A DNA stretch of 64,000 nucleotides from Azorinus chamasolen. Taxonomy: Eukaryota > Mollusca > Bivalvia > Cardiida > Solecurtidae. A program made the translations under genes and the position numbers. This document shows positions 1 to 64,000 of the stretch, piece after piece (the first letter of the stretch is position 1; each line of letters begins with the position of its first letter). The DNA is taken from positions 50,427,090 to 50,491,089 of the forward strand of contig OY755237.1 in assembly GCA_963576725.1 (NCBI GenBank), read 5' to 3'. The notes under the pieces were generated by a model. That model saw only the letters and a program-made list of their open reading frames with translations, searched no databases and was not told the origin of the DNA.

Positions 1-680
1 GGAAGAGATTATCTGTTAGTTCTCTTAGACACAGACAGACCTGTCACGCTGTGATCCACGCTTGGCCTATATTGGTATGGACCAATCAGGGGAATCCCCC
101 GCGGAGAACACCCGAACTACGTAATCACGAGATGGTTCCGGTTTTCACTATATACTGGAGTTTAGCAAATAAATTATTCAGGAACCAGTCGTGTCAAAAT
201 GCAAATTGCTACGTTGTTCACAAACATTGTCGAAAAATGAAGACAAGGGGTGTGACGTATCAAGACGTTATTAAGCATATCTTGCTACAAAAAGCAGTAT
301 ACACTTCTACCGATAAGCGTTTTACTGACATTGATCAATAGCTAGTAATGAAAGAATAACTCCGAATTCGAATGATAAAAAAGTATGAATGATTCGTCCC
401 CAGATCGATTGTACTGAATAAATCGAGGTTTGTTAACGTTTTTCGTGGATTTTTCTGGTGACTTGAGATTGGGAATTTTGCTAAAAAATGGGTGAAAAAC
501 ATACATTTTGCCATTGGGGATATAGCCGAATAAGGGCTATAAAATCCGCTAAAAAAGCCCTGAAACTTATTGTAAATTAAAACAAAATGAAATGTCTTTT
601 TCATTGTATAAATAAATCTGTTATAACCAGGCAGGCAGTTTTTTCACTTGAAGGGGAAAACATTACTACCCGCTTTTATA
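1..680. other. No recognisable gene
   Basis: AT-rich sequence with short chance frames on both strands. None shows a domain, splice context or codon bias that I can support. The minus-strand gene whose exons lie at 2939-11302 should continue to the left of the window or through here, but I could not find a further exon with the required phase 0 acceptor. Confidence 0.5.
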
Positions 681-686
681 TAGTAA

Positions 687-1318
687 CAAGAGCTGTCCGC
701 AGACAGCGCGCTCCACTTTCTTTAGTGCTGGATAGTGTAATGGAAGTCTAGGTCAGAAAGGGGAGATAACAACAGCAAAATTAACTTTAGGGTTACCTAC
801 CCTTGTGAAATGGGTCCCCCTTGTCATAGTTAGTATGTATACCAAAGATGAACCAAATATCTTGGACAGTTTCTGAGACATGGACCTGAACATAAAACTT
901 AACCAACAATGAAAATTCTAAGTCGAAAAAGGGGCATAACTATGGCAAAAATTTATTTTAGGGTTACCTACCCTTGTGAAATGGGTTCCCCTTGTGATAG
1001 TTAATATGTATACCAAAGATGAACCAAATATCTTTGACGGTTTCTGAGACATGGACCTGAACATAAAACTTAACCAACAATGAAAATTCTAAGTCGAAAA
1101 AGGGGCATAACTATGGCAAAATTAATTTTAGAGTTACCTACTCTTGTGAAATGGCTTCCTCTTGTGATAGTAAACATACATACCAAATATGAACCCAATA
1201 TCTTTGATGGTTTCTGAGAAAAGGACCTTAACAAAAAGGTTAACCAACGCCGACGCCGACGCCGACGCCGACGAGAGGGTCATGACAATACCTCCACTTT
1301 TTTAAAAAGTGGAGCTAA
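687..1318. repeat. Tandem-core repeat element, three units of about 171 bp
   Basis: Three successive units carry the word GGTTACCTACCCTTGTG near 790, 961 and 1131, so the period is about 171 bp. The units contain AAGGGGCATAACTATGGCAA. The core ends in a GACGCC hexamer run (about 1248-1274). The ends carry CTCCACTTTC (near 710) and AAAAAGTGGAG (near 1304), which are complementary, so this looks like a non-autonomous element with short inverted ends and a tandem core. No coding capacity is visible. Confidence 0.7.
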
Positions 1319-1835
1319 AAATGGCTAATTAGTTGAGTGTATATTTATTTGGATATTTTGCTTATTTGTATATAATTTGGTAAAGTTCAGAAGAACAAAA
1401 TAATCTATATATTTGCATTTCAGTTATTTATTCTTACTGAAAAAACTTTTCATAATGTCTGTATGCCTGTCTGTCAATGGCAAAAATCTTTAGACATGGT
1501 CACATGTCTGTCTGTCTTTGTGTCAATGGCAAAAAAACTTTAACCAAGATCACGTCTGTCTGTCAATGGAAAAAATCATGAACACATATCTGTCTGTAAG
1601 TCTATACACTGAAACCCAGGTGTAAACGGAACTGATTTCCTATATTATAACATAAATTGTATCTTGATAGAGTGATTCAGATAGCAGGAAATTGCACCAT
1701 TCAATGTGGCAAACCGAAAGAAATTCGGCTACCGGGAGGGGACACCCCTCCCGTACCCTCCCCACCTAGGCCCCCCCAGCAAGAATTTCCTGGGTACGGC
1801 CCTGTTTTTAGTATTAAGACAGGTAGTACTTTATC

Positions 1836-2005
1836 CCATTACCTTATTAGGCTAGTTTTAGATCCAAACTCTTTGAATCTACCAAAAAGGAACATTTACT
1901 AGGAAAAAGGATTTTTTTTAGAATTTTAGAATAGTTTTGAAACTATTGTGTATTATTTATCACAATGATTTCAAAATTTGACATTTACACTTTAAGTCCA
2001 ACAAA
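1836..2005. repeat. MITE family A, truncated copy
   Basis: Matches the family A internal sequence seen at 3097 and 6635: a segment reading GGCTAGTTTTAGATCC, then CTCTTTGAATCTACC, then TTTATCACAATG. It lacks a clear second end and the central hairpin. Confidence 0.55.
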
Positions 2006-2467
2006 CAGGTGTTTTCAATTTTTTGAAGATAGATATCCCTTTAGTTCAAAGTGACAGGTTGCCATCTCGCACTTCAAATCTTGATGACGGAACACTTTCA
2101 TGTTTGTTACTGTTCCTCTTAGCAGAATTAATTTCGGTTAGGTTGCACCAACTGTGTTTATAAAAAGCCATGTGTGTTCAGTTCCCTTTTATCCTTTTTG
2201 CCATTGTTATATCTATTACTGGAGGTGGGATATAATGATAAAGTCACGGGTTTGTTCACTATAAATCTAATCTCTTCAGTCTCTAAACATACAAGCTACA
2301 GAACATACATGAAGTGAGGGAGCAGCAGCGGCCTGCTGCTGTGGTTGGCGTGGCTACCTTGGCATGGACTGACCAATGCAACAGTAGGACACTACAGGTG
2401 TCAATATGAGGGAATAGGTTAATGAAAGATTAAAGGAGCTAGATAATCTGAATGCAGTGTTGAAAGG

Positions 2468-2905
2468 TTAACCCTTTGAAAACAGAGTAGACCCAAATCA
2501 GATGTCTCCTGTATGAATCATCTGACCACAGCCTGCTCCTTCTGCTTATGAAATAAAATAGATCCGATTCTACAGATTATGCCATGGCCAAAAGAGCCTG
2601 TGTCAATATACCATTAAAAAAGCTCAAGTAACATTCATCATGCCATTATTTCTTACATGATTATTCATCAGGTAAAAAGTTGAATTAAAGAATACGTGCA
2701 TCTACTGCAGGTTTACCCTTTCCCTTATATAGACACCTTAGAGGAGACCCAGATCAGACAAATTCTGTAGGAGCTATCTGATCAGGGTCTGCTCTGTTTG
2801 CTTATATAAATTACATGTATATAAATCTGATCCTACAGTTTTTGTCTAAGCTAAGATCTTGAGAAATAAATACATGCATTCATGAAGTGATAAATTCACG
2901 CAATA
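2468..2905. repeat. Two MITE family B copies
   Basis: Each begins at or near TTAACCCTTT and carries the family B hairpin words GAGTAGACCCA and GGTCTGCTCTGTTTGC, followed by a tail with ATTCATCATGCCATTATTT. Copies are about 2468-2685 and 2713-2905. They lie in the intron between exon 4 and exon 3 of the minus-strand gene, or just past exon 4. Confidence 0.6.
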
Positions 2906-2938
2906 TTGTTAATTAGGGAAAGAACTCCACAGTCTTAC

Positions 2939-3003
2939 CTGAAGCCTCTTTGCCAGCTTTTCATTTTTCTCCAATTTACTAAGCAAATCATCTGTCACCC
3001 ATT
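2939..3003 (-). CDS. Exon 4 (partial gene) of unrecognised minus-strand gene
   Basis: On the minus strand a pyrimidine-containing acceptor (TATTCTGAATAG) precedes 65 bases that end in CTTCAG followed by the consensus donor GTAAGACT. The exon begins with two bases of a split codon (AA), which joins the single G left by the exon at 7169-7559 to give Glu, then reads WVTDDLLSKLEKNEKLAKRL plus Gln, and ends in phase 0. The peptide is charged and helical in character. The LxKNxxLAxxL pattern is loosely like the start of STI1-type repeats, which is inference only. The gene must continue to the left because no stop is reached. Confidence 0.6.
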
Positions 3004-3096
3004 CTATTCAGAATATAGAAAACACATATGAATATTGATCTGGTAAAGGGTTAAGCCGTTTTGGTTTCTTTATGTATTTCTGAGATGCATTATTTA

Positions 3097-3290
3097 ACTT
3101 AACCCTTTCCTCCATAAATACGCCTTTCTACGCCTCTGTAATAACCACTTCTTGAGACTATTGTGACATTATCGCAATGGTTTCTAACTACAAAATTCTA
3201 AAATTTTACTTTTCTCTATTAAATGCTCCTTTTGGGTAGATTCATTCAAAGAGGTTGGGTCTAAAAATAGCCTATGGAGGAAAGGACAAA
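3097..3290. repeat. MITE family A
   Basis: Starts TTAACCCTTTCCTCCATAAA and ends CCTATGGAGGAAAGG, an inverted terminal pair. The left TTAA is present and the right TTAA has decayed. The CCC...GGG ends with a TTAA target are the hallmark of piggyBac-type elements, so a non-autonomous piggyBac relative is likely. Confidence 0.7.
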
Positions 3291-3336
3291 GCTGCCTTAA
3301 TTGTAAATACAAACATACATCACAAACTAATGACCG

Positions 3337-4515
3337 TTAATCCTTTCCTTTATATAAACACTTTTTTCACTGCTATGCAAACAGAGAAGACCCAGATCAG
3401 ATGGCTCCTGTAGCAGCTGTTTGTTTAGGGTATGCTCTGTTTGTTTATGAAGTTATAATAAGTCTGACTCTACAGTTTCTACCAACACCAAAAATTCTTC
3501 TGTATTCAGCAAAAAAAAATATTCATGATGTTATTATTTCTAACATGAATATTCATAATTCAATAGGGAAAGGGTTATTCATGAATATTCATGTAAAAAA
3601 TAATGACAACATAAATATTTTTAGCTCAATTTTTAAAATGCAAACTTTTCAGGGAATTTTTGCTTTGACAAAAACTGCAGAATCAGATCTATATCATGTC
3701 AAAAGCAAACAAAGCAGACCCTTATCAGATGGATCCTATAGGAGCATTCTGATCTGGGTCTACTCTGTTTGCAAATGCGTAAAAAGGCATTTATATTAGA
3801 GAATGGGTTAAACAGTGTACAGGTTCCCTGTGATGATGTACTCAGGTACATGTTGGTATATAAAACTGAAACCTTTACCTGTTGCATATTTATGTAAGAC
3901 ATAATGTCAATATGAATATTTATTGTCTGAATTTTAATAATTGATTTTCTGGTATTGGTAGAAACTGTAAAGTCAAACCTATATCATGTCATATGCAAAT
4001 AGAGCAAAGCCTGATCAGATGGCTCCTATAGAAGCAGTCTGATCTGGGTCTATTCTGTTTGCAGAGGGGTGAAAAGTTGTTTATATGAAGGAAAAGGTAA
4101 ATCCTTTACTTGATAGATACACCTTTCCATGCCTTTGCAAACAGAGTAGACCCAGATTAGACCGCCCCAGTGTAGAGTCTGCCATTATAGAAATTCGCTA
4201 ATAAATATTCATGATGTCATCATTTCGTACATATTCATGAGGTAAAGGGCAAATGAGCTATTCTTAAATATGCCAACATTATTCTAAGTTTCAAAACTGT
4301 GATTACTTCTTAAACTATGAAATATATTAGACAAGGTTGTTTTATAAAAAAAACCACTAGAATGCCCACAGGCAACATGTCGTGCCACTGGCCATTCACC
4401 AATAGTACATGCAAAAGTTAGACAGAGCAGATCCTTATCAGGTAGCTCCTATAGGAATGCCTGATTTGGGTCTACTTTGCAAAACCATGTAAAGGTATGA
4501 ATATCAAGTAAAGGG
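3337..4515. repeat. Cluster of MITE family B copies in both orientations
   Basis: At least four copies: 3337-3576 (+), 3577-3812 (inverted, directly abutting the first), about 3885-4105 (inverted), about 4099-4255 (+, truncated), plus a core remnant near 4410-4515. Each has the hairpin made from GCAAACAGAGTAGACCC and its complement, and an AT-rich tail with ATATTCATGATGTCATTATT. The TTAA-flanked ends read TTAATCCTTTCC and GGGTTA. They fill the intron between exons 3 and 4 of the minus-strand gene. Confidence 0.7.
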
Positions 4516-4544
4516 TAATTATAGGCATACATTGTGTTTGTGAA

Positions 4545-5270
4545 ATCTGACTTTTGACCTCCAAGTGTTACCTTGACCTTTCAGCTACTGACCTGGTTTT
4601 TTCGCTTGACACGCCATACCTTCTAGACGAACATTTATGCCTAGTCATTTCACAATCCATCCATGGAATTCTGAGTTAGAGCTCGGACAAGCAAAACAAT
4701 TCATATTTTTGACCTTTGACCTCCAAATATGAGCTTGACCTTTCAGCTACTGACTTGATTTTGAATGTGACCCGCCGTACCTTCTAGACAAACAATTATG
4801 CCCATTCATTTCACAATCCATCCATGGATTTCTGAGTTAGAGCCCGGACAAGCAGAAAAATACATGTTTTTGACCTTTAAGTATGACCTTGACTGACCTG
4901 TTTTTTCGCGTGACATGCCATACCTTCTAGAGGAACATTTATGCCTTCTCATTTCACAATCCATCCATGGAGGTACGAGTTAGAGCCCGGACAAGCAAAA
5001 AAATACATGTACATGTACATATTTTTGACCATTGACCTCTAAGTATGGCCTTGACCTTTCAGCTACTGGCCTGATTTTTTCGCTCGAAACGCCGTATTTT
5101 CTAGAGTAACATTTATGCCTTGTCATTTCACAATCTATCAATGGAGTTCTGAGTTAGAGCCCGGACAAGACCGGACGGACGCAAACACGGACGCACTAAC
5201 ATACACCCATCATGAGAAGACAATGTGGCGTTTATGTCAAGCTCACTGCAAGTGGGCTCAACAAAAAAGA
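4545..5270. repeat. Tandem-core repeat element, four units of about 160 bp
   Basis: Units start at TTTGACCTCCAAG near 4551, 4719, 4869 and 5034. Each contains CACAATCCATCCATGGA and GAGTTAGAGCCCGGACAAG. The array ends in a GACCGGACGGACGC run and a tail with CACTGCAAGTGGGC. The overlapping 62-codon frame is chance. Confidence 0.7.
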
Positions 5271-5399
5271 ATGTTAAAGAGCTGCAGATTGGAAAAGTAT
5301 TAGAAGTCTAATTAGAAAAGTTACAGTGATGTGACAACCCACAATACAGTATAACTCCTCTAAACAAGACGTTAAAATTAGCATCAATGTCAGTCTTTA

Positions 5400-6107
5400 A
5401 GACAGGTTGCAGCTTAATGCAGTGTTTAAAGACGATTTCTACAGTTTGTTTCCTTCCAAGAATTTTTTTTTATTTTTTTATATTTTGTTTAAAGTATGCT
5501 GATTGCAAATAAAAAAAGAAAAGGGGGTTACAGACTTTATTTTTGAGTAATTACAATGAAATCAACATAAGCGTGCTTCCTGCCTTTTACATACAGGACA
5601 GTACAAATCATGACGTCGGTGATATTTTCGTAAATTTCTAATAAACTTATCCAAGATTTTTTTTCAAATTTTCACATTTTGTGCTTTAAAGTATCCTTAA
5701 CATGAAATCAAAAAGAAATAAGTGGGTTGCAGGCTTCGTTTTTAAGTAATTACTTAATTTATCACCTAGTGATAGTGATCTCCCATGAAAATTACGCCAA
5801 AATGGGCGACGTCTTATGCTATGACGTCGTACCAATTTGATTATTATACTCCCGTTCCGGATTTTCCTGTTTGATTTTAAGTTTTTATACGTTCGGCTAA
5901 TTATATTTTAGTAATTTTCTCATGTAATCGAAATTGTTGATACATTTAAGGTTTGTAAATGTTGGTCGAAATAAGTCATTCGAAATTAGTGTCATCCAGA
6001 ATACCGGAACCGGTTGTTTCCTTTGTAGAGAGTATTCGGGGCAAACAGCTGCGAAGAACTTACTACCGAAATCGTCTTCAAGCATTAAGCAGCCACCTGC
6101 CTAATCA
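5400..6107. repeat. MITE family C, long version
   Basis: Left end GACAGGTTGCAGCTTAATGC and right end GCATTAAGCAGCCACCTGCC are inverted copies. Short family C members elsewhere (23640, 39858) are only about 110 bp, so this one carries roughly 600 bp of extra sequence. That includes two imperfect copies of an AT-rich segment (about 5458-5570 and 5645-5760) ending in GAGTAATTAC or AAGTAATTAC. The 62-codon minus-strand frame at 5897-6085 lies inside and is probably chance. Confidence 0.6.
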
Positions 6108-6634
6108 TATCTATATTCTTCTCTACTAAAATTCTGGTTTAGAAGGGTTTTACTGGGTTTAGAAGGGTGTTACTGCATATAACACTGGAATATTGTTGTC
6201 AAATATGGTACATTATGACATCACCTATGATCTCAACTTGTTTCTTTTAATATGTTGTTTCTAATTAAACTACAATTAAATTACTTACAATCAGTTTGTC
6301 TTTGTAATGTTTTGTTTTTTGTATATTCACCAAAAGTTTCCATATTTTTTTGCCAAACCCCATCTTTTTGGCACTCATTAGTATTGCAATAATGATGAGT
6401 AAAATCAACATTGGATTGGATTGAGATATAAGAGAGTTTGATAAGCATGACTCTTATTTACAGCACTGTTGTTTGAGTGAGTGAGTGGGTGAGTGATTGA
6501 GCTGTTGTTTGAATGTTTATATTCAATCCATGGCCTAACCTAACCCTCCACTGCAATTTGTAAATAGTATAGACCCATAACAGTCACCTTGGTAGAGACT
6601 AGTATCCATATACATGTATCTATATTATTTGGAT

Positions 6635-6858
6635 TAACCCTTTCCTCCATAGGCTATTTTTAGACCCAACCTCTTTGAATGAGTATACCCAAAAGGAGCA
6701 CTTACTAGAGACAAGTGAAATTTTAGAATTTTGTAGATTGAAACCAGTGATAAATAGAGCATTTGCTCCTATAGGAGCAAATGCTCTATTTATCACAATG
6801 GTTTCATAAAGTGACTTTTACGGAGGCGTAGAAAGGCGTATTTATGGAGGAAAGGTTT
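6635..6858. repeat. MITE family A, best-preserved copy
   Basis: TTAA target on both sides. Ends CCCTTTCCTCCATA and TATGGAGGAAAGG are inverted. The centre is a perfect hairpin: AGCATTTGCTCCTATAGGAG and its continuation pair as TTTATCAC/GTGATAAA and GAGCATTTGCTCC/GGAGCAAATGCTC. Confidence 0.8.
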
Positions 6859-6904
6859 AAAGAATAATAAAAAGAGCCACATGCAGATAAGATGTGTATT
6901 CAAA

Positions 6905-7105
6905 TACTACAATCATCAATTTCTCCACAAAACTCTATGTTGTTACCACTTTTTTAGAATCTTCTCAAAGAGAAGATTCTAAAGAATCGGCAGGTAACAA
7001 CATACGGTTTGATGTAGACTGAGTAAAGGAATTATTCTTGAAATGGGTTTAATTTATGTATCTTATATGTGCCTCTTATAAAGTATTGCATATGCTAATG
7101 AATGT
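6905..7105. repeat. Hairpin repeat family E
   Basis: Contains an imperfect palindrome around 6938-7003 (TTTAGAATCTTCTC facing GAGAAGATTCTAAA, with outer GTTGTTACC facing GGTAACAAC). A second diverged copy lies at 55135-55330, sharing TTATTCTTGAAA and the CTTATATG word about 100 bp downstream. Confidence 0.55.
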
Positions 7106-7168
7106 CAAAAATAGTGGACCTTGATCAGATGCCATACGAATCGGCACCATTTGGATTGCTTGTTATAC

Positions 7169-7559
7169 CTTTATTTTCCATAAGTTTTGCAGTGGTCTTC
7201 TCCATCGCATCTTGGACTTCTGAAAATCTAAACTTTTCTGATTTAACTTCATCATTTTTCCTTATGAAAGGAATGTCCTCCAGAGTTTTCTTCTCTTTAG
7301 AACTTGCATTTGTATCAGCTGTTTTAGCAGTATTGTTTGATTGTTTTGACTTTGATGCACCACCAAACAAAAAACCCTTCTTCATTCCTCCAAAACCAGA
7401 ATTCTTCTGATGCACAGATGTTTTGTCAGGTATTTTTGCTGTTTGTTCTCTTTTACTGTCTTCTTTAACACTGCCATGTTCTGTGATATGCAGATCTTTT
7501 TCAGTGGGTTGTTTTGATGGAACCTCGTCTTTGTTGGAATGTCCATTTTGAAATCCTGA
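7169..7559 (-). CDS. Exon 3 of unrecognised minus-strand gene
   Basis: On the minus strand the acceptor TGAATTCTCAG is followed by 391 bases reading SGFQNGHSNKDEVPSK and ending ...AKLMENK plus one base (G) before the donor GTATAACA. This is 130 codons plus 1 base, entered in phase 0 and left in phase 1. The product is hydrophilic and rich in Lys, Ser and Glu, so likely disordered. It has two conserved-looking islands: SGFGGMKKGFLFGG (about residues 62-75 of the exon) and LEDIPFIRKND with FRFSEVQDAMEK near the end. I do not recognise the family. The frame has no membrane segment or signal. The phases of this exon match both neighbours, which is the main evidence that it is real. Confidence 0.65.
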
Positions 7560-7721
7560 CTGAGAATTCAATGATCAAAAATAGGTTAAGATTTTTTTAC
7601 AATGATTGATGTAATTAGCAAAGGTAATTAATGCTCTTAGCAAAGGTAATTAATGCTCTGGTGCAATTAATGCTCTGCACCTGGATGGACCTAACCCTGC
7701 ATGCATATCATATCTCATATA

Positions 7722-7916
7722 TTTTAACCCTTTACTCCATGAATATTCAAGTTCAAGTAAGAAATATATATACTGACGTCATCATGAAAATAAATAAGTT
7801 GAAATGAATATGAATTAAATTAATTTTTATAAAGGAACATGAATGTTTGGCCAAGGCAGGAACTGTAGAATCAGATTTTAATTATTTCATAAGCAATTAT
7901 GGACTAAAGGGTTAAG
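7722..7916. repeat. MITE family B
   Basis: TTAACCCTTTACTCCATGAA at the left and GGACTAAAGGGTTAA at the right give an inverted pair flanked by TTAA. The hairpin core is short. Just to the left, 7613-7680 holds three imperfect copies of GCAAAGGTAATTAATGCTCT. Confidence 0.65.
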
Positions 7917-7969
7917 ACCTAAAGGAATTTCTATACAAAAAAAATATATAGAGGATCTGTCGTGAGTTA

Positions 7970-8090
7970 TCTTTTAAGATCACATGCTCCTACATGAGCC
8001 TTAGAAAATGTAACGTTATTAAGCGAGCCTGTAGCGAGCTTAATAACATTTTCTTAATGAGTTTAGGGACATGTGATCTTAGAAGACAAC
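7970..8090. repeat. Imperfect palindrome
   Basis: Inverted arms AAGATCACATG / CATGTGATCTT, GAAAATGT / ACATTTTC and GTTATTAAGC / GCTTAATAAC around an 11-14-base loop make a long imperfect hairpin, probably a small foldback element in the intron between exons 2 and 3. Confidence 0.55.
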
Positions 8091-8404
8091 GAGCATTGAT
8101 CAGAAATATTATCATCACAGTGTATTTTCACTGTTTAAATGACATGTAAACATCGGTTTCCCAGGTTTTACGTCATATATGACGTATGAGTCATATATGT
8201 TCTCAAGTGTTCTTATACGTGTTACTGATCAGGGAATCTTAACCTGTTGTTTTAACCCGGAGATAAGGGAAGTTATGTGAAAACTGCTTCCTTTATAACA
8301 ACAGCTATGCAAAATTGAGTAATTATTATTCAGCTGTATAACATGAAATTTAGTTCCTTAAAAAAGAATAGGAAAGCATATTAAATCCTACTGTATACAT
8401 ATAA

Positions 8405-8625
8405 ATAAATTTTCAAGACTTTGAAAACAAAGTAGACCAAGATCAGACAGCTCCTATACGGGCCATCTGATCAAGGTCTGCTGTGTTTGCTTATGGTATA
8501 ATCTGGATTCTGTCTGCATGAGCCAAAATAGCCCGTCTTCATATGCCACTATTTTTTAATCTAATTAATATTCATGATGCCATTATTTCAAATTCTCTTA
8601 CAGGAATATTAAACGAAGAAACAGT
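8405..8625. repeat. MITE family B
   Basis: Hairpin arms AGACCAAGATCAGACAGCTC and GGCCATCTGATCAAGGTCTG with a family B tail (ATATTCATGATGCCATTATT). Confidence 0.6.
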
Positions 8626-8770
8626 TAAATCATTCATAAATATGTAAAATGTCTGCTATTTGTAAACTTCAGTTTAATTATTTTCATGAGTCAAAAATTT
8701 ATGAAATTCTACCAACATATATACAACAAAGTTTTTTTTATTTTAAAACAATTATAAAGATGTAACTTAC

Positions 8771-8859
8771 TTTTGCTGTGCTTGTATTCTGTGCTTTAAG
8801 CTCACGCAAGGCATCAACTTGTTTAATTAGATCCGACATATCCTCCAAAGGAGGGACAT
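8771..8859 (-). CDS. Exon 2 of unrecognised minus-strand gene
   Basis: Minus-strand acceptor TTATTTTTCAG and a near-perfect donor GTAAGTTAC bound 89 bases. The exon opens with two bases (AT) that join the G of exon 1 to give Asp, then reads VPPLEDMSDLIKQVDALREL and on to NTSTAK, ending in phase 0. The acidic, helical N-terminal segment fits directly onto exon 1 (MESPE) and onto exon 3 (SGFQNG). Confidence 0.65.
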
Positions 8860-9099
8860 CTGAAAAATAATGTCAAATTTATGACTTTTCAATATGTAAA
8901 TTTATACATTTTGTACTTTGAACTTCACATAATCATAGCATTTTGAAAATTTGTTTAAACAGAAAGGCAATTGAATTCAACCAATGTTTTAATGAAAACT
9001 ACTGACTTATATTTCAACTGACAAGCATCAAACTATAGCAGATTTTCAAGACAGACCTTAATTGTGATATCGCTTTCTTAGTCTAGTACTCTATATAAC

Positions 9100-9437
9100 A
9101 TCAAAAGCTTTATGCCAAATCATATGCTTTACTATTTTCTCTTGACTTAATGTTTTTATTTCATGCTATCTTATGCTTATGTATGCTAGCTGTGTTTGCT
9201 TTATGTCTTATAATTTGCTTTACTATTCGCTTGATTTTCATTTAATGCGATCTAATGCTTGGTTATTTTGCTATCTGTGATGTTTTATGTTGCTATTATG
9301 CCATTGTGATTCTATATTTTTGTGCTGTACTGTATATGTGCTTGAAATGTCGGTGTTAAAAACTCAGTCAAGCTTATGTTATCTGTTAATTATGTACCGA
9401 CTTGTAAAAATAAATTTTACTGGACTTGACTTGACCT
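9100..9437 (+). mobile_element. 5'-truncated non-LTR retrotransposon tail
   Basis: A T-rich untranslated stretch ends in AAATAAATTTTACTGGACTTGACTTGAC, here quoted in parts: a polyadenylation-type AATAAA followed by a short tandem tail (ACTTG units). This is the usual 3' end of CR1-like LINEs. No coding part is left. Confidence 0.5.
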
Positions 9438-9569
9438 AAATGGGAATGAATTAAGGTACAAGTTGTCAAGTTTACCGCAGTATTTATTGTCGAATGACAT
9501 TAACAATTCCTGGTTTAATATTCCTGGTTTAAAGAAACAGGTCTCTGAAATAGGGGGAAACACTGCCAT

Positions 9570-9805
9570 TAACCCTTTTCCTCATGTGTTTTCACGCATT
9601 TGCAAACAGAGTAGACCCAGATAAGACGGCTCCTAGAGGAGCCGTCTGATCAGGGTCTACTCTTTTTGCTAGTGGAATTTGATAGATCTGATTCTTTACT
9701 TTCTAAAATGGCTACAATGCACCACCTTCCATATTTCATTATAACTATTTTTTCCATGAATATTCAGTAGGTATTGAAATTTGGAATAAACATAGAAAGG
9801 GTTAA
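9570..9805. repeat. MITE family B with perfect core hairpin
   Basis: TTAA on both sides, ends AACCCTTTTCC and AGAAAGGGTT, and a core in which GACGGCTCCTAGAGGAGCC and the following GTCTGATC fold as a near-perfect stem flanked by GCAAACAGAGTAGACCC and GGGTCTACTC. Confidence 0.75.
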
Positions 9806-10164
9806 ACTGCAGTTCTTCTTCTTCTTTCAGTTACTTCACTCCATCATTAATGATGATTATGTGAAGGCACTGGTTAAATACTGAAACTAATTTACAAATG
9901 AGGATATGGTGAAAAATATGGTGAAAACAAAAATGATAGAGTCCTAGCACAAATCACTACTGCAGGGATTGTAAATATGCACTTGAATACCTGAACAGAT
10001 GGTGCTATGTGAGCATTCTCTGGCAGTAGGTTCCACTGTGGGATGGGTCGACTATAGAATGAATATTTGTAAGTACATGTATCTTTATTTGAACTAATGG
10101 GTCTAAAGGTATGACTGGCATGATTTCGATTTCTAGGGTCTGAAGGAATTAAGTTTTGTTCTTC

Positions 10165-10885
10165 TTGTTAAGGATGTTGGTTTACTTTAATTTGTTACTT
10201 GTTACTTAGCGTTGTTTTCCAGCGCAGGCCCTTATGGATCCTCTTTGCTGGACTCTTCTGCGTAATGCCGGTGACTGGCTCCGGTTCCGGTCATTACCCT
10301 ATATTTAGCTTTATAGTCATATTTAAATTCTTGGTCTTCCCAATATTCATCTAATCTGTTTTTAAAAGAGTTTACTGAACTGGCTTTTATTTGCTCAGGC
10401 AAGCTGTTCCATGTATTTGCTGTTCTAATGCTGAAGTTATATTTCCTTATATCTAATCTTGCCCTTTGCGTTAAAATTTGTAATGTATTTCCTCTATTAC
10501 TATGCCTTAACTGGTGTTCGTCCCTTAACTTAATAATTTCTTCTGTATTTCGTCATATATATTGTTTAGGATTTTGTATACTTCGATCTATCATGCCCCC
10601 CCCCCCCCCCCCCCTCAATCTTCTATATGTTAGTGTAGGTATTTTTAGTTTCCTTAATCTTTCTCCATAAGGGAGGTCTGATAGGCCTGGAATTTGCACT
10701 GCTTCTATTTCTTCTATATGTTTATTTTTGTATGGAGCCCAGACTGAACTTGCATAATCTAGGTGTGTTCTGACTAGTGTTTTGTATAAGGGACTAAAGT
10801 TGTTCTCATCCAGATAATGGAAGTTCCTTCTGATAACTGCAAACATGGAATTTGCTTTTTTAACTTTCTCGTGTATATGGCTGTA
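10165..10885 (-). pseudogene. 3' part of a CR1/Jockey-like LINE reverse transcriptase, degraded
   Basis: Reading the minus strand from 10885: VKKANSMFAVIRRNFHYLD, then PLYKTLVRTHLDYASSVWAP, then RLRKLKIPTLTYRRLRG. After a homopolymer run the frame resumes with IRTANTWNSLPEQIKASSV and FKNRLDEYW before a stop near 10215. These are the thumb and C-terminal motifs of LINE reverse transcriptases (LVRTHLDYASSVW; NxLP...VNSFKxxLD). The frame is broken by a run of about 20 G (plus-strand C, 10593-10614). The catalytic core is absent, so the copy is truncated at its 5' side. It lies in the intron between exons 1 and 2 of the minus-strand gene, in the same orientation. Confidence 0.75.
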
Positions 10886-11286
10886 TTAAATATAGTAGGT
10901 TAATAATACAATTAATCACCAACAATTATTTTTGCATAATTAAAATGTGTTGCAAATTTCTGCACAATTTTTTCAATATTAATGTTCTACAAATGAAGCG
11001 TGGGTTGACTATGTTTGAAAAGTCGTCAAAAATGCATCTATATGTGGTAAAGGCTTACAAAATTAGACCCCGTGACTGTATGATCTTATCATGTCATAAC
11101 GTGAATTAACAATTCACACAGTGTAGTTAACTCATTTTTCAGCGTAGATCAATCATAACCTGATAAAATCTGCATTCTTAAAATAAGATGTTCTACATAT
11201 TTGCAGTTCAAGCTACACTAATGTCAAAAATAAGCTAAAATTGTCAATCTGTAAGAAAAAACCTAAAGGAAAGCGTCATTGACAAC

Positions 11287-11302
11287 CTTCTGGCGACTCC
11301 AT
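11287..11302 (-). CDS. Exon 1 (start) of unrecognised minus-strand gene
   Basis: ATG at 11302 (minus strand) opens MESPE plus one G and meets a GT donor (GTTGTCAATG, a weak match). The phase (1) is what exon 2 needs. The joined start MESPED-VPPLEDMSDL reads naturally as an acidic N-terminus. Upstream on the minus strand, 11303-11345 contains CCGGAAGTG, an ETS-type promoter word. The sequence just before the ATG (TTTTCAAG) could alternatively be an acceptor, in which case a 5' untranslated exon lies further right. Confidence 0.45.
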
Positions 11303-11345
11303 CTTGAAAATGTGTTAAAAAAGACACTTCCGGTGTGGAAATAAA
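11303..11345 (-). promoter_or_regulatory. Possible core promoter / 5' UTR of the minus-strand gene
   Basis: Contains ACACCGGAAGTGTC about 30 bases upstream of the ATG on the minus strand. CCGGAAGT is the ETS-factor consensus common in animal housekeeping promoters. No TATA box is obvious. Support is positional only. Confidence 0.3.
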
Positions 11346-11794
11346 CTGCCCTATCAAAATGTCACAGAAGTTACTTCCCCTAGCAATTTTTGTAACTAAC
11401 CAATTGCCAGTCTGCTACTATATACATGTACTTAAATTATTTCTTTTCTTCAGATTTTGTTTTCTTCAATTCATTTGTCTCATACATAGCTCTTTATACT
11501 AGTCCTGATGAAAGGTTTAACCCTTTCCCCTATCTGTGATTATTCCAAATTTCAGTACCTATCCTCGAGTGACCAATTTCGACACAGTTCCTAGTATCGA
11601 TTAACAACATCATATTTCAGTTAAAATAAATTATATATGGATTGATCGATGTCTTAATTCGAAGAAATTAACCTGGTTTGCTCGGTAAATTTCTTCACTC
11701 AATATAACCGAGTCTGCAATTTTCTCTTTTTGCATTAATTGCTACTTTTGCTTTCAAAGGATCTCCCACTTTTTTCAGAATATATTAAATCTAT

Positions 11795-12110
11795 ACTGTA
11801 GTAGTAGTAAAAGTTACAGTAGTAATATCATTATAAGTGATGTTGGTAGTAGTGGCAGAAGTAGCAGTACGATGATGGTGATGATAATAGTAATAACAGA
11901 TTGATTAATAATAATAATAATAAAAAAAATACATGTCATTAAAATGTAAAAACTACTACTAATAGTTATGAATAATAATGATAATAAAAAGTCTCTAAGT
12001 ACACGTATGTTAATTACTACTACCACCAGTCCACCACTATTAGATCTATTGAGCACCACTATTATCATCACCATCATCGTCATAATTATTACCATCGTTA
12101 TTATTTACTG
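11795..12110. repeat. Degenerate trinucleotide repeat (GTA/ATA/ACC type)
   Basis: Long run of imperfect three-base units (GTAGTAGTA, ATAATAATAATAATAA, CCACCACTAT, ATCATCACC). The 93-codon minus-strand frame over it is an artefact of the repeat. Confidence 0.7.
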
Positions 12111-12374
12111 AACGCAATCAGACGTAGGGCAGTTATGATTTTAAGGTGTGGTTTTTTTTGAGTAACGAAATGAGTAAAGATGCGTAAAGGTCCATAAGAT
12201 GTGTAAATACAGTCTCTTTGAATCATTGTACAAGTACAGCAGAGACCTATATTACCTTTATATGTCTCTGCTTACAGTGATGAATACATCGACAGAAAAT
12301 TATTCATAACACGGAGAGTTATTTAAATCTAGTTTATGCCCCACTCCAGTCCCAAATAAACAATTTATTCGAAT

Positions 12375-13040
12375 GATAACAAGAAAATCATTGATGCGAA
12401 GCATCAAAAGGCGCGTATTACTGAATAATAATCAAACCTATTTTATATAATATTTAAATATGGGGTAAAGTAACAACCAACATTTTTTTTTATTTTACTG
12501 CATACATGTTTCGATTTACATCTTCATCAGGACATAACAAAGTGGAAGTGACGTCATATTTTTTTAATATAGTATTTAAGTAATGTCAAAAAAATGTCTA
12601 AATGTTTTAGACTACTCAAATGGCCTTAGTAACTTAAAAAATTCATCAGTTTCATCACAAAGGGCCATTGAATCGGCAGCCATTTTAGTCGGGTGACCCT
12701 AGTTATACCCTTTCAGTCTCACACTGGACCCCTTATCCCTTTTCAGGCTAAATATTCATGTAAGAAATAATGACATCATGAATATTTATTATCCCACCTT
12801 TTATAATGGCATGAGCACACAAATATTTAATTTCTAATCTGAAGAAAAAGTTCACAGCTTATTGCAGGTCTAAAGTAATGCTGACAACTCCTGTAGGATT
12901 TTAGACATAATAGTATTCATTTCATACTGTATATTATCCAATTCGAGATAGCAAAGTTCAACTGTATGTCTAAATGAAAAGCCAAGGAGTGTCTATATTA
13001 TTTCATAAGTAAACAGAGAAGATTCAGTAGGAGCCATATA
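12375..13040. repeat. Duplicated block, copy 1 left part
   Basis: Aligns with 26568-27105 plus 27590-27640. Shared words include AAAATCATTGATGCGAAGCA (AAAATCATTGGTGCAAAGCA in copy 2), GCAGCCATTTTAGTCGGGTG and CAGTCTCACACTGGACCCCT. Copy 1 carries an extra segment at about 12452-12562 and lacks about 480 bp present in copy 2. Confidence 0.75.
12452..12562. mobile_element. Small insertion specific to block copy 1
   Basis: Relative to copy 2 near 26648, an extra 110 bp or so is present, flanked by ATAATATTTAA on the left and ATAGTATTTAA on the right, an imperfect 11-bp repeat that looks like a target duplication. The insert contains TACATCTTCATCAGGACATA and no frame. Confidence 0.5.
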
Positions 13041-13515
13041 TAAATGGCAATTGTGATATGATATATGCAGAAATGAATCCAATAAAAAATAAGGACATAT
13101 GTTGTTGTTAGATGTTAGCCTTAAGCCTGTTGCTGGCGGATGAATGATTATTTTTGCAAACACTTTGGGTCCAGATGATATGTTGAGTAACTCGATCAGT
13201 TTCTTATCAAGATCCAAACTGTTTGGCACCTTGCTTGCATATAGCGGGTGAAAATTTGTGTAAAAAAACAACAACTTTCAACCAAAAATGTGCACCCATA
13301 ATTAAAATTAATCCGATCAAACATGCCGTTAAATTGAGTGATACATCATCAAAAGAAATAACCAATTAAATAATTAGTACAAACTGTCGCGGCTATAAAT
13401 ATCTCTGATGACACTAGTGCAAACAGGTACCACCATTAACAGTAATTTGCTATTACAACATAATTCAAACAGCGATTTATTTTGTTTGTTTGATACTTAT
13501 AAAGGTTATATTTTA

Positions 13516-14991
13516 ATTACGTTCGATAGTGTCTGGAGAGATGGACTGTGGTTCAAGTTACGCACCTACTCAGTCACTGGAAAGGTCTTCAACGTAATTT
13601 ATAACATGTATCAAAATATAAAATCGTGCGTTTTCAGTAATGGTGAAACAAGTGCTTTTTTCCCTTGTCAAACGGGAGTTCGGCAAGGGGAAAATCTGTC
13701 ACCTATGCTATTTTCACTCTTCCTTAACGACATGGAGTCACATTTATTGATGAACAACTGTAAAGGGATTCAACTTGATGACCCAGTAACTTCATTGCAA
13801 TGGCTGAAGCTTTTAATAATTTTATATGCCGATGACACTATTATCCTTTCCGATGATGAAAACGATTTTCAATCATGCCTTAATGCTTTCAATGAATACT
13901 GCAAGGACTGGAAGTTAACTATAAATGCAACTAAAACAAAAATCATAGTTTTTGATAAAAGAAACATTAAAGATTTTCATTTCTGTATAGGAGAACATAA
14001 AATAGAAATAACTAAACAGTATAAATATTTAGGTGTTCTATTCTCCAGTACTAGATCTTTCCTTAGTGCCAGGAAACACAACGTTGAACAAGCGAAGAAA
14101 GCAATGCATTTATTGTATACCCGAAGTAAAAACTTAGACCTTCCGATAGATCTTACTTTAAAATTATTTGACCACACCATTGTCCCAATTTTAACATATG
14201 GATGTGAAATATGGGGGTATGAAAATTTAGACATTATAGAACAAGTCCACAGAGATTTCTTACGAAAGATAACACACACGAGAAAGAGTACACCTAGTTA
14301 CATGTTATATGGAGAACTGGGAAGGTACCCTCTCTCTGTGACAATTCAATGTAGAATGATTGGTTTCTGGAACAAAATCATAACTGGCAAAAATGAAAAA
14401 TATGTTAAGAAAACTTATACGTACATGTTAAAAGACCAAAATCATAATTACAAATGGACAGACAAAATAAGAGAAATACTCAACCTAACTGGCTACTCCT
14501 ATCTGTGGAATACTCAAACAAATGTAACTTCCAAAAACATTAAATGCCTTATAAAACAATCACTTTTTGATCAGAATATCCAGAACTGGAACGGCCTAAT
14601 GTCACTCTCAAACAAAGGTAAATTCTATAAATCATACAAATCAAGATTTGAATTAGAGCCATATTTAAAGTTTCTGGATTTTCACAAAGCATTGCCAATT
14701 CTAAAATTACGGACTGCTAACCATTACTCCCCAATAGAAACCGGAAGATGGCTAAGTATACCAACCGAAGATAGGATGTGTAAAATGTGCGATGACAATA
14801 AGATTGGAGATGAAAGGCATTACCTATTTGAATGTAAACGTTTTTCGGACGACAGACATACCATAATTCACTTAATAAATAATAGCTTAAACAATACTCA
14901 GATCAACAGGCTATTCAATATTTCTTCAAAAACAGATTTGCTACTACTTAGCCAATTTGCTTCAAAATTAATAAAGCAAGTGCCCCGGTAA
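13516..14991 (+). mobile_element. Non-LTR retrotransposon reverse transcriptase, 5'- and 3'-truncated but open
   Basis: An uninterrupted frame of about 490 codons starts inside the reverse transcriptase at FDSVWRDGLWFKL, the palm motif A. It continues with GVRQGENLSPMLFSLFLND (motif B), LYADDTIILSD (catalytic YADD), KYLGVLFS (thumb) and VPILTYGCEIWG. It closes with a C-terminal zinc-knuckle region RMCKMCDDNKIGDERHYLFE and a Cys. The frame nominally extends to 13408, but those codons do not resemble the family, so the element edge is placed near 13516. The endonuclease and 3' untranslated tail are missing. Lack of any stop in 490 codons suggests recent arrival. The clade (CR1/L2- or RTE-like) cannot be fixed by eye. 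Confidence 0.8.
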
Positions 14992-15537
14992 CTAACCCAT
15001 ATGTATACGATGGGTTGCTTCAATATGGGAAAGGGTTAGCACAAATCATTTCTGTTAATACATAATGATAAAACAACAAGACAATACTTACCTTGATTAA
15101 GTTAATCCCACGTCTCCCACCTAACTCATTTTGCACTTTGACACCGATCCAATATATAATATAATCCAACACTTAGATATGAACCGCACTTAACTGAACT
15201 TAAAACATTCAGTGATACACACGTTTAATGCATGTTATTATTTCTGGACACGGTGCCTCTAATTTCGACTTCCCTCGCATATCCATAATCTATATTCCGT
15301 TGCCTACAAAGAAGTTCCACGATTTAGTTTAACATTAACACCTTTTGTGTTGGAACCGAATACATGTATGGATGAACTCTTCAAATCAGGGTCCACACTA
15401 AACAGCATCGAGATTGACTGAATATTCTTTGCTTTAACATAGATTAGTGCTGCATCTCTTCCGTATATCTTAATCTGTTTGTCACAGTAATGTCTCTCTG
15501 AGCAAGCAACGACGCTTAACTATGTTAATGATTTAGA

Positions 15538-15650
15538 TAAGTTGCAGCTTGATGCTGAGGAAATGTGATGCAGAAAGATCTTATCTTATCAGGATCTTTT
15601 TGTATTGCTCTTGATAAGCATGAAGCAGACACCTGCTTCTTAAGTCCTTA
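15538..15650. repeat. MITE family C, diverged copy
   Basis: GATAAGTTGCAGCTTGATGC at the left faces GCATGAAGCAGACACCTGC at the right. Internal CTTATC pairs occur in the stem. Confidence 0.5.
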
Positions 15651-15964
15651 TTAGTTTGTTTTTTCTAGCACATCGCCTGGGTGTGAGGGTATTGTATTAT
15701 GCCGGGAAATTTACCGGTAGGCTTACACCTGGATGTGAATAGGCCACATCAATGGGTCTGTCGCAATTAATGGTGCACGCTTTTCCTACGGTTTTTGTTG
15801 TTGTTCAGTATAGCTGAAATAATAGTCTATTACTCTCTGAAAGGCTACTGCAATCGATAGTGTGCTACGTAAAAGGTGTAAGTATTATTCTGACATAAAC
15901 TTTGTTTATTTACTTACCTAGACTGCTACTTTGTAACCAGTGTACCGGTGAAAAATATCGGTTT

Positions 15965-16045
15965 GCACAATACTGGCAGTGTAGACCCAGATCAGAGGGA
16001 TTCTTAAATAAGCCCTCTGACCAGGGTCTGCACTATCAGCCATCT
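15965..16045. repeat. Family B core hairpin remnant
   Basis: CAGTGTAGACCCAGATCAGA and TCTGACCAGGGTCTGCACT form the arms. The terminal sequences are not recognisable. Confidence 0.5.
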
Positions 16046-16254
16046 TGAGATACATTGTGAAATTCAGCCCTTAATAATTAAGTATAGTACAGGCCTAATT
16101 GGAAATTGGAAATGCCCAGTGGTAGATATAGGTAAGCACTATTATCATAAAGTATTTTAACTTCTGAATTTAATATTTGTTAAATATACCTGAGTTGCTC
16201 CCTGTGGTTCGTTTCGACAGTGTGCAACAATAAGAGGTATAAGTAAATTTAAAT

Positions 16255-16560
16255 ATATACATATGTGTGCATGTATGTATATATAAGTGTACGTTTGTAT
16301 ACGCAAATATGTGTGTGCATGTGTGTGGGTGTATGGGTATGAGTAAATATACGCACGCACGTTCACACATGTATGTGTGTGTGTTTGTGTATGTATGTAT
16401 ATATATATGTGTATGTATGTATGTATGTATGTATGGGTGTGTGTGTGTATATATATATGTATATAATTTTACACGCATATCCGCTTGCATATATATGCAC
16501 ATCGGTGTGAGTGTGATTGTATGTACATGCGGGTGTATGTGTTTACATTTAATTATTTAT
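16255..16560. repeat. Complex TG/TATG microsatellite
   Basis: Interspersed GTATGTATGTATGTATG, GTGTGTGTG and TATATATATG tracts. The frames of about 70 to 110 codons on both strands are artefacts of the repeat. Confidence 0.8.
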
Positions 16561-16820
16561 AGGCATGTTAATATGTATATGGAGTGCGATTAATACATGT
16601 TAATTTTGTTGCACAAAAGTTATAAAGCCAAAGTTGTACGAAAGTTAAATGAATGTTTGATATGAAGTATTTAACTCTCAGAAATGATCGTATGCACAAA
16701 TAGTATCAGCAAGGATGTATCCCACGTTACCGAAATATAGTTAATTACCTCTTTAAAGCGGGACTGAAACAATTGTGGTATTCAAATGATATAATATAGA
16801 AATCTTTTCCCCCAACCTCC

Positions 16821-17030
16821 TTTTTTTTTTTTTTTTTTTTTTTTCTTCTCTCGTTGTCGTTATTTCTATATTTGTTTTTTTGAATCTTTTCAGCCTAATG
16901 TGTAATATTCAACCTAGCCTGATAACCATGTTGATCACTTATATTGTGTATGTGTGAACTGTATCAACCTCTTGTTTCGTACTTTGTATGACAGAGTGAA
17001 TAAAGTTCTGTTCTGTTCTGTTCTGTACAA
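16821..17030 (+). mobile_element. LINE 3' tail with (GTTCT)n end, preceded by poly-T
   Basis: A 24-base T run (16821-16844) is followed by about 160 bases of untranslated sequence ending GAATAAAG and then a pentamer tail GTTCTGTTCTGTTCTG. This is a typical 3' terminus of a non-LTR element. No coding part remains. Confidence 0.55.
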
Positions 17031-17377
17031 TTAAACCATTATCTACTGTCTATATCGCAGATTCTGTAAAAATCTTTGACTAACAGTTTACAAAATCATT
17101 AATATAATTACAAATTTAAGCAATTATCAATATTTGCAGCATTTTTAAGCAAACGTCAAATACTTTATTCTCGTGGGTTTATTTTCGTCATATAGAGTGG
17201 AAACAGGTGGGACTGTTGAGGAATAACTAAGTGCAATAGTTGACATTTAGGAACTGTCAAATCTGACTGTATTTCTCTTCGCGTTCTTCATTTCTTGTCA
17301 AGGGTACATTTTCCGACAGAGTACATATTTTGCTTAAATAAAATTTGATGTCTGTTACTGATTTATTCCACGTATTC

Positions 17378-17455
17378 CTTGGTCGTTTCGGTCCCAATGG
17401 TGGCCGAAACGACCAAGGCCGAAACGGATTGCGTCCGAAACGACCCGGGACCATT
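17378..17455. repeat. CGAAACGAC hairpin
   Basis: TTGGTCGTTTCGG and CCGAAACGACCAA are perfect inverted copies 12 bases apart, followed by two more CGAAACG words. Confidence 0.6.
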
Positions 17456-17459
17456 AATT

Positions 17460-18315
17460 TTGAGTCCACTCTAGGTTTACCCTGTTTGTAAAGATGTATC
17501 TATGAAATAAAATGTTGTGCCTGGGTCTTAAATCATGCTCTAGCATAAAATATGTGTATATATTAATAAAAAACACTAATTATTACATATTATTAATAAC
17601 CCGCAATTCTTCACTCAATTACACTCCTTTCGAGGGATTTACTGTGGCGAAAGGAATAAGTAATCCGTTTTCCCTGTAAATGTCATCAATATATTAATGA
17701 TGTGTTCATATATTCAGACTTCTATCAGTAAATTAATGCCAAATAAATTTAAAATATAAAAATTATGTACATATCATTTATAATAACTAATAAATAGCCG
17801 TTATTAATTTTTAATCCTCCTTTCGCCTCCTTTCGCCCAAAGCCATCATTTCGTCTTTTAGGCATACTCGGTTTCGCAACATCTTAGTCATTTCCTCGGT
17901 GATTATCCTTGATGATCTTGCCGTTGCGGTATATACATTTTGTATTAGCCCCGACCATAGGGGAAATCATTGTCTAGATACAAGATACAAGATACAAGAA
18001 ACTTTATTTATAGTCGGGTGTTACAGAATAACATTAAACAATAGCTAGAAGCTATTTACCGACTAAAACAAATTTTCATAACAAAATACAACATTTTCAT
18101 TTCCAAAATACATACAATTATACAGTGGAAACAAATATGTCGACCTGTTTCCAACTACATATAATTGTATTATTCCAGCCATACTGTTTTTACACTCATA
18201 AACCACAAATTACAATTCCACAATAGTTTCACAAGTCTTGATAAATCAGCCCTCCTACCAGTGAAATTCAACCTAATGCGTTACATATAGACGCGAAAGC
18301 TAATGCTTTCGCGCC
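17460..18315. repeat. Duplicated block, copy 1 right part, ending in a terminal hairpin
   Basis: Matches 27636-28039, 28713-28922 and 31331-31466 in order. Shared words include CTCTAGCATAAAATA, GTAGCCGTTATTAA or ATAGCCGTTATTAA, CATACTCGGTTTCGCAACAT and CGGCCCTCCTACCAGTGAAA (CAGCCCTCC in copy 1). Homology stops just after the hairpin CGCGAAAGC-TAAT-GCTTTCGCG at 18292-18313. Confidence 0.8.
17976..18088 (-). mobile_element. Short 5'-truncated LINE tail in block copy 1
   Basis: Absent from the paralogous block copy at 28830. On the minus strand it reads toward AATAAAGTTTCTTGTATCTT followed by GTATCTT repeats, a polyadenylation-type signal and short tandem tail. About 110 bp. Confidence 0.6.
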
Positions 18316-18469
18316 GATAAAAAGCCCAAAACGGAAGGTTAAAGTCCAAGGTAATAAAAAGCCCAAAACGGAAGGTTAAGTCCAAGGTAACACGATTTAC
18401 CAAAATATGTTGAATGAAAATCATTTATAAAATAAACTAAAGAAGAAAAACACGTAGTAAATGAACTAA

Positions 18470-21013
18470 TTTACTCTAATCTCAGTGGAGCAACCGTCTT
18501 TTGTCACAGAAGGAGAAATTGAATGGGTCAAGGTCAAGACGAAAAGCAGTAGAGATTTGCTGATAGGCTCCTTCTACATGCCACACAGACACCAACAACA
18601 TTTGGCAGAACTTGAGAAATCACTGCAACAGATACAAAGTAGTAACAAAGATATTATTCTAGCAGGAGACTTTAACTGCCCGGACATTAACTGGAACACC
18701 GGGATAGCTAAAGGTCCTGAGAGATATACAGCAAGGTCTTTTCGATGTCACTGGTGCAAGCTCATTGACACAGATCCATGAATCACCTACTAGAGAGAGC
18801 AACCTTTTAGATTTGGTGTTTGTCACTAACCCGACACTCGTTAAGTCATCTACGAATGTCCCAGGCATATCCGACCATGACATCGTAATAACAGACACAG
18901 AGACGAAAGTCCAACACCAAAAGTGTGCACCCAGAAAGTGTTACATTTACAGCAAAGCCGATTGGGACTCGATTAAAGTAGACCTAGCGGATACGGAAAC
19001 TGCCATTGGAAACCAGTGCAGAATTGGAGGAAATGTTCAAAGTATGTGGGAAACCTTTAAGGAACACCTGTTTGAAACAATGGACAGAAACATACCGAGT
19101 AAAGAAATAAAATCTAGGAATAGTACACCTTGGATAAGAAGAAAGGAACGGAAAATGATTAGAAAGAAACTAAGACTGTATAACCAGGCCCGCAAAACAA
19201 ACAAATGGTCAAACTACAGGGCATTTCAAAAAGAATGTAAAAGGCACATGCGTAAAGCAGAGCAAGACTACATAAACTCAGACATCATAGAAGGTTTGGA
19301 AAATAAGAACACAAAACCGTTCTGGAAATATGTAAAATCTAAACGGCAAGATGCAGGAGGCATTGTTCCTCTAAAAGAAGGGGCATCACTGGTATCAGAC
19401 AGTAAAGGGAAGGCAGAAATCCTCTTGAAACAGTTTAAATCAGTTTTCACGAAATCTGCAAGCCAAGACCTACCCCACATGGAAGCAAAAACAGAAAATA
19501 CAGTCAAACCGATAGAAATTGACAGAAACGGCTTGCAGAAATTACTGGAAAGGGTAAACCCCTCTAAAGCTTCAGGCCCTGACAACATCCCAAACCGCAT
19601 TCTAAAAAACGCACATTTGGCCCCAATCCTGAAACTCATAATGCAGGCCTCACTAGACACTGGTGAACTGATTGGAGAGCAGCAAATGTCTCCAGTATTT
19701 TCAAGAAAGGAGATAAGCATCTTGCCGAAAACTACAGGCCGGTTTCTTTGACATCTGTTGTCTGCAAAATTTTAGAACACATAATATGCAGACACCTAAT
19801 GACACACTTAGAAAGTAACAAAATCCTTACAAGTCTGAACCATGGATTCCGAACAGGCTACTCCTGTGAGACACAGCTCTTAACTACGCTGAACGACTTC
19901 CTCCAGGAACATGACAGGGGGCACCAAACGGATGTCGCTATTCTAGATTTTTCTAAAGCATTCGACACGGTACCGCATGACAAACTGTTACACAAGTTAC
20001 ACCGCTATGGAATTCAAGGGAGCATCCACACCTGGCTGACCAACTTCCTAACAACCCGCAAAATGCGAACCATAGTAGAAGGTGGACAGTCAGACGAGAC
20101 ATCTGTGGACTCCGGAGTCCCACAAGGAACTGTTCTTGGACCGATCCTGTTTCTCTGTCACATAAATGACCTCCCAGATTGTGTAAAATCGTCAGTACGT
20201 CTATTTGCAGATGACTGCCTGCTTTACCGAACCATCAAGAGCAGTACGGATCAGGAGAAACTTCAATCAGACCTAATCAACCTAGAAACATGGGCGAACA
20301 AATGGGGTATGAGATTCAATGCGAAAAAGTTATGTAAAAAGTAAAAAAGGCCAACGCCACACTTGGATTTCTAAGACGGAACTTAAGACACGTTCCCGAA
20401 AAATGCAGGAAAACGGCATACATATCAGTAGTAAGATCTATAATGGAGTATGGAGCAACCATCTGGAATCCTTACCTCAAAGGGGACATAGACAGGTTGG
20501 AGAAAATTCAAAACCGTGCGGTCAGATTCATTAAAAGGAACTATAAGGACAGAGAGATGGGAGCAGTAACAAGAATGAGAGAACAACTAGATTTAGAGAC
20601 CCTTGAAGACAGGAGACTGAGCCTTCGTTTGGTACTTATGTATAAGGTAGTAGGGGGATTAGTACCAGCTCTACCGAAATCCACTTTCACGAAACCGTCA
20701 AAACCGAGGAGAAACGTCAAGGCAACAAGATTTAAAGACTACAGTGCGAGCAATATAATAGAAAATCAAGTATGTAACAACACAAAAGGGCTGGCAGTCC
20801 CAAATAGCAAGACCCTTCAATACAGGAATTCATTCTTTGTAGACACTACGATACAGTGGAATAGACTACCGAACAGCATCGTGCATGCTGATTCCGTAGA
20901 GGCTTTCAAGACAGCCCTACGAGATCATCGCCAGAAATAAAGGCGACTCTTCTCACCCGTCGTGTAAAAGCCTTATAGGGTTCTACGACGTATATATATA
21001 CAGATACAGATAA
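18470..21013 (+). mobile_element. Non-LTR retrotransposon (CR1/Jockey-like), truncated and frame-broken
   Basis: Three reading frames must be joined. 18485 to about 18720 encodes the apurinic-endonuclease-like domain C-terminal half (KDIILAGDFNCPDINW). About 18722-19700 continues it with ESNLLDLVFVTNPTL, SDHDIV and a basic linker. About 19701-20330 encodes the reverse transcriptase: LAENYRPVSLTSVVCK, DFSKAFDTVPHDKLLHKL, SGVPQGTVLGPILFL and LFADDCLLY. The C-terminal part, 20344-20940, reads KKANATLGFLRRNLRHVPE, then WNPYLKGDIDRLEKIQNRAV and a stop. Between FNAKK and KKANATLG roughly 50 residues normally carrying the YLGV-type thumb motif are missing, an internal deletion. The 3' end is GTTCTACGACGTATATATA followed by ACAGATACAGATA tail units. 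The N-terminal endonuclease half is lost to 5' truncation. Confidence 0.85.
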
Positions 21014-21242
21014 ATCAAGTCATGTACGACCTATCCGTTCTTTATTCAAGGCCTGTTTCACTTATTCAGTGATTGGTGATTTTTACCCGGTATTTTACGA
21101 AGTACCAAAGCAGCTTAAATAGCAAACGAATCAGTTTATAAGTAAAATAAAACAGGCTAAATCTATGTTTAAATGTCTGGCGTAGTATCGTAATGGCGGG
21201 TAAGTATGTGTTAGAAATATTAATCTCTTTTGACTTTTATTT

Positions 21243-21505
21243 CAAACCCTTCTCCCATGAATATTAATGTACATGTAAGAAGTTAATTATTAGTAAAGCT
21301 GTGTGAATGTCCATGGACTGATTGTTTTGATAATTACATATTAAAAGGTGACATTTTTGGCCGAGACAGAAGCTTTATTATCAGACCTATATCATCCCAT
21401 AAGCAAACAAAGCCAACCCTGGTCAAACAGCTCATACAGTTGTCTGATCCGGGTCTACTCAGTTTTCAAATGTGTCGAATCCGTTTGTATGAGGGGAAGC
21501 TAGGG
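21243..21505. repeat. MITE family B, inverted
   Basis: Tail word CCATGAATATTAATG at the left, core AAACAAAGCCAACCCTGGTC and GGGTCTACTCAGTTT, and right end GAGGGGAAGCTAGGGTTA. Confidence 0.55.
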
Positions 21506-21924
21506 TTACTGTAACAGATTTGTAAAATATGAAGTCAGTTCTAAGACTGAATTAAAAAAAAAAGGAAATGCATACTATTTACCAGATTCTGCAGAGGTAT
21601 TTATGACCCTACTGGTCCCGAACATTTGTCAGCCAGTATCATTTTCATAAAAGTTGGATTTAGATACAGCATCTCCAGCACAAACCATAAAGCACGGCTG
21701 ATGTTTGAAGTGTCCTTTTGGTGTCATTTCGCTTGGAATTTCAGTACTCTGCTTAAATATACCTTCTGGGAGATACCTTTAATACATGTATATATACATC
21801 CAGAAATTAAGGTTCACAATTGTGTAACATATCAACCCGTAATTAGCCGTGAATGCTCGATAGTCTAATATATTATTCGTTTCCCATATACAGAAACATA
21901 TACATATATGTATATGTCTCTACC

Positions 21925-22100
21925 TCATATACACTCTTTTTCGCCTTTGCAAGCAGAATGGATCCAGATCAGGTGGCTCCTGTACGTAGCCTATATAGGA
22001 GCCGTCTCATCAGGTTCTGCTCATCCTGCTTTTAAATTGAGGATAGATCAGACTCCACAGTTTCCACCTATAGCAAACTTTCCTCTGTAATAGTCTATAC
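21925..22100. repeat. MITE family B fragment
   Basis: GATCCAGATCAGGTGGCTCC, then GGAGCCGTCTCATCAGG form the core hairpin. The two 60-codon frames here are derived from the repeat. Confidence 0.5.
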
Positions 22101-22151
22101 ATGTATAAAACAATCAGCTAATAGATAGTCATGATCTCCCAATAAATATAC

Positions 22152-22470
22152 GGCTGGACTTCGATATACCGAACTAGGATAACTCGAACATCTGGATAAC
22201 TCGAAGTAAAACAACGGTCCTTCCAAAAATAACAACACAGAATTGTTTTAAAACTAATCACTAGCATATCTAGAAACACATGTGACAGCTTAATGCAGGT
22301 CGAAAGGAATGCTGAAAACTCCTACAGAAGCTTGAAATCAGCACTGCTTTTGATCTTCATTAAGCTATGAACTTGTCCAGATTAGAAATACATGTGGGCT
22401 GTTTAGAAACTTCTGTTATCTCACAGTGATTTGAATGGTCTTTTAAAGTTCGAGATATTGAAGTCCAGTT
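22152..22470. mobile_element. Small TIR element
   Basis: Left end CTGGACTTCGATATA and right end GATATTGAAGTCCAG are inverted. The interior includes TAACTCGAACATCTGGATAA and a family C-like segment (CAGCTTAATGCAGGTC). About 320 bp, no frame. Confidence 0.55.
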
Positions 22471-22593
22471 GTATATAAATATTGAACAGGGAAGGGTATA
22501 AACATAATGACAATTTTGCTGTCCCAAATTTTAGAGGGCACTGTTTGATTGAAATTTCGACTATTCGTTTCCGAGATATGGATTCAAGCAGTT

Positions 22594-22783
22594 GCTCTAT
22601 TACATATCTCTATTACACGTCTCCATTGCACATTTCTTACATATCTCTATTACACGTCTCTATTACATACCTCTATTACACGTCTCTATTACACGTCTCT
22701 ATTACATCTCTAGTACACGTCTCCATTGCATATATCTCTTACATATCTCTATTACACGTCTCTATTAATACCTCTATTACACG
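22594..22783. repeat. Minisatellite, unit of about 13 bp
   Basis: Imperfect repetition of TCTATTACACGTC / TCTATTACATATC. The overlapping 118-codon frame is an artefact of the repeat. Confidence 0.75.
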
Positions 22784-22819
22784 AGAAACCATAAAAAAGA
22801 GGTCTTATTATGTGTCTGT

Positions 22820-23025
22820 AAGGCAGGTGGTAGCTTAATGCAAGGCAAGGTAATGCTTACAGCTCATATAGCTCAGGGTCTGCTCTGTTTGCTTATGGGA
22901 AACATGTATCTGATGGTACAGTTTCTATAATGGTCAAACATTCGCGTGTCCACGTGCCATAATAAAATATCATCTAATTGATTTTCATTATGTCATTATT
23001 TTTTACATGAATAATCATCAGCGGC
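22820..23025. repeat. Family C / family B composite remnant
   Basis: GGCAGGTGGTAGCTTAATGC (family C end) is joined to CAGGGTCTGCTCTGTTTGC and an AT-rich family B tail. Confidence 0.45.
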
Positions 23026-23194
23026 CTCCGTCCGTCCTAGTTTTCGATTGATTGCGCTCTGCGGTAGAACAACGTCTGCGATTAGTGCGATACAGTAGTA
23101 ATGTGTCGATTAATCGCAGTAGTCGGCGAACACGTCGTGAAACAATTGGGCCTGATTCCCAGCACTACTAAACAGACCAATCCTAGAGCGACAG

Positions 23195-23285
23195 TCCCCC
23201 CCCCTCTCTCTCTCTCTGTCTGTCTGTCTCTGTCTGTCTGTCTGTCTGTCGTTCTGTCTGTCTGTATGTCTCTCTCTCTCTGTTG
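23195..23285. repeat. CT / CTGT microsatellite
   Basis: CCCCCCCCTCTCTCTCTCTC followed by GTCTGTCTGTCTGTC tracts. Confidence 0.8.
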
Positions 23286-23438
23286 ATGACGTCTTGTGCT
23301 TTTCCTGCGGTAGTGCCCGTTTCTCAATTCGATCCTCCTTTGCCATTTTGATTCCTGTTTTCACACCATGTCGCCATTTGTTACAGTCAGCTGTTGTGTC
23401 TGTCCAAGAATAAACATCAAGGGTCCCTCTTGCAAGTA
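23283..23438 (-). pseudogene. Possible LINE C-terminal coding relic
   Basis: Minus-strand frame reads LARGTLDVYSWTDTTADCNK, then WRHGVKTGIKMAKEDRIEKR, resembling the basic C-terminal stretch that many invertebrate LINE polyproteins carry (DRxxWRxxVxxG...R). It is short, adjacent to a microsatellite and without a conserved core, so the assignment is weak. Confidence 0.3.
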
Positions 23439-23634
23439 TCTTTGGATCTGAGACATGGGCGTCCAGTGGGGAGCGAATAATCATATGGTAACGGTGGGTT
23501 AAGTATCTGTACTATATATTTTATTAATTGCAGATTAAAGTATGCTATGCAAAGCAAGAAGGAAACAAACGATCTGACGATTAAATTCTCCATTCTAGTA
23601 AAAACCGTCTTCAACGGCCATTAAAAAGAGGTCT

Positions 23635-23758
23635 AATTATGGACCTGTAAGACAGGTTGTAGCTTAATGCAGGACAAAAGTAATACAGAAAGCTCCTATA
23701 GAAGTTTTCTGCATTACTGTTGCAATGCATTAAGCAACCACCTGCTTTAACACTCCTA
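23635..23758. repeat. MITE family C
   Basis: AAGACAGGTTGTAGCTTAAT faces ATTAAGCAACCACCTGC, with a stem made by GTAATACAGAAAGCTCCTA and the opposite strand. Confidence 0.65.
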
Positions 23759-24348
23759 TGTTCAATAAATGAATGACGGTCACCGCTAATGACAGGTTCT
23801 ATTGTACCATGCAAAGCATGAAAGCAACATGTGACAGACGACTGAATTGCCCATTACTATGAAACAGTATAATTATGGCTCATGCTGAGAATCTTAATTC
23901 AGACATTTATTGACCCATTGCGTGCTACACTTAGTCCGAGAATTGATTCCTGAATGTATTTTCTGTATTTCAGGTACTGAAGAAGACGTGTGAAAATTAC
24001 AAGGATTTGGCTTATTCCTTATTTTAACAAATCGCCACATTACGTATCTGGCATGCATTTAGTTTCTTAAACACCCCTCATGAATTTATTACAGTATGTA
24101 TATTCATGGACTCATTTTTTGACAATTGCACATTATGCATTAACTTTTCTTTTCTATGACAAACACTTCAGAATCAGATAACAACCAACCAAATATTGAT
24201 GGAACTAGATAACTGCTTACCAAAGATACTAGACTGATTGTTCGACAGTTAGTTTTGGTTTATTTTATTTGGAAGAAATTTCTGAGCAAAGTTGTGCTCA
24301 AAGGATCCCGCCCATATTAACAGATTAGTAAACGTACCTAGACGCATT

Positions 24349-24839
24349 TTATTTTGAAGGTGTTTGCTCAAGTTTAGATCTGATGTAATTTTGACTACTT
24401 CCGGGTCTACTAAGCCTTTGAGAAATTATTGACCGAGTATCAAACAGCTTGGATCTTGATGACACGCTCATATCGTCTCGTAAGGATTCAAACTGTTTGT
24501 AATTGCGATTCGAACCGATGTTAGCACGATACGTGTTAACCCATTCCCTCATATTCACGACTTTTGACGACTCTGTAAAAAGTCACTTTGTGAAACCATT
24601 GTGATAAATAGAGCATTTGCTGCAAATGCTCTATTTATCCAATGGTTTCAATCTACAAAGTTCTAAAAGTTTCCCTTTCTCTAGTTAATGCTCATTTTCG
24701 GTAGATTTATTCAAAGAGGTTGTATCTAAAATAACCTATGAGGTAATGGGTTAAACCATCCAAGATCTGGGACCAAGTTCTGTGGAATTTGGTGTGTGAA
24801 AAAAGCTCTTGGTAGCGCTATAAGCTTTAATTTGGCTGT
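24349..24839 (-). pseudogene. Possible decayed host exon split by a MITE
   Basis: Ignoring the TTAA MITE at 24536-24754, the minus strand has one continuous frame of about 90 codons beginning after an AG (TTTTATAG) at 24840: TAKLKLIALPRAFFTHQIPQ, then LGWFNTYRANIGSNRNYKQF, then SLRDDMSVSSRSKLFD, ending QTPSK and a stop at 24349. The frame is kept exactly when the MITE and one TTAA are removed, which argues that it predates the insertion. A second frame is open in the right part, so coding is not certain. Ser/Arg-rich; family not recognised. Confidence 0.3.
24536..24754. repeat. MITE family A with TTAA target duplication
   Basis: TTAA at 24536-24539 and 24751-24754. Ends CCCATTCCCTCATA and AACCTATGAGGTAATGGG are inverted. 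The central hairpin GAGCATTTGC/GCAAATGCTC is perfect. Confidence 0.75.
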
Positions 24840-24965
24840 CTATAAAATGTATCGTTTCTATTTGCATGCTACATGTATCGCCAAAATCGTAACTGACTGG
24901 AGACTTAATAGAATCAATACCGTTAAGTGTAATTCTTTTGGAATCGTACCAATTGCAGACGACAA

Positions 24966-25060
24966 ATAGATAGATAGATTTATTTCAATATTGCGGCGTG
25001 CAAAGAGTCACCCACGTGTTCACTCACTTTCCCAGGGGTTCCAATATCTATGACTGGATT
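24966..25060 (-). mobile_element. LINE 3' tail with (ATCT)n end
   Basis: On the minus strand the sequence ends GCCGCAATATTGAAATAAAT followed by CTATCTATCTATTT, a polyadenylation-type signal and four-base tail typical of non-LTR elements. Confidence 0.5.
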
Positions 25061-25265
25061 ATCAAACTTACAAGGTCTGTTGACCGAGGAAAGGGGAAGT
25101 CCCTGTATTCGACGCATAAAATATACAAACCTCATTTGTTTATATCGAAAGAAATGTTGAAAAAGACAAAACGTCGATATGTGTTTGATATCGATGACCC
25201 GGATGTTTCAGTTTATTCGGGTTGGGTTTTAGTTTCGTATCTGTTCAAGTTACTTCGCGTCTCGC

Positions 25266-26002
25266 CATTAAATATTGACCCTGTTGAAAAATGACCCGGC
25301 GGGTTAATTTTCAACGTTGAAAATCGACCCGGACACAATTTCAACACCAAATTTTGATAAAAACAGCCGTTGAATATTTGTCACCCATTAAATTTTGATC
25401 AGTTCCCGGGTCTTTTTTTTCACGGTTAGTTGAAACCTTGTTGAGCTTCGATCACAGCAAGGGGTTGCGTGGATCCAGCGAATGGTCTAGACTCTTTAAT
25501 CCCCTCCCCATCAAAATACACCCCTCTCAACACCAGGTCATATTTCAACATTAAATATCGACCCAAACAATAGTTCACTTGTTCATATTGCCTGCTAATC
25601 GCGACAATGATGATATGTACGGAAACAGCTTTGGTTAACTCTCCATCTTATCTGGATCGAATCTGTTTGACGTTATACAGTCATTCTCCAGTAATTGGTA
25701 CATTTGAGATTATTTTTCGTGAAAATAAAGTTGCTCCAATTATGTTTAAATGCATATAATATTAATATGTATACATTCTAGTAACCATCTGAAAAGTTTG
25801 ACTCACACTATTGTTTTAACATCTTAGAGCAATTTCGATTTCGGATTACATTAAATTTTATGAAGTCTAAATCCCTCGCCGCAAAACGGGGAGATGATTA
25901 TGCGAATGCTCTTCGTCTGCCCGTCACTCCTTCTGTCTGTCTGTCTGTCCATAAGATTTTGAAATGAAAAACAGCAGATGCATGTGCGGATTCAATTCGA
26001 CC

Positions 26003-26033
<31 letters not shown>

Positions 26034-26458
26034 CACCACCACCACCACATGTCGCGATTTTTTGAGCTTATTATAATACATGTATAGCCGTTTCAACATT
26101 TCGTGGCACTCGTTTCAACATTTCGTTGCACCCGACTTTTCAATGACGGGAGCCGCACGACTGCCATTTTCACCCCACCCAAACACACACCTACAATTCA
26201 ATCGAAACGTCCTCATAATTGTGAAAACATCTGAACTCATGATGGTGAGAGTTGATCAGTATCATACGATATCCTGATTGTATATCAACATCTGGGTCAT
26301 TTTTCAACGGGGTCCTTTTCTCATGTAAGGTCACTTTTTCACGTGTGGACAGGGCCGTTATTTAACGACCCGGGTGATTTCTCAACATTAAAAGTCGACC
26401 CGTCTGTCGTGGAATAAATACCTGCCGGGTCTTTTTTCAACAGGGTCAAACTTTAATG
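25266..26458. mobile_element. Non-autonomous TIR element, 1.2 kb
   Basis: Left end CATTAAATATTGACCCTG and right end CAGGGTCAAACTTTAATG are inverted copies, and the pairing continues inward (TTGAAAAATGACCCGGC against GCCGGGTCTTTTTTCAA), giving a TIR of more than 30 bp. Several internal words of the CGACCCGG/TCAAC type recur in both orientations. It includes a C run, a CA run and a CCA run at about 26002-26050. No transposase frame is present. Confidence 0.7.
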
Positions 26459-26567
26459 TAACACCGACCACTTCCGAGAAAAGCTGTTCCATAAGCAATG
26501 GAGGGATCGAATGACCATCAGCAAAACGCGGTAAAATTGAAACGGAAAAGGTCGATCATACCAGCTA

Positions 26568-28039
26568 TGAACAAGAAAATCATTGGTGCAAAGCATCAAA
26601 AGGCGTGTATTACTGAATAATAATCAAACCTATTTTACATGTATATAATATTTAAGTAATTGTCAACAAAATGTCTAAATGTTTTAGATCTACTCATAGC
26701 TTAAAGCTTAGTAACGCAACAAAATTCTTCAGTTTCATCACAAAGGGCAATTGAAACGGCAGCCATTTTAGTCGGGTGGCCCTAGTTATACAATAACCCT
26801 TTCAGTCTCACACTGGACCCCTTATCCCCTTTCAGGTTAAATATTCATGTAAGAAATAATGCCATCATGAATATTTATCAGTCCACTTTTTATAATGGCA
26901 TAAGGACACATATATCCAATGTCTAATCTGGACAATTTCTTAAGTTCAAAGCTTATTGCAGGCATAGATTAATGCTGAAAACTCCTGAAGGTATTTTTGA
27001 CATGGTAGTATTTTTTTCATAACAACTCCATACTGTATATTATCCAATTCGAGATATCAAATGTATGTCTAAATACAATGCCAAAGAGTATCATACGTAA
27101 CTGTAGCATTGACACTTTGAACCTAGAGTAACTGGCCATCTCATCAAGATCCAAATTGCGTTCTCCAGATCATTTATCTAGTGTAATAACTGTCAACACA
27201 CACCGCCTGCCTGGCGATAGCTATTACGCGCGATAAGCGTTGTGTACAAATTACCTGTCAAAAGTCACGTGAAGTACTAAATCCCTTCGGCCCCCTTTCT
27301 GCAAAGAGTTACAGTGTAGATCTAGACAAAGAGACACGTGTTTAGGCCATGCTAGATTTCTAGTATTCAGGATATCCTGACCAAATTAATTTACATCATA
27401 TAGTTACTTTTTTACATTTGGACTTGTTATTTTACTGTCTGTGGATTACCACTGTTATATATTACGAACTGGAAGTCCAGGATACTTCAACTATTCTACA
27501 AACGTTCTCTACAGTGTTTAACAACCGAGTTAATGAAATTTGAACACTGGAAGCTTTCACCATGGCAGAAACTTTTGCATCAGATCTATATTAGTTCATA
27601 AGTAAACAGAGCAGATTCAGCAGGAGCCATCTATTTTGAGTTTACTCTAGGTATACCCTGTTTGCAAAGGTGTATCTATGAAGTAAAAGGTTATACCCGG
27701 GTATTAAATCATACTCTAGCATAAAATAGGTGTATATATTAATTAAAAACACTAATGATAAACCGTAGTTCTGCATTCAATTACATTACTTAAGAGCTCC
27801 TTTCGCGGGATTTAGTACTGTGGCGAAAGCAGCAAGTAATCCGTTTTCCCGGTAAATCATGTGAATGTCATCAATATATTAATGGTGTGTTCATATATCC
27901 AGGCTTATATCAGTATATTAATGCCAAATATATTTAAAATATATGTTCATATCATTTATAATAACTAATCAGTAGCCGTTATTAATCTTTAATCCTCCTT
28001 TCGCCTGCTTTCGCCAAATATCCTCATTCCGTGTTTTAG
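26568..28039. repeat. Duplicated block, copy 2 left part
   Basis: Paralogue of 12375-13040 and then of 17460-17860. The two parts that are 4.4 kb apart in copy 1 are contiguous here (junction near 27636, CCATCTATTTTGAGTTTACTC). Either copy 1 received a 4.4-kb insertion, which includes the LINE at 13516, or copy 2 lost it. Confidence 0.7.
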
Positions 28040-28712
28040 GAGGCAGGCAACAGAAGATCCTTGTTTTTTAGCCGACAGATCACCACGTACCACGGTCTAT
28101 AGCTCCTCTTGGCTTTCAATCCAGATTCTGAAATAAGATTATGGCCAAGATAAACAAATATGTCCATAAGCATTGTAAAACACTGTAAAATTTATTCTAC
28201 AAATTGCTTTCACACTGTGCCAAGAGTGAATTTTCTGTTTGTCCGAGCCGCGAAAACACATGACAAAAACCCAACAAAACGACACTTTTCACCATAAGAT
28301 TTGAAACTGCCATGACATTGCTATGCTCCAAAGCACTTCATGCTGAGGATCCATACCATGGTAGCTTTCAAATAAACAAGAGAGACAATATAGGTATCCA
28401 GACTTTTTTTCCCACTATTTCATTGATTTCTTACCTCACTTCAAATTTCCGCTGTAAATTTGGCAGATGTAGCCGATACCATTAGTTTCGCATTCTACCC
28501 TCTTTTCATGTTGTACACTATTTAGAGGTCATGACCTTTGGGCCCAGTCTATTGAAAACAAGTCAAAAAACTCACTTTTGGCACATAACTTCCTGTCTTT
28601 TTTGTTATTATCATTAAAAAAACACCTTTCAAACACAGACAATTACTAGAATTAAGGAATTTCCGGGGCCAATTCGAATATTTCCCTACTCTACTGTTTA
28701 CTGCTACCTTAA
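28040..28712. mobile_element. Insertion specific to block copy 2, unclassified
   Basis: About 670 bp between sequences that are adjacent in copy 1 (GTTTTAG and CATACTCGGTTTCG). It begins GAGGCAGGCAACAG and ends TGCTACCTTAAGT. No frame and no clear inverted ends. Confidence 0.45.
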
Positions 28713-28922
28713 GTCATACTCGGTTTCGCAACATCTTAGACATTTCCTCGGTGGTTATCGTTAATGATCTTGCCATTGCGGTATTACGTTTTGTATTAGC
28801 CCCGACCATAGGAGAAATAATTTTCTAATATTTTCATTTCCAAAATACAAACAATCATACAGTGGAAACAGATCAGTCGACCTGTTTCCAACTATATTGA
28901 ATGTATTATTCCAAACATAGGG
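28713..28922. repeat. Duplicated block, copy 2 middle part
   Basis: Matches 17863-18185 without the LINE tail that copy 1 carries: CATACTCGGTTTCGCAACAT, then GTCGACCTGTTTCCAACTA. Confidence 0.75.
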
Positions 28923-29884
28923 CGAATCTCTGTTTGTAAACAAACCCGTCGATTTCGCGCATGCGCAGTTAACTGGTGGGCAAAAAGACCAATAACAACC
29001 TATGTATCTCTATGTATAGGCAAAGCAATAGTTAGCCTACACATCATTTAACGACTGTGTTGGTTATGAATTGTTGATTTCTGTACATTTACTATATCCT
29101 CTGACTATAATGACAACTATGTTTTAGTTTCTAAGGTTATATACAAGAAGAAGCTTGAATTAATCGGACCTATAAACTACCAGCTGAACTTTGAAAAAAT
29201 AAAACACAAAAAACCGATCCCTTGATCTGGCCTTTCTTTGAAATGAGAGACATTCTTAATTATTTGTTGGACATGCATGATATGTCGAATAATTTAGATC
29301 AACATTATTTAAAATTTTAATTCTCTATTTATTTTAATAAGATCGAGATATTAAGCTATATAGTCTCACGGCGTTCATTCGTGTGTTGTAAAATGCACAT
29401 GTCTTTCTGGCTACTGTACAGTACCGTTGCAGATCTAGTATTTTAGAATAGATCTAGATCATATCAATCTATATTATCTTTAGAACTATAATTCACAATA
29501 AACTACCTTTTTAAATAGATCTAAATCGTTGGGTTTAAATATGCTTAGCCATAGATCTAATTAGTCAAACATAGTTATCTTCTATTGTTCGGGAAGCTGT
29601 TTAACAAATCATAACTTTAAACAATTGGCACATTGTTTGATAGTTGTTACATTAGAAGCATTCCTGTTACGTAATAGTTCATAACTTTGTTGATAAGACA
29701 GTGTGTGATAGATGGCAATTGTGTGATCGCTGACCCTTGTTCCCTGCTGAGAAACTAGGGGATTTACTGACCATCTGGCACATTTGATCGTTACTCTTTT
29801 CCTAGGTCTAGTTAGTAAATTAGCGGTATTTCGGCTGAGTAAGTATGTAATAATATAGTCTCCAACTGTCTAACACAATTAATT

Positions 29885-30115
29885 TTCAGTGCATGCCTTT
29901 GCAAACAGAGTAGATCAAGATCTGAAGGCTATTGGAGCCGTATGATCGGACCCACTCTATTTGCTTATGAAATTATATCAAATCTGACTCTTCATTTCTA
30001 CCAGTACCAAAAAAGGCATGTGTTTCTATACCATTACAAAAATCGGCTTATAAATATTAATGATGTCATCTTTTTCTGACATAAATATTCAACAGGGAAA
30101 GGGTTAAAAACCACC
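29885..30115. repeat. MITE family B
   Basis: CCTTTGCAAACAGAGTAGAT, then GGACCCACTCTATTTGCTTA, tail ATATTAATGATGTCATC, right end GGGAAAGGGTTAA. Confidence 0.6.
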
Positions 30116-30666
30116 GACAACCAACCTTACGTTACGAATTCAGCTAAAAATGTATACCTGACATGACCAGACAACAGAAGTAAAAGTTCTGAAAACATCC
30201 ACGCTTTTTCACGTGCTTTCAAACAGAGTAGACCCGGATCAGGATATTCTCTGTTTTACTTCTACCAAATGACGGCCGCCGTCATCTTACTGACTGTTCT
30301 GCTGTTTTGGGTGCGCGCATATTAACAGAAAATTTAGAAGACAGACAAAAAGAGCCAAGATAACTAGGAGGGCTCCTTTAAGATTAAAAAAGAAGTTTTT
30401 ATAGAACTCCAATCACTTGTGGTTTACATATATATACAGTGTACATTTAAAAACATTCACAGCATTGGCTGGTTATGATCTATACTGTCAGACGAGCCTT
30501 GAATGCACCATGAATGCATGTTTGCTTATGAATTTATGTTGGATCTGAATCTACAGTTTTTCCCAATGCCAGAACATTCTCAGTACATATGCTATTATAA
30601 AAATTAATTTAATAAATATTCATGATATCAGTATTTCTTACAATAATATTCACGGTGTAAAGGGTT

Positions 30667-31297
30667 CCAGTCAATTTTTACGATGTCAACTCTTAAATCT
30701 GGGCGAAATTTCACGCCTTATGATTTTATATAAATTTGCAACAAATAACATTTTTGTTATGACTGACAGTATAGTATCCTGTGATAGGAAGTATGTGACA
30801 CATCTTTAGAAATGCATGGACTTTTGTAACTCTAATCAGTATTATATCCTTTAGATATGAGCTTTTAACAAATACAGTTAACTTGTGTATTTTATCAATA
30901 TTTAACCTTTTCTGATTATTTTTTTTGTACTGTGTATTACCCATGCTTTGAAAAGCTTATATCTTTCAATTCCACAGGTTGTCATGTTAAACTGTTGTTA
31001 ATTTTGTTACACAGTCGGCAAATAGTTTATTGTAGACCGGTCATGTTATTTGTTGTACAACCGACTCCAAATAAAGATGTTTGTATCTTGTAAATTCATC
31101 TTCCAGAATCATTTTTCGGTTCATGTTTATGTTTTTACATGTATTATCGATGTAATTATCATCAACGATTGCACCATAATCGGTTTTTATTGATTTTAAC
31201 AGAAGTTTTCAAAGTGCTGTCAATGTTTCTGTTATTGTTTACATACATGTATCAGCTGTCAGTCTTTTTGCCCACCAAGCTTTTCTCGGCTAAGATA
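30667..31297. repeat. Inverted-pair repeat, first copy
   Basis: About 630 bp almost identical to the reverse complement of 61818-62437, for example GACAGTATAGTATCCTGTGA here and the complement there. It forms the right half of the TIR element at 28923-31333. Confidence 0.75.
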
Positions 31298-31330
31298 ACA
31301 GGTGCGCGTGACGTCACGGCGATTCGCCAT

Positions 31331-31466
31331 ATACTGTTTTAAAACTCATAACCCACGAATTACAGTTTCACCGTATTCTCACAAGTCTTAATAAATCGGC
31401 CCTCCTACCAGTGAAATTCCACCGGAAGAATTCCATATAGACGCGGGGACTTAATGTCCCCGCGCC
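31331..31466. repeat. Duplicated block, copy 2 right part with terminal hairpin
   Basis: Matches 18187-18315. Ends in the hairpin CGCGGGGAC-TTAAT-GTCCCCGCG (31442-31464), whose stem differs from copy 1 at four positions on each arm, all compensated. Confidence 0.75.
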
Positions 31467-31469
31467 AAT

Positions 31470-32270
31470 CACGTACCATGATGGGAATAGATTGTATCAC
31501 AGTAATATTATATACTGAACATTTTAATATGCCTATACGTAGTATATGTTTGCCTTTTATTATTTCTGTCTAATGATGATAGATGAGAAATGTTGTAGTA
31601 ATGAAAACAGTTTCAATGCGCACAACTGTCACGTTTTATTACCAATATTGACGATATCCTATACAAATGTATATTTAGTGTAACAAAATTGGTAAATCCA
31701 GCTAATGCATTGATTACAGATCCAGTATGCATTACAATTTATTATCCCACATCTGTGATGTGTAATAAAATGCCTATATGGCTTCGTCAAAGCGGTTATG
31801 ATCGATACAAGCAGAAATGTAACCCACCATTTTCCCGTAAATATGCAATAGAACATTCCAGTCTTGTCCCATTTAGTAGCGCTGCCTTTTACGTTGATTG
31901 TTTAATCCACCGAAAACAAAACTCAGGTAAGCATACATAGGAAATAGTCGTATGAATGGTCAAAAACACACTGTATTGGATTAGGGAATGTCTTGATTTT
32001 TACTGGCTCAGAAGTCTCGCACACATTTCATTGGTGTTTATTTTGTAATAAAATAATGCCACGTTTCCGCGTTGTAGCATGATGAAAGTAGTTTTGAGTT
32101 TTCAGAACTGTAGATATGGGGTGTATTTGGAAAATCTAAGTAAAATGTGTATATATACAGAAATAGTACAGCCCTCTGAGGGCCTTATTGCATTATACTG
32201 AACAGTCAGCCCAAAAATAGTTTAAGGCTATGCATATACTAAAAGTAAAAATAACGTTTTGTTTGTTTTT
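31470..32270. other. Unassigned AT-rich stretch
   Basis: Overlapping short frames on both strands (31659-31940), none with motifs or splice context that I can support. No repeat family recognised except family B starting at 32277. Confidence 0.4.
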
Positions 32271-32276
32271 TAATTT

Positions 32277-32502
32277 ATTAACCTTTTCCCTGTTCTATGT
32301 TTATTACACATTTCATTACCCACTGAATATTCATGGACATATTTGTAATAATGAAATATGGAAAGTGGAACACTGTAGCCATTTTAGAAGGTATAGAAAC
32401 AGATATATCAAATTCCATTAGCAAACAGAGCAGACCCTGATATAGGTATACTCTGTTTGCAGATGCGTGAAAACACGTTTATATGAGGGAAAGCGTTAAA
32501 TA
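32277..32502. repeat. MITE family B, inverted
   Basis: TTAACCTTTTCCCTGTTC at the left and GAGGGAAAGCGTTAA at the right, core GCAAACAGAGCAGACCCTGA with a shortened hairpin. Confidence 0.65.
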
Positions 32503-32614
32503 ACATACAAATTAAAATGGAGTAATTAATTTATACGCGTATTCGTATCCGCGGAAATTACCGCACTATCGCTAAATAGCTAGAATGCGTCTTTTTAAGT
32601 TAAAGGGTTAAACA

Positions 32615-32815
32615 TTTCTATGAAGTATATGCTTAACTCTTACTGAAATAAATACGCCTTTCTACGCATTTGCAAATAGAGTAGAACCAGACCAGGCTGC
32701 CCCTGTAGAAATCGTCTGATCAGGGTGCGCTCTGTTTGCTATTATAACAATTGATATAATACACATGCATGACGTCATAAATGACGTATATTCATGAAGT
32801 ACGGGGCTAAGGTCA
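32615..32815. repeat. MITE family B
   Basis: CTTAACTCTTACTGAAATAA, then GCAAATAGAGTAGAACCAGA and GTGCGCTCTGTTTGC. The tail contains ATGACGTCATAAATGACGTA. Confidence 0.55.
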
Positions 32816-33004
32816 ACAATGTTTCAATGATTATTAAAAAGTACCGTTTCGTCCCTTTGTGTTAAAAATAGAGTTAATAGAGTTAGAGTGCTAAACAGTT
32901 TGGACCCTAATGAGACACCGAGTTGCTCGGTGTCAACTCGGTGTCACCTCTGAATCAGACCTGTTTGCAAAAGTAAGTCACCAAAGTTGGTCCTTTGTGC
33001 TGAA

Positions 33005-33225
33005 AGCAGTAACCCACCTCATCATATTAACGCCTTTGTAAAAATCACTTTTTGAAACGATTCAGATAAATAGAGCATTTTTCCATATGAAGCAAATGGT
33101 CTACATCACAATGGTTTAAAAACTAAACAATTCTAAATGTGTCCTTTCTCTAGCACATGCTTATTTTAGTAGATTTATACAACGAGGGTGGGTCTAAATT
33201 AATTAGCCAATGAGGGAATGGCCCA
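33005..33225. repeat. MITE family A, diverged
   Basis: Family A order is kept (CGCCTTTGTAAAAATCACTT, AAATAGAGCATTT, CACAATGGTTT, GGGTGGGTCTAAATT, CCAATGAGGGAATGG), but the ends are mutated. Confidence 0.6.
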
Positions 33226-33230
33226 AGCGA

Positions 33231-33322
33231 CATTCAATTATCAATAGGGATACTGCAGAATTCAATTATCAATAGGCATACTGCAGAATTCAATTATCAA
33301 TAGGCATACTGCAGAATTCAAT
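33231..33322. repeat. 31-bp tandem repeat, three units
   Basis: TTCAATTATCAATAGGCATA plus CTGCAGAA repeats three times with one variant position (GGGATA in the first). Confidence 0.85.
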
Positions 33323-33387
33323 TTGTAAGGTTGTAACTGCCTCTGTAACCGGGTGTTCTTATAAAGAAACATACCCACTCAGCCCCG

Positions 33388-36300
33388 GGACTGTATTTTT
33401 TCAGTAGCGGCTGTGTATTTTTACAGTAGTGGCTGTGTAGTTTTACAGTAGAGGCTATGTATTTTTACAGAGTGGCTGTGTAGTTTTACAGTAGCGGCTA
33501 TGTAGTTTTACAGTAGTGGCTGTGTAGTTTTACAGTAGTGGCTATGTAGTTTTACAGTAGTGGCTGTGTAGTTTTACAGAGTGGCTGTGTAGTTTTACAG
33601 TAGCGGCTATGTAGTTTTACAGTAGTGGCTGTGTAGTTTTACAGTAGAGGCTATGTATTTTTACAGTAGTGGCTGTGTAGTTTTACAGTAGCGGCTATGT
33701 AGTTTTACAGTAGAGGCTATGTAGTTTTACAGTAGAGGCTATGTATTTTTACAGTAGCGGCTATGTAGTTTTACAGGAGTGGCTGTGTAGTTTTACAGTA
33801 GCGGCTATGTAGTTTTACAGTAGTGGCTATGTAGTTTTACAGTAGCGGCTGTGTAGTTTTACAGTAGAGGCTATGTAGTTTTACAGTAGAGGCTATGTAG
33901 TTTTACAGTAGTGGCTGTGTAGTTTTACAGTAGATGCTATGTATTTTTACAGTAGTGGCTATGTAGTTTTACAGTAGTGGCTGTGTAGTTTTACAGTAGA
34001 AGCTATGTATTTTTACAGTAGCGGCTATGTAGTTTTACAGTAGAGGCTATGTATTTTTACAGAGTGGCTGTGTAGTTTTACAGAGTGGATGTGTAGTTTT
34101 ACAGTAGTGGCTGTGTAGTTTTACAGTAGTGGCTGTGTAGTTTTACAGAGTGGATGTGCAGTTTTACAGTAGCAAGTGTGTATTTTTACAGTAGCGGCTG
34201 TGTATTTTTGCAGTAGCGGCTATGTATTTTTACAGTAGCGGCTGTGTAGTTTTACAGTAGCGGCTATGTATTTTTACAGTAGTGGCTATGTAGTTTTACA
34301 GTAGAGGCTATGTATTTTTACAGAGTGGCTGAGTAGTTTTACAGTAGAGGCTATTTAGGTTTAAAGAAGTGGCTGTGTAGTTTTACAGTAGTGGCTGTGT
34401 AGTTTTACAGTAGCGGCTATGTATTTTTACAGAGTGGCCGAGTAGTTTTACAGTAGAGGCTATTTAGGTTTACAGTAGTGGCTGTGTAGTTGGCTGTGTA
34501 GTTTTACAGTAGTGGCTGTGTAGTTTTACAGTAGAGGCTATTTAGGTTTACAGTAGTGGCTGTGTAGTTTTACAGTAGTGGCTGTGTAGTTTTACAGTAG
34601 CGGCTATGTAGTTTTACAGTAGTGGCTGTGTAGTTTTACAGTAGCGGCTATGTATTTTTACAGAGTGGCTGTGTAGTTTTACAGTAGTGGCTGTGTAGTT
34701 TTACAGTAGTGGCTGTGTAGTTTTACAGTAGAGGCTATTTAGGTTTACAGTAGTGGCTGTGTAGTTTTACAGTAGTGGCTGTGTAGTTTTACAGTAGCGG
34801 CTATGTATTTTTACAGAGTGGCTGTGTAGTTTTACAGTAGTGGCTGTGTAGTTTTACAGTAGCGGCTATGTATTTTTACAGAGTGGCTGAGTAGTTTTAC
34901 AGTAGAGGCTATTTAGGTTTACAGTAGTGGCTGTGTAGTTTTACAGTAGCGGCTATGTATTTTTACAGAGTGGCTGTGTAGTTTTACAGTATCGGCTATG
35001 TAGTTTTACAGTAGTGGCTGTGTAGATTTACAGTAGTGGCTGTGTAGATTTACAGTAGCGGTTGTGCAGTTTTACAGTAGCGGCTGTGCAGTTTTACAGT
35101 ATCGGCTGTGTGTATTTTTATAGTATCGGCTGCGTATTTTTTTTAACACAGTTTCGGTTATGTAGTTTTACAGCAGCGGCTATGTAGTTTTTATAGAGGT
35201 TATGTAATTTCACAGTAGCAGTTGTGAACTTTTTAATGTAATTTTACAGTAGCAGCTATGTAATCTTACTGTAGCGGCTGTGCAGTTTTACAGTAGCGGC
35301 TGTGCAGTTTTACAGTAGCGGCTGTGCAGTTTTACAGTAGCGGCTGTGTAGTTTTACAGTAGCGACTGTGTAGTTTTACATTAGCGGCTGTGCAGTTTTA
35401 CAGTAGCGGCTGTGTAGTTTTACAGTAGTGGCTGAGTAGTTTTACAGTAGAGGCTATTTAGGTTTACAGTAGTGGCTGTGTAGTTTTACAGTAGTGGCTG
35501 TGTAGTTTTACAGTAGTGGCTGAGTAGTTTTACAGTAGAGGCTATTTAGGTTTACAGTAGTGGCTGTGTAGTTTTACAGTAGTGGCTGTGTAGTTTTACA
35601 GTAGCGGCTATGTATTTTTACAGAGTGGCTGAGTAGTTTTACAGTAGAGGCTATTTAGGTTTACAGTAGTGGCTGTGTAGTTTTACAGTAGTGGCTGCGT
35701 AGTTTTACAGTAGTGGCTGTGTAGTTTTACAGTAGAGGCTATTTAGGTTTACAGTAGTGGCTGTGTAGTTTTACAGTAGTGGCTGTGTAGTTTTACAGTA
35801 GCGGCTATGTATTTTTACAGAGTGGCTGTGTAGTTTTACAGTAGTGGCTGTGTCGTTTTACAGTAGTGGCTGTGTAGTTTTACAGTAGTGGCTGTGTAGT
35901 TTTACAGTAGTGGCTGTGTAGTTTTACAGTAGAGGCTATTTAGGTTTACAGTAGTGGCTGTGTAGTTTTACAGTAGTGGCTGTGTAGTTTTACAGTAGCG
36001 GCTATGTATTTTTACAGAGTGGCTGTGTAGTTTTACAGTAGTGGCTGTGTAGTTTTACAGTAGCGGCTATGTATTTTTACAGAGTGGCTGAGTAGTTTTA
36101 CAGTAGAGGCTATTTAGGTTTACAGTAGTGGCTGTGTAGTTTTACAGTAGCGACTATGTATTTTTACAGAGTGGCTGTGTAGTTTTACAGTATCGGCTAT
36201 GTAGTTTTACAGTAGTGGCTGTGTAGATTTACAGTAGTGGCTGTGTAGATTTACAGTAGCGGTTGTGCAGTTTTACAGTAGCGGCTGTGCAGTTTTACAG

Positions 36301-38765
36301 TATCGGCTGTGTGTATTTTTATAGTATCGGCTGTGTATTTTTTTTAACACAGTATCGGTTATGTAGTTTTACAGCAGCGGCTACGTAGTTTTTATAGAGG
36401 TTATGTAATTTCACAGTAGCAGTTGTGAACTTTTTAATGTAATTTTACAGTAGCAGCTATGTAATCTTACTGTAGCGGCTGTGCAGTTTTACAGTAGCGG
36501 CTGTGCAGTTTTACAGTAGCGGCTGTGTAGTTTTACAGTAGCGACTGTGTAGTTTTACAGTAGCGGCTGTGCAGTTTTACAGTAGCGGCTGTGTAGTTTT
36601 ACAGTAGTGGCTGTGGAGTTTTACAGAGTGGCTGTGTAGTTTTACAGTAGAGGCTGTGTAGTTTTACAGTAGCGGCTGTGTAGTTTTACAGTAGTGGCTG
36701 TGTAGTTTTACAGTAGCGGCTGTGCAGTTTTACAGTAGTGGCTGTGGAGTTTTACAGAGTGGCTGAGTAGTTTTACAGTAGAGGCTATTTAGGTTTACAG
36801 TAGTGGCTGTGCAGTTTTACAGTAGTGGCTGTGTAGTTTTACAGTAGAGGCTGTGTAGTTTTACAGTAGCGGCTGTGTAGTTTTACAGAGTGGCTGTGTA
36901 GTTTTACAGTAGCGGCTGTGTAGTTTTACAGTAGTGGCTGTGTAGATTTACAGTAGCGGCTATGTAGTTTTACAGTAGAGGCTGTGTAGTTTTACAGTAG
37001 TGGCTATTTAGTTTTTACAGTAGCAGCTCTATTTTTTTTACAGTAGTGGCTATGTAGTTTTACAGTAGCGGCTGTGCAGTTTTACAGTAGTGGCTGAGTA
37101 GTTTTACAGTAGCGGCTGTGTAGTTTTACAGTACTGGCTGTGTAGTTTTACAGTAGTGGCTGTGTAGTTTTACAGTAGTGGCTGTGCAGTTTTACAGTAG
37201 TGGCTGTGTAGTTTTACAGTAGCGGCTGTGTAGTTTTACAGTAGCGGCTGTGTAGTTTTACAGTAGTGGCTGTGTAGTTTTACAGTAGTGGCTGTGTAGT
37301 TTTACAGTAGTGGCTGTGCAGTTTTACAGTAGTGGCTGTGCAGTTTTACAGTAGTGGCTGTGTAGTTTTACAGTAGCGGCTGTGCAGTTTTACAGTAGTG
37401 GCTGAGTAGTTATACAGTAGCGGCTGTGTAGTTTTACAGTAGTGGCTGTGTAGTTTTACAGTAGCGGCTGTGTAGTTTTACAGTAGTGGCTGTGCAGTTT
37501 TACAGTAGTGGCTGTGTAGTTTTACAGTAGCGGCTGTGTAGTTTTACAGTAGTGGCTGTGCAGTTTTACAGTAGTGGCTGTGTAGTTTTACAGTAGCGGC
37601 TGTGTAGTTTTACAGTAGTGGCTATTTAGTTTTTACAGTAGCAGCTCTATATTTTTTTTACAGTAATGGCTATGTAGTTTTACAGTAGCGGCTGTGCAGT
37701 TTTACAGTAGTGGCTGTGGAGTTTTACAGTAGTGGCTGAGTAGTTTTACAGTAGCGGCTGTGGAGTTTTACACTAGCGGCTGTGGAGTTTTACAGAGTAG
37801 CTGTGGAGTTTTACAGAGTGGCTGAGTAGTTTTACAGTAGAGGCTATGTAGTTTTACAATATCGGCTGTGTAGTTTTACAGTAGCGGCTGTGTAGTTTTA
37901 CAGTAGTGGATGTGTAGTCTTACAGTAGCGGATGTGTAGTTTTAGAGTTGCGGCTATGTAGTTTTATAGAGGTTATGTAATTTTACAGTAGCAGTTGTGT
38001 ACCTTTTACAGTAGCAGCTATGTAGTTTTATTAGCGGCAATGTAATTGCTGTTTTACATTAGCGATTGTGTATTTTTACAATATCGACTATGTAGTTCTA
38101 CAGCAGCGACTGTGTGTTTTTATAGTAGTGTCTGTGTGGGTTTTACAGTAGCGGCTGTGTATTTTTACAGTAGCGGCTATGTAGTTTTACCGTAGAGGCT
38201 GTGTAGTTTTACAGTAGTGGCTATTTAGTTTTTACAGTAGCAGCTCTATATTTTTTACAGTAATGGCTATGTAGTTTTACAGTAGCGGCTGTGTATTTTT
38301 TACAGTAGCGGCTATGTAGTTTTACAATATCGGCTGTGTAGTTTTACAATATCGACTGTGTAGTTTTACAGTAGCGGCTGTGTAGTTTTACAGTAGCGGC
38401 TGTGTATTTTTGACAGTAGCGGCTGTGCAGTTTTACAGTAGCGGCTATGTAGTTTTATAGAGGTTATGTAATTTTACTTTATAGTAGCGGCTGTGTACTT
38501 TTTACAGTAGCGTCTATGTATTTTTATAGTAGCGGTGTGTTTTAACAGTAGCGGCTGTTTATTTTTATAGTAGCATCTGTGTATTTTTATAGTAGCTGCT
38601 GTATATTTTTACAGTAGCTGTTTTATGTATTTTTACAGTAGCAGTTTTTATGTATTTTTACAGTAGCTGTTGTGTATTTTTACAGTAGGTGTTGTGTAGT
38701 TTTACAATAGCGACTGTGTAGTTTTACAATAGCGGCTGTGTAGTTTTACAATAGCCGTTGCAACT
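33388..38765. repeat. Large minisatellite, 22-bp unit, about 240 copies
   Basis: The unit is GTAGTTTTACAGTAGTGGCT plus GT, 22 bp, with recurring variants: CGGCTGTG, AGGCTATG, a 20-bp form with ACAGAGTGGC, and GTAT or GCAG in place of GTAG. The array is interrupted only by small length changes, with a higher-order duplication inside (about 34870-35290 repeated at 36070-36490, offset about 1.2 kb). The 22-bp period and in-phase TAG exclude coding. Variation rises toward the right end (38000-38765). Confidence 0.95.
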
Positions 38766-38789
38766 GTAATATATACTGGATTATTAATA

Positions 38790-38945
38790 GTATGCAATGT
38801 CCTAGCCATGTAAACCTTGGCCACGTGCTCCATAAATATTCATTAATGAAATTATGATATCATGGATATTAATTAGATTATTATTTTATAATTACATATA
38901 AACAAAGAATGTGTTTGCCATGACAGAAAGAGAGTTATTGAAATA
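38790..38945. repeat. Family B tail remnant
   Basis: CCATAAATATTCATTAATGA, then ATGATATCATGGATATTAATT, quoted in part, without the core hairpin. Confidence 0.4.
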
Positions 38946-39308
38946 CCATGTTCATTACAGTTTGTTTAAATTTTAATTTTCGAAAATTCAGTGGTTCATT
39001 CAAATATAAATGGTAGTAAAATAAAAATTAACATAATTTTTCATTGAAAAACAAAGAGTAATAATGTTGGTGTTCCAAGGTCATTGTGAATGATAATTGC
39101 AGTGCTGCATTTCCTTATGGAGTTCAACATTTATACCATTATGATCATTAAAACTTGCACAAAGTGTCATAGAAAAACTCCAAAACTTTTCCTTAGATAT
39201 GACTGCGAACGACCCGAAAGACGGGCACACAGGCGCACTGACGGATGCACGTTCGACGCAAATACTATATCCCTCTGTCTACGGCTGGGGATAATGATAT
39301 TCAGCTAG

Positions 39309-39350
39309 TTGTGGTTGCGGTGGTGGTGGTGGTGGTGGTGGTTGAAGTTA
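39309..39350. repeat. (GGT)n microsatellite
   Basis: GGTGGTGGTGGTGGTGG run. G-rich on the plus strand, so quadruplex formation is possible. Confidence 0.85.
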
Positions 39351-39529
39351 CACCCGAATAAACTATTTTGCTGTAAACTACTTAAGACTTTAATATACAC
39401 TGAAAGGGATTGTATTTACAGATACTCCACTGGGATAAGTTCTCCATTGTTTTTCATTTTAGCATACATTTCTACAAACAGTAGATTCCCTCTAAAGCGA
39501 CCATTTAATTGACAAAGGTGGGAAACTGA

Positions 39530-39970
39530 AAAACATATATGGTTGCTTAATGCAAGACCGATGAATGCAGAAAGCGCCTATATGAGTTGTCCGCATAACT
39601 TCCATCCTGCATTCAGCAACAATCTGCCTCTACCTCTACAACCAAGATCTATACCCCCTCTTCCGATGGTCGCATTAGAAGGGGTTTTCTACTGTACTTA
39701 AACGATACACTTAGATGATACATGTCATGTCCATTCACTGTAGATTAATTCTGTACTCCATGATTATTATCGTAACGAATGGTACCTTTATGAATGTAAA
39801 TGAACTTTTACACAGTAGAACCTGTTCTAAGCGGTCATTCATTTATTGAACAATTTAAAAAGCAAGTGGTAACTTAATGCAGAACAAAAGTAATGCAGAA
39901 AGCTCCTATAGTCGCTTTCTTCATTACTATTGTCCTGCATTAAGCTACCAACTGCCTTACAGACCCATAA
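39530..39970. repeat. Two MITE family C copies
   Basis: About 39535-39640 (GGTTGCTTAATGCAAGACCG facing CATTCAGCAACAATCTGCC) and 39858-39970 (AGTGGTAACTTAATGCAG facing CTGCATTAAGCTACCAACTG). The second copy is a nearly complete hairpin. Confidence 0.6.
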
Positions 39971-40104
39971 TTAGACGTGTTTTTGATGGCTGCTTTAGAC
40001 AGTTTCTGCTGTTGGAGCTTATGAACAGGAAACTGTTTGACCAGGACAGAATCTGTATAATCATATCTATATGAATGTCGTAAGCAAACAGAGCAGACCC
40101 TGAC

Positions 40105-40434
40105 CAGAAAATTCATATATTATAAACATATATTCAATGTGGATAGATGACTAACGCGGTTAGATTTCCATACCTATATTCAATAGGGATAGATGAATAA
40201 CGTGGTTAGATTTCCATACCGTTATTCAATAGGGATAGATGAATAACGTGGTTAGATTTCCATATCGTTATTCAATATGGATAAATGAATAAAGTGGTAT
40301 GATTTTGTTGCATATATTTCCTAAGGATATACAAATAACCTGATACGATATCTGTCTAACTTCAATAAGAATAAACGAATAGCCTGATTCGACTAATTTA
40401 CCTATTTAAAAGGATCGTATGCCTATGTTTAACC
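40105..40434. repeat. 45-46-bp tandem array, segment 1
   Basis: Units of the type TATTCAATAGGGATAGATGA, then ATAACGTGGTTAGATTTCCA and TACC. Four good copies and several decayed ones. The same unit resumes at 41335, 42121, 48680 and 50781 after insertions. Confidence 0.75.
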
Positions 40435-40454
40435 AGAAATGGTATCAAAGCCAC

Positions 40455-41333
40455 CTGATGCTCGCCTGTTTAAAGTCTAAAATATTGAACACAAAAAAAA
40501 ATCATTCAATTTTCAAATACCAATTTTCATCAATTTAAAAAGATTATCAAACAAAAAAGATACATACTAAATATAAAAGCTCTAATACCAAATATGGAAG
40601 CCCTAGGTCTATTGGTTCCAATGTAATAGGCAGTTAAAGATTTTTGCAAAAGTAGGTCAAAGGTGAAAGTCAGAAGGGTAAAATTGATGGCATGGTCATA
40701 CCAAGTATAGAAGTCCTATGCCCATCGCATCCAATATTATAGGAATTTAAAGATTTTTGCAAACGAAGGTGAAAGGTCAAAGTCAAGGTCACATGGTAAA
40801 AACATTGGTATGGTTGAGTCTTAAGACAGGAAATATACATACAAAGTATGGAAGCCCTATGCCTATTGGTTCCAATGTTATATGCATTTAAAGGCTTTTG
40901 CAAAAGTAGGTCAAATGCGAAGGTTAAGGTCAGAAGGGCAAATATGTTTGCATGGTCATACCAAGTATGGAAGTTCTAGGTACATGTATATTGGTTCCAA
41001 GTTATAGGCACTTACATATTTTTGCAAAAATAGGTGAAATGTCAAGGTCATATGGTAAAAAACATTGGTGTGTTTGAAAAAGTCTTCAGACAGAAAAGAT
41101 ACAAACCAAGTATGGAAGTATATGCATTTAAAAACTTGCAGAAGTAGGTCAAAAGTCAAGGCGCCTCAAATGAACTTCCATACAAAATTTCAGCATCCTG
41201 GTACAAATATCAAGCTTTAAAACAACCCGTCCAAAAAACTTTAACCTTGGCAACGCTCACGCCCACGCTCACGCTCACGTCGGGGGTATAGCATAAGCAC
41301 TACTGTTCTACGAACAGGCGAGCTAAAAATGAT
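40455..41333. mobile_element. TIR element with tandem core of about 150 bp
   Basis: Ends GCTCGCCTGTTTAAAG and CGAACAGGCGAGC are inverted. The core repeats ACCAAGTATGGAAGCCCTA, CTATTGGTTCCAATGT and AAAGTAGGTCAAAGG about four times. The right part has CACGCTCACGCTCACGTCGG. No frame. Confidence 0.7.
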
Positions 41334-41334
41334 A

Positions 41335-41506
41335 AATGAATAAAATGTTGCGATTCACTCCTTATCTTTTACCTGTTCCTATTTCTATTAATAGGCACTG
41401 GCGCAAAATTACCCGTGAGGGTGTGAAGCAGAATAACGAGATAGATAGATTCCTTTACCTATATTATAACTAACGTGGTACAATGAACACGTGATATGAT
41501 TTCCAT
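41335..41506. repeat. 45-46-bp tandem array, segment 2
   Basis: Decayed units (GATAAATGAATAAAATGTTG, TTTACCTATATTATAACTAA, CGTGATATGATTTCCAT) between two inserted elements. Confidence 0.5.
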
Positions 41507-41905
41507 TAGGGATGGAGAATCGGACCCAAATCATAATCGATTATCGAATTGAATCGAACATTTATTATCGATTAAAAATCGATAATTAATCGAAAATACT
41601 TTCAGATATTCTGTGCATGTAAAGCTTGATGTAACAAGCTAATACCTAACTAAGCTTTTGTGTCAACCAAACAGTATGCTGTGACCATTCATTAGAATCA
41701 TCTCGAAGAGACGATGTAGAGGCTTATTATAAAGGTAAAATACTTCATACAGTTGTATTCCCATTAAAACGCCTACGAAAATTACTGCTGCTGCTGTACA
41801 GATTATACAGTCAATAATCGATTATGGCAAAATTACTATCGATAGTAAATCGAAAATACTTTTTCGATCAATCATCGATTATAACCGATTATCGGAACAA
41901 CACTA
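41507..41905. mobile_element. hAT-like MITE with 8-bp target duplication
   Basis: ATTTCCAT flanks both sides exactly (41499-41506 and 41906-41913). Ends TAGGGATGG and the complement of CAACACTA (TAGTGTTG) fit the hAT terminal rule (pyrimidine-A-purine-N-G). Sub-terminal regions are rich in ATCGATTA words in both orientations. 399 bp, non-coding. Confidence 0.8.
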
Positions 41906-42120
41906 ATTTCCATGCCACTATTCTGTATTCTGTCTTTTCGTATCTCTTGTTCCAAGGCCTGATAGATTTGACACTTTACCTGGTGAACATTTATGTAGAA
42001 ATAATGAACTTTAGCTGTCCCATATGAACAGGGGAATGCCTGGCCAAGATTGAAACTGTTTAATCATATCTATGTGAATTTCGTTGGCAAACAGAGCAGG
42101 CCCTGATCAGACAATTTCTA

Positions 42121-42332
42121 TATACCTATATAAAATATGGAAAGTGAATAACGTGGTACGTGGAACAATTTCTATACATGTACCTATATTCAGTAAAGAT
42201 AAATACATGTACATGACGTAAGTACTTACAATTTCCATACATAAATACATGTACATGACGTAAGTACTTACGATTTCCATACATAAATACGTGTACATGA
42301 CGTAAGTACTTACGATTTCCATACATAAATAC
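42121..42332. repeat. 45-46-bp tandem array, segment 3
   Basis: Three near-identical units ACATGTACATGACGTAAGTA plus CTTACGATTTCCATACATAA. Each contains the palindrome GTAAGTACTTAC. Confidence 0.8.
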
Positions 42333-42334
42333 TA

Positions 42335-42476
42335 TTAGTTACACGGTTATTTGGCAGGGTGTACGGGCTGGTATGACCGGGTTAAATCCCGTATTTCCTG
42401 AGGCGTTAGCCGAAGGAAATACGTGGTCTAACCCGGTCATACCAGCCCGTACACCCTGCCAAATTACCGTGTAACG
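42335..42476. repeat. Long palindrome A, about 140 bp
   Basis: GTTACACGGTTATTTGGCAG and the following GGTGTACGGGCTGGTATGAC match the reverse complement of the right arm (GTCATACCAGCCCGTACACC, CTGCCAAATTACCGTGTAAC) with very few mismatches. The loop is about 14 bases. A second copy with a shorter loop is at 48147-48268. Confidence 0.9.
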
Positions 42477-42479
42477 AAT

Positions 42480-44624
42480 TTATTACCAGTCAGAGATCCG
42501 ATTTACCTAATTAAGAAACGAACAACTCTTATTTTGCTGACATTAGATCTCTAATTGTATGACGACATGACAAAGAAAACATGACGTCATCACAGAGCAA
42601 ATATGACGTCGTCTCAGAGCAATTTCGAAAGAGGAATTGAAAGTTCACTTGTTGGCCTGGGTTAGCTTGCCAAGCCGAAGGCCATAGTAGTCATGCCATA
42701 ATTTCAACCCCTGCCCAAACATTTCCGAACTTGTGGTCCAACCCTTTTGCTATTGCTTTATACTGATGTATGAATATGCAATATTGTAATTATGTAAAGA
42801 TAAAAGCAAGCAATAAAATATGATTAAACTAACATTTCCGAAGAAAACCGAGTAAAAGTGCGATTTACCGCTTGCACAAAATGCCAATACGCTTAAGCAA
42901 ATAGATCGGTGAAGTTCCAATTTGTTTGGGCTTCAACATTTAAAGTTTGTTGACATTTACTAATAAAACTTGGTAAAAATGCGATTTTAAGAGTGAAAAA
43001 ACAATGAGTGGGAGTTTGGCATATAAATGCATTATTTCATACCTACAGATTTCTACGCACAGCATAGTGCATATATATAATGCGAAATTGTACGAAAATG
43101 TCCGATTACTTACGGAAACGTTTGGTTGAATTGAACGGAAATGTATGGAGAGCAATAGATAACGCTAAATTCTATTCATTCCATCTATAGATATTGTTGA
43201 GTACTTTTGTGGCCCTGTTGGGTACATTTAACTCATCTCCCCTAGACTATTTTTAGAGACAATCTCAGTCAAGAAAACCTTTAGTATATCGCTTGGAAAG
43301 CGATTTGATGTATCTCTGTATATACAGGATTATCTCCCTTTTTGACTGTTAGTAATAATTCGTTGTGTATCAAAGTTATTTTACTTTTAAACTTCATTTG
43401 TTTGTTTAATACCTTATAAAATTAATCCTTTGTATACATGTATATTCGAATGTGTGAAGCGGTTGGTCAATCGAAATAGTTAATATGAATAAAAAACTGT
43501 TAATATGCTAATTTGCTGAACTTACTTAGATTAATGAAAACTGTATACAAATGCTTAGACTGGGGCAAGTATCAACGATTGCTACTGGTTATTTTGAGGT
43601 AGGAAGCTGCGTCTTGTAAGTAGGGCATCGCCAAGCATCCTGACAACATTTTTGAATTAATCTATCGAAAAGGAGCAGTAACTATAGAAAAGCAGAATTT
43701 TAGAATTGTTCAAAAAGGCGCCAGTAGAAGAGAATTAGTTAATTAAACAAAAGGAACTGCCCAACAAGTGTACATATGTTAGAACGGACGTCTGTCCGTC
43801 CGTTAGTCTGATTTTACTTTGTCCACGCGGTTTCTCCAAAACCTTTGGTCAGATTTATATCGAAACTTTATAGGATTTATCAGCACCATGCCTAGTTGTG
43901 CATATCTTATTCATGTTCCAGTTTGATTTTTTACATGAACAATGTTGTCCGCACTGTTTCTGGAAAACGTTTGGTCATATTTACATGAAACTTCAAGATG
44001 TTGATTAGCACCATGCCTAGTTGTGCATATCTTTTTCCTGTCCCGGCTCGATGATTTTCTGCAGAGTTATGGGACTTTGAATGTTTTACATGGAAAATTT
44101 TGTCTCTGCGGTTTCTCCAAAATCTTTGGTAGGATTTTCCTGAAACTTCATAGGATTGATCAGTGCCATGCCTAGTTGTGTATATATTATTCCTGTTCAA
44201 TGATATTCTGCAGAGTTATTGGACTTTGTATTGTTTACATGGAAAATCAAACCCTAAAACTTCTTGAACACACGATCAACCCTTCTTATGCCCAGGCCTA
44301 CAGCGCCTGCGGCGCTTTGATAAATATTAACGGTAACACGTTGTACTGATAAGCTGAAAGTGTTAAATTGAGGAACGTATGAGGTACATTTTTTTACGTT
44401 TATTATCGATTATTTGGTCGTAATCCATCCAGAATTATTGGAGTAAGGACGATATGAAATTTCGAATCGACGCTAAAAATAAAAACAAAACGAATGACGT
44501 CACGCGTCAAATTTGAATAATTCTGTATTCTCCGTGGAAGCCGCTGAATACGGTACTGTACACCCCGGCAGTTTTTGGCAAACTGACCAATCAAATTCCA
44601 AGAATTTACTCTGACTGGTAATAA
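42480..44624. mobile_element. TIR element, 2.1 kb, next to palindrome A
   Basis: Ends TTATTACCAGTCAGAG and CTCTGACTGGTAATAA are exact inverted copies. A 410-bp relative at 48270-48679 keeps both ends (GATCCGATTTACCTAATTAA on the left, CGAATGACGTCACGCGTCAA on the right) but lacks the centre. The centre here holds a tandem core (43785-44310). No transposase. Confidence 0.75.
43785..44310. repeat. Tandem core of about 150-bp units
   Basis: Three units with CACCATGCCTAGTTGTGCAT, TGCAGAGTTATGGGACTTTG and GGTTTCTCCAAAA, flanked by CGTCCGTCCGTT at the left. Confidence 0.65.
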
Positions 44625-44792
44625 TTAAAGATTGAATTACATTTTGGTTGTGTTCATCGATGTATAAATCCAGACCTGATCACACACAACTTGCATGAAT
44701 TCCGAAGGAATTCATGTAAAAAGTTGTGTGTGATCAGGTCTGGATTTATACATCGATGAACACAATCAAAATGTAATTCAATCTTTATAATT
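44623..44792. repeat. Long palindrome B, about 170 bp
   Basis: AATTAAAGATTGAATTACAT and onward (GTGTTCATCGATGTATAAAT, CCAGACCTGATCACACACAA) are mirrored by TTGTGTGTGATCAGGTCTGG and ATTTATACATCGATGAACAC. The loop is near GAATTCCGAAGGAATTC. It abuts the right end of the 2.1-kb TIR element. Confidence 0.9.
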
Positions 44793-45019
44793 CCACCCAT
44801 CCGTCCTTTAAAACAAATTTGGCATTGGCTATTTTAAGTGCCGTGCGTAGGAATTCAATCAATACACATTCTAACAACTATGTCACTTTGTGTACTGTAT
44901 CCTACGTCATAGATGACGTATCATAGACTGTTCTCAACTATTTTTGACCTAGTTGCAACAAATTGAAGTTAACAATAACTAAAAAGCAATACACAGAATT
45001 ATTTCAACACATGTACTAC

Positions 45020-45380
45020 CTTACTACTTTGTCATATTTCCTCTTAATCGATTAACTTGCACAATCCTCCTTGGAATCGATCTGTATAAGCTCTGAACAT
45101 AGACCAGTGGAATACGTGTCCAGATCCTCAAAATCTCTTGAACAAATCCCTTTTATTTTCAATAAAATGCACTACATGAAAGTTTACGTTTGATATACAG
45201 CCAAGTATTCTCAATTATGTTCAAATCCCGGTGACTGTGCAGGCCAAGAATTGGATCTAAAATATTATTTCTGGCCTGGTAAACAGCTATCCTACCAGCA
45301 CGTTGTCGTCCTGAAATAACTGATTTCACGGGGAGGTGTCTTGTTATTACTGGCAGAGTGGCCATGCCACTTTGACACTA
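45020..45380 (-). pseudogene. Tc1/mariner transposase C-terminal relic
   Basis: The minus strand reads RAGRIAVYQARNNILD, then DLNIIENTWLYIKRKL (the catalytic Glu of the DD34E triad lies in IIENTW). After two in-frame stops it continues WTRIPLVYVQSLYRSIPRRI, then VNRLRGNMTK, the usual transposase C-terminus. The second catalytic Asp (FQDDN) is visible in a neighbouring frame just upstream, so a frameshift separates it from RAGR. The DNA-binding domain and both inverted ends were not found. Confidence 0.75.
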
Positions 45381-45567
45381 AGTCTGGTCTGTAGCCATCG
45401 CTTTGTTTTCTCCAAATCAACACAGGTTATCACTGCCGATCACCACTTTACTTCCATCCGAAAAATAAACAGTTAACCCCACCTCCGATAAATGGAAAAG
45501 TAGTAAAGTCAAGCAGGCAAAGCCACATGCAAGACGCAACCACCACCAAAACACCGATAGACAGCAT

Positions 45568-45601
45568 GACACACACACACACACACAACCACACACCCAA
45601 A

Positions 45602-45632
<31 letters not shown>

Positions 45633-45634
45633 GA
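45568..45634. repeat. (AC)n microsatellite
   Basis: ACACACACACACACACACAC runs on both sides of CCCAAACGCG. It lies in the 3' flank of the Naiad copy. Confidence 0.9.
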
Positions 45635-45639
45635 AATAA

Positions 45640-47830
45640 ACACAGAAAACACCAAAAGACACACAAGAACCAGGGACAAACGTTCCACAACATGAACAAA
45701 CCACAAGCACAAAGACGCAAGGCAAACAAAAGGAAGGGTGACAAAGAGAGTACCGCCTTGGCACGGTCAGCAGCAAAAACACCACTGGGGGTTTAAACCG
45801 GTTTACGGACGTCCTAATCTCACACTTCTCTCAAAGTCACCCTAGCTTTACAAATATTGTAAATAAAGGTATCCCCGCTGGACTTACCCACAACATAGAC
45901 GACGGTGAACACAGGACAACATGTAAAACATAGCATAATAACTGTGACAATCCGTCAAATATGTACTCAATGACTTTGCTGAAGTCAGAGCACCTGCAGG
46001 TAAGCCGTTAAGGGCACGACAGGGAAAAAGTAATACATGAGTCTGGTAAGCTCCTCCTGTATCCAAGTTTAAGAGTATACCATCATAGAGTACTACCCTC
46101 GGCCTGTCATCGCGCAAGCAAAGAGGGAAGCGTAGCTACCGACTGTAAAAGGGTCGATAACCAAACATGCAGTGTGTTGCAATATAATAGGATCATAACC
46201 TTTCTTTTTAAATGTTTTAATGCGTTTTATAAACAAATCATGAAAATGGATATGACCCCGAATTTTCCTAAGTTTGTAAATAACATCCCCATAAAATTCT
46301 GGTTGAGAAATGCCTTGTCGCAGTAACGTCCGTAGATTGCAATTATATTTACTAATGAGAGGTAAATTTCGATAATAAAATTTAGAAAAGGTTTTCCGAA
46401 GTTTGTGATATCTGTAACCTTGCTTAAGAAGTTTATCAGTTATAACTAAATTACGTCTGTTAAAATCTGCAAGCAAAGAACAGGCTCGGGCAAACCTAAT
46501 AAGTTGAGAAATATAAACCCCATAAGATGTAGAACGTGGCACATCCCCATCTAGAAAAGGATAATTAACAATTTTAAAATTAAAATCTTCTCTTTTATCG
46601 TATACTTTGGACGAAACTTTATCATTTGTAATTGAAAGATTCAAATCTAAAAATGAAGCATTAATGTCAGATTGATTTAGCTTTGTTTAAAGACAGTTCT
46701 TTTGGGTAGATTGAAGAAACCATAGTATCAAAATAAGGATTATCTAAATTCAAAATATCGTCTAAATACCTTGAAGTTTTATTAAAAGCATTAACAATAT
46801 CGGTCTGTGTATCAGGTTTTAAGCTAAGCATAAAATCCCTCTCGTAGCAATACAAAAACAAATCTGCAACAAGAGGGGCACAATTTGTACCCATGGGTAT
46901 ACCAACAACTTGACGATATATGGTATCCCCATAACGCACAAATATATTATCTAAAAGAAAGGTAAGAGATCTACAAACATCAAGGCAAGTCCACATTGTG
47001 TAATGTTCAACTTCTGAATTCGAAAAGAATGAACGTTGAACATTACAAGCAATGAACATTTTGTTTTCTCTGGCAAATGTTTTTTCTATTAATTTAATAA
47101 GTTTATCCTTTATAAGATGGTGAGGTAGAGTAGTATAGAGTGTAGAGAAATCATAAGAGCTCAGTAAAGAAATGTTATACTGTTCATTTTCAAGTTTTGT
47201 TAAAACATCATTTGAATTTTTTATGGACCAAAAAACATTAATACCAGAATTTTCATATATTTTATCACAGTAGCGTTTAACATGTTCTTTGATCGTAGTA
47301 AGACAGGACGTCAAAAGTATAGATAATTTAGTAGTGGTACAACAGCTAGAGTTGGCAATAAAACGCGACTTATAAGGGTTTTTGTGTAGTTTCGGAATCC
47401 AGTACAAAGTAGAAAGTTTATGTTGTTTTATGTTAGGACCAGACTTAAAATTATTGCACATTTTTACATGTTCCGAGACTATATCTTTTTCAGGTGTTTG
47501 AACTGTTATATAAGTTTTTGAATCAGTTAGCTCCTTCTTTAAAACATCAACATAATACAATCTTCAAATAATGATTACATTGTTTGATGCCTTGTCAGCA
47601 GGAACAAGAACATAATCTGAATGAAAATTAGAAATGTTTTTTCTTCAAGTAGCGAAATGTAACTCTAGGTCGAGGTGGTAAAAGATGGTAATTTGATTTG
47701 TAAAAAGTTATTCGCGTATCAATAATATCGAAAATACATTTCTTCCAATCCGAAAGGGCATTAAGTTCACCTCGTCCTTTTCTCTCTACACCATGCGAGC
47801 CGCCTGGCTCTGCTGGCTCTTGATATTAAT
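45640..47830 (-). mobile_element. Naiad-type Penelope-like element, copy 2, 5'-truncated
   Basis: Minus strand. About 47800-47570 encodes a degraded segment ending NFHSDYVLVPADKASNNV and III, then TGA at 47566-47564, then RLYYVDVLKKEL. The reverse transcriptase runs open from 47560 to 46667 with YWIPKLHKNPYKSRFIANS, SSYDFSTLYTTLPH (motif A), VGIPMGTNCAPLVADLFLY (motif B) and SRYLDDILN (catalytic DD). One frameshift near 46675 leads to the C-terminal part 46644-46093 (DGDVPRSTSYGVYISQLIRF, then GYDPIILQHTACLV and a stop). The GIY-YIG endonuclease and CxC linker are missing by truncation. 46092-45640 is the 3' untranslated part with AAACCGGTTTAAACCCCCAG. The TGA stands where the family normally has Cys (VPADKA..NN...VC). 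Confidence 0.85.
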
Positions 47831-48146
47831 ACAATCACTTGCTTTTTACCATAAGTTTCACTCTTAACACTTAAATTTCAAAATACGCGCTCCACAAAAC
47901 TTCAAAACAACATTTTCTACCAATAATTCTACGTCAACATGGTTTCAAAAAATTTGTCTATAAATAGAACTTCATGCATAGTAAAAAGAAGTAGTTTCAT
48001 AGTGTATCGGCTACTGGTTACCGACTTCATGTAAATCATGGAGCAACGACAGAGAACCAGCTCTTTACATTCATTGAGGAATGAATGTCAAATTTCAACC
48101 AATCAGATTCGGCGATTTTGTGTAAACGTCACTGGATTGGAATTAT

Positions 48147-48268
48147 TATTAGTTACACGGTTATTTGACAGGGTGTACGGGCTGGTATGACCGGGTTAGA
48201 TCCCGTATTTACGTGGTCTAACCCGGTCATACCAGCCCGTACACCCTGACAAATTACCGTATAACGAC
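48147..48268. repeat. Long palindrome A, second copy
   Basis: Same arms as 42335-42476 (GGGTGTACGGGCTGGTATGA and complement) with a shorter centre (CCCGTATTTACGTGG). Confidence 0.9.
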
Positions 48269-48269
48269 T

Positions 48270-48679
48270 TTATTACCAGAGATCCGATTTACCTAATTAA
48301 GAAACGAACAACTCAAATGTCGTCTCTGAAACGTCGTCTCAGAGCAATTTCGAAAGAGGAATTGAAACTTCACTTGTAAACATTAACGGTAACACGTTGT
48401 ACTGGTAAGTTGATAGTGTTAAATTGAGGAACGTATGAGGTACAGTTTTTCACGTTTATTATCGATTATTTGGTCGTAATCCATCCAGAATTATTTGAGT
48501 AAGTACGATATGAAATTTCGAATCGACGCTAAAAATAAAAACAAAACGAATGACGTCACGCGTCAAATTTGAATAATTCTGTATTCTCCGTGGAAGCCGC
48601 TGAATACGGTACTGTACACCCGGCAGTTTTTGGCAAACTGACCAATCAAATTCCAAGGATTTACTCTGACTGGTAATAA
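48270..48679. mobile_element. Short relative of the 2.1-kb TIR element
   Basis: Ends TTATTACCAGAG and CTCTGACTGGTAATAA. Left and right 100-300 bp match 42480 and 44320-44624 closely, while about 1.75 kb of centre is absent, the usual relation of a deletion derivative to its parent. Confidence 0.75.
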
Positions 48680-48760
48680 ATGTACATGGCGTAAGTACTT
48701 ACGATTTCCATACATAAATACATGTACATGACGTAAGTACTTACGATTTCCATACCTATA
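48680..48760. repeat. 45-46-bp tandem array, segment 4
   Basis: Two units (TACATGACGTAAGTACTTAC, GATTTCCATACATAA) ending CCATACCTATA, where the miniature LTR element inserted. Confidence 0.8.
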
Positions 48761-48791
48761 TGTAGCCGGGTAGAGATTATGGTGAAACAAG

Positions 48792-50000
48792 GGCATGTTG
48801 TATTGCTATGCAAGACATGAGTCCCCCACCGGACTGAAAAAAACCCTCCACTGTCCCCACCCCACCCACCCATGGTGTGGTTGACCATGGTATATACATG
48901 ACCACCTGAACGGTATTAGTACCTACTTTCATACATTGAATCAGTAAATAAAAAGTTATTGTCCCAACAAGAAAATATGAAAAAGGGGAGTAACTCCAAA
49001 AATATTAATGCTAGAGTTATTGCCTTTGTGCATGACACTACACCTCATCATGCTTGTTCCATATGAGAAGTTTCAAATCAATTAAACCAGTACATAAAGA
49101 GTTATTAACTGGATAAGAAAATATGAAAAAGGGAAAGAACTCCAAAAATATAGATGCTAGAGTTATGGCCCTTGTGCATGACACTACCCCTCATCATGAT
49201 TGTTCCATATGTGAAGTTTCAAATCAATTGAACCAGTAGATAAAGAGTTATTATCTGGACAAAAAAAATATGTAAAAGGGGAATATCTCCAAAAATATTG
49301 ATGCTAGAGTTATGGCCCTTGTGCATGACACTACTCCTCATCATGCTTCTACAATGTGTGAAGTTATAATGAATTTGGCCTAACTTTTTATGAGATATGG
49401 CCCGGACACGTAGCGTGACAGACGGACTGACAAGAAAATATGAAAAATGGAAAGAACTCCAAAAATATTGATGCTAGAGTTATGGCCCTTGTGCATGACA
49501 CTACCCCTCATCATGATTGTTCCATATGTGAAGTTTCAAATCAATTGAACCAGTAGGTAAAGAGTTATTGTCCGGACAAAAAAAATATGTAAAAGGGGAA
49601 TATCTCCAAAAATATTGATGCTAGAGTTATGGCCCTTGTGCATGACACTACTCCTCATCATGCTTCTACAATGTGTGAAGTTATAATGAATTTGGCCTAA
49701 CTCTTTATGAGATATGGCCCGGACACGAAGCGTGACAGACGGACTGACAAGAAAATATGAAAAAGGGGAAGAACTCCAAAAATATTGATGCTAGAGTTAT
49801 GGCCCTTGTGCATGACACTACTCCTCATCATGGTTCTACAATGTGTGAAGTTATAATGAATTTGGCCTAACTTTGTAAGAGATATGGCCCGGACAAGAAG
49901 CGTGACAGACGGACAGACAGACGGACGGACAGACAGACGGACAGACGGAATCGAGCAAACCTATAGTCCCCCAACCGGTAACCGGTGGGGGACTAATAAG
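48792..50000. mobile_element. TIR element with tandem core, inserted in the 5' LTR
   Basis: GAGTCCCCCACCGG near 48819 and CCGGTGGGGGACT near 49982 are inverted ends. An AACAAG/AATAAG pair may be the target duplication. The core repeats a unit of about 143 bp (AACTCCAAAAATATTGATGC, GAGTTATGGCCCTTGTGCAT, GACACTACCCCTCATCATG). A larger period of about 317 bp (TTCTACAATGTGTGAAG near 49346 and 49663, and GGTTCTACAATG near 49832) shows local duplication. The right flank of the core is a GACGGACAGACAG run. Confidence 0.8.
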
Positions 50001-50019
50001 TTGATAGGCTTTACTGTGT

Positions 50020-50092
50020 GGTTTGGTAGCTCAGTCGGTAGAGTGTTGGCATGGTAAGCCAGATGCCCAGGGTTCGAATCCCAGTCGAGTCA
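50020..50092 (+). tRNA. tRNA-like sequence (Thr GGT type) inside the 5' LTR
   Basis: 73 bases fold as a standard cloverleaf: acceptor GGTTTGG/TCGAGTC (with wobbles), TA spacer, D stem GCTC/GAGT with loop AGTCGGTA, anticodon stem TTGGC/GCCAG with loop ATGGTAA (anticodon GGT), variable ATGCC, T arm CAGGG-TTCGAAT-CCCAG with one A-A mismatch, discriminator A. Box A (TAGCTCAGTCGGTAGAG) and box B (GGTTCGAATCC) are consensus Pol III promoter elements, and a T5 terminator follows at 50097-50101. GGT anticodons are unusual for nuclear tRNA-Thr, and the sequence is part of a retroelement, so a functional decoding tRNA is unlikely. A tRNA-derived Pol III unit is the better description. Confidence 0.65.
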
Positions 50093-50096
50093 CAAC

Positions 50097-50101
50097 TTTT
50101 T
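50097..50101 (+). terminator. Pol III T5 terminator after the LTR tRNA-like unit
   Basis: TTTTT four bases after the discriminator base. The same T5 occurs in the 3' LTR (50764-50768). Confidence 0.5.
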
Positions 50102-50115
50102 CACCATGTTACATT

Positions 50116-50128
50116 TGGCGCCCAACGT
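50116..50128 (+). promoter_or_regulatory. Primer binding site, tRNA-Lys type
   Basis: TGGCGCCCAACGT, 13 bases, is complementary to the metazoan tRNA-Lys 3' end (ACGTTGGGCG plus CCA). It lies immediately inside the 5' LTR, as required for LTR-element reverse transcription. Confidence 0.75.
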
Positions 50129-50258
50129 AAATAACCCATTAGTTGATTTATATGAAGATAGTATGAATATTATATGAAGATAATGTGTAATAATAAGAAA
50201 CTCGTGGAGTGTTCTTTGAGTAAGAATTCGGGACGAATTCTTGTGTAGAGGGTGTGTG

Positions 50259-50780
50259 TGTAGCCGGGTAGAGATTATGGTGAAATAAGTTGATAGGCTT
50301 TACTGTGTGGCTTGGTAGCTCAGTCGGTAGAGTGTTGGCATGGTCAAAGGTGCCCGACGCATGCTTAAACTAACCCATGGACCCCCCCCCCCCCACCCCC
50401 CAAAAAAATGTGATCGACGTATGTTAAACTAGCCTAAAACTATCTATTTGAACCTTAAACCACTCCGAAAAACAAAAAAACACGACCCGGAAAAATTTCC
50501 TTTCGGGTCTATATATGTATTGATATGTAGACCTGATAGGAAAAACATTTCCTGGTCGTGTTTTTCTTGTTTTTTCAGAGTGGTTTAAGGTTCAAATAGA
50601 TAGTTTTATGCTAGTTTTACATACTTCGATCACATTTTTATTTATTTATTTATTTTCTTTTTTTTGGGAGGGGGGGGGGCGTGGATGAGTCCAAGCATGC
50701 GTCGGGCACCTTTGGGCATGGTAAGCCAGAGGCCCTGTGTTCGAGTCCCAGTAGAGTCACAACTTTTTCACCATGTTACA
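50259..50780 (+). repeat. 3' LTR of the miniature element, split by a hAT-like hairpin
   Basis: LTR bases lie at 50259-50344 and 50723-50780 (86 + 58 = 144). It starts within a TGTGTG run that may be a small expansion. It carries the same tRNA-like unit with variants (GGCTTGG acceptor, CTGTG-TTCGAGT-CCCAG T arm). Confidence 0.8.
50345..50714. mobile_element. hAT-like foldback element in the tRNA-like anticodon loop
   Basis: GGCATGGT is duplicated exactly on both sides (50337-50344, 50715-50722), an 8-bp target duplication. Ends CAAAGGTGCCCGACGCATGC and GCATGCGTCGGGCACCTTTG are perfect inverted copies and fit the hAT terminal rule. The inverted arms extend over most of the 370 bp (TTTGAACCTTAAACCACTC facing GAGTGGTTTAAGGTTCAAA), with a C run on the left arm and a G run on the right. 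Confidence 0.9.
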
Positions 50781-51165
50781 TATATTCAATGGGGGTGAAT
50801 CAATAACGTGATACAAGTTTCATACCTATATATTTATTCGAAAGGGATAAATGAGTGACATGTGGTACGATTGATTTTCTCAATTCAATAAGCTGATACG
50901 CTTTATTTTACATATATTCAATAAGGATAAATGAAACAATGTGATATGAACACTTTATCTATTCAATAAGGGTAATATGTTGAATAACGTGGTATAAATT
51001 ATGTACCTATATTCAAAGAGGATTAATGAATACCTTGGTACGATTTCTTTGCCTTTGTTCAGAAAGGATTAATGAATAACCTGGAAGGATTTCTTTACCT
51101 ATATTCAATAAAGATATAAATGAATAACGTGGTACGATTCTGTACCCATATTCTGTATTATCTGA
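50781..51165. repeat. 45-46-bp tandem array, segment 5
   Basis: Decayed units: TATTCAATGGGGGTGAATCA, ATAACGTGATACAAGTTTCA, TATTCAATAAGGATAAATGA and others, continuing the array broken at 48760. Confidence 0.65.
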
Positions 51166-51284
51166 ATAATAATTATCTGAAAAGCTATTATCTGTAGCTT
51201 TTGTTCCAGTGACTAATAAAAAAGTACCTAGTTATAGTCTACTTTCAGTCCGAAGCTCAGCCGACTGTACATCTAGTATTGCCC

Positions 51285-51510
51285 TTTACCTGATTCATAT
51301 CAATTTAAAACATAATTACATCATGAATGTGTATTAGCTAAATATTTTTTTTTTATAGTTACATGTATATTATATCAATATATAAAATTTTAACATTGGA
51401 CGAAACTGTACAATCAGATGTGTATTATTTCACAAGCAGAGCAGACCCAGATTCTGTATCTGTATTTGTCAAAGCGTTTAAGAGGCATACATGTATTTAT
51501 GGAATAGAGG
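51285..51510. repeat. MITE family B, diverged
   Basis: TTACATCATGAATGTGTATT on the left, AGCAGAGCAGACCCAGATTC in the core, GGAATAGAGGGTAAAGTA on the right. Confidence 0.45.
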
Positions 51511-51524
51511 GTAAAGTACATGTA

Positions 51525-52065
51525 GTAACAAATAAGCACTAAGTAGTAACTAATAACAAATAAATAGTGACAAATAACAAATAAGTACGAAGTGTTAACT
51601 GATAATAAATAAGAAATAACAGTACTGCTTCATTCTGCCTGTTGGTCAATGTCATTGATTGTCAAATGTCAATCAGAACTGTCTTGCGTGCATGTCTTCC
51701 AGTGTATTTGTCTGTATTTTGAGAAGTACTACTTGCTATTCTCTGCCAAGAGAGGAGGGCTGTAAATCTGACATTGTCCGAACATTGTTTGGCAGTGATT
51801 TTATACCTTAAATATTCTTATTGAGCAGGGGAATTTAATTCAACCAATTTGCTTGTTTGTAATTTTGTAATTAAACACAATAGCAACATGCGTTTCATGT
51901 AGTTTAGTCCGTTCAAACGCAGCATGCACAATTGCCTACATGTTTGGAAAATTGTCGCTCATTTTGCAAAATGGTGGAACCACACATTAATTAATAACAA
52001 ATAAGTTGTAACAAATAACTAATGATAAATAAGTAACAACTAATAAGTGCTAATAAGTAACTAAA
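51525..52065. repeat. Short AACAAATAAG-type array interrupted by unique sequence
   Basis: 51525-51625 and 51985-52065 both consist of imperfect AACAAATAAGTA units. The 350 bp between them (51630-51980) shows nothing I recognise. Confidence 0.6.
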
Positions 52066-52310
52066 ATGTCCCTCCAGGACTTCCGTGCTACGGAATACCA
52101 ACTGTAATGTATACGTATATTTACAGGTCTGCCTACAACAACAAAATGCACTTCAGTATCACTATAATACTCTGAGGGGACATTTGTAACTTTGGCGTAC
52201 TGTGACACAGTTCTTGTTGACGTCTTAACTAAGCGTAAATTATTATAAAAACATCTCTCTCCAGATACATTTAAAGTTTTGGTTTGAACAATGTATTGTT
52301 GATATTTCAG

Positions 52311-52424
52311 GACAAAAAGAACAAAAGGATTATTAAAGGCCTTGTTGAAAAAATCAAGCTACAGAAGAGACAGGGGAAAATAATGAAAGGAAAGAAAAGG
52401 GAAGCATTTGCTGAATTAAAGTAA
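52311..52424 (+). CDS. Probable last coding exon of an unrecognised gene
   Basis: A good acceptor (TTGTTGATATTTCAG) is followed by a 37-codon frame ending in TAA: DKKNKRIIKGLVEKIKLQKR, then QGKIMKGKKREAF and AELK. The peptide is strongly basic and helical with no repeat character, in contrast to its surroundings, and its codon choice is ordinary. No upstream partner exon was found in 50.8-52.3 kb, so the rest of the gene may lie beyond the retroelement cluster. It is not in frame with the sulfotransferase 200 bp downstream and ends in its own stop. Confidence 0.45.
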   Translation, partial: DKKNKRIIKGLVEKIKLQKRQGKIMKGKKREAFAELK

Positions 52425-52626
52425 ACTACATGTGCTTAAAAACAATTGCTAAGTATTACTAGGTACATGTACATGCCTGCCATCTTCTTATAATCAGTCA
52501 TCATCATCATGCTGCAGCGTCTCTAAACACAATCGTCCCTACATCCGCCCAACTATTCGTGTCATTTTCTATGGACAAATATTTACACATGTTCTGTTAT
52601 AATTTTCAGATCGGCATTTGATCGTT

Positions 52627-53613
52627 ATGTCCCGTCTATGTACTGCGGCATCAAGCAAACTGTATCGTTCGTCAGGGATGCGACTGGTTCTGGTGATACC
52701 TTTGTTATCGTGTATGATTATCATGAGCAATGTTTGTTACATGGCATTCTCTAGTACACCCTCAGGCGTACACAGTCATAGTGTCACAAACCGTGAGATG
52801 ACCGCTGCCCATCCATATCGCAGTTCCCACGAAGAGGCTCGTCGTTTACCAAAGTGTATCATACTTGGTTTTCGTAAGGCTGGAACACGTGCGTTGCTTT
52901 CATATTTGAATGTTCATCCTGACATTCAAACTGCAAAGGATGAGATCGGTTTCTTTTCTGATGACGAAAAGTACGAAAAAGGTTTGGAGTATTACAGAGA
53001 GCAGATGCCTCTCTCCTATGAACACCAGATTACCATAGAGAAGTCGCCATTTTACGTTGAAAGCACAGTCGCTCCAGAGCGTATATATCGAATGAATAGT
53101 TCTATACTTCTGATCATCATCGTTCGGGATCCAATCATTAGACTTGTGTCTGACTATGTTCACTCTAGAGAAAACCGCATAAGAGACGGGCGTAAAACAG
53201 AACCTTTTGAGGCGACGATTTGCAATTCAAAGGGAGACATAAACACTCTCAGCTCAAATGTTCGGAGATCAATGTACTCGATGCACTTCCCTCGTTGGAC
53301 AAAATTGTTTTCGACGAAGCAGATACATATTGTTGATGGGGACAATCTAATTGTAAATCCTTATAAGGAGGTGTTTGAAGTAGAAACATTTCTAGGCATA
53401 GAGCACAACATTACTAAACACAACTTCTACTTCAACAAAGATAAAGGTTTTTATTGTTTCATGTCTATGGAAAACAATAGTTTATGTCTAGGTAAATCCA
53501 AAGGTAGGGAAAACCCCAATGTCGATCCTTTAGTTCTAAGTGAACTGAAAAGCTATTACAGTGACAAAAATGAAGATTTTTTCAAACTTGTGAATAGAAC
53601 CTTTAACTGGTAA
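52627..53613 (+). CDS. HS3ST: Heparan sulfate glucosamine 3-O-sulfotransferase-like
   Basis: A 328-residue type II Golgi enzyme expected to transfer sulfate from PAPS to the 3-OH of glucosamine in heparan sulfate. Residues about 19-40 are a membrane anchor (LVLVIPLLSCMIIM). The sulfotransferase domain starts at 77: GFRKAGTRALL (81-91, 5'-phosphosulfate loop), KDEIGFF with Glu106 at the position of the catalytic base, KSPFY (139-143), VRDPIIRLVSDY (166-177, 3'-phosphate binding), HIVDGD (234-239). Cys277 and Cys287 match the family disulfide and are followed by the SKGRENP substrate-site segment (291-297). Sequons at 157, 261, 283 and 323. Length equals the single-domain HS3ST1 type. I start at ATG 52627; the frame extends three codons upstream to a TTG, but an AG acceptor (ATAATTTTCAG, 52600-52610) implies that a 5' untranslated exon is spliced on just upstream. 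All coding sequence is in one exon, as in vertebrate HS3ST1. Confidence 0.92.
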   Translation: MSRLCTAASSKLYRSSGMRLVLVIPLLSCMIIMSNVCYMAFSSTPSGVHSHSVTNREMTAAHPYRSSHEEARRLPKCIILGFRKAGTRALLSYLNVHPDIQTAKDEIGFFSDDEKYEKGLEYYREQMPLSYEHQITIEKSPFYVESTVAPERIYRMNSSILLIIIVRDPIIRLVSDYVHSRENRIRDGRKTEPFEATICNSKGDINTLSSNVRRSMYSMHFPRWTKLFSTKQIHIVDGDNLIVNPYKEVFEVETFLGIEHNITKHNFYFNKDKGFYCFMSMENNSLCLGKSKGRENPNVDPLVLSELKSYYSDKNEDFFKLVNRTFNW

Positions 53614-53860
53614 TTAACCCTCTACTCCATGAGTTTTCATTAACAATTGATGACATCATGAATATTATTTAGATTAAAAATGATCTAAAGCGGCATATTA
53701 ACACATGTATTTTGCTTAAGCAGAACTGTAGAATCATATTCGCATTGTTCCAAAAGCAAACAGTATACACAGACCAGGCGGCTCCCATAGGATCCATCTG
53801 ATCTGTGTCTACTCTGTTTGAAAAGGCGTAAAATGACGTATTTATTGAGTACATGGTTAA
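53614..53860. repeat. MITE family B directly abutting the sulfotransferase stop codon
   Basis: TTAA at 53614-53617 follows the TAA stop with no intervening base. The right TTAA is 53857-53860. Ends CCCTCTACTCCATGA and the diverged TACATGG. The core GGCTCCCATAGGATCC forms part of the hairpin. The element therefore forms the first 250 bases of the 3' UTR. Confidence 0.8.
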
Positions 53861-54047
53861 TTATGAGGGCGTGTGAGTAAAACAACAAACCTAACACTAT
53901 GTATGCGGTTTTAGCCAGGGTTCCAGAATATAAATAGTTTTGCTTGAGTCTTAGCGCATCTGATTGCTAAAAACCTTACTCAAACACAGACGTTTGATAA
54001 TCTCAGAGACACACTTTCTAGGAAAATTTCAACATTTCTGTTCGGGC

Positions 54048-54053
54048 AATAAA
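54048..54053 (+). promoter_or_regulatory. Candidate polyadenylation signal of the sulfotransferase
   Basis: AATAAA about 435 bases after the stop, the first canonical hexamer downstream. No transcript evidence. Confidence 0.35.
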
Positions 54054-54394
54054 GTTAATAAGGAAAGAGTTTGTGGCCACAGACAATGTCACTATTACAA
54101 TGATAATAATAATGGTTTCCGGACAATAATATAAGTTACAAGAGAAACTGTGTAATCTGAATCTGAAAGATGTTGTCTTTACAGATAGATATTAATGCTT
54201 GTTCAAATACATTTTAATCCGTGATGGTCTGTAAATGTGATAAATTGAGGTTGTGGAATTAAGTATTTCCACTTGACATTGCAATAGTCAAGTCTAGCAA
54301 GTCCCGGTTGTGACAAGGTCGTATTCTTGTTTGATTTTTATTGAATATAAAGAAACTCATTGTAGATGATTTCTAGTTGAACACGGGGCTAGAG

Positions 54395-54421
54395 ATAAGA
54401 GAGAGAGAGAGGGGAGAGAGA

Positions 54422-54459
<38 letters not shown>

Positions 54460-54460
54460 C
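54395..54460. repeat. (GA)n microsatellite
   Basis: GAGAGAGAGAGAGAGAGAGA runs with a few interruptions. Confidence 0.9.
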
Positions 54461-54584
54461 GCGGGCCCAATTACTAAAACCGTCACTACAGAACATAATA
54501 CAATAATTCATGTAACATCAAACATGAATGGTTAGACATAGTTCGTTTCTTGCTTCGACAATACGCTTTTCTATAGTTTATGGC

Positions 54585-55005
54585 CAACCCCTTTCGCCGC
54601 CCTTTACCTCATGAAATAATGGATGCATAAATATATGTTAGCTGTTTTTATAATGGTTTACATGGCAGAAACTGTCGACTCATATTATTTCTTCTATGTT
54701 TGTAAAAGCGTATAAAGGGTTAATTTGGAGTAAAGGGTTAACTTCTAAACATCATCTTACCAATTCTAACGACCAGTACATGTATATGCAAATACTATAT
54801 AGGAGGTGCATACTGAACAGAACAGAACAGTACAATTCACACATTTAACATTTTCCCAGTTGCACATTCATACAAGACATAATGACACAATAACTATTAA
54901 CATAACTTAACACAGGACAATTAGGCTTAAGCAGAAACTGTATAATCATATCTATATTATGCCATAAGCAATCAGAGCAGACCCTGATCAGATAGCTCCT
55001 ATAGG
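54585..55005. repeat. Family B remnants
   Basis: About 54585-54740 (CCTTTACCTCATGAAATAAT to GGAGTAAAGGGTTAA) and about 54850-55005 (CATTTTCCCAGTTGC, GCAATCAGAGCAGACCCTGA). The second is cut after GATAGCTCCTATAG. Confidence 0.5.
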
Positions 55006-55134
55006 GCGCTAGTGTTTGGCGTTACCCGCCCGTCCATCCGGAGCTATTTCTTTGAACTACTTGGCCAGGTTTCATTGAAACATAAAAGAGTCAGGGCAAT
55101 AGATAAAGATGCATACTCAAGTACTGAATTCGTC

Positions 55135-55330
55135 CTTTCCCCACCAACCCCTATGTTGTGATCACTCTTTAGAATAGTCTCTTCGAAACGATTTTAAAGA
55201 ATGTTCATAGCATAGGGCTTGGTGGAGAAATAAAGAAGCTATTCTTGAAAATGTTTTAATTTACGCAGCTTATATGGACCTCTGAAGAATGTATATATGG
55301 TTAAGTAAATAATGCTCATTAAATGCTGTT
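55135..55330. repeat. Hairpin repeat family E, second copy
   Basis: Diverged from 6905-7105: CTATGTTGTGATCACTCTTT, TTTAGAATAGTCTCTTCGAA and AAAGAATG, then AAGCTATTCTTGAAAATG. The palindrome is decayed. Confidence 0.5.
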
Positions 55331-55334
55331 GGAA

Positions 55335-56020
55335 TCCACGAGTTAATAGCGGAGTTGTGTCCCTTTTTACTTCACATTTATATAGGAAATTTGTTCGTCC
55401 GGCGTATATTTTGGACTAGTTTAACAAAAAGTATGATGCCATTGTGCCTTACACGAATGGTGTAAAGGATTAAGTACAGTGTAGTAGGTGCTAAAATTAA
55501 ACTTTGCCCAATGGCGTTGTTAAAAATATCTGGGTTATAATTTTGTTGGTGAATTATTTAAGTAAAATAAATATATGTTGTTTAATATGCCTAATGTTTT
55601 TCGTCTTGATATGCGTCCTGTTATGTTTTGTCTTGTTGCTATACGGTTTCTTGTTTGATGGTGTTTGGTGCGGTGTCATTTCGTATGCTGCTCCCCCTGT
55701 TTGACTATTTTTCCATATTTACTGACACAGTACTGTTGTGTGTGCCGTGTGGCGGCCGTAAAACGTCTCCCCGTACACAGAATCGATATTCTTGCATAAA
55801 ACGTGCTGTTGTAGTCCCGCGGGACCATGTATTAACAAGGCGATTCTCGTGCTCACGCACTGTTGTTGACCGGTATTAATTATACCTATTCCGGCCTAAT
55901 GTAAACAATGGACGCAAACGCTATATATGGCGTTTTGACATAAGCTATGTGAACGGTGCGAGTATTTCAGGGGCACCGACAATGAACTGTTTTTAGTGAT
56001 AGACATTTTGAATGCATTTC
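55335..56020. other. Unassigned stretch
   Basis: Plus-strand frames at 55504-55879 are T-rich and without motifs. No repeat family recognised, apart from a CCGCGGGACCATG segment near 55817. Confidence 0.35.
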
Positions 56021-56023
56021 CTT

Positions 56024-56477
56024 GGAATCTTGGATTGACGGCAGAAAGAAAATGGTGGCCTGGAATAAGCATAAATCGAACGAAGTGTCAAAGAAGTGTA
56101 TAGTTTTGCTTGTATTTGGAAGAATTAAATTGATGCAGGAAATTAGAAAATGATTTTATGCAAGAATAACGTTAATACACGTTTGTTTCCGGGCAATAAC
56201 AATTGCAATGTCCCTCGGGAATGTTGTTGCCCTCGCCCTTCGGGCTCGGGCCAACAACAGTCCCTCAATGAATTTCCTTGTAAACGGTATTTGATACAAT
56301 CTTGGAATGACGGCAGAAAGAAAATGGTGGCCTGGAATAAGCATAAATCGAACGAAGTGTCAAAGAAGTGTATAGTTTTGCTTGTATTTGGAAGAATTAA
56401 ATTGATGCAGGAAATTAGAAAATGATTTTATGCAAGAATAGCGTTAATACACGTTTGTTTCCGGGCAATAAAATATG
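56024..56477. repeat. Direct repeat of about 180 bp flanking a hairpin
   Basis: 56024-56205 and 56296-56477 are nearly identical (GCAGAAAGAAAATGGTGGCC at 56041 and 56313; offset 272). The spacer has the imperfect hairpin GTTGTTGCCCTCGCCC-TTCG-GGCTCGGGCCAACAAC, quoted as two arms, at 56223-56259. The near-identity suggests recent duplication. The frame at 56150-56425 is not supported. Confidence 0.75.
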
Positions 56478-56479
56478 CA

Positions 56480-56830
56480 GTGTCCCTCGTAGTGCCATAG
56501 AACCAAAATTACTCACCCATTCATCTAGTTTTCTATATCAATTTTAATGTTATATAACCTAATTAGTGTCGCAATACCATAGAGCCCTACCTGTTCACTC
56601 TGACTGTCTTTCCATCTATATATTCTGCGCTATTTGACCTATTTATTGTCGCAGTAACAATACCCATTTTTTTTATCAATTCATATATTAAGCACTATTT
56701 GACCTATTTAGGGTCGCAGTGCCATAGAGCCGAAACTTGCTCACCTCAATGCACTATATGTCATATTTAACATCACAGTGCCTAAGAGCCGAACTCGCTC
56801 TATCCTTCTGGATACCCATGTATCGTTGAA
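56480..56830. repeat. Imperfect tandem repeat, about 72-bp unit
   Basis: Five decayed units around CGCAGTGCCATAGAGCC with GCACTATTTGACCTATTTA. It lies directly upstream of the Naiad coding region and may belong to its 5' untranslated part. Confidence 0.5.
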
Positions 56831-59274
56831 CACATTATGGAACCCCTCTACTAATAAATAAATTATGAAGTCACCTACGAGCAAATTTCAAACATTAAAA
56901 CTACATTCTACGACATCTGTGCAAATTCCACAAAATAGTAATTTTAGATCGTTCCAACCTTCATTATTCACTAAACATTTATTCTGCAAAATTGTTTCAT
57001 CTACCTTCTGTTTCTATTAATTACTGTTTTCACAATGGCCCAAAAGTGGTACTTTCTCCGTTAAATAAATCAATTCAACATAATACTGTAGTTAATATGA
57101 TTCAAAATGTATCCAACCATTGATAGGTGCAATGCCAAGAGGTGTGTGTGCTGTAAGCATATATCTTGCAATTCTACCATTAAATCTACATTAAATCTAC
57201 AAATAATGGTAGAGTTTTTACCACAAAATTTACATCAAATATTAACTGTAAAACTTCTCATATGATTTACGTTTTAACATGAAATGCACCAATTTGTGGA
57301 ATACAATATGTAGGACAAACTGGACGCTCATTAAAAACTAGATTTCGTGAGCATACATATCAATGCCGTAAAATAAAGTAAACAAAAATCTATACCAGCA
57401 TTTTCGTAAATCGGGTCATTCATTTTAAAGATATTACAGTTCAGCCAGTTGAACATCTTGTTTATGATAATAATTCTACAACAGCATTAAATCTAAAGCT
57501 AGATTTACGGCAGAACTCAAATGGATATAAAATTACAGACACATTTTCCTTTAGGCCTAAATGACAACATACATGTATATCAAACTGGAAATATTTCTAA
57601 AGACCCAAATATTGATATATTTTACATTTGCTCAATTAGAAAACGAAAGACTAGATCACATGGTGTACGTAAAAACTGTAATATCAAACGCAAAGCTCGC
57701 CTGAAACGTCTGTTTTAGATTTACACAATATACGTCTGCATCCTGGTAAACAATACTAAACATACTATGCCCTCTATGTTGTTTTGTCTATTTTTTCCAT
57801 AAGAGACATTGACATAGAAGTGATCTAACGAAAAGATCCTTTGTTTAACACAGCTTCTTTCATTCAGAACTACACTCGGCATGTTCTTCGACCACACGTT
57901 GATTCAGTGTCTGACCACAACATATTTTTTGAAAATTCCATTGGTATAGATTTTATCGATCTACAATCAATATTTCGCGATAAAAACGTAATTAAGACCA
58001 TCCCAGCCCATTTCAAACATTTAGAATCTCCTATTATCTGCTACAAGTACAAAATACCTATTAGGAATACTATTTTTAATTATAATAAAATTGTATCGGA
58101 CCTTAATATTGTAATTAATACTCCTGTTAGTTGAAATTGTAATTCCTCTACGTTCTGTTACTCCGAGGCTGGTCATGTTATTACAGGCAATTTTGACATT
58201 ATCGAAGACAAGCGTCTTCGTACTTTATTACTTAAGGGACCTAAGTACAGACTACCTTCTTCGATAGATTTCGAAATCTGCTGTAGCAAACTTATAGAAT
58301 CTTTGTTAGACTTCAGTGCCAAATGGTGTCGCCGAGAACATGCAGACAATAATGCCCTTACAAAATGGATAAAACAAATTTCAAATACATGTATAATGGA
58401 TACACGTAGATCTATATCGTTTTACAAATCTAACATTCACCTTCTTCTCCCTAAACCTAGGACATGAGTTCGCTTATTAAAAAATAGTATACAAGAATTT
58501 CACTCTCTAAATACGTGTTTGTTCCAGCTGATAAAGCGTCAAACAATGTAATTATCGTTTGACGACTTTATTGTGTGGCTGTTTAAAACAAGAACTCACT
58601 AAGACAAAGTCATATATTGTGGTCTCTAAATCTGAAAATGACATAATATCTGAACATGTTAATAAATGTAAACAGTTCAATGCTGATATATTAATCACAC
58701 ATCATAAACTTCCGACAATGTACTGGATACCTAAACTCCATAAAATGCCATATAAATCACGCTTCATAGCAAACTCGGTCTCATGCACGACAACCACACT
58801 ATCCAAACTAATTACACCGTGTCTTACAGCGGTCAAAGAACATGTCAAGCGTTACTGTGATAAAGCTTATGAGAATTCAGGAATTAACCTTTTTAAAAAA
58901 AACTCCAATGAGCTTTTAACTAAATTAAAAATCAGGCAACACCAAGCTAACACTATAAGCGCATACGATTTTTCTACACTTTATACCACATTACCACAGG
59001 ATCTAATAAAGATCAAACTTACAAACCGTATAAATAAAAAATTTGCTAGAGAAAAAGTATCATTTATTGCCTGTAATTCTAGATATGCGTTCTTTACCAA
59101 TGACATAACAAGTAAATATACATGTACCTCGTGGACATGTTTAGATCTTTGTGACGCAATTACGTTTCTGTTAGACAATATATTTGTTCGGTTTGGTAAT
59201 TCTGTATATCGCCAGGTCATTGGTATTCCCATGGGAACCAACTGTGCTCCTTTAATTGCAGAATTGTTTTTATA

Positions 59275-60942
59275 CGCCCACCTAATAAAGGTGGTCGTAT
59301 ATTGTCGTGGCCCTGTCCATCCGTCCGTTCGTTCGTCCGTCAACATTTTGTTTGTCCGCTGTTTTCTCGGAAAACTATTTGACAGATATTAATGAAACTT
59401 CACACAAATGTTTAATGCATCAAGATCTGAATCTGAGTTGATTCTGAGGTTCTTTGGATTTGTCTTTTCGGAGTTATGGCCCTTGTCCTTAAAAAATAAT
59501 GCAAATAGTTTGTTCGCAGTTTTCTTGGAAAACTATTTGAGAGATATTAATGAAACTTCACACAAATGTTTAATGCATCAAGATCTGAAGCTGAGTCGAT
59601 TCTGAGGTTCATTGGATTTGTCATTTCGGAGTTATGGCCCTTGTACTTAAAACATAATGCAAATAGTTTGTTCGCTGTTTTCTGGGAAAACTATTTGAGA
59701 GATATTAATGAAACTTCACATAAATGTTTGATGCATCAAGATCTGAAGCTGAGTTGATTCTGAGGATCATTTGATTTTTCGTTTCAGAGTTATTGCCCTT
59801 GTCCTTAAAAAAAATAATGCAAATACATGCAAATACTTAATAGTTTGTTCACTGTTTTTTAGGAAAACTATTTGAGAGATATTAATGAAACTTCACACAA
59901 ATGTTTAATGCATCAAGATCTAAAGCTGAATCGATTCTGAGGTTCATTTAATTTGTCGTTTCGGAGTTATGGCCATTTTACTTTAAAAATAATGCAAATA
60001 TATGCATATAGTTTGTCCGCTGTTTTCTGGTCAAACTGTTTGACAGATATTAATGAAACTTTACACACATGTTTAATGCACCAAGACCTGAAAGAAGCTA
60101 AGTCAATTCTGAGGTTCATTTGATTTGTCGTTTCGGAGTTATGGCCCTTGCACTTAAAAAAAATAATGCAAATCTATGCAAATATGAGGATGGCCATAAC
60201 TTTTTCATTTGAAATGATATTTACTTCAATTTTTTTATATGGTTAAATCTTAATATGAATTTTCACATATATTGCGGGGTTTTTGATATGTCATTTTATT
60301 CTAAAGTTATGGTCCTTGAACTTTGTGTGTTTGTTGCTTTATTTGTCGGTCAACTTTTAGTTTGTCTGTTGTTTTCTGGGAAAATTATTAAAATGATATA
60401 AACGAAACTTAATAATTTCTGAAAGGAGGTGATCCCCCGAGAGCAAATATTGCAACACAAAAAGAGAAAATTGCAGACTCGGTTTTATTGAGTCTGTTCA
60501 TGAACAGTAATTGAAAGTGCAACACTGCTCACGCCCCCTAGCACCGGCTTAAGCGGTATTCAATTTTCAGAACAAGAAGTACTGAAATTCATGATCTCGA
60601 AGGATCAGAAGGTATAACAACACTGAAAATAGTTTTCCTAAACAGTGTTTTTTAATACAAATGTTTTAAGCAACAAAATCTGAAGCTGAGTTTATTTTGA
60701 GGTTCATTCAGTTTGTCTTTACAGAGTTATGGCCGTTGCACTTTACAAAAATCTGCAAATATGAGGATTAGCTGTAACTTTTTTATTTAATAAGATATTC
60801 ACTTCATTTTTTTTATAAATAGTATCTCCTTAATATGGAAATCAAGATCTGAAGCACAGATTAGAAAATGTCAACACTTATAAGGCATGTTGAATCAGAG
60901 AAAATTTGCAAGTGGGCGTATTATGTACCGTATGCGGTACTC
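59275..60942. mobile_element. Tandem-core element inserted in the Naiad RT
   Basis: TTGTTTTTATA (59264) and TTGTTTGTAT (60943) flank it as an imperfect target duplication inside the codons for LFLYCYE. ATACGCCCAC at the left faces GTGGGCGTAT (60912-60921) at the right. The core has about five units of about 158 bp (GTTTAATGCATCAAGATCTG, TTTCGGAGTTATGGCCCTTG, CTGTTTTCTGGGAAAACTAT). It begins with a CCGTCCGTTCGTTCGTCCGT run. The two 60-odd-codon frames at 59408-59757 are repeats. Confidence 0.75.
60412..60652. mobile_element. Nested insertion at TTAA within the tandem-core element
   Basis: Compared with the inverted copy near 63560, which reads AACTTAACACAAATG after complementing, this copy has AAACTTAA, about 230 extra bases (TAATTTCTGAAAGGAGG ... 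CAGTGTTTT), then TTAATACAAATG. A TTAA target duplication fits; inverted ends are not evident. Confidence 0.5.
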
Positions 60943-61259
60943 TTGTTTGTATTGTTATGAACGGGATTTTAAACTTAACCTTAAAACCGATTCACAGGCG
61001 GGTGTCATCAATGATTTTAACAATACAGCACGTTATTTAGACGACATATTTAATATTGATAACCCATATGTTGACTCTATGATAACCTCAATTTACAATG
61101 GAGAGCTCAAGCTAAATAAAGCAAATTATTAAACAATGGAACAATTTCCTCTGGAATTTATGACAAAAGAGATGATTTTAAAATACTTAATTACCCTCAT
61201 TTTGATGGGAATGTTCCCCGTGCTACGTGTTACGGTGTATACATTTCTCAGCTTATTAT

Positions 61260-61800
61260 GCCCCCCCCCCCATATTTACATGGCGGAGACTAATATTGTT
61301 TTCGTGAGCGTTGTCTGTCTGTCTGTCTGTCCGTCACACTTTTTGTCCGGACGATAACTTCAATATGCCTGATGCCAGTTGATTGAAACTTCATATATGG
61401 AAAGAGCATAATGAGAGGAAAGGTCATGTACAAGGTCCATAAATCTGGCTTAACTAATATAGGAGTTATTGTCCCATGTAAAAAAATCACACTTTTTTTG
61501 TCCGAACGATAACTCCTATATGGCTCATTCCATTGGATTGAAACTTCATATATGGAAAAATCATGACGAGAGAAAGTGTCATGCACAAGTTCCATAACTC
61601 TGGCTTATCTAATATTGGAGTTATTGCCCTTTGTAAAAAAAAATCACATTTTTTGTCAGGACGATAAATCCTATATGGCACATGCCATTGGAGTGAAACT
61701 TCATACATGGAAAGATCATGATAAGAGAAAATGTCATGCATAAGATTCTTAACTCGGGCTTCAATAAATTTAGAGTTCTTGCCCCTTGTACATTTGTTTA
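61260..61800. repeat. Tandem-core repeat, about 153-bp units
   Basis: Starts with a C run and GTCTGTCTGTCTGTCTGTCC. Units contain TTTTTGTCCGGACGATAACT, TTGAAACTTCATATATGGAA and AGGAGTTATTGTCCCATGTA. About 3.5 units. It truncates the Naiad at 61258. Confidence 0.75.
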
Positions 61801-61817
61801 ACGCTTTCTTGTCCGGT

Positions 61818-62437
61818 TATCTTAGCCGAGAAAAGCTTGGTGGGCAAAAAGACTGACAGCTGATATGTAAACAATAACAGAAACATTGACAGCACTTTGA
61901 AAACTTCTGTTAAAATTAATAAAAAATGATTATGGTGCAATCGTTGATGATAATTACATCGATAGTACGTGTAAAAACATAAACATGAACGGAAAATTGA
62001 TTCTGGAAGATGAATTTACACGATACAAAAATCTTTAATTGGAGTCGATTGTACAACAAATAACACGACAGGTCTACAATAAACTATTTGCCGACTATGT
62101 AACAAAAATAACAACAGTTTAACATGACAGCCTGTGGAATTGAAAGATATAAGCTTTTCAAAGCATGGGTAATACACAGTACAAAATTATAATCAGAAAA
62201 AGTTAAATATTGGTAAAATACACTTTGTAAGTATTAACTGTATTTGATATATAAAGGGTCATATCTAAAGGGTATAATTGATTAGAGTTACAAAAGTACA
62301 TGCATTTCTAAAGATGTGTCACAAAGTTCCTATCACAGGATACTATACTGTCAATTATGACAAAAACGTTATTTGTTGCAAATTTATATAAAATCATAAG
62401 GCGTGAGATTTCATCCAGAATTAAGAGTTGACATCGT
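61818..62437. repeat. Inverted-pair repeat, second copy
   Basis: Reverse complement of 30667-31297, sharing CTTAGCCGAGAAAAGCTTGG at its left end. The short TIR seen at 31320-31333 is not present here, so this copy is truncated or mobilised by another end. Confidence 0.75.
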
Positions 62438-62439
62438 AA

Positions 62440-63095
62440 TCACCGTATGTCAACAACTCCGGAAATAGCTAGGTAAAACTACTAAGCGAAGCGAAGAAAG
62501 TGATAAAACTGACCAACACCATGTAAGACAATTCCTTGTTATTTTAACTCTCATTATCTTAACCATCATAGATAAAGCACTACCGGGTCCATGAATCTTT
62601 GATTACTTCACTCAGGGTTTAAACTCTTGCATAAGTTGGCCATATCAGAATATTTAACCTGTAAAATGCTTCCCTAGTAGCGAGGAAAAGTCTACGCAAC
62701 TTGATATTTGGGTCTTATTTAAGGAAACTTGTATTTGTATATTCATGAATTAACTGCCGAATCGAAGCATATGCTTGTTTTGTTTTATGTACCAAAAATT
62801 GTATCTTTCCATACATTGTGTGAGAAGATATCACAAAATTCATATGTAGGAATGTGTACGGCGAATAGTTGTTACGGTGTACGGCGAATAGCGTTTCTGG
62901 TGATTTTTAGTGTACGGCGAATAGCTTCAACAGTTTTCGAAAGAAAATGCTTTTAATAAGGGTGGTATCTTAATCGACAGTGTCGAACAAGGACCCGTGA
63001 GTTAAATTACATTAAAAGGCTACTTAACAATTTATGAACATTGCTTTAGAGTTGGTCAATGTGCTCATTCAAGTTGAAGTTCTACTCTTAAGTGT
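62440..63095. other. Unassigned stretch with a thrice-repeated 14-bp word
   Basis: TGTACGGCGAATAG occurs at about 62857, 62878 and 62911. Otherwise nothing recognised. The 75-codon frame at 62729-62956 covers it without any motif. Confidence 0.4.
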
Positions 63096-63099
63096 AATA

Positions 63100-63235
63100 C
63101 TTATGGATTTTCATGAGTACGTTTCCTGCTTTGTGACATCCATCCGAAAGCAAATAGAGAAGAGAAATGAATCCGGTCCTACTATGTTTGCAAATGCTTA
63201 GATGTGTGTTTCTATACAGAAAAGGTTTGAGATTT
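63100..63235. repeat. Family B remnant
   Basis: GGATTTTCATGAGTACG, AAGCAAATAGAGAAGAGAAA and GGTCCTACTATGTTTGCAAA, with GAAAAGG near the end. Confidence 0.4.
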
Positions 63236-63283
63236 GTTTCTGACAAAAATATAGTAGAACCTGTCTTAACCGACCATCAACAA

Positions 63284-64000
63284 GAGTACTGCATACGGTA
63301 CATAATACGCCCACTTGCAAACTTTCTCTGATTCAACATGCCTTATATGTTGACATTTTCTAATCTGTGCTTCAGAACTTGATTCCCCTTATTAAGGTGA
63401 TACTATTTCTTAAAAAAAATGAAGTGAATATCTTATTAAATAAAAAAGTTACAGCTAATCCTCATTTTTGCAGTGCAACGGCCATAACTTTGTAAAGACA
63501 AACTGAATGAACCTCAAAATAAACTCAGCTTCAAATTTTGTTGAAAACATTTGTGTTAAGTTTCATTTATATCATTTTAATAGTTTTCCCAGAAAACAGA
63601 CAAACTAAACGTTGACCGACTAACAAAGCAACGAACACACGAAGTTCAAGGACCATAACTTTAGAATAAAATGACATATCAAAAGCCCCACAATATACGT
63701 GAAAATTCACATTAAGGTTTAACCATATAAAAAAATTGAAGTAAATATCATTTCAAATGAAAAAGTTATGGCCATCCTCATATTTGCATAGATTTGAATT
63801 ATTTTTTTAAGTGCAAGGGCCATAACTCCAAAACAACAAATCAAATGATCCTCAGAATCGACTTAGCTTCAGGTCTTGATGCATTAAACATGTGTATGAA
63901 GTTTCATTAATATCTGTCAAACAGTTTTGCCAGAAAACAGCGGACAATCTATATGCATATATTTGCATTATTTTTTAAGTAAAAGGGCAATAACTCTGAA
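63284..64000. repeat. Inverted copy of the tandem-core element at 59275-60942
   Basis: Begins AAGAGTACTGCATACGGTAC and ATAATACGCCCACTTGC, the complement of the right end at 60905-60942, then runs through the complement of the core units (CAAGGGCCATAACTCC, CTGTCAAACAGTTTTGCC). It continues past the window edge. Confidence 0.8.

What the first reader, a model, noticed from the sequence alone, without database searches (positions are those of the whole stretch)
48761..50780. A miniature LTR retroelement whose LTRs each contain a complete tRNA-like Pol III unit
Seen: two 144-bp repeats with TG...CA ends (31+113 and 86+58 bases after removing insertions), exact TATA duplication in a tandem repeat whose empty form is known from neighbouring units, TGGCGCCCAACGT just inside the 5' LTR, 145-bp non-coding interior, and in each LTR a 73-base cloverleaf with consensus box A, box B and a T5 stop. 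Known: plant Cassandra TRIMs carry 5S rRNA sequence in their LTRs, and tRNA-headed SINEs are common. I know of no established family with a tRNA in a TRIM LTR. Inference: this may be an animal analogue of Cassandra, transcribed by Pol III, or the route by which a SINE was captured by LTRs.
Basis: partly seen in the sequence, partly recalled or inferred. Interest (0 to 1): 0.9.

Follow-up and report, generated by a model that had tools for sequence, protein, structure and literature searches.

The report
tRNA-bearing mini LTR element (Helenus)
The sequence holds a worn copy of a tiny non-coding retrotransposon whose end repeats each carry a tRNA-like unit; it is well made out, but it belongs to a kind already published in 2024 under the name Helenus.

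Summary
Two 144-bp LTRs (7 substitutions apart) with TG...CA ends flank a 145-bp non-coding interior. A 4-bp TATA duplication brackets the copy, and its empty form is seen in neighbouring array units. A 13-base tRNA-Lys primer-binding site lies 2 bases inside the 5' LTR. Each LTR carries a tRNA-like unit and a T5, and each was later split by an unrelated insertion (1203 and 370 bp).

Corrections: in the 3' LTR box B has one mismatch and the acceptor stem one broken pair; the polypurine tract is poor.

Kojima 2024 (PMC10886601) describes this kind, Helenus: TRIMs with tRNA-derived sequence in their LTRs. It reports 51 families in pteriomorphian bivalves, 4-bp duplications in animals, tRNA-Lys among bivalve primers, and seven bivalve families able to encode tRNA-Thr. 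The element fits, with the polypurine tract inconclusive.

Copy number, solo LTRs, host species and identity with a published family were not tested or not resolved; the genome search did not complete in 7 tries. Verdict: a member of a known kind.

The parts
48757..48760 (.). target-site duplication TATA, left copy
   Evidence: sequence
48761..48791 (+). 5' LTR, positions 1-31 (starts TGTAGCC)
   Evidence: 31 bases matching 50259-50289, one difference
48792..50000 (.). later insertion in the 5' LTR, 1203 bp (48792-49994) plus second copy of its flank AATAAG 49995-50000 (first copy AACAAG); largely a 146/170-bp tandem repeat, with inverted AGTCCCCCACCGG / CCGGTGGGGGACT at 48820 and 49982
50001..50113 (+). 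5' LTR, positions 32-144 (ends GTTACA)
50020..50092 (+). tRNA-like unit of the 5' LTR, tRNA-Thr(GGT) by anticodon; box A 50027-50038 TAGCTCAGTCGG, box B 50071-50081 GGTTCGAATCC
   Evidence: ARAGORN; Rfam RF00005 50.7 bits; box positions
50097..50101 (+). T5, candidate Pol III stop in the 5' LTR
50114..50258 (+). internal region, 145 bp, non-coding
50116..50128 (+). primer-binding site TGGCGCCCAACGT, 2 bases after the LTR end; equals the first 13 bases of the 18-base PBS that two papers give as complementary to tRNA-Lys (tRNA-Lys1,2 in the first)
   Evidence: only match in the window at up to 2 mismatches; tRNA from passages of PMC8775094 and PMC4261875
50222..50242 (+). perfect 9-bp hairpin with 3-nt loop near the 3' end of the interior
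   Evidence: such a hairpin in 56 of 20000 mononucleotide shuffles; z -2.73 for 50215-50250
50247..50258 (+). weak polypurine tract AGAGGG followed by TGTGTG
   Evidence: 75% purine over 12 bases
50259..50344 (+). 3' LTR, positions 1-86; box A at 50316
50345..50722 (.). later insertion in the 3' LTR: 370-bp element (50345-50714) with 22-bp terminal inverted repeats CAAAGGTGCCCGACGCATGCTT and 8-bp duplication GGCATGGT (50337-50344 / 50715-50722); hAT-like MITE by its 8-bp duplication (superfamily recalled)
50723..50780 (+). 3' LTR, positions 87-144; box B 50738-50748 with one mismatch; T5 50764-50768
50781..50784 (.). target-site duplication TATA, right copy

Best explanation
It is one old, broken copy of a Helenus-type TRIM: a short non-coding LTR retrotransposon whose LTRs carry a tRNA-derived Pol III promoter. 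Shown by sequence: LTRs, 4-bp target duplication, PBS, tRNA-like unit with box A and box B, T5, two later insertions. Inferred cycle: Pol III starts at the tRNA-like unit of the 5' LTR, reads through the first T5 and the interior, and stops at the T5 of the 3' LTR. The RNA then has roughly 85 matching bases at both ends (the R region). A cellular tRNA-Lys primes at the PBS, and a Gypsy-type element supplies reverse transcriptase and integrase in trans. Integration made the 4-bp TATA duplication in the local tandem array. Transcripts that stop at the first T5 would be short tRNA-like RNAs without the PBS and could not be templates.
For: LTR pair 137 of 144 identical, exact TATA duplication and matching empty site. 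PBS unique in the window and placed 2 bases inside the LTR; it equals 13 of the 18 bases published as the tRNA-Lys PBS. tRNA-like unit found by two programs. Published Helenus features match: tRNA-like LTR, 4-bp target duplication in animals, tRNA-Lys PBS in some bivalve families, tRNA-Thr reading in seven bivalve families, total length 311-1263 bp against 433 here as the sum of its parts (PMC10886601). The tRNA-like unit is not complementary to its own PBS (6 of 13 positions, three of them from the added CCA), as Kojima also reports for Helenus.
Against: Polypurine tract is poor. Box B of the 3' LTR is altered and its acceptor stem has a broken pair; the T stem has one in both LTRs. Six of the 7 LTR differences fall in the tRNA-like unit (73 of 144 positions), so nothing here shows that it is being kept intact at this site. 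T runs of 4 or more occur only as the T5 of each LTR, but that is not unusual: of 2000 shuffles each, 49% of interior shuffles have none and 86% of 5' LTR shuffles have one or none, so there is no sign of selection against early Pol III stops. RNA folding alone does not give the cloverleaf as its best structure (z -0.47). No second copy was seen: none in the window, and the genome search did not complete.
Confidence: 0.93

Rival explanations
1. A rival on mechanism only, within Helenus: the full-length RNA is made by Pol II or by read-through of neighbouring transcription; the tRNA-like unit is a SINE remnant fixed in the LTR by chance and only makes short dead-end RNAs.
For: The T5 of the 5' LTR lies upstream of the PBS, so a Pol III RNA that stops there has no PBS. 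Kojima states that Pol III activity of Helenus is not shown by experiment.
Against: The 5' LTR keeps consensus box A and box B. [quoted passage not shown] U3 here is only about 50 bases; I saw no promoter motif in it by eye (not computed).
Confidence: 0.3
2. Two tRNA-headed SINE copies that landed near each other, not LTRs.
For: Each unit carries a tRNA-like part and is about SINE length.
Against: Both units have TG...CA ends, the TATA duplication brackets the pair and not each unit, the PBS sits 2 bases inside the first unit, and there is no A-rich or short-repeat tail.
Confidence: 0.03
3. An ordinary tRNA gene plus a pseudogene copy with chance repeats around them.
For: ARAGORN and Rfam call a full tRNA at 50020.
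Against: The repeated unit is 144 bp and extends 50 bases before and 21 bases after the tRNA-like part with 1 difference outside it. Anticodon GGT for Thr is not a usual nuclear tRNA of animals (recalled).
Confidence: 0.02

Closest known systems
Helenus (Kojima 2024, PMC10886601)
   Same: TRIM with tRNA-derived sequence in both LTRs, box A and B kept, PBS for the 3' end of a cellular tRNA (tRNA-Lys is one of six listed for bivalves), 4-bp duplications in animals, 311-1263 bp; seven bivalve families can encode tRNA-Thr.
   Different: No difference in type was found; the PPT here is poor. Whether it equals one of the 51 published bivalve families, or comes from a host outside the listed species, is not known.
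Cassandra (plant TRIM with 5S rRNA in LTR; passages of PMC7215508, and as told in PMC10886601)
   Same: Small-RNA gene with Pol III promoter and terminator inside a TRIM LTR.
   Different: 5S rRNA instead of tRNA, plants. Here a tRNA match and no 5S match.
Ajax (nemertean TRIM with 5S promoter part; PMC10886601)
   Same: TRIM with a proposed Pol III promoter, 421 or 434 bp.
   Different: 5S-derived, 5-bp duplications.
biv-TRIM (Satovic 2019, PMC6934838)
   Same: TRIM of bivalves; inverted repeats of 9-10 bp in the inner domain of several species.
   Different: Terminal repeats 202-218 bp, inner domain 77-80 bp, no clear PBS; no tRNA-like unit in the repeats is mentioned in the parts that I read.

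Membership tests
Helenus | two LTRs around a short interior without protein-coding capacity; published lengths 311-1263 bp | tested here: met
   144 + 145 + 144 bp; an interior of 145 bp leaves no room for a retroelement protein
Helenus | tRNA-derived sequence inside the LTRs | tested here: met
   for the 5' LTR; for the 3' LTR, on its joined pieces
Helenus | box A with TRGCY...YGG and box B with GGTTC | tested here: met
   met in the 5' LTR (TAGCTCAGTCGG, GGTTCGAATCC); in the 3' LTR box A is met and box B is TGTTC, one change
Helenus | PBS just inside the 5' LTR, complementary to a cellular tRNA other than the LTR's own unit | tested here: met
   13-base PBS at 50116, equal to 13 of 18 bases of the published tRNA-Lys PBS; only 6 of 13 positions fit the own unit. 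Not held against a tRNA gene of this host
Helenus | polypurine tract before the 3' LTR | tested here: inconclusive
   AGAGGG then TGTGTG
Helenus | 4-bp target-site duplications in animals | tested here: met
   TATA on both sides and matching empty site
Helenus | dispersed copies and solo LTRs in the genome | not testable with these tools
Helenus | sequence match to a published family consensus | not tested
Helenus | Pol III transcription (proposed by Kojima, not proven) | not testable with these tools
   needs RNA data
Cassandra | 5S rRNA sequence in the LTR | tested here: not met
   Rfam finds tRNA and no 5S in the window
biv-TRIM | terminal repeats 202-218 bp, inner domain 77-80 bp, PPT GGGGAGA in most | tested here: not met
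   144 and 145 bp; AGAGGGTGTGTG
tRNA-headed SINE | single unit with 3' tail and duplication around each unit | tested here: not met
   in this copy the duplication brackets the LTR pair, no tail; other copies not seen

The most novel reading that the evidence does not exclude
A Helenus family not yet catalogued, from a host outside the pteriomorphian bivalves listed by Kojima, whose LTR holds a whole Pol III gene (start, box A, box B, T5). It would yield two products from one promoter: an abundant short tRNA-like RNA and a rare read-through template whose R region is the tRNA-like unit itself.
Probability: 0.25. Interest if true: 0.45.

Novelty: new member of a known kind. Interest (0 to 1): 0.25.

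Why it matters
It is an independent find of a Helenus-type element. Its target duplication in a tandem array with known empty units makes the LTR reading firm for a single copy. It also raises a testable question that I did not find addressed in the parts of the Helenus paper that I read (there 'terminator' occurs once, about Cassandra, and 'TTTT' not at all): how a Pol III RNA gets past the T5 of the first LTR. Finally, it shows how such LTRs can be called as tRNA genes, here as tRNA-Thr(GGT).

Tried and rejected
Relatives in public DNA. Six pattern scans of viral contigs: searches gave 0 matches. One search gave 10; in 10 of 10 ARAGORN calls an ordinary tRNA gene at the match (Lys, His or Met), followed by a chance TGGCGCC, and none has an LTR-like second copy (2 of the 10, L009 and L010, share two 15-mers with another place, which one search shows to be another tRNA gene). 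Two scans of genome contigs: one search gave 0; one search gave 5, all in records titled as bacteria and near the number that I expect by chance (about 7 by my own estimate, not a call); these 5 were not looked into.

Host: a sulfotransferase ORF (52627-53610) has 576 hits, 120 listed; its best named ones are Mactra (46%), Lottia (44%) and Mya (51% over 78% of the query), with unnamed hits among them. In a tree of 22 rows (the query and 21 named proteins that I picked by hand from the 120 listed) it sits on a long branch in no supported group. A reverse-transcriptase ORF gave, among 120 listed of 770 hits, organism names only for two bacterial MAG records, and a small ORF 8 hits without a species name. 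Host unresolved.

Selection against T4 runs as a sign of Pol III use: looked for, not significant. Self-priming by the LTR's own tRNA-like unit: rejected (6 of 13 positions). Conservation of the tRNA-like unit between the two LTRs: not seen, 6 of 7 changes lie in it.

Full report
What is there. The 5' LTR lies at 48761-48791 and 50001-50113, the 3' LTR at 50259-50344 and 50723-50780; both come to 144 bp and differ at 7 positions (4.9%; K2P 0.050), with no indel. The interior, 50114-50258, is 145 bp. TATA stands on both sides (48757-48760 and 50781-50784). When the two host flanks are joined they read ...CCATACCTATATTCAAT..., in agreement with units of the local 46-bp repeat at 40173, 51006 and 51098. 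So the empty site is known and the duplication is 4 bp.

The primer-binding site TGGCGCCCAACGT starts 2 bases after the LTR end, at 50116, and has no second match in the 64-kb window even with 2 mismatches. It equals the first 13 bases of the 18-base site that PMC8775094 gives as complementary to tRNA-Lys1,2 and PMC4261875 as the tRNA-Lys site of other mammalian foamy viruses (one passage of each seen). The polypurine tract is poor: AGAGGG followed by TGTGTG. A perfect 9-bp hairpin with a 3-base loop lies at 50222-50242; 56 of 20000 mononucleotide shuffles of the interior hold such a hairpin, and its stretch folds better than most shuffles (z -2.73).

The tRNA-like unit. ARAGORN calls tRNA-Thr(GGT) at 50020-50093 and Rfam's tRNA model matches 50020-50092 with 50.7 bits against a gathering score of 29. 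Box A and box B of the 5' LTR fit the consensus; its T stem has one broken pair. In the 3' LTR, box A is intact, box B has one mismatch, and the acceptor and T stems have one broken pair each; ARAGORN still calls tRNA-Thr(GGT) on the joined pieces. So 'consensus box A, box B in each LTR' is true of the 5' LTR and nearly true of the 3' LTR. T5 follows the unit in both LTRs. Single-strand RNA folding of the 5' unit does not give the cloverleaf as its best structure.

Later damage. The 5' LTR was split by 1203 bp flanked by AACAAG/AATAAG; the 3' LTR by a 370-bp element with 22-bp inverted ends and an exact 8-bp duplication GGCATGGT. With 7 LTR differences, this is an old copy, now broken. I give no age, since the mutation rate and host are unknown.

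What it is. Kojima 2024 (PMC10886601; I read parts 1 to 5 of 6 of the text, its figures-and-tables section and some passages) defines Helenus as TRIMs with tRNA-derived sequence in their LTRs. The paper reports 51 families from five orders of pteriomorphian bivalves, 4-bp duplications in animals, PBSs in bivalves for tRNA-Lys, His, Ile, Pro, Glu or Ser, similarity of animal PBS regions among autonomous elements to Gypsy only, seven bivalve families that can encode tRNA-Thr, and lengths of 311-1263 bp. The element here agrees with each of the features that I could test, the polypurine tract being inconclusive. Hence the kind is known. In the library searched, it is the only paper since 2024 that holds all of the terms Helenus, TRIM, tRNA and LTR, or Helenus, retrotransposon, bivalve and tRNA, and the only one of 4 with the word TRIMp3 that is about transposons (by title); searches list it first as well. 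biv-TRIM (PMC6934838; abstract, first of two parts of Results, and Discussion read) is a different bivalve TRIM with longer repeats and no clear PBS. A survey of bivalve transposons (PMC10294476, passages only) cites biv-TRIM and showed no tRNA-bearing LTR in those passages.

How it most likely works. Shown: the parts. Inferred: Pol III transcription from the tRNA-like unit, stop at the T5 of the 3' LTR, an R region of roughly 85 bases, tRNA-Lys priming, Gypsy proteins in trans. One point deserves notice: the T5 of the 5' LTR lies before the PBS, so a template RNA must read through it, and most Pol III transcripts might be short tRNA-like RNAs. I looked for a lack of other T runs as a trace of Pol III use and found none that is significant. 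As told in the Helenus paper, Cassandra transcripts start in the 5S part of the 5' LTR and end in that of the 3' LTR; [quoted passage not shown] The LTR's own tRNA-like unit does not fit the PBS (6 of 13 positions), so it is not its own primer.

What could not be done. No relative was found in viral contigs (six scans; the 10 matches are ordinary tRNA genes) or in genome contigs (two scans; 5 matches in bacterial records, not looked into). The host is not resolved: a sulfotransferase ORF points to an animal, with the best named hits in molluscs, but its place in a 22-row tree is unsupported. Whether the family is one of the published ones is not tested.

Verdict: observation confirmed, interpretation right in kind but not new; a Helenus-type element, confidence 0.93.

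Noticed in passing
window 50222-50242: Perfect 9-bp hairpin with 3-base loop just before the 3' LTR; a role in packaging or priming is only a guess. biv-TRIM inner domains of several species are also reported to hold 9-10-bp inverted repeats.
   Followed up: partly
window 50345-50714: 370-bp element with 22-bp inverted ends, 8-bp duplication GGCATGGT and a long internal inverted repeat; hAT-like MITE (label recalled).
   Followed up: partly
window 48792-49994: 1203-bp insertion with a 146/170-bp tandem repeat; inverted AGTCCCCCACCGG ends lie 28 bases inside its left end, so the real unit and its duplication are unclear.
   Followed up: no
window 61335-61790: 155-bp tandem repeat whose consensus looks, by eye, like the reverse complement of the repeat in the 5' LTR insertion.
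   Followed up: no
window 48152-48265: 56-bp inverted repeat, 91% complementary, 2-base loop; matches Rfam mir-3622 on both strands below its gathering score, more likely a MITE-like hairpin.
   Followed up: no
window 33392-38755: 5.4-kb satellite of 22-bp units with higher-order 44- and 66-bp periods.
   Followed up: no
window 52627-53610: Open single-exon ORF like heparan sulfate glucosamine 3-O-sulfotransferase, 44-51% identical to its three best named hits, all molluscs.
   Followed up: partly
window 13399-14991, 18708-20940, 46093-47563, 58535-59392: Reverse-transcriptase-like ORFs; listed relatives of the first carry Pfam PF00078, the others were judged by eye. Two hits of the first are in Candidatus Thiodiazotropha MAGs, perhaps DNA of a host clam binned with its symbiont.
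   Followed up: partly
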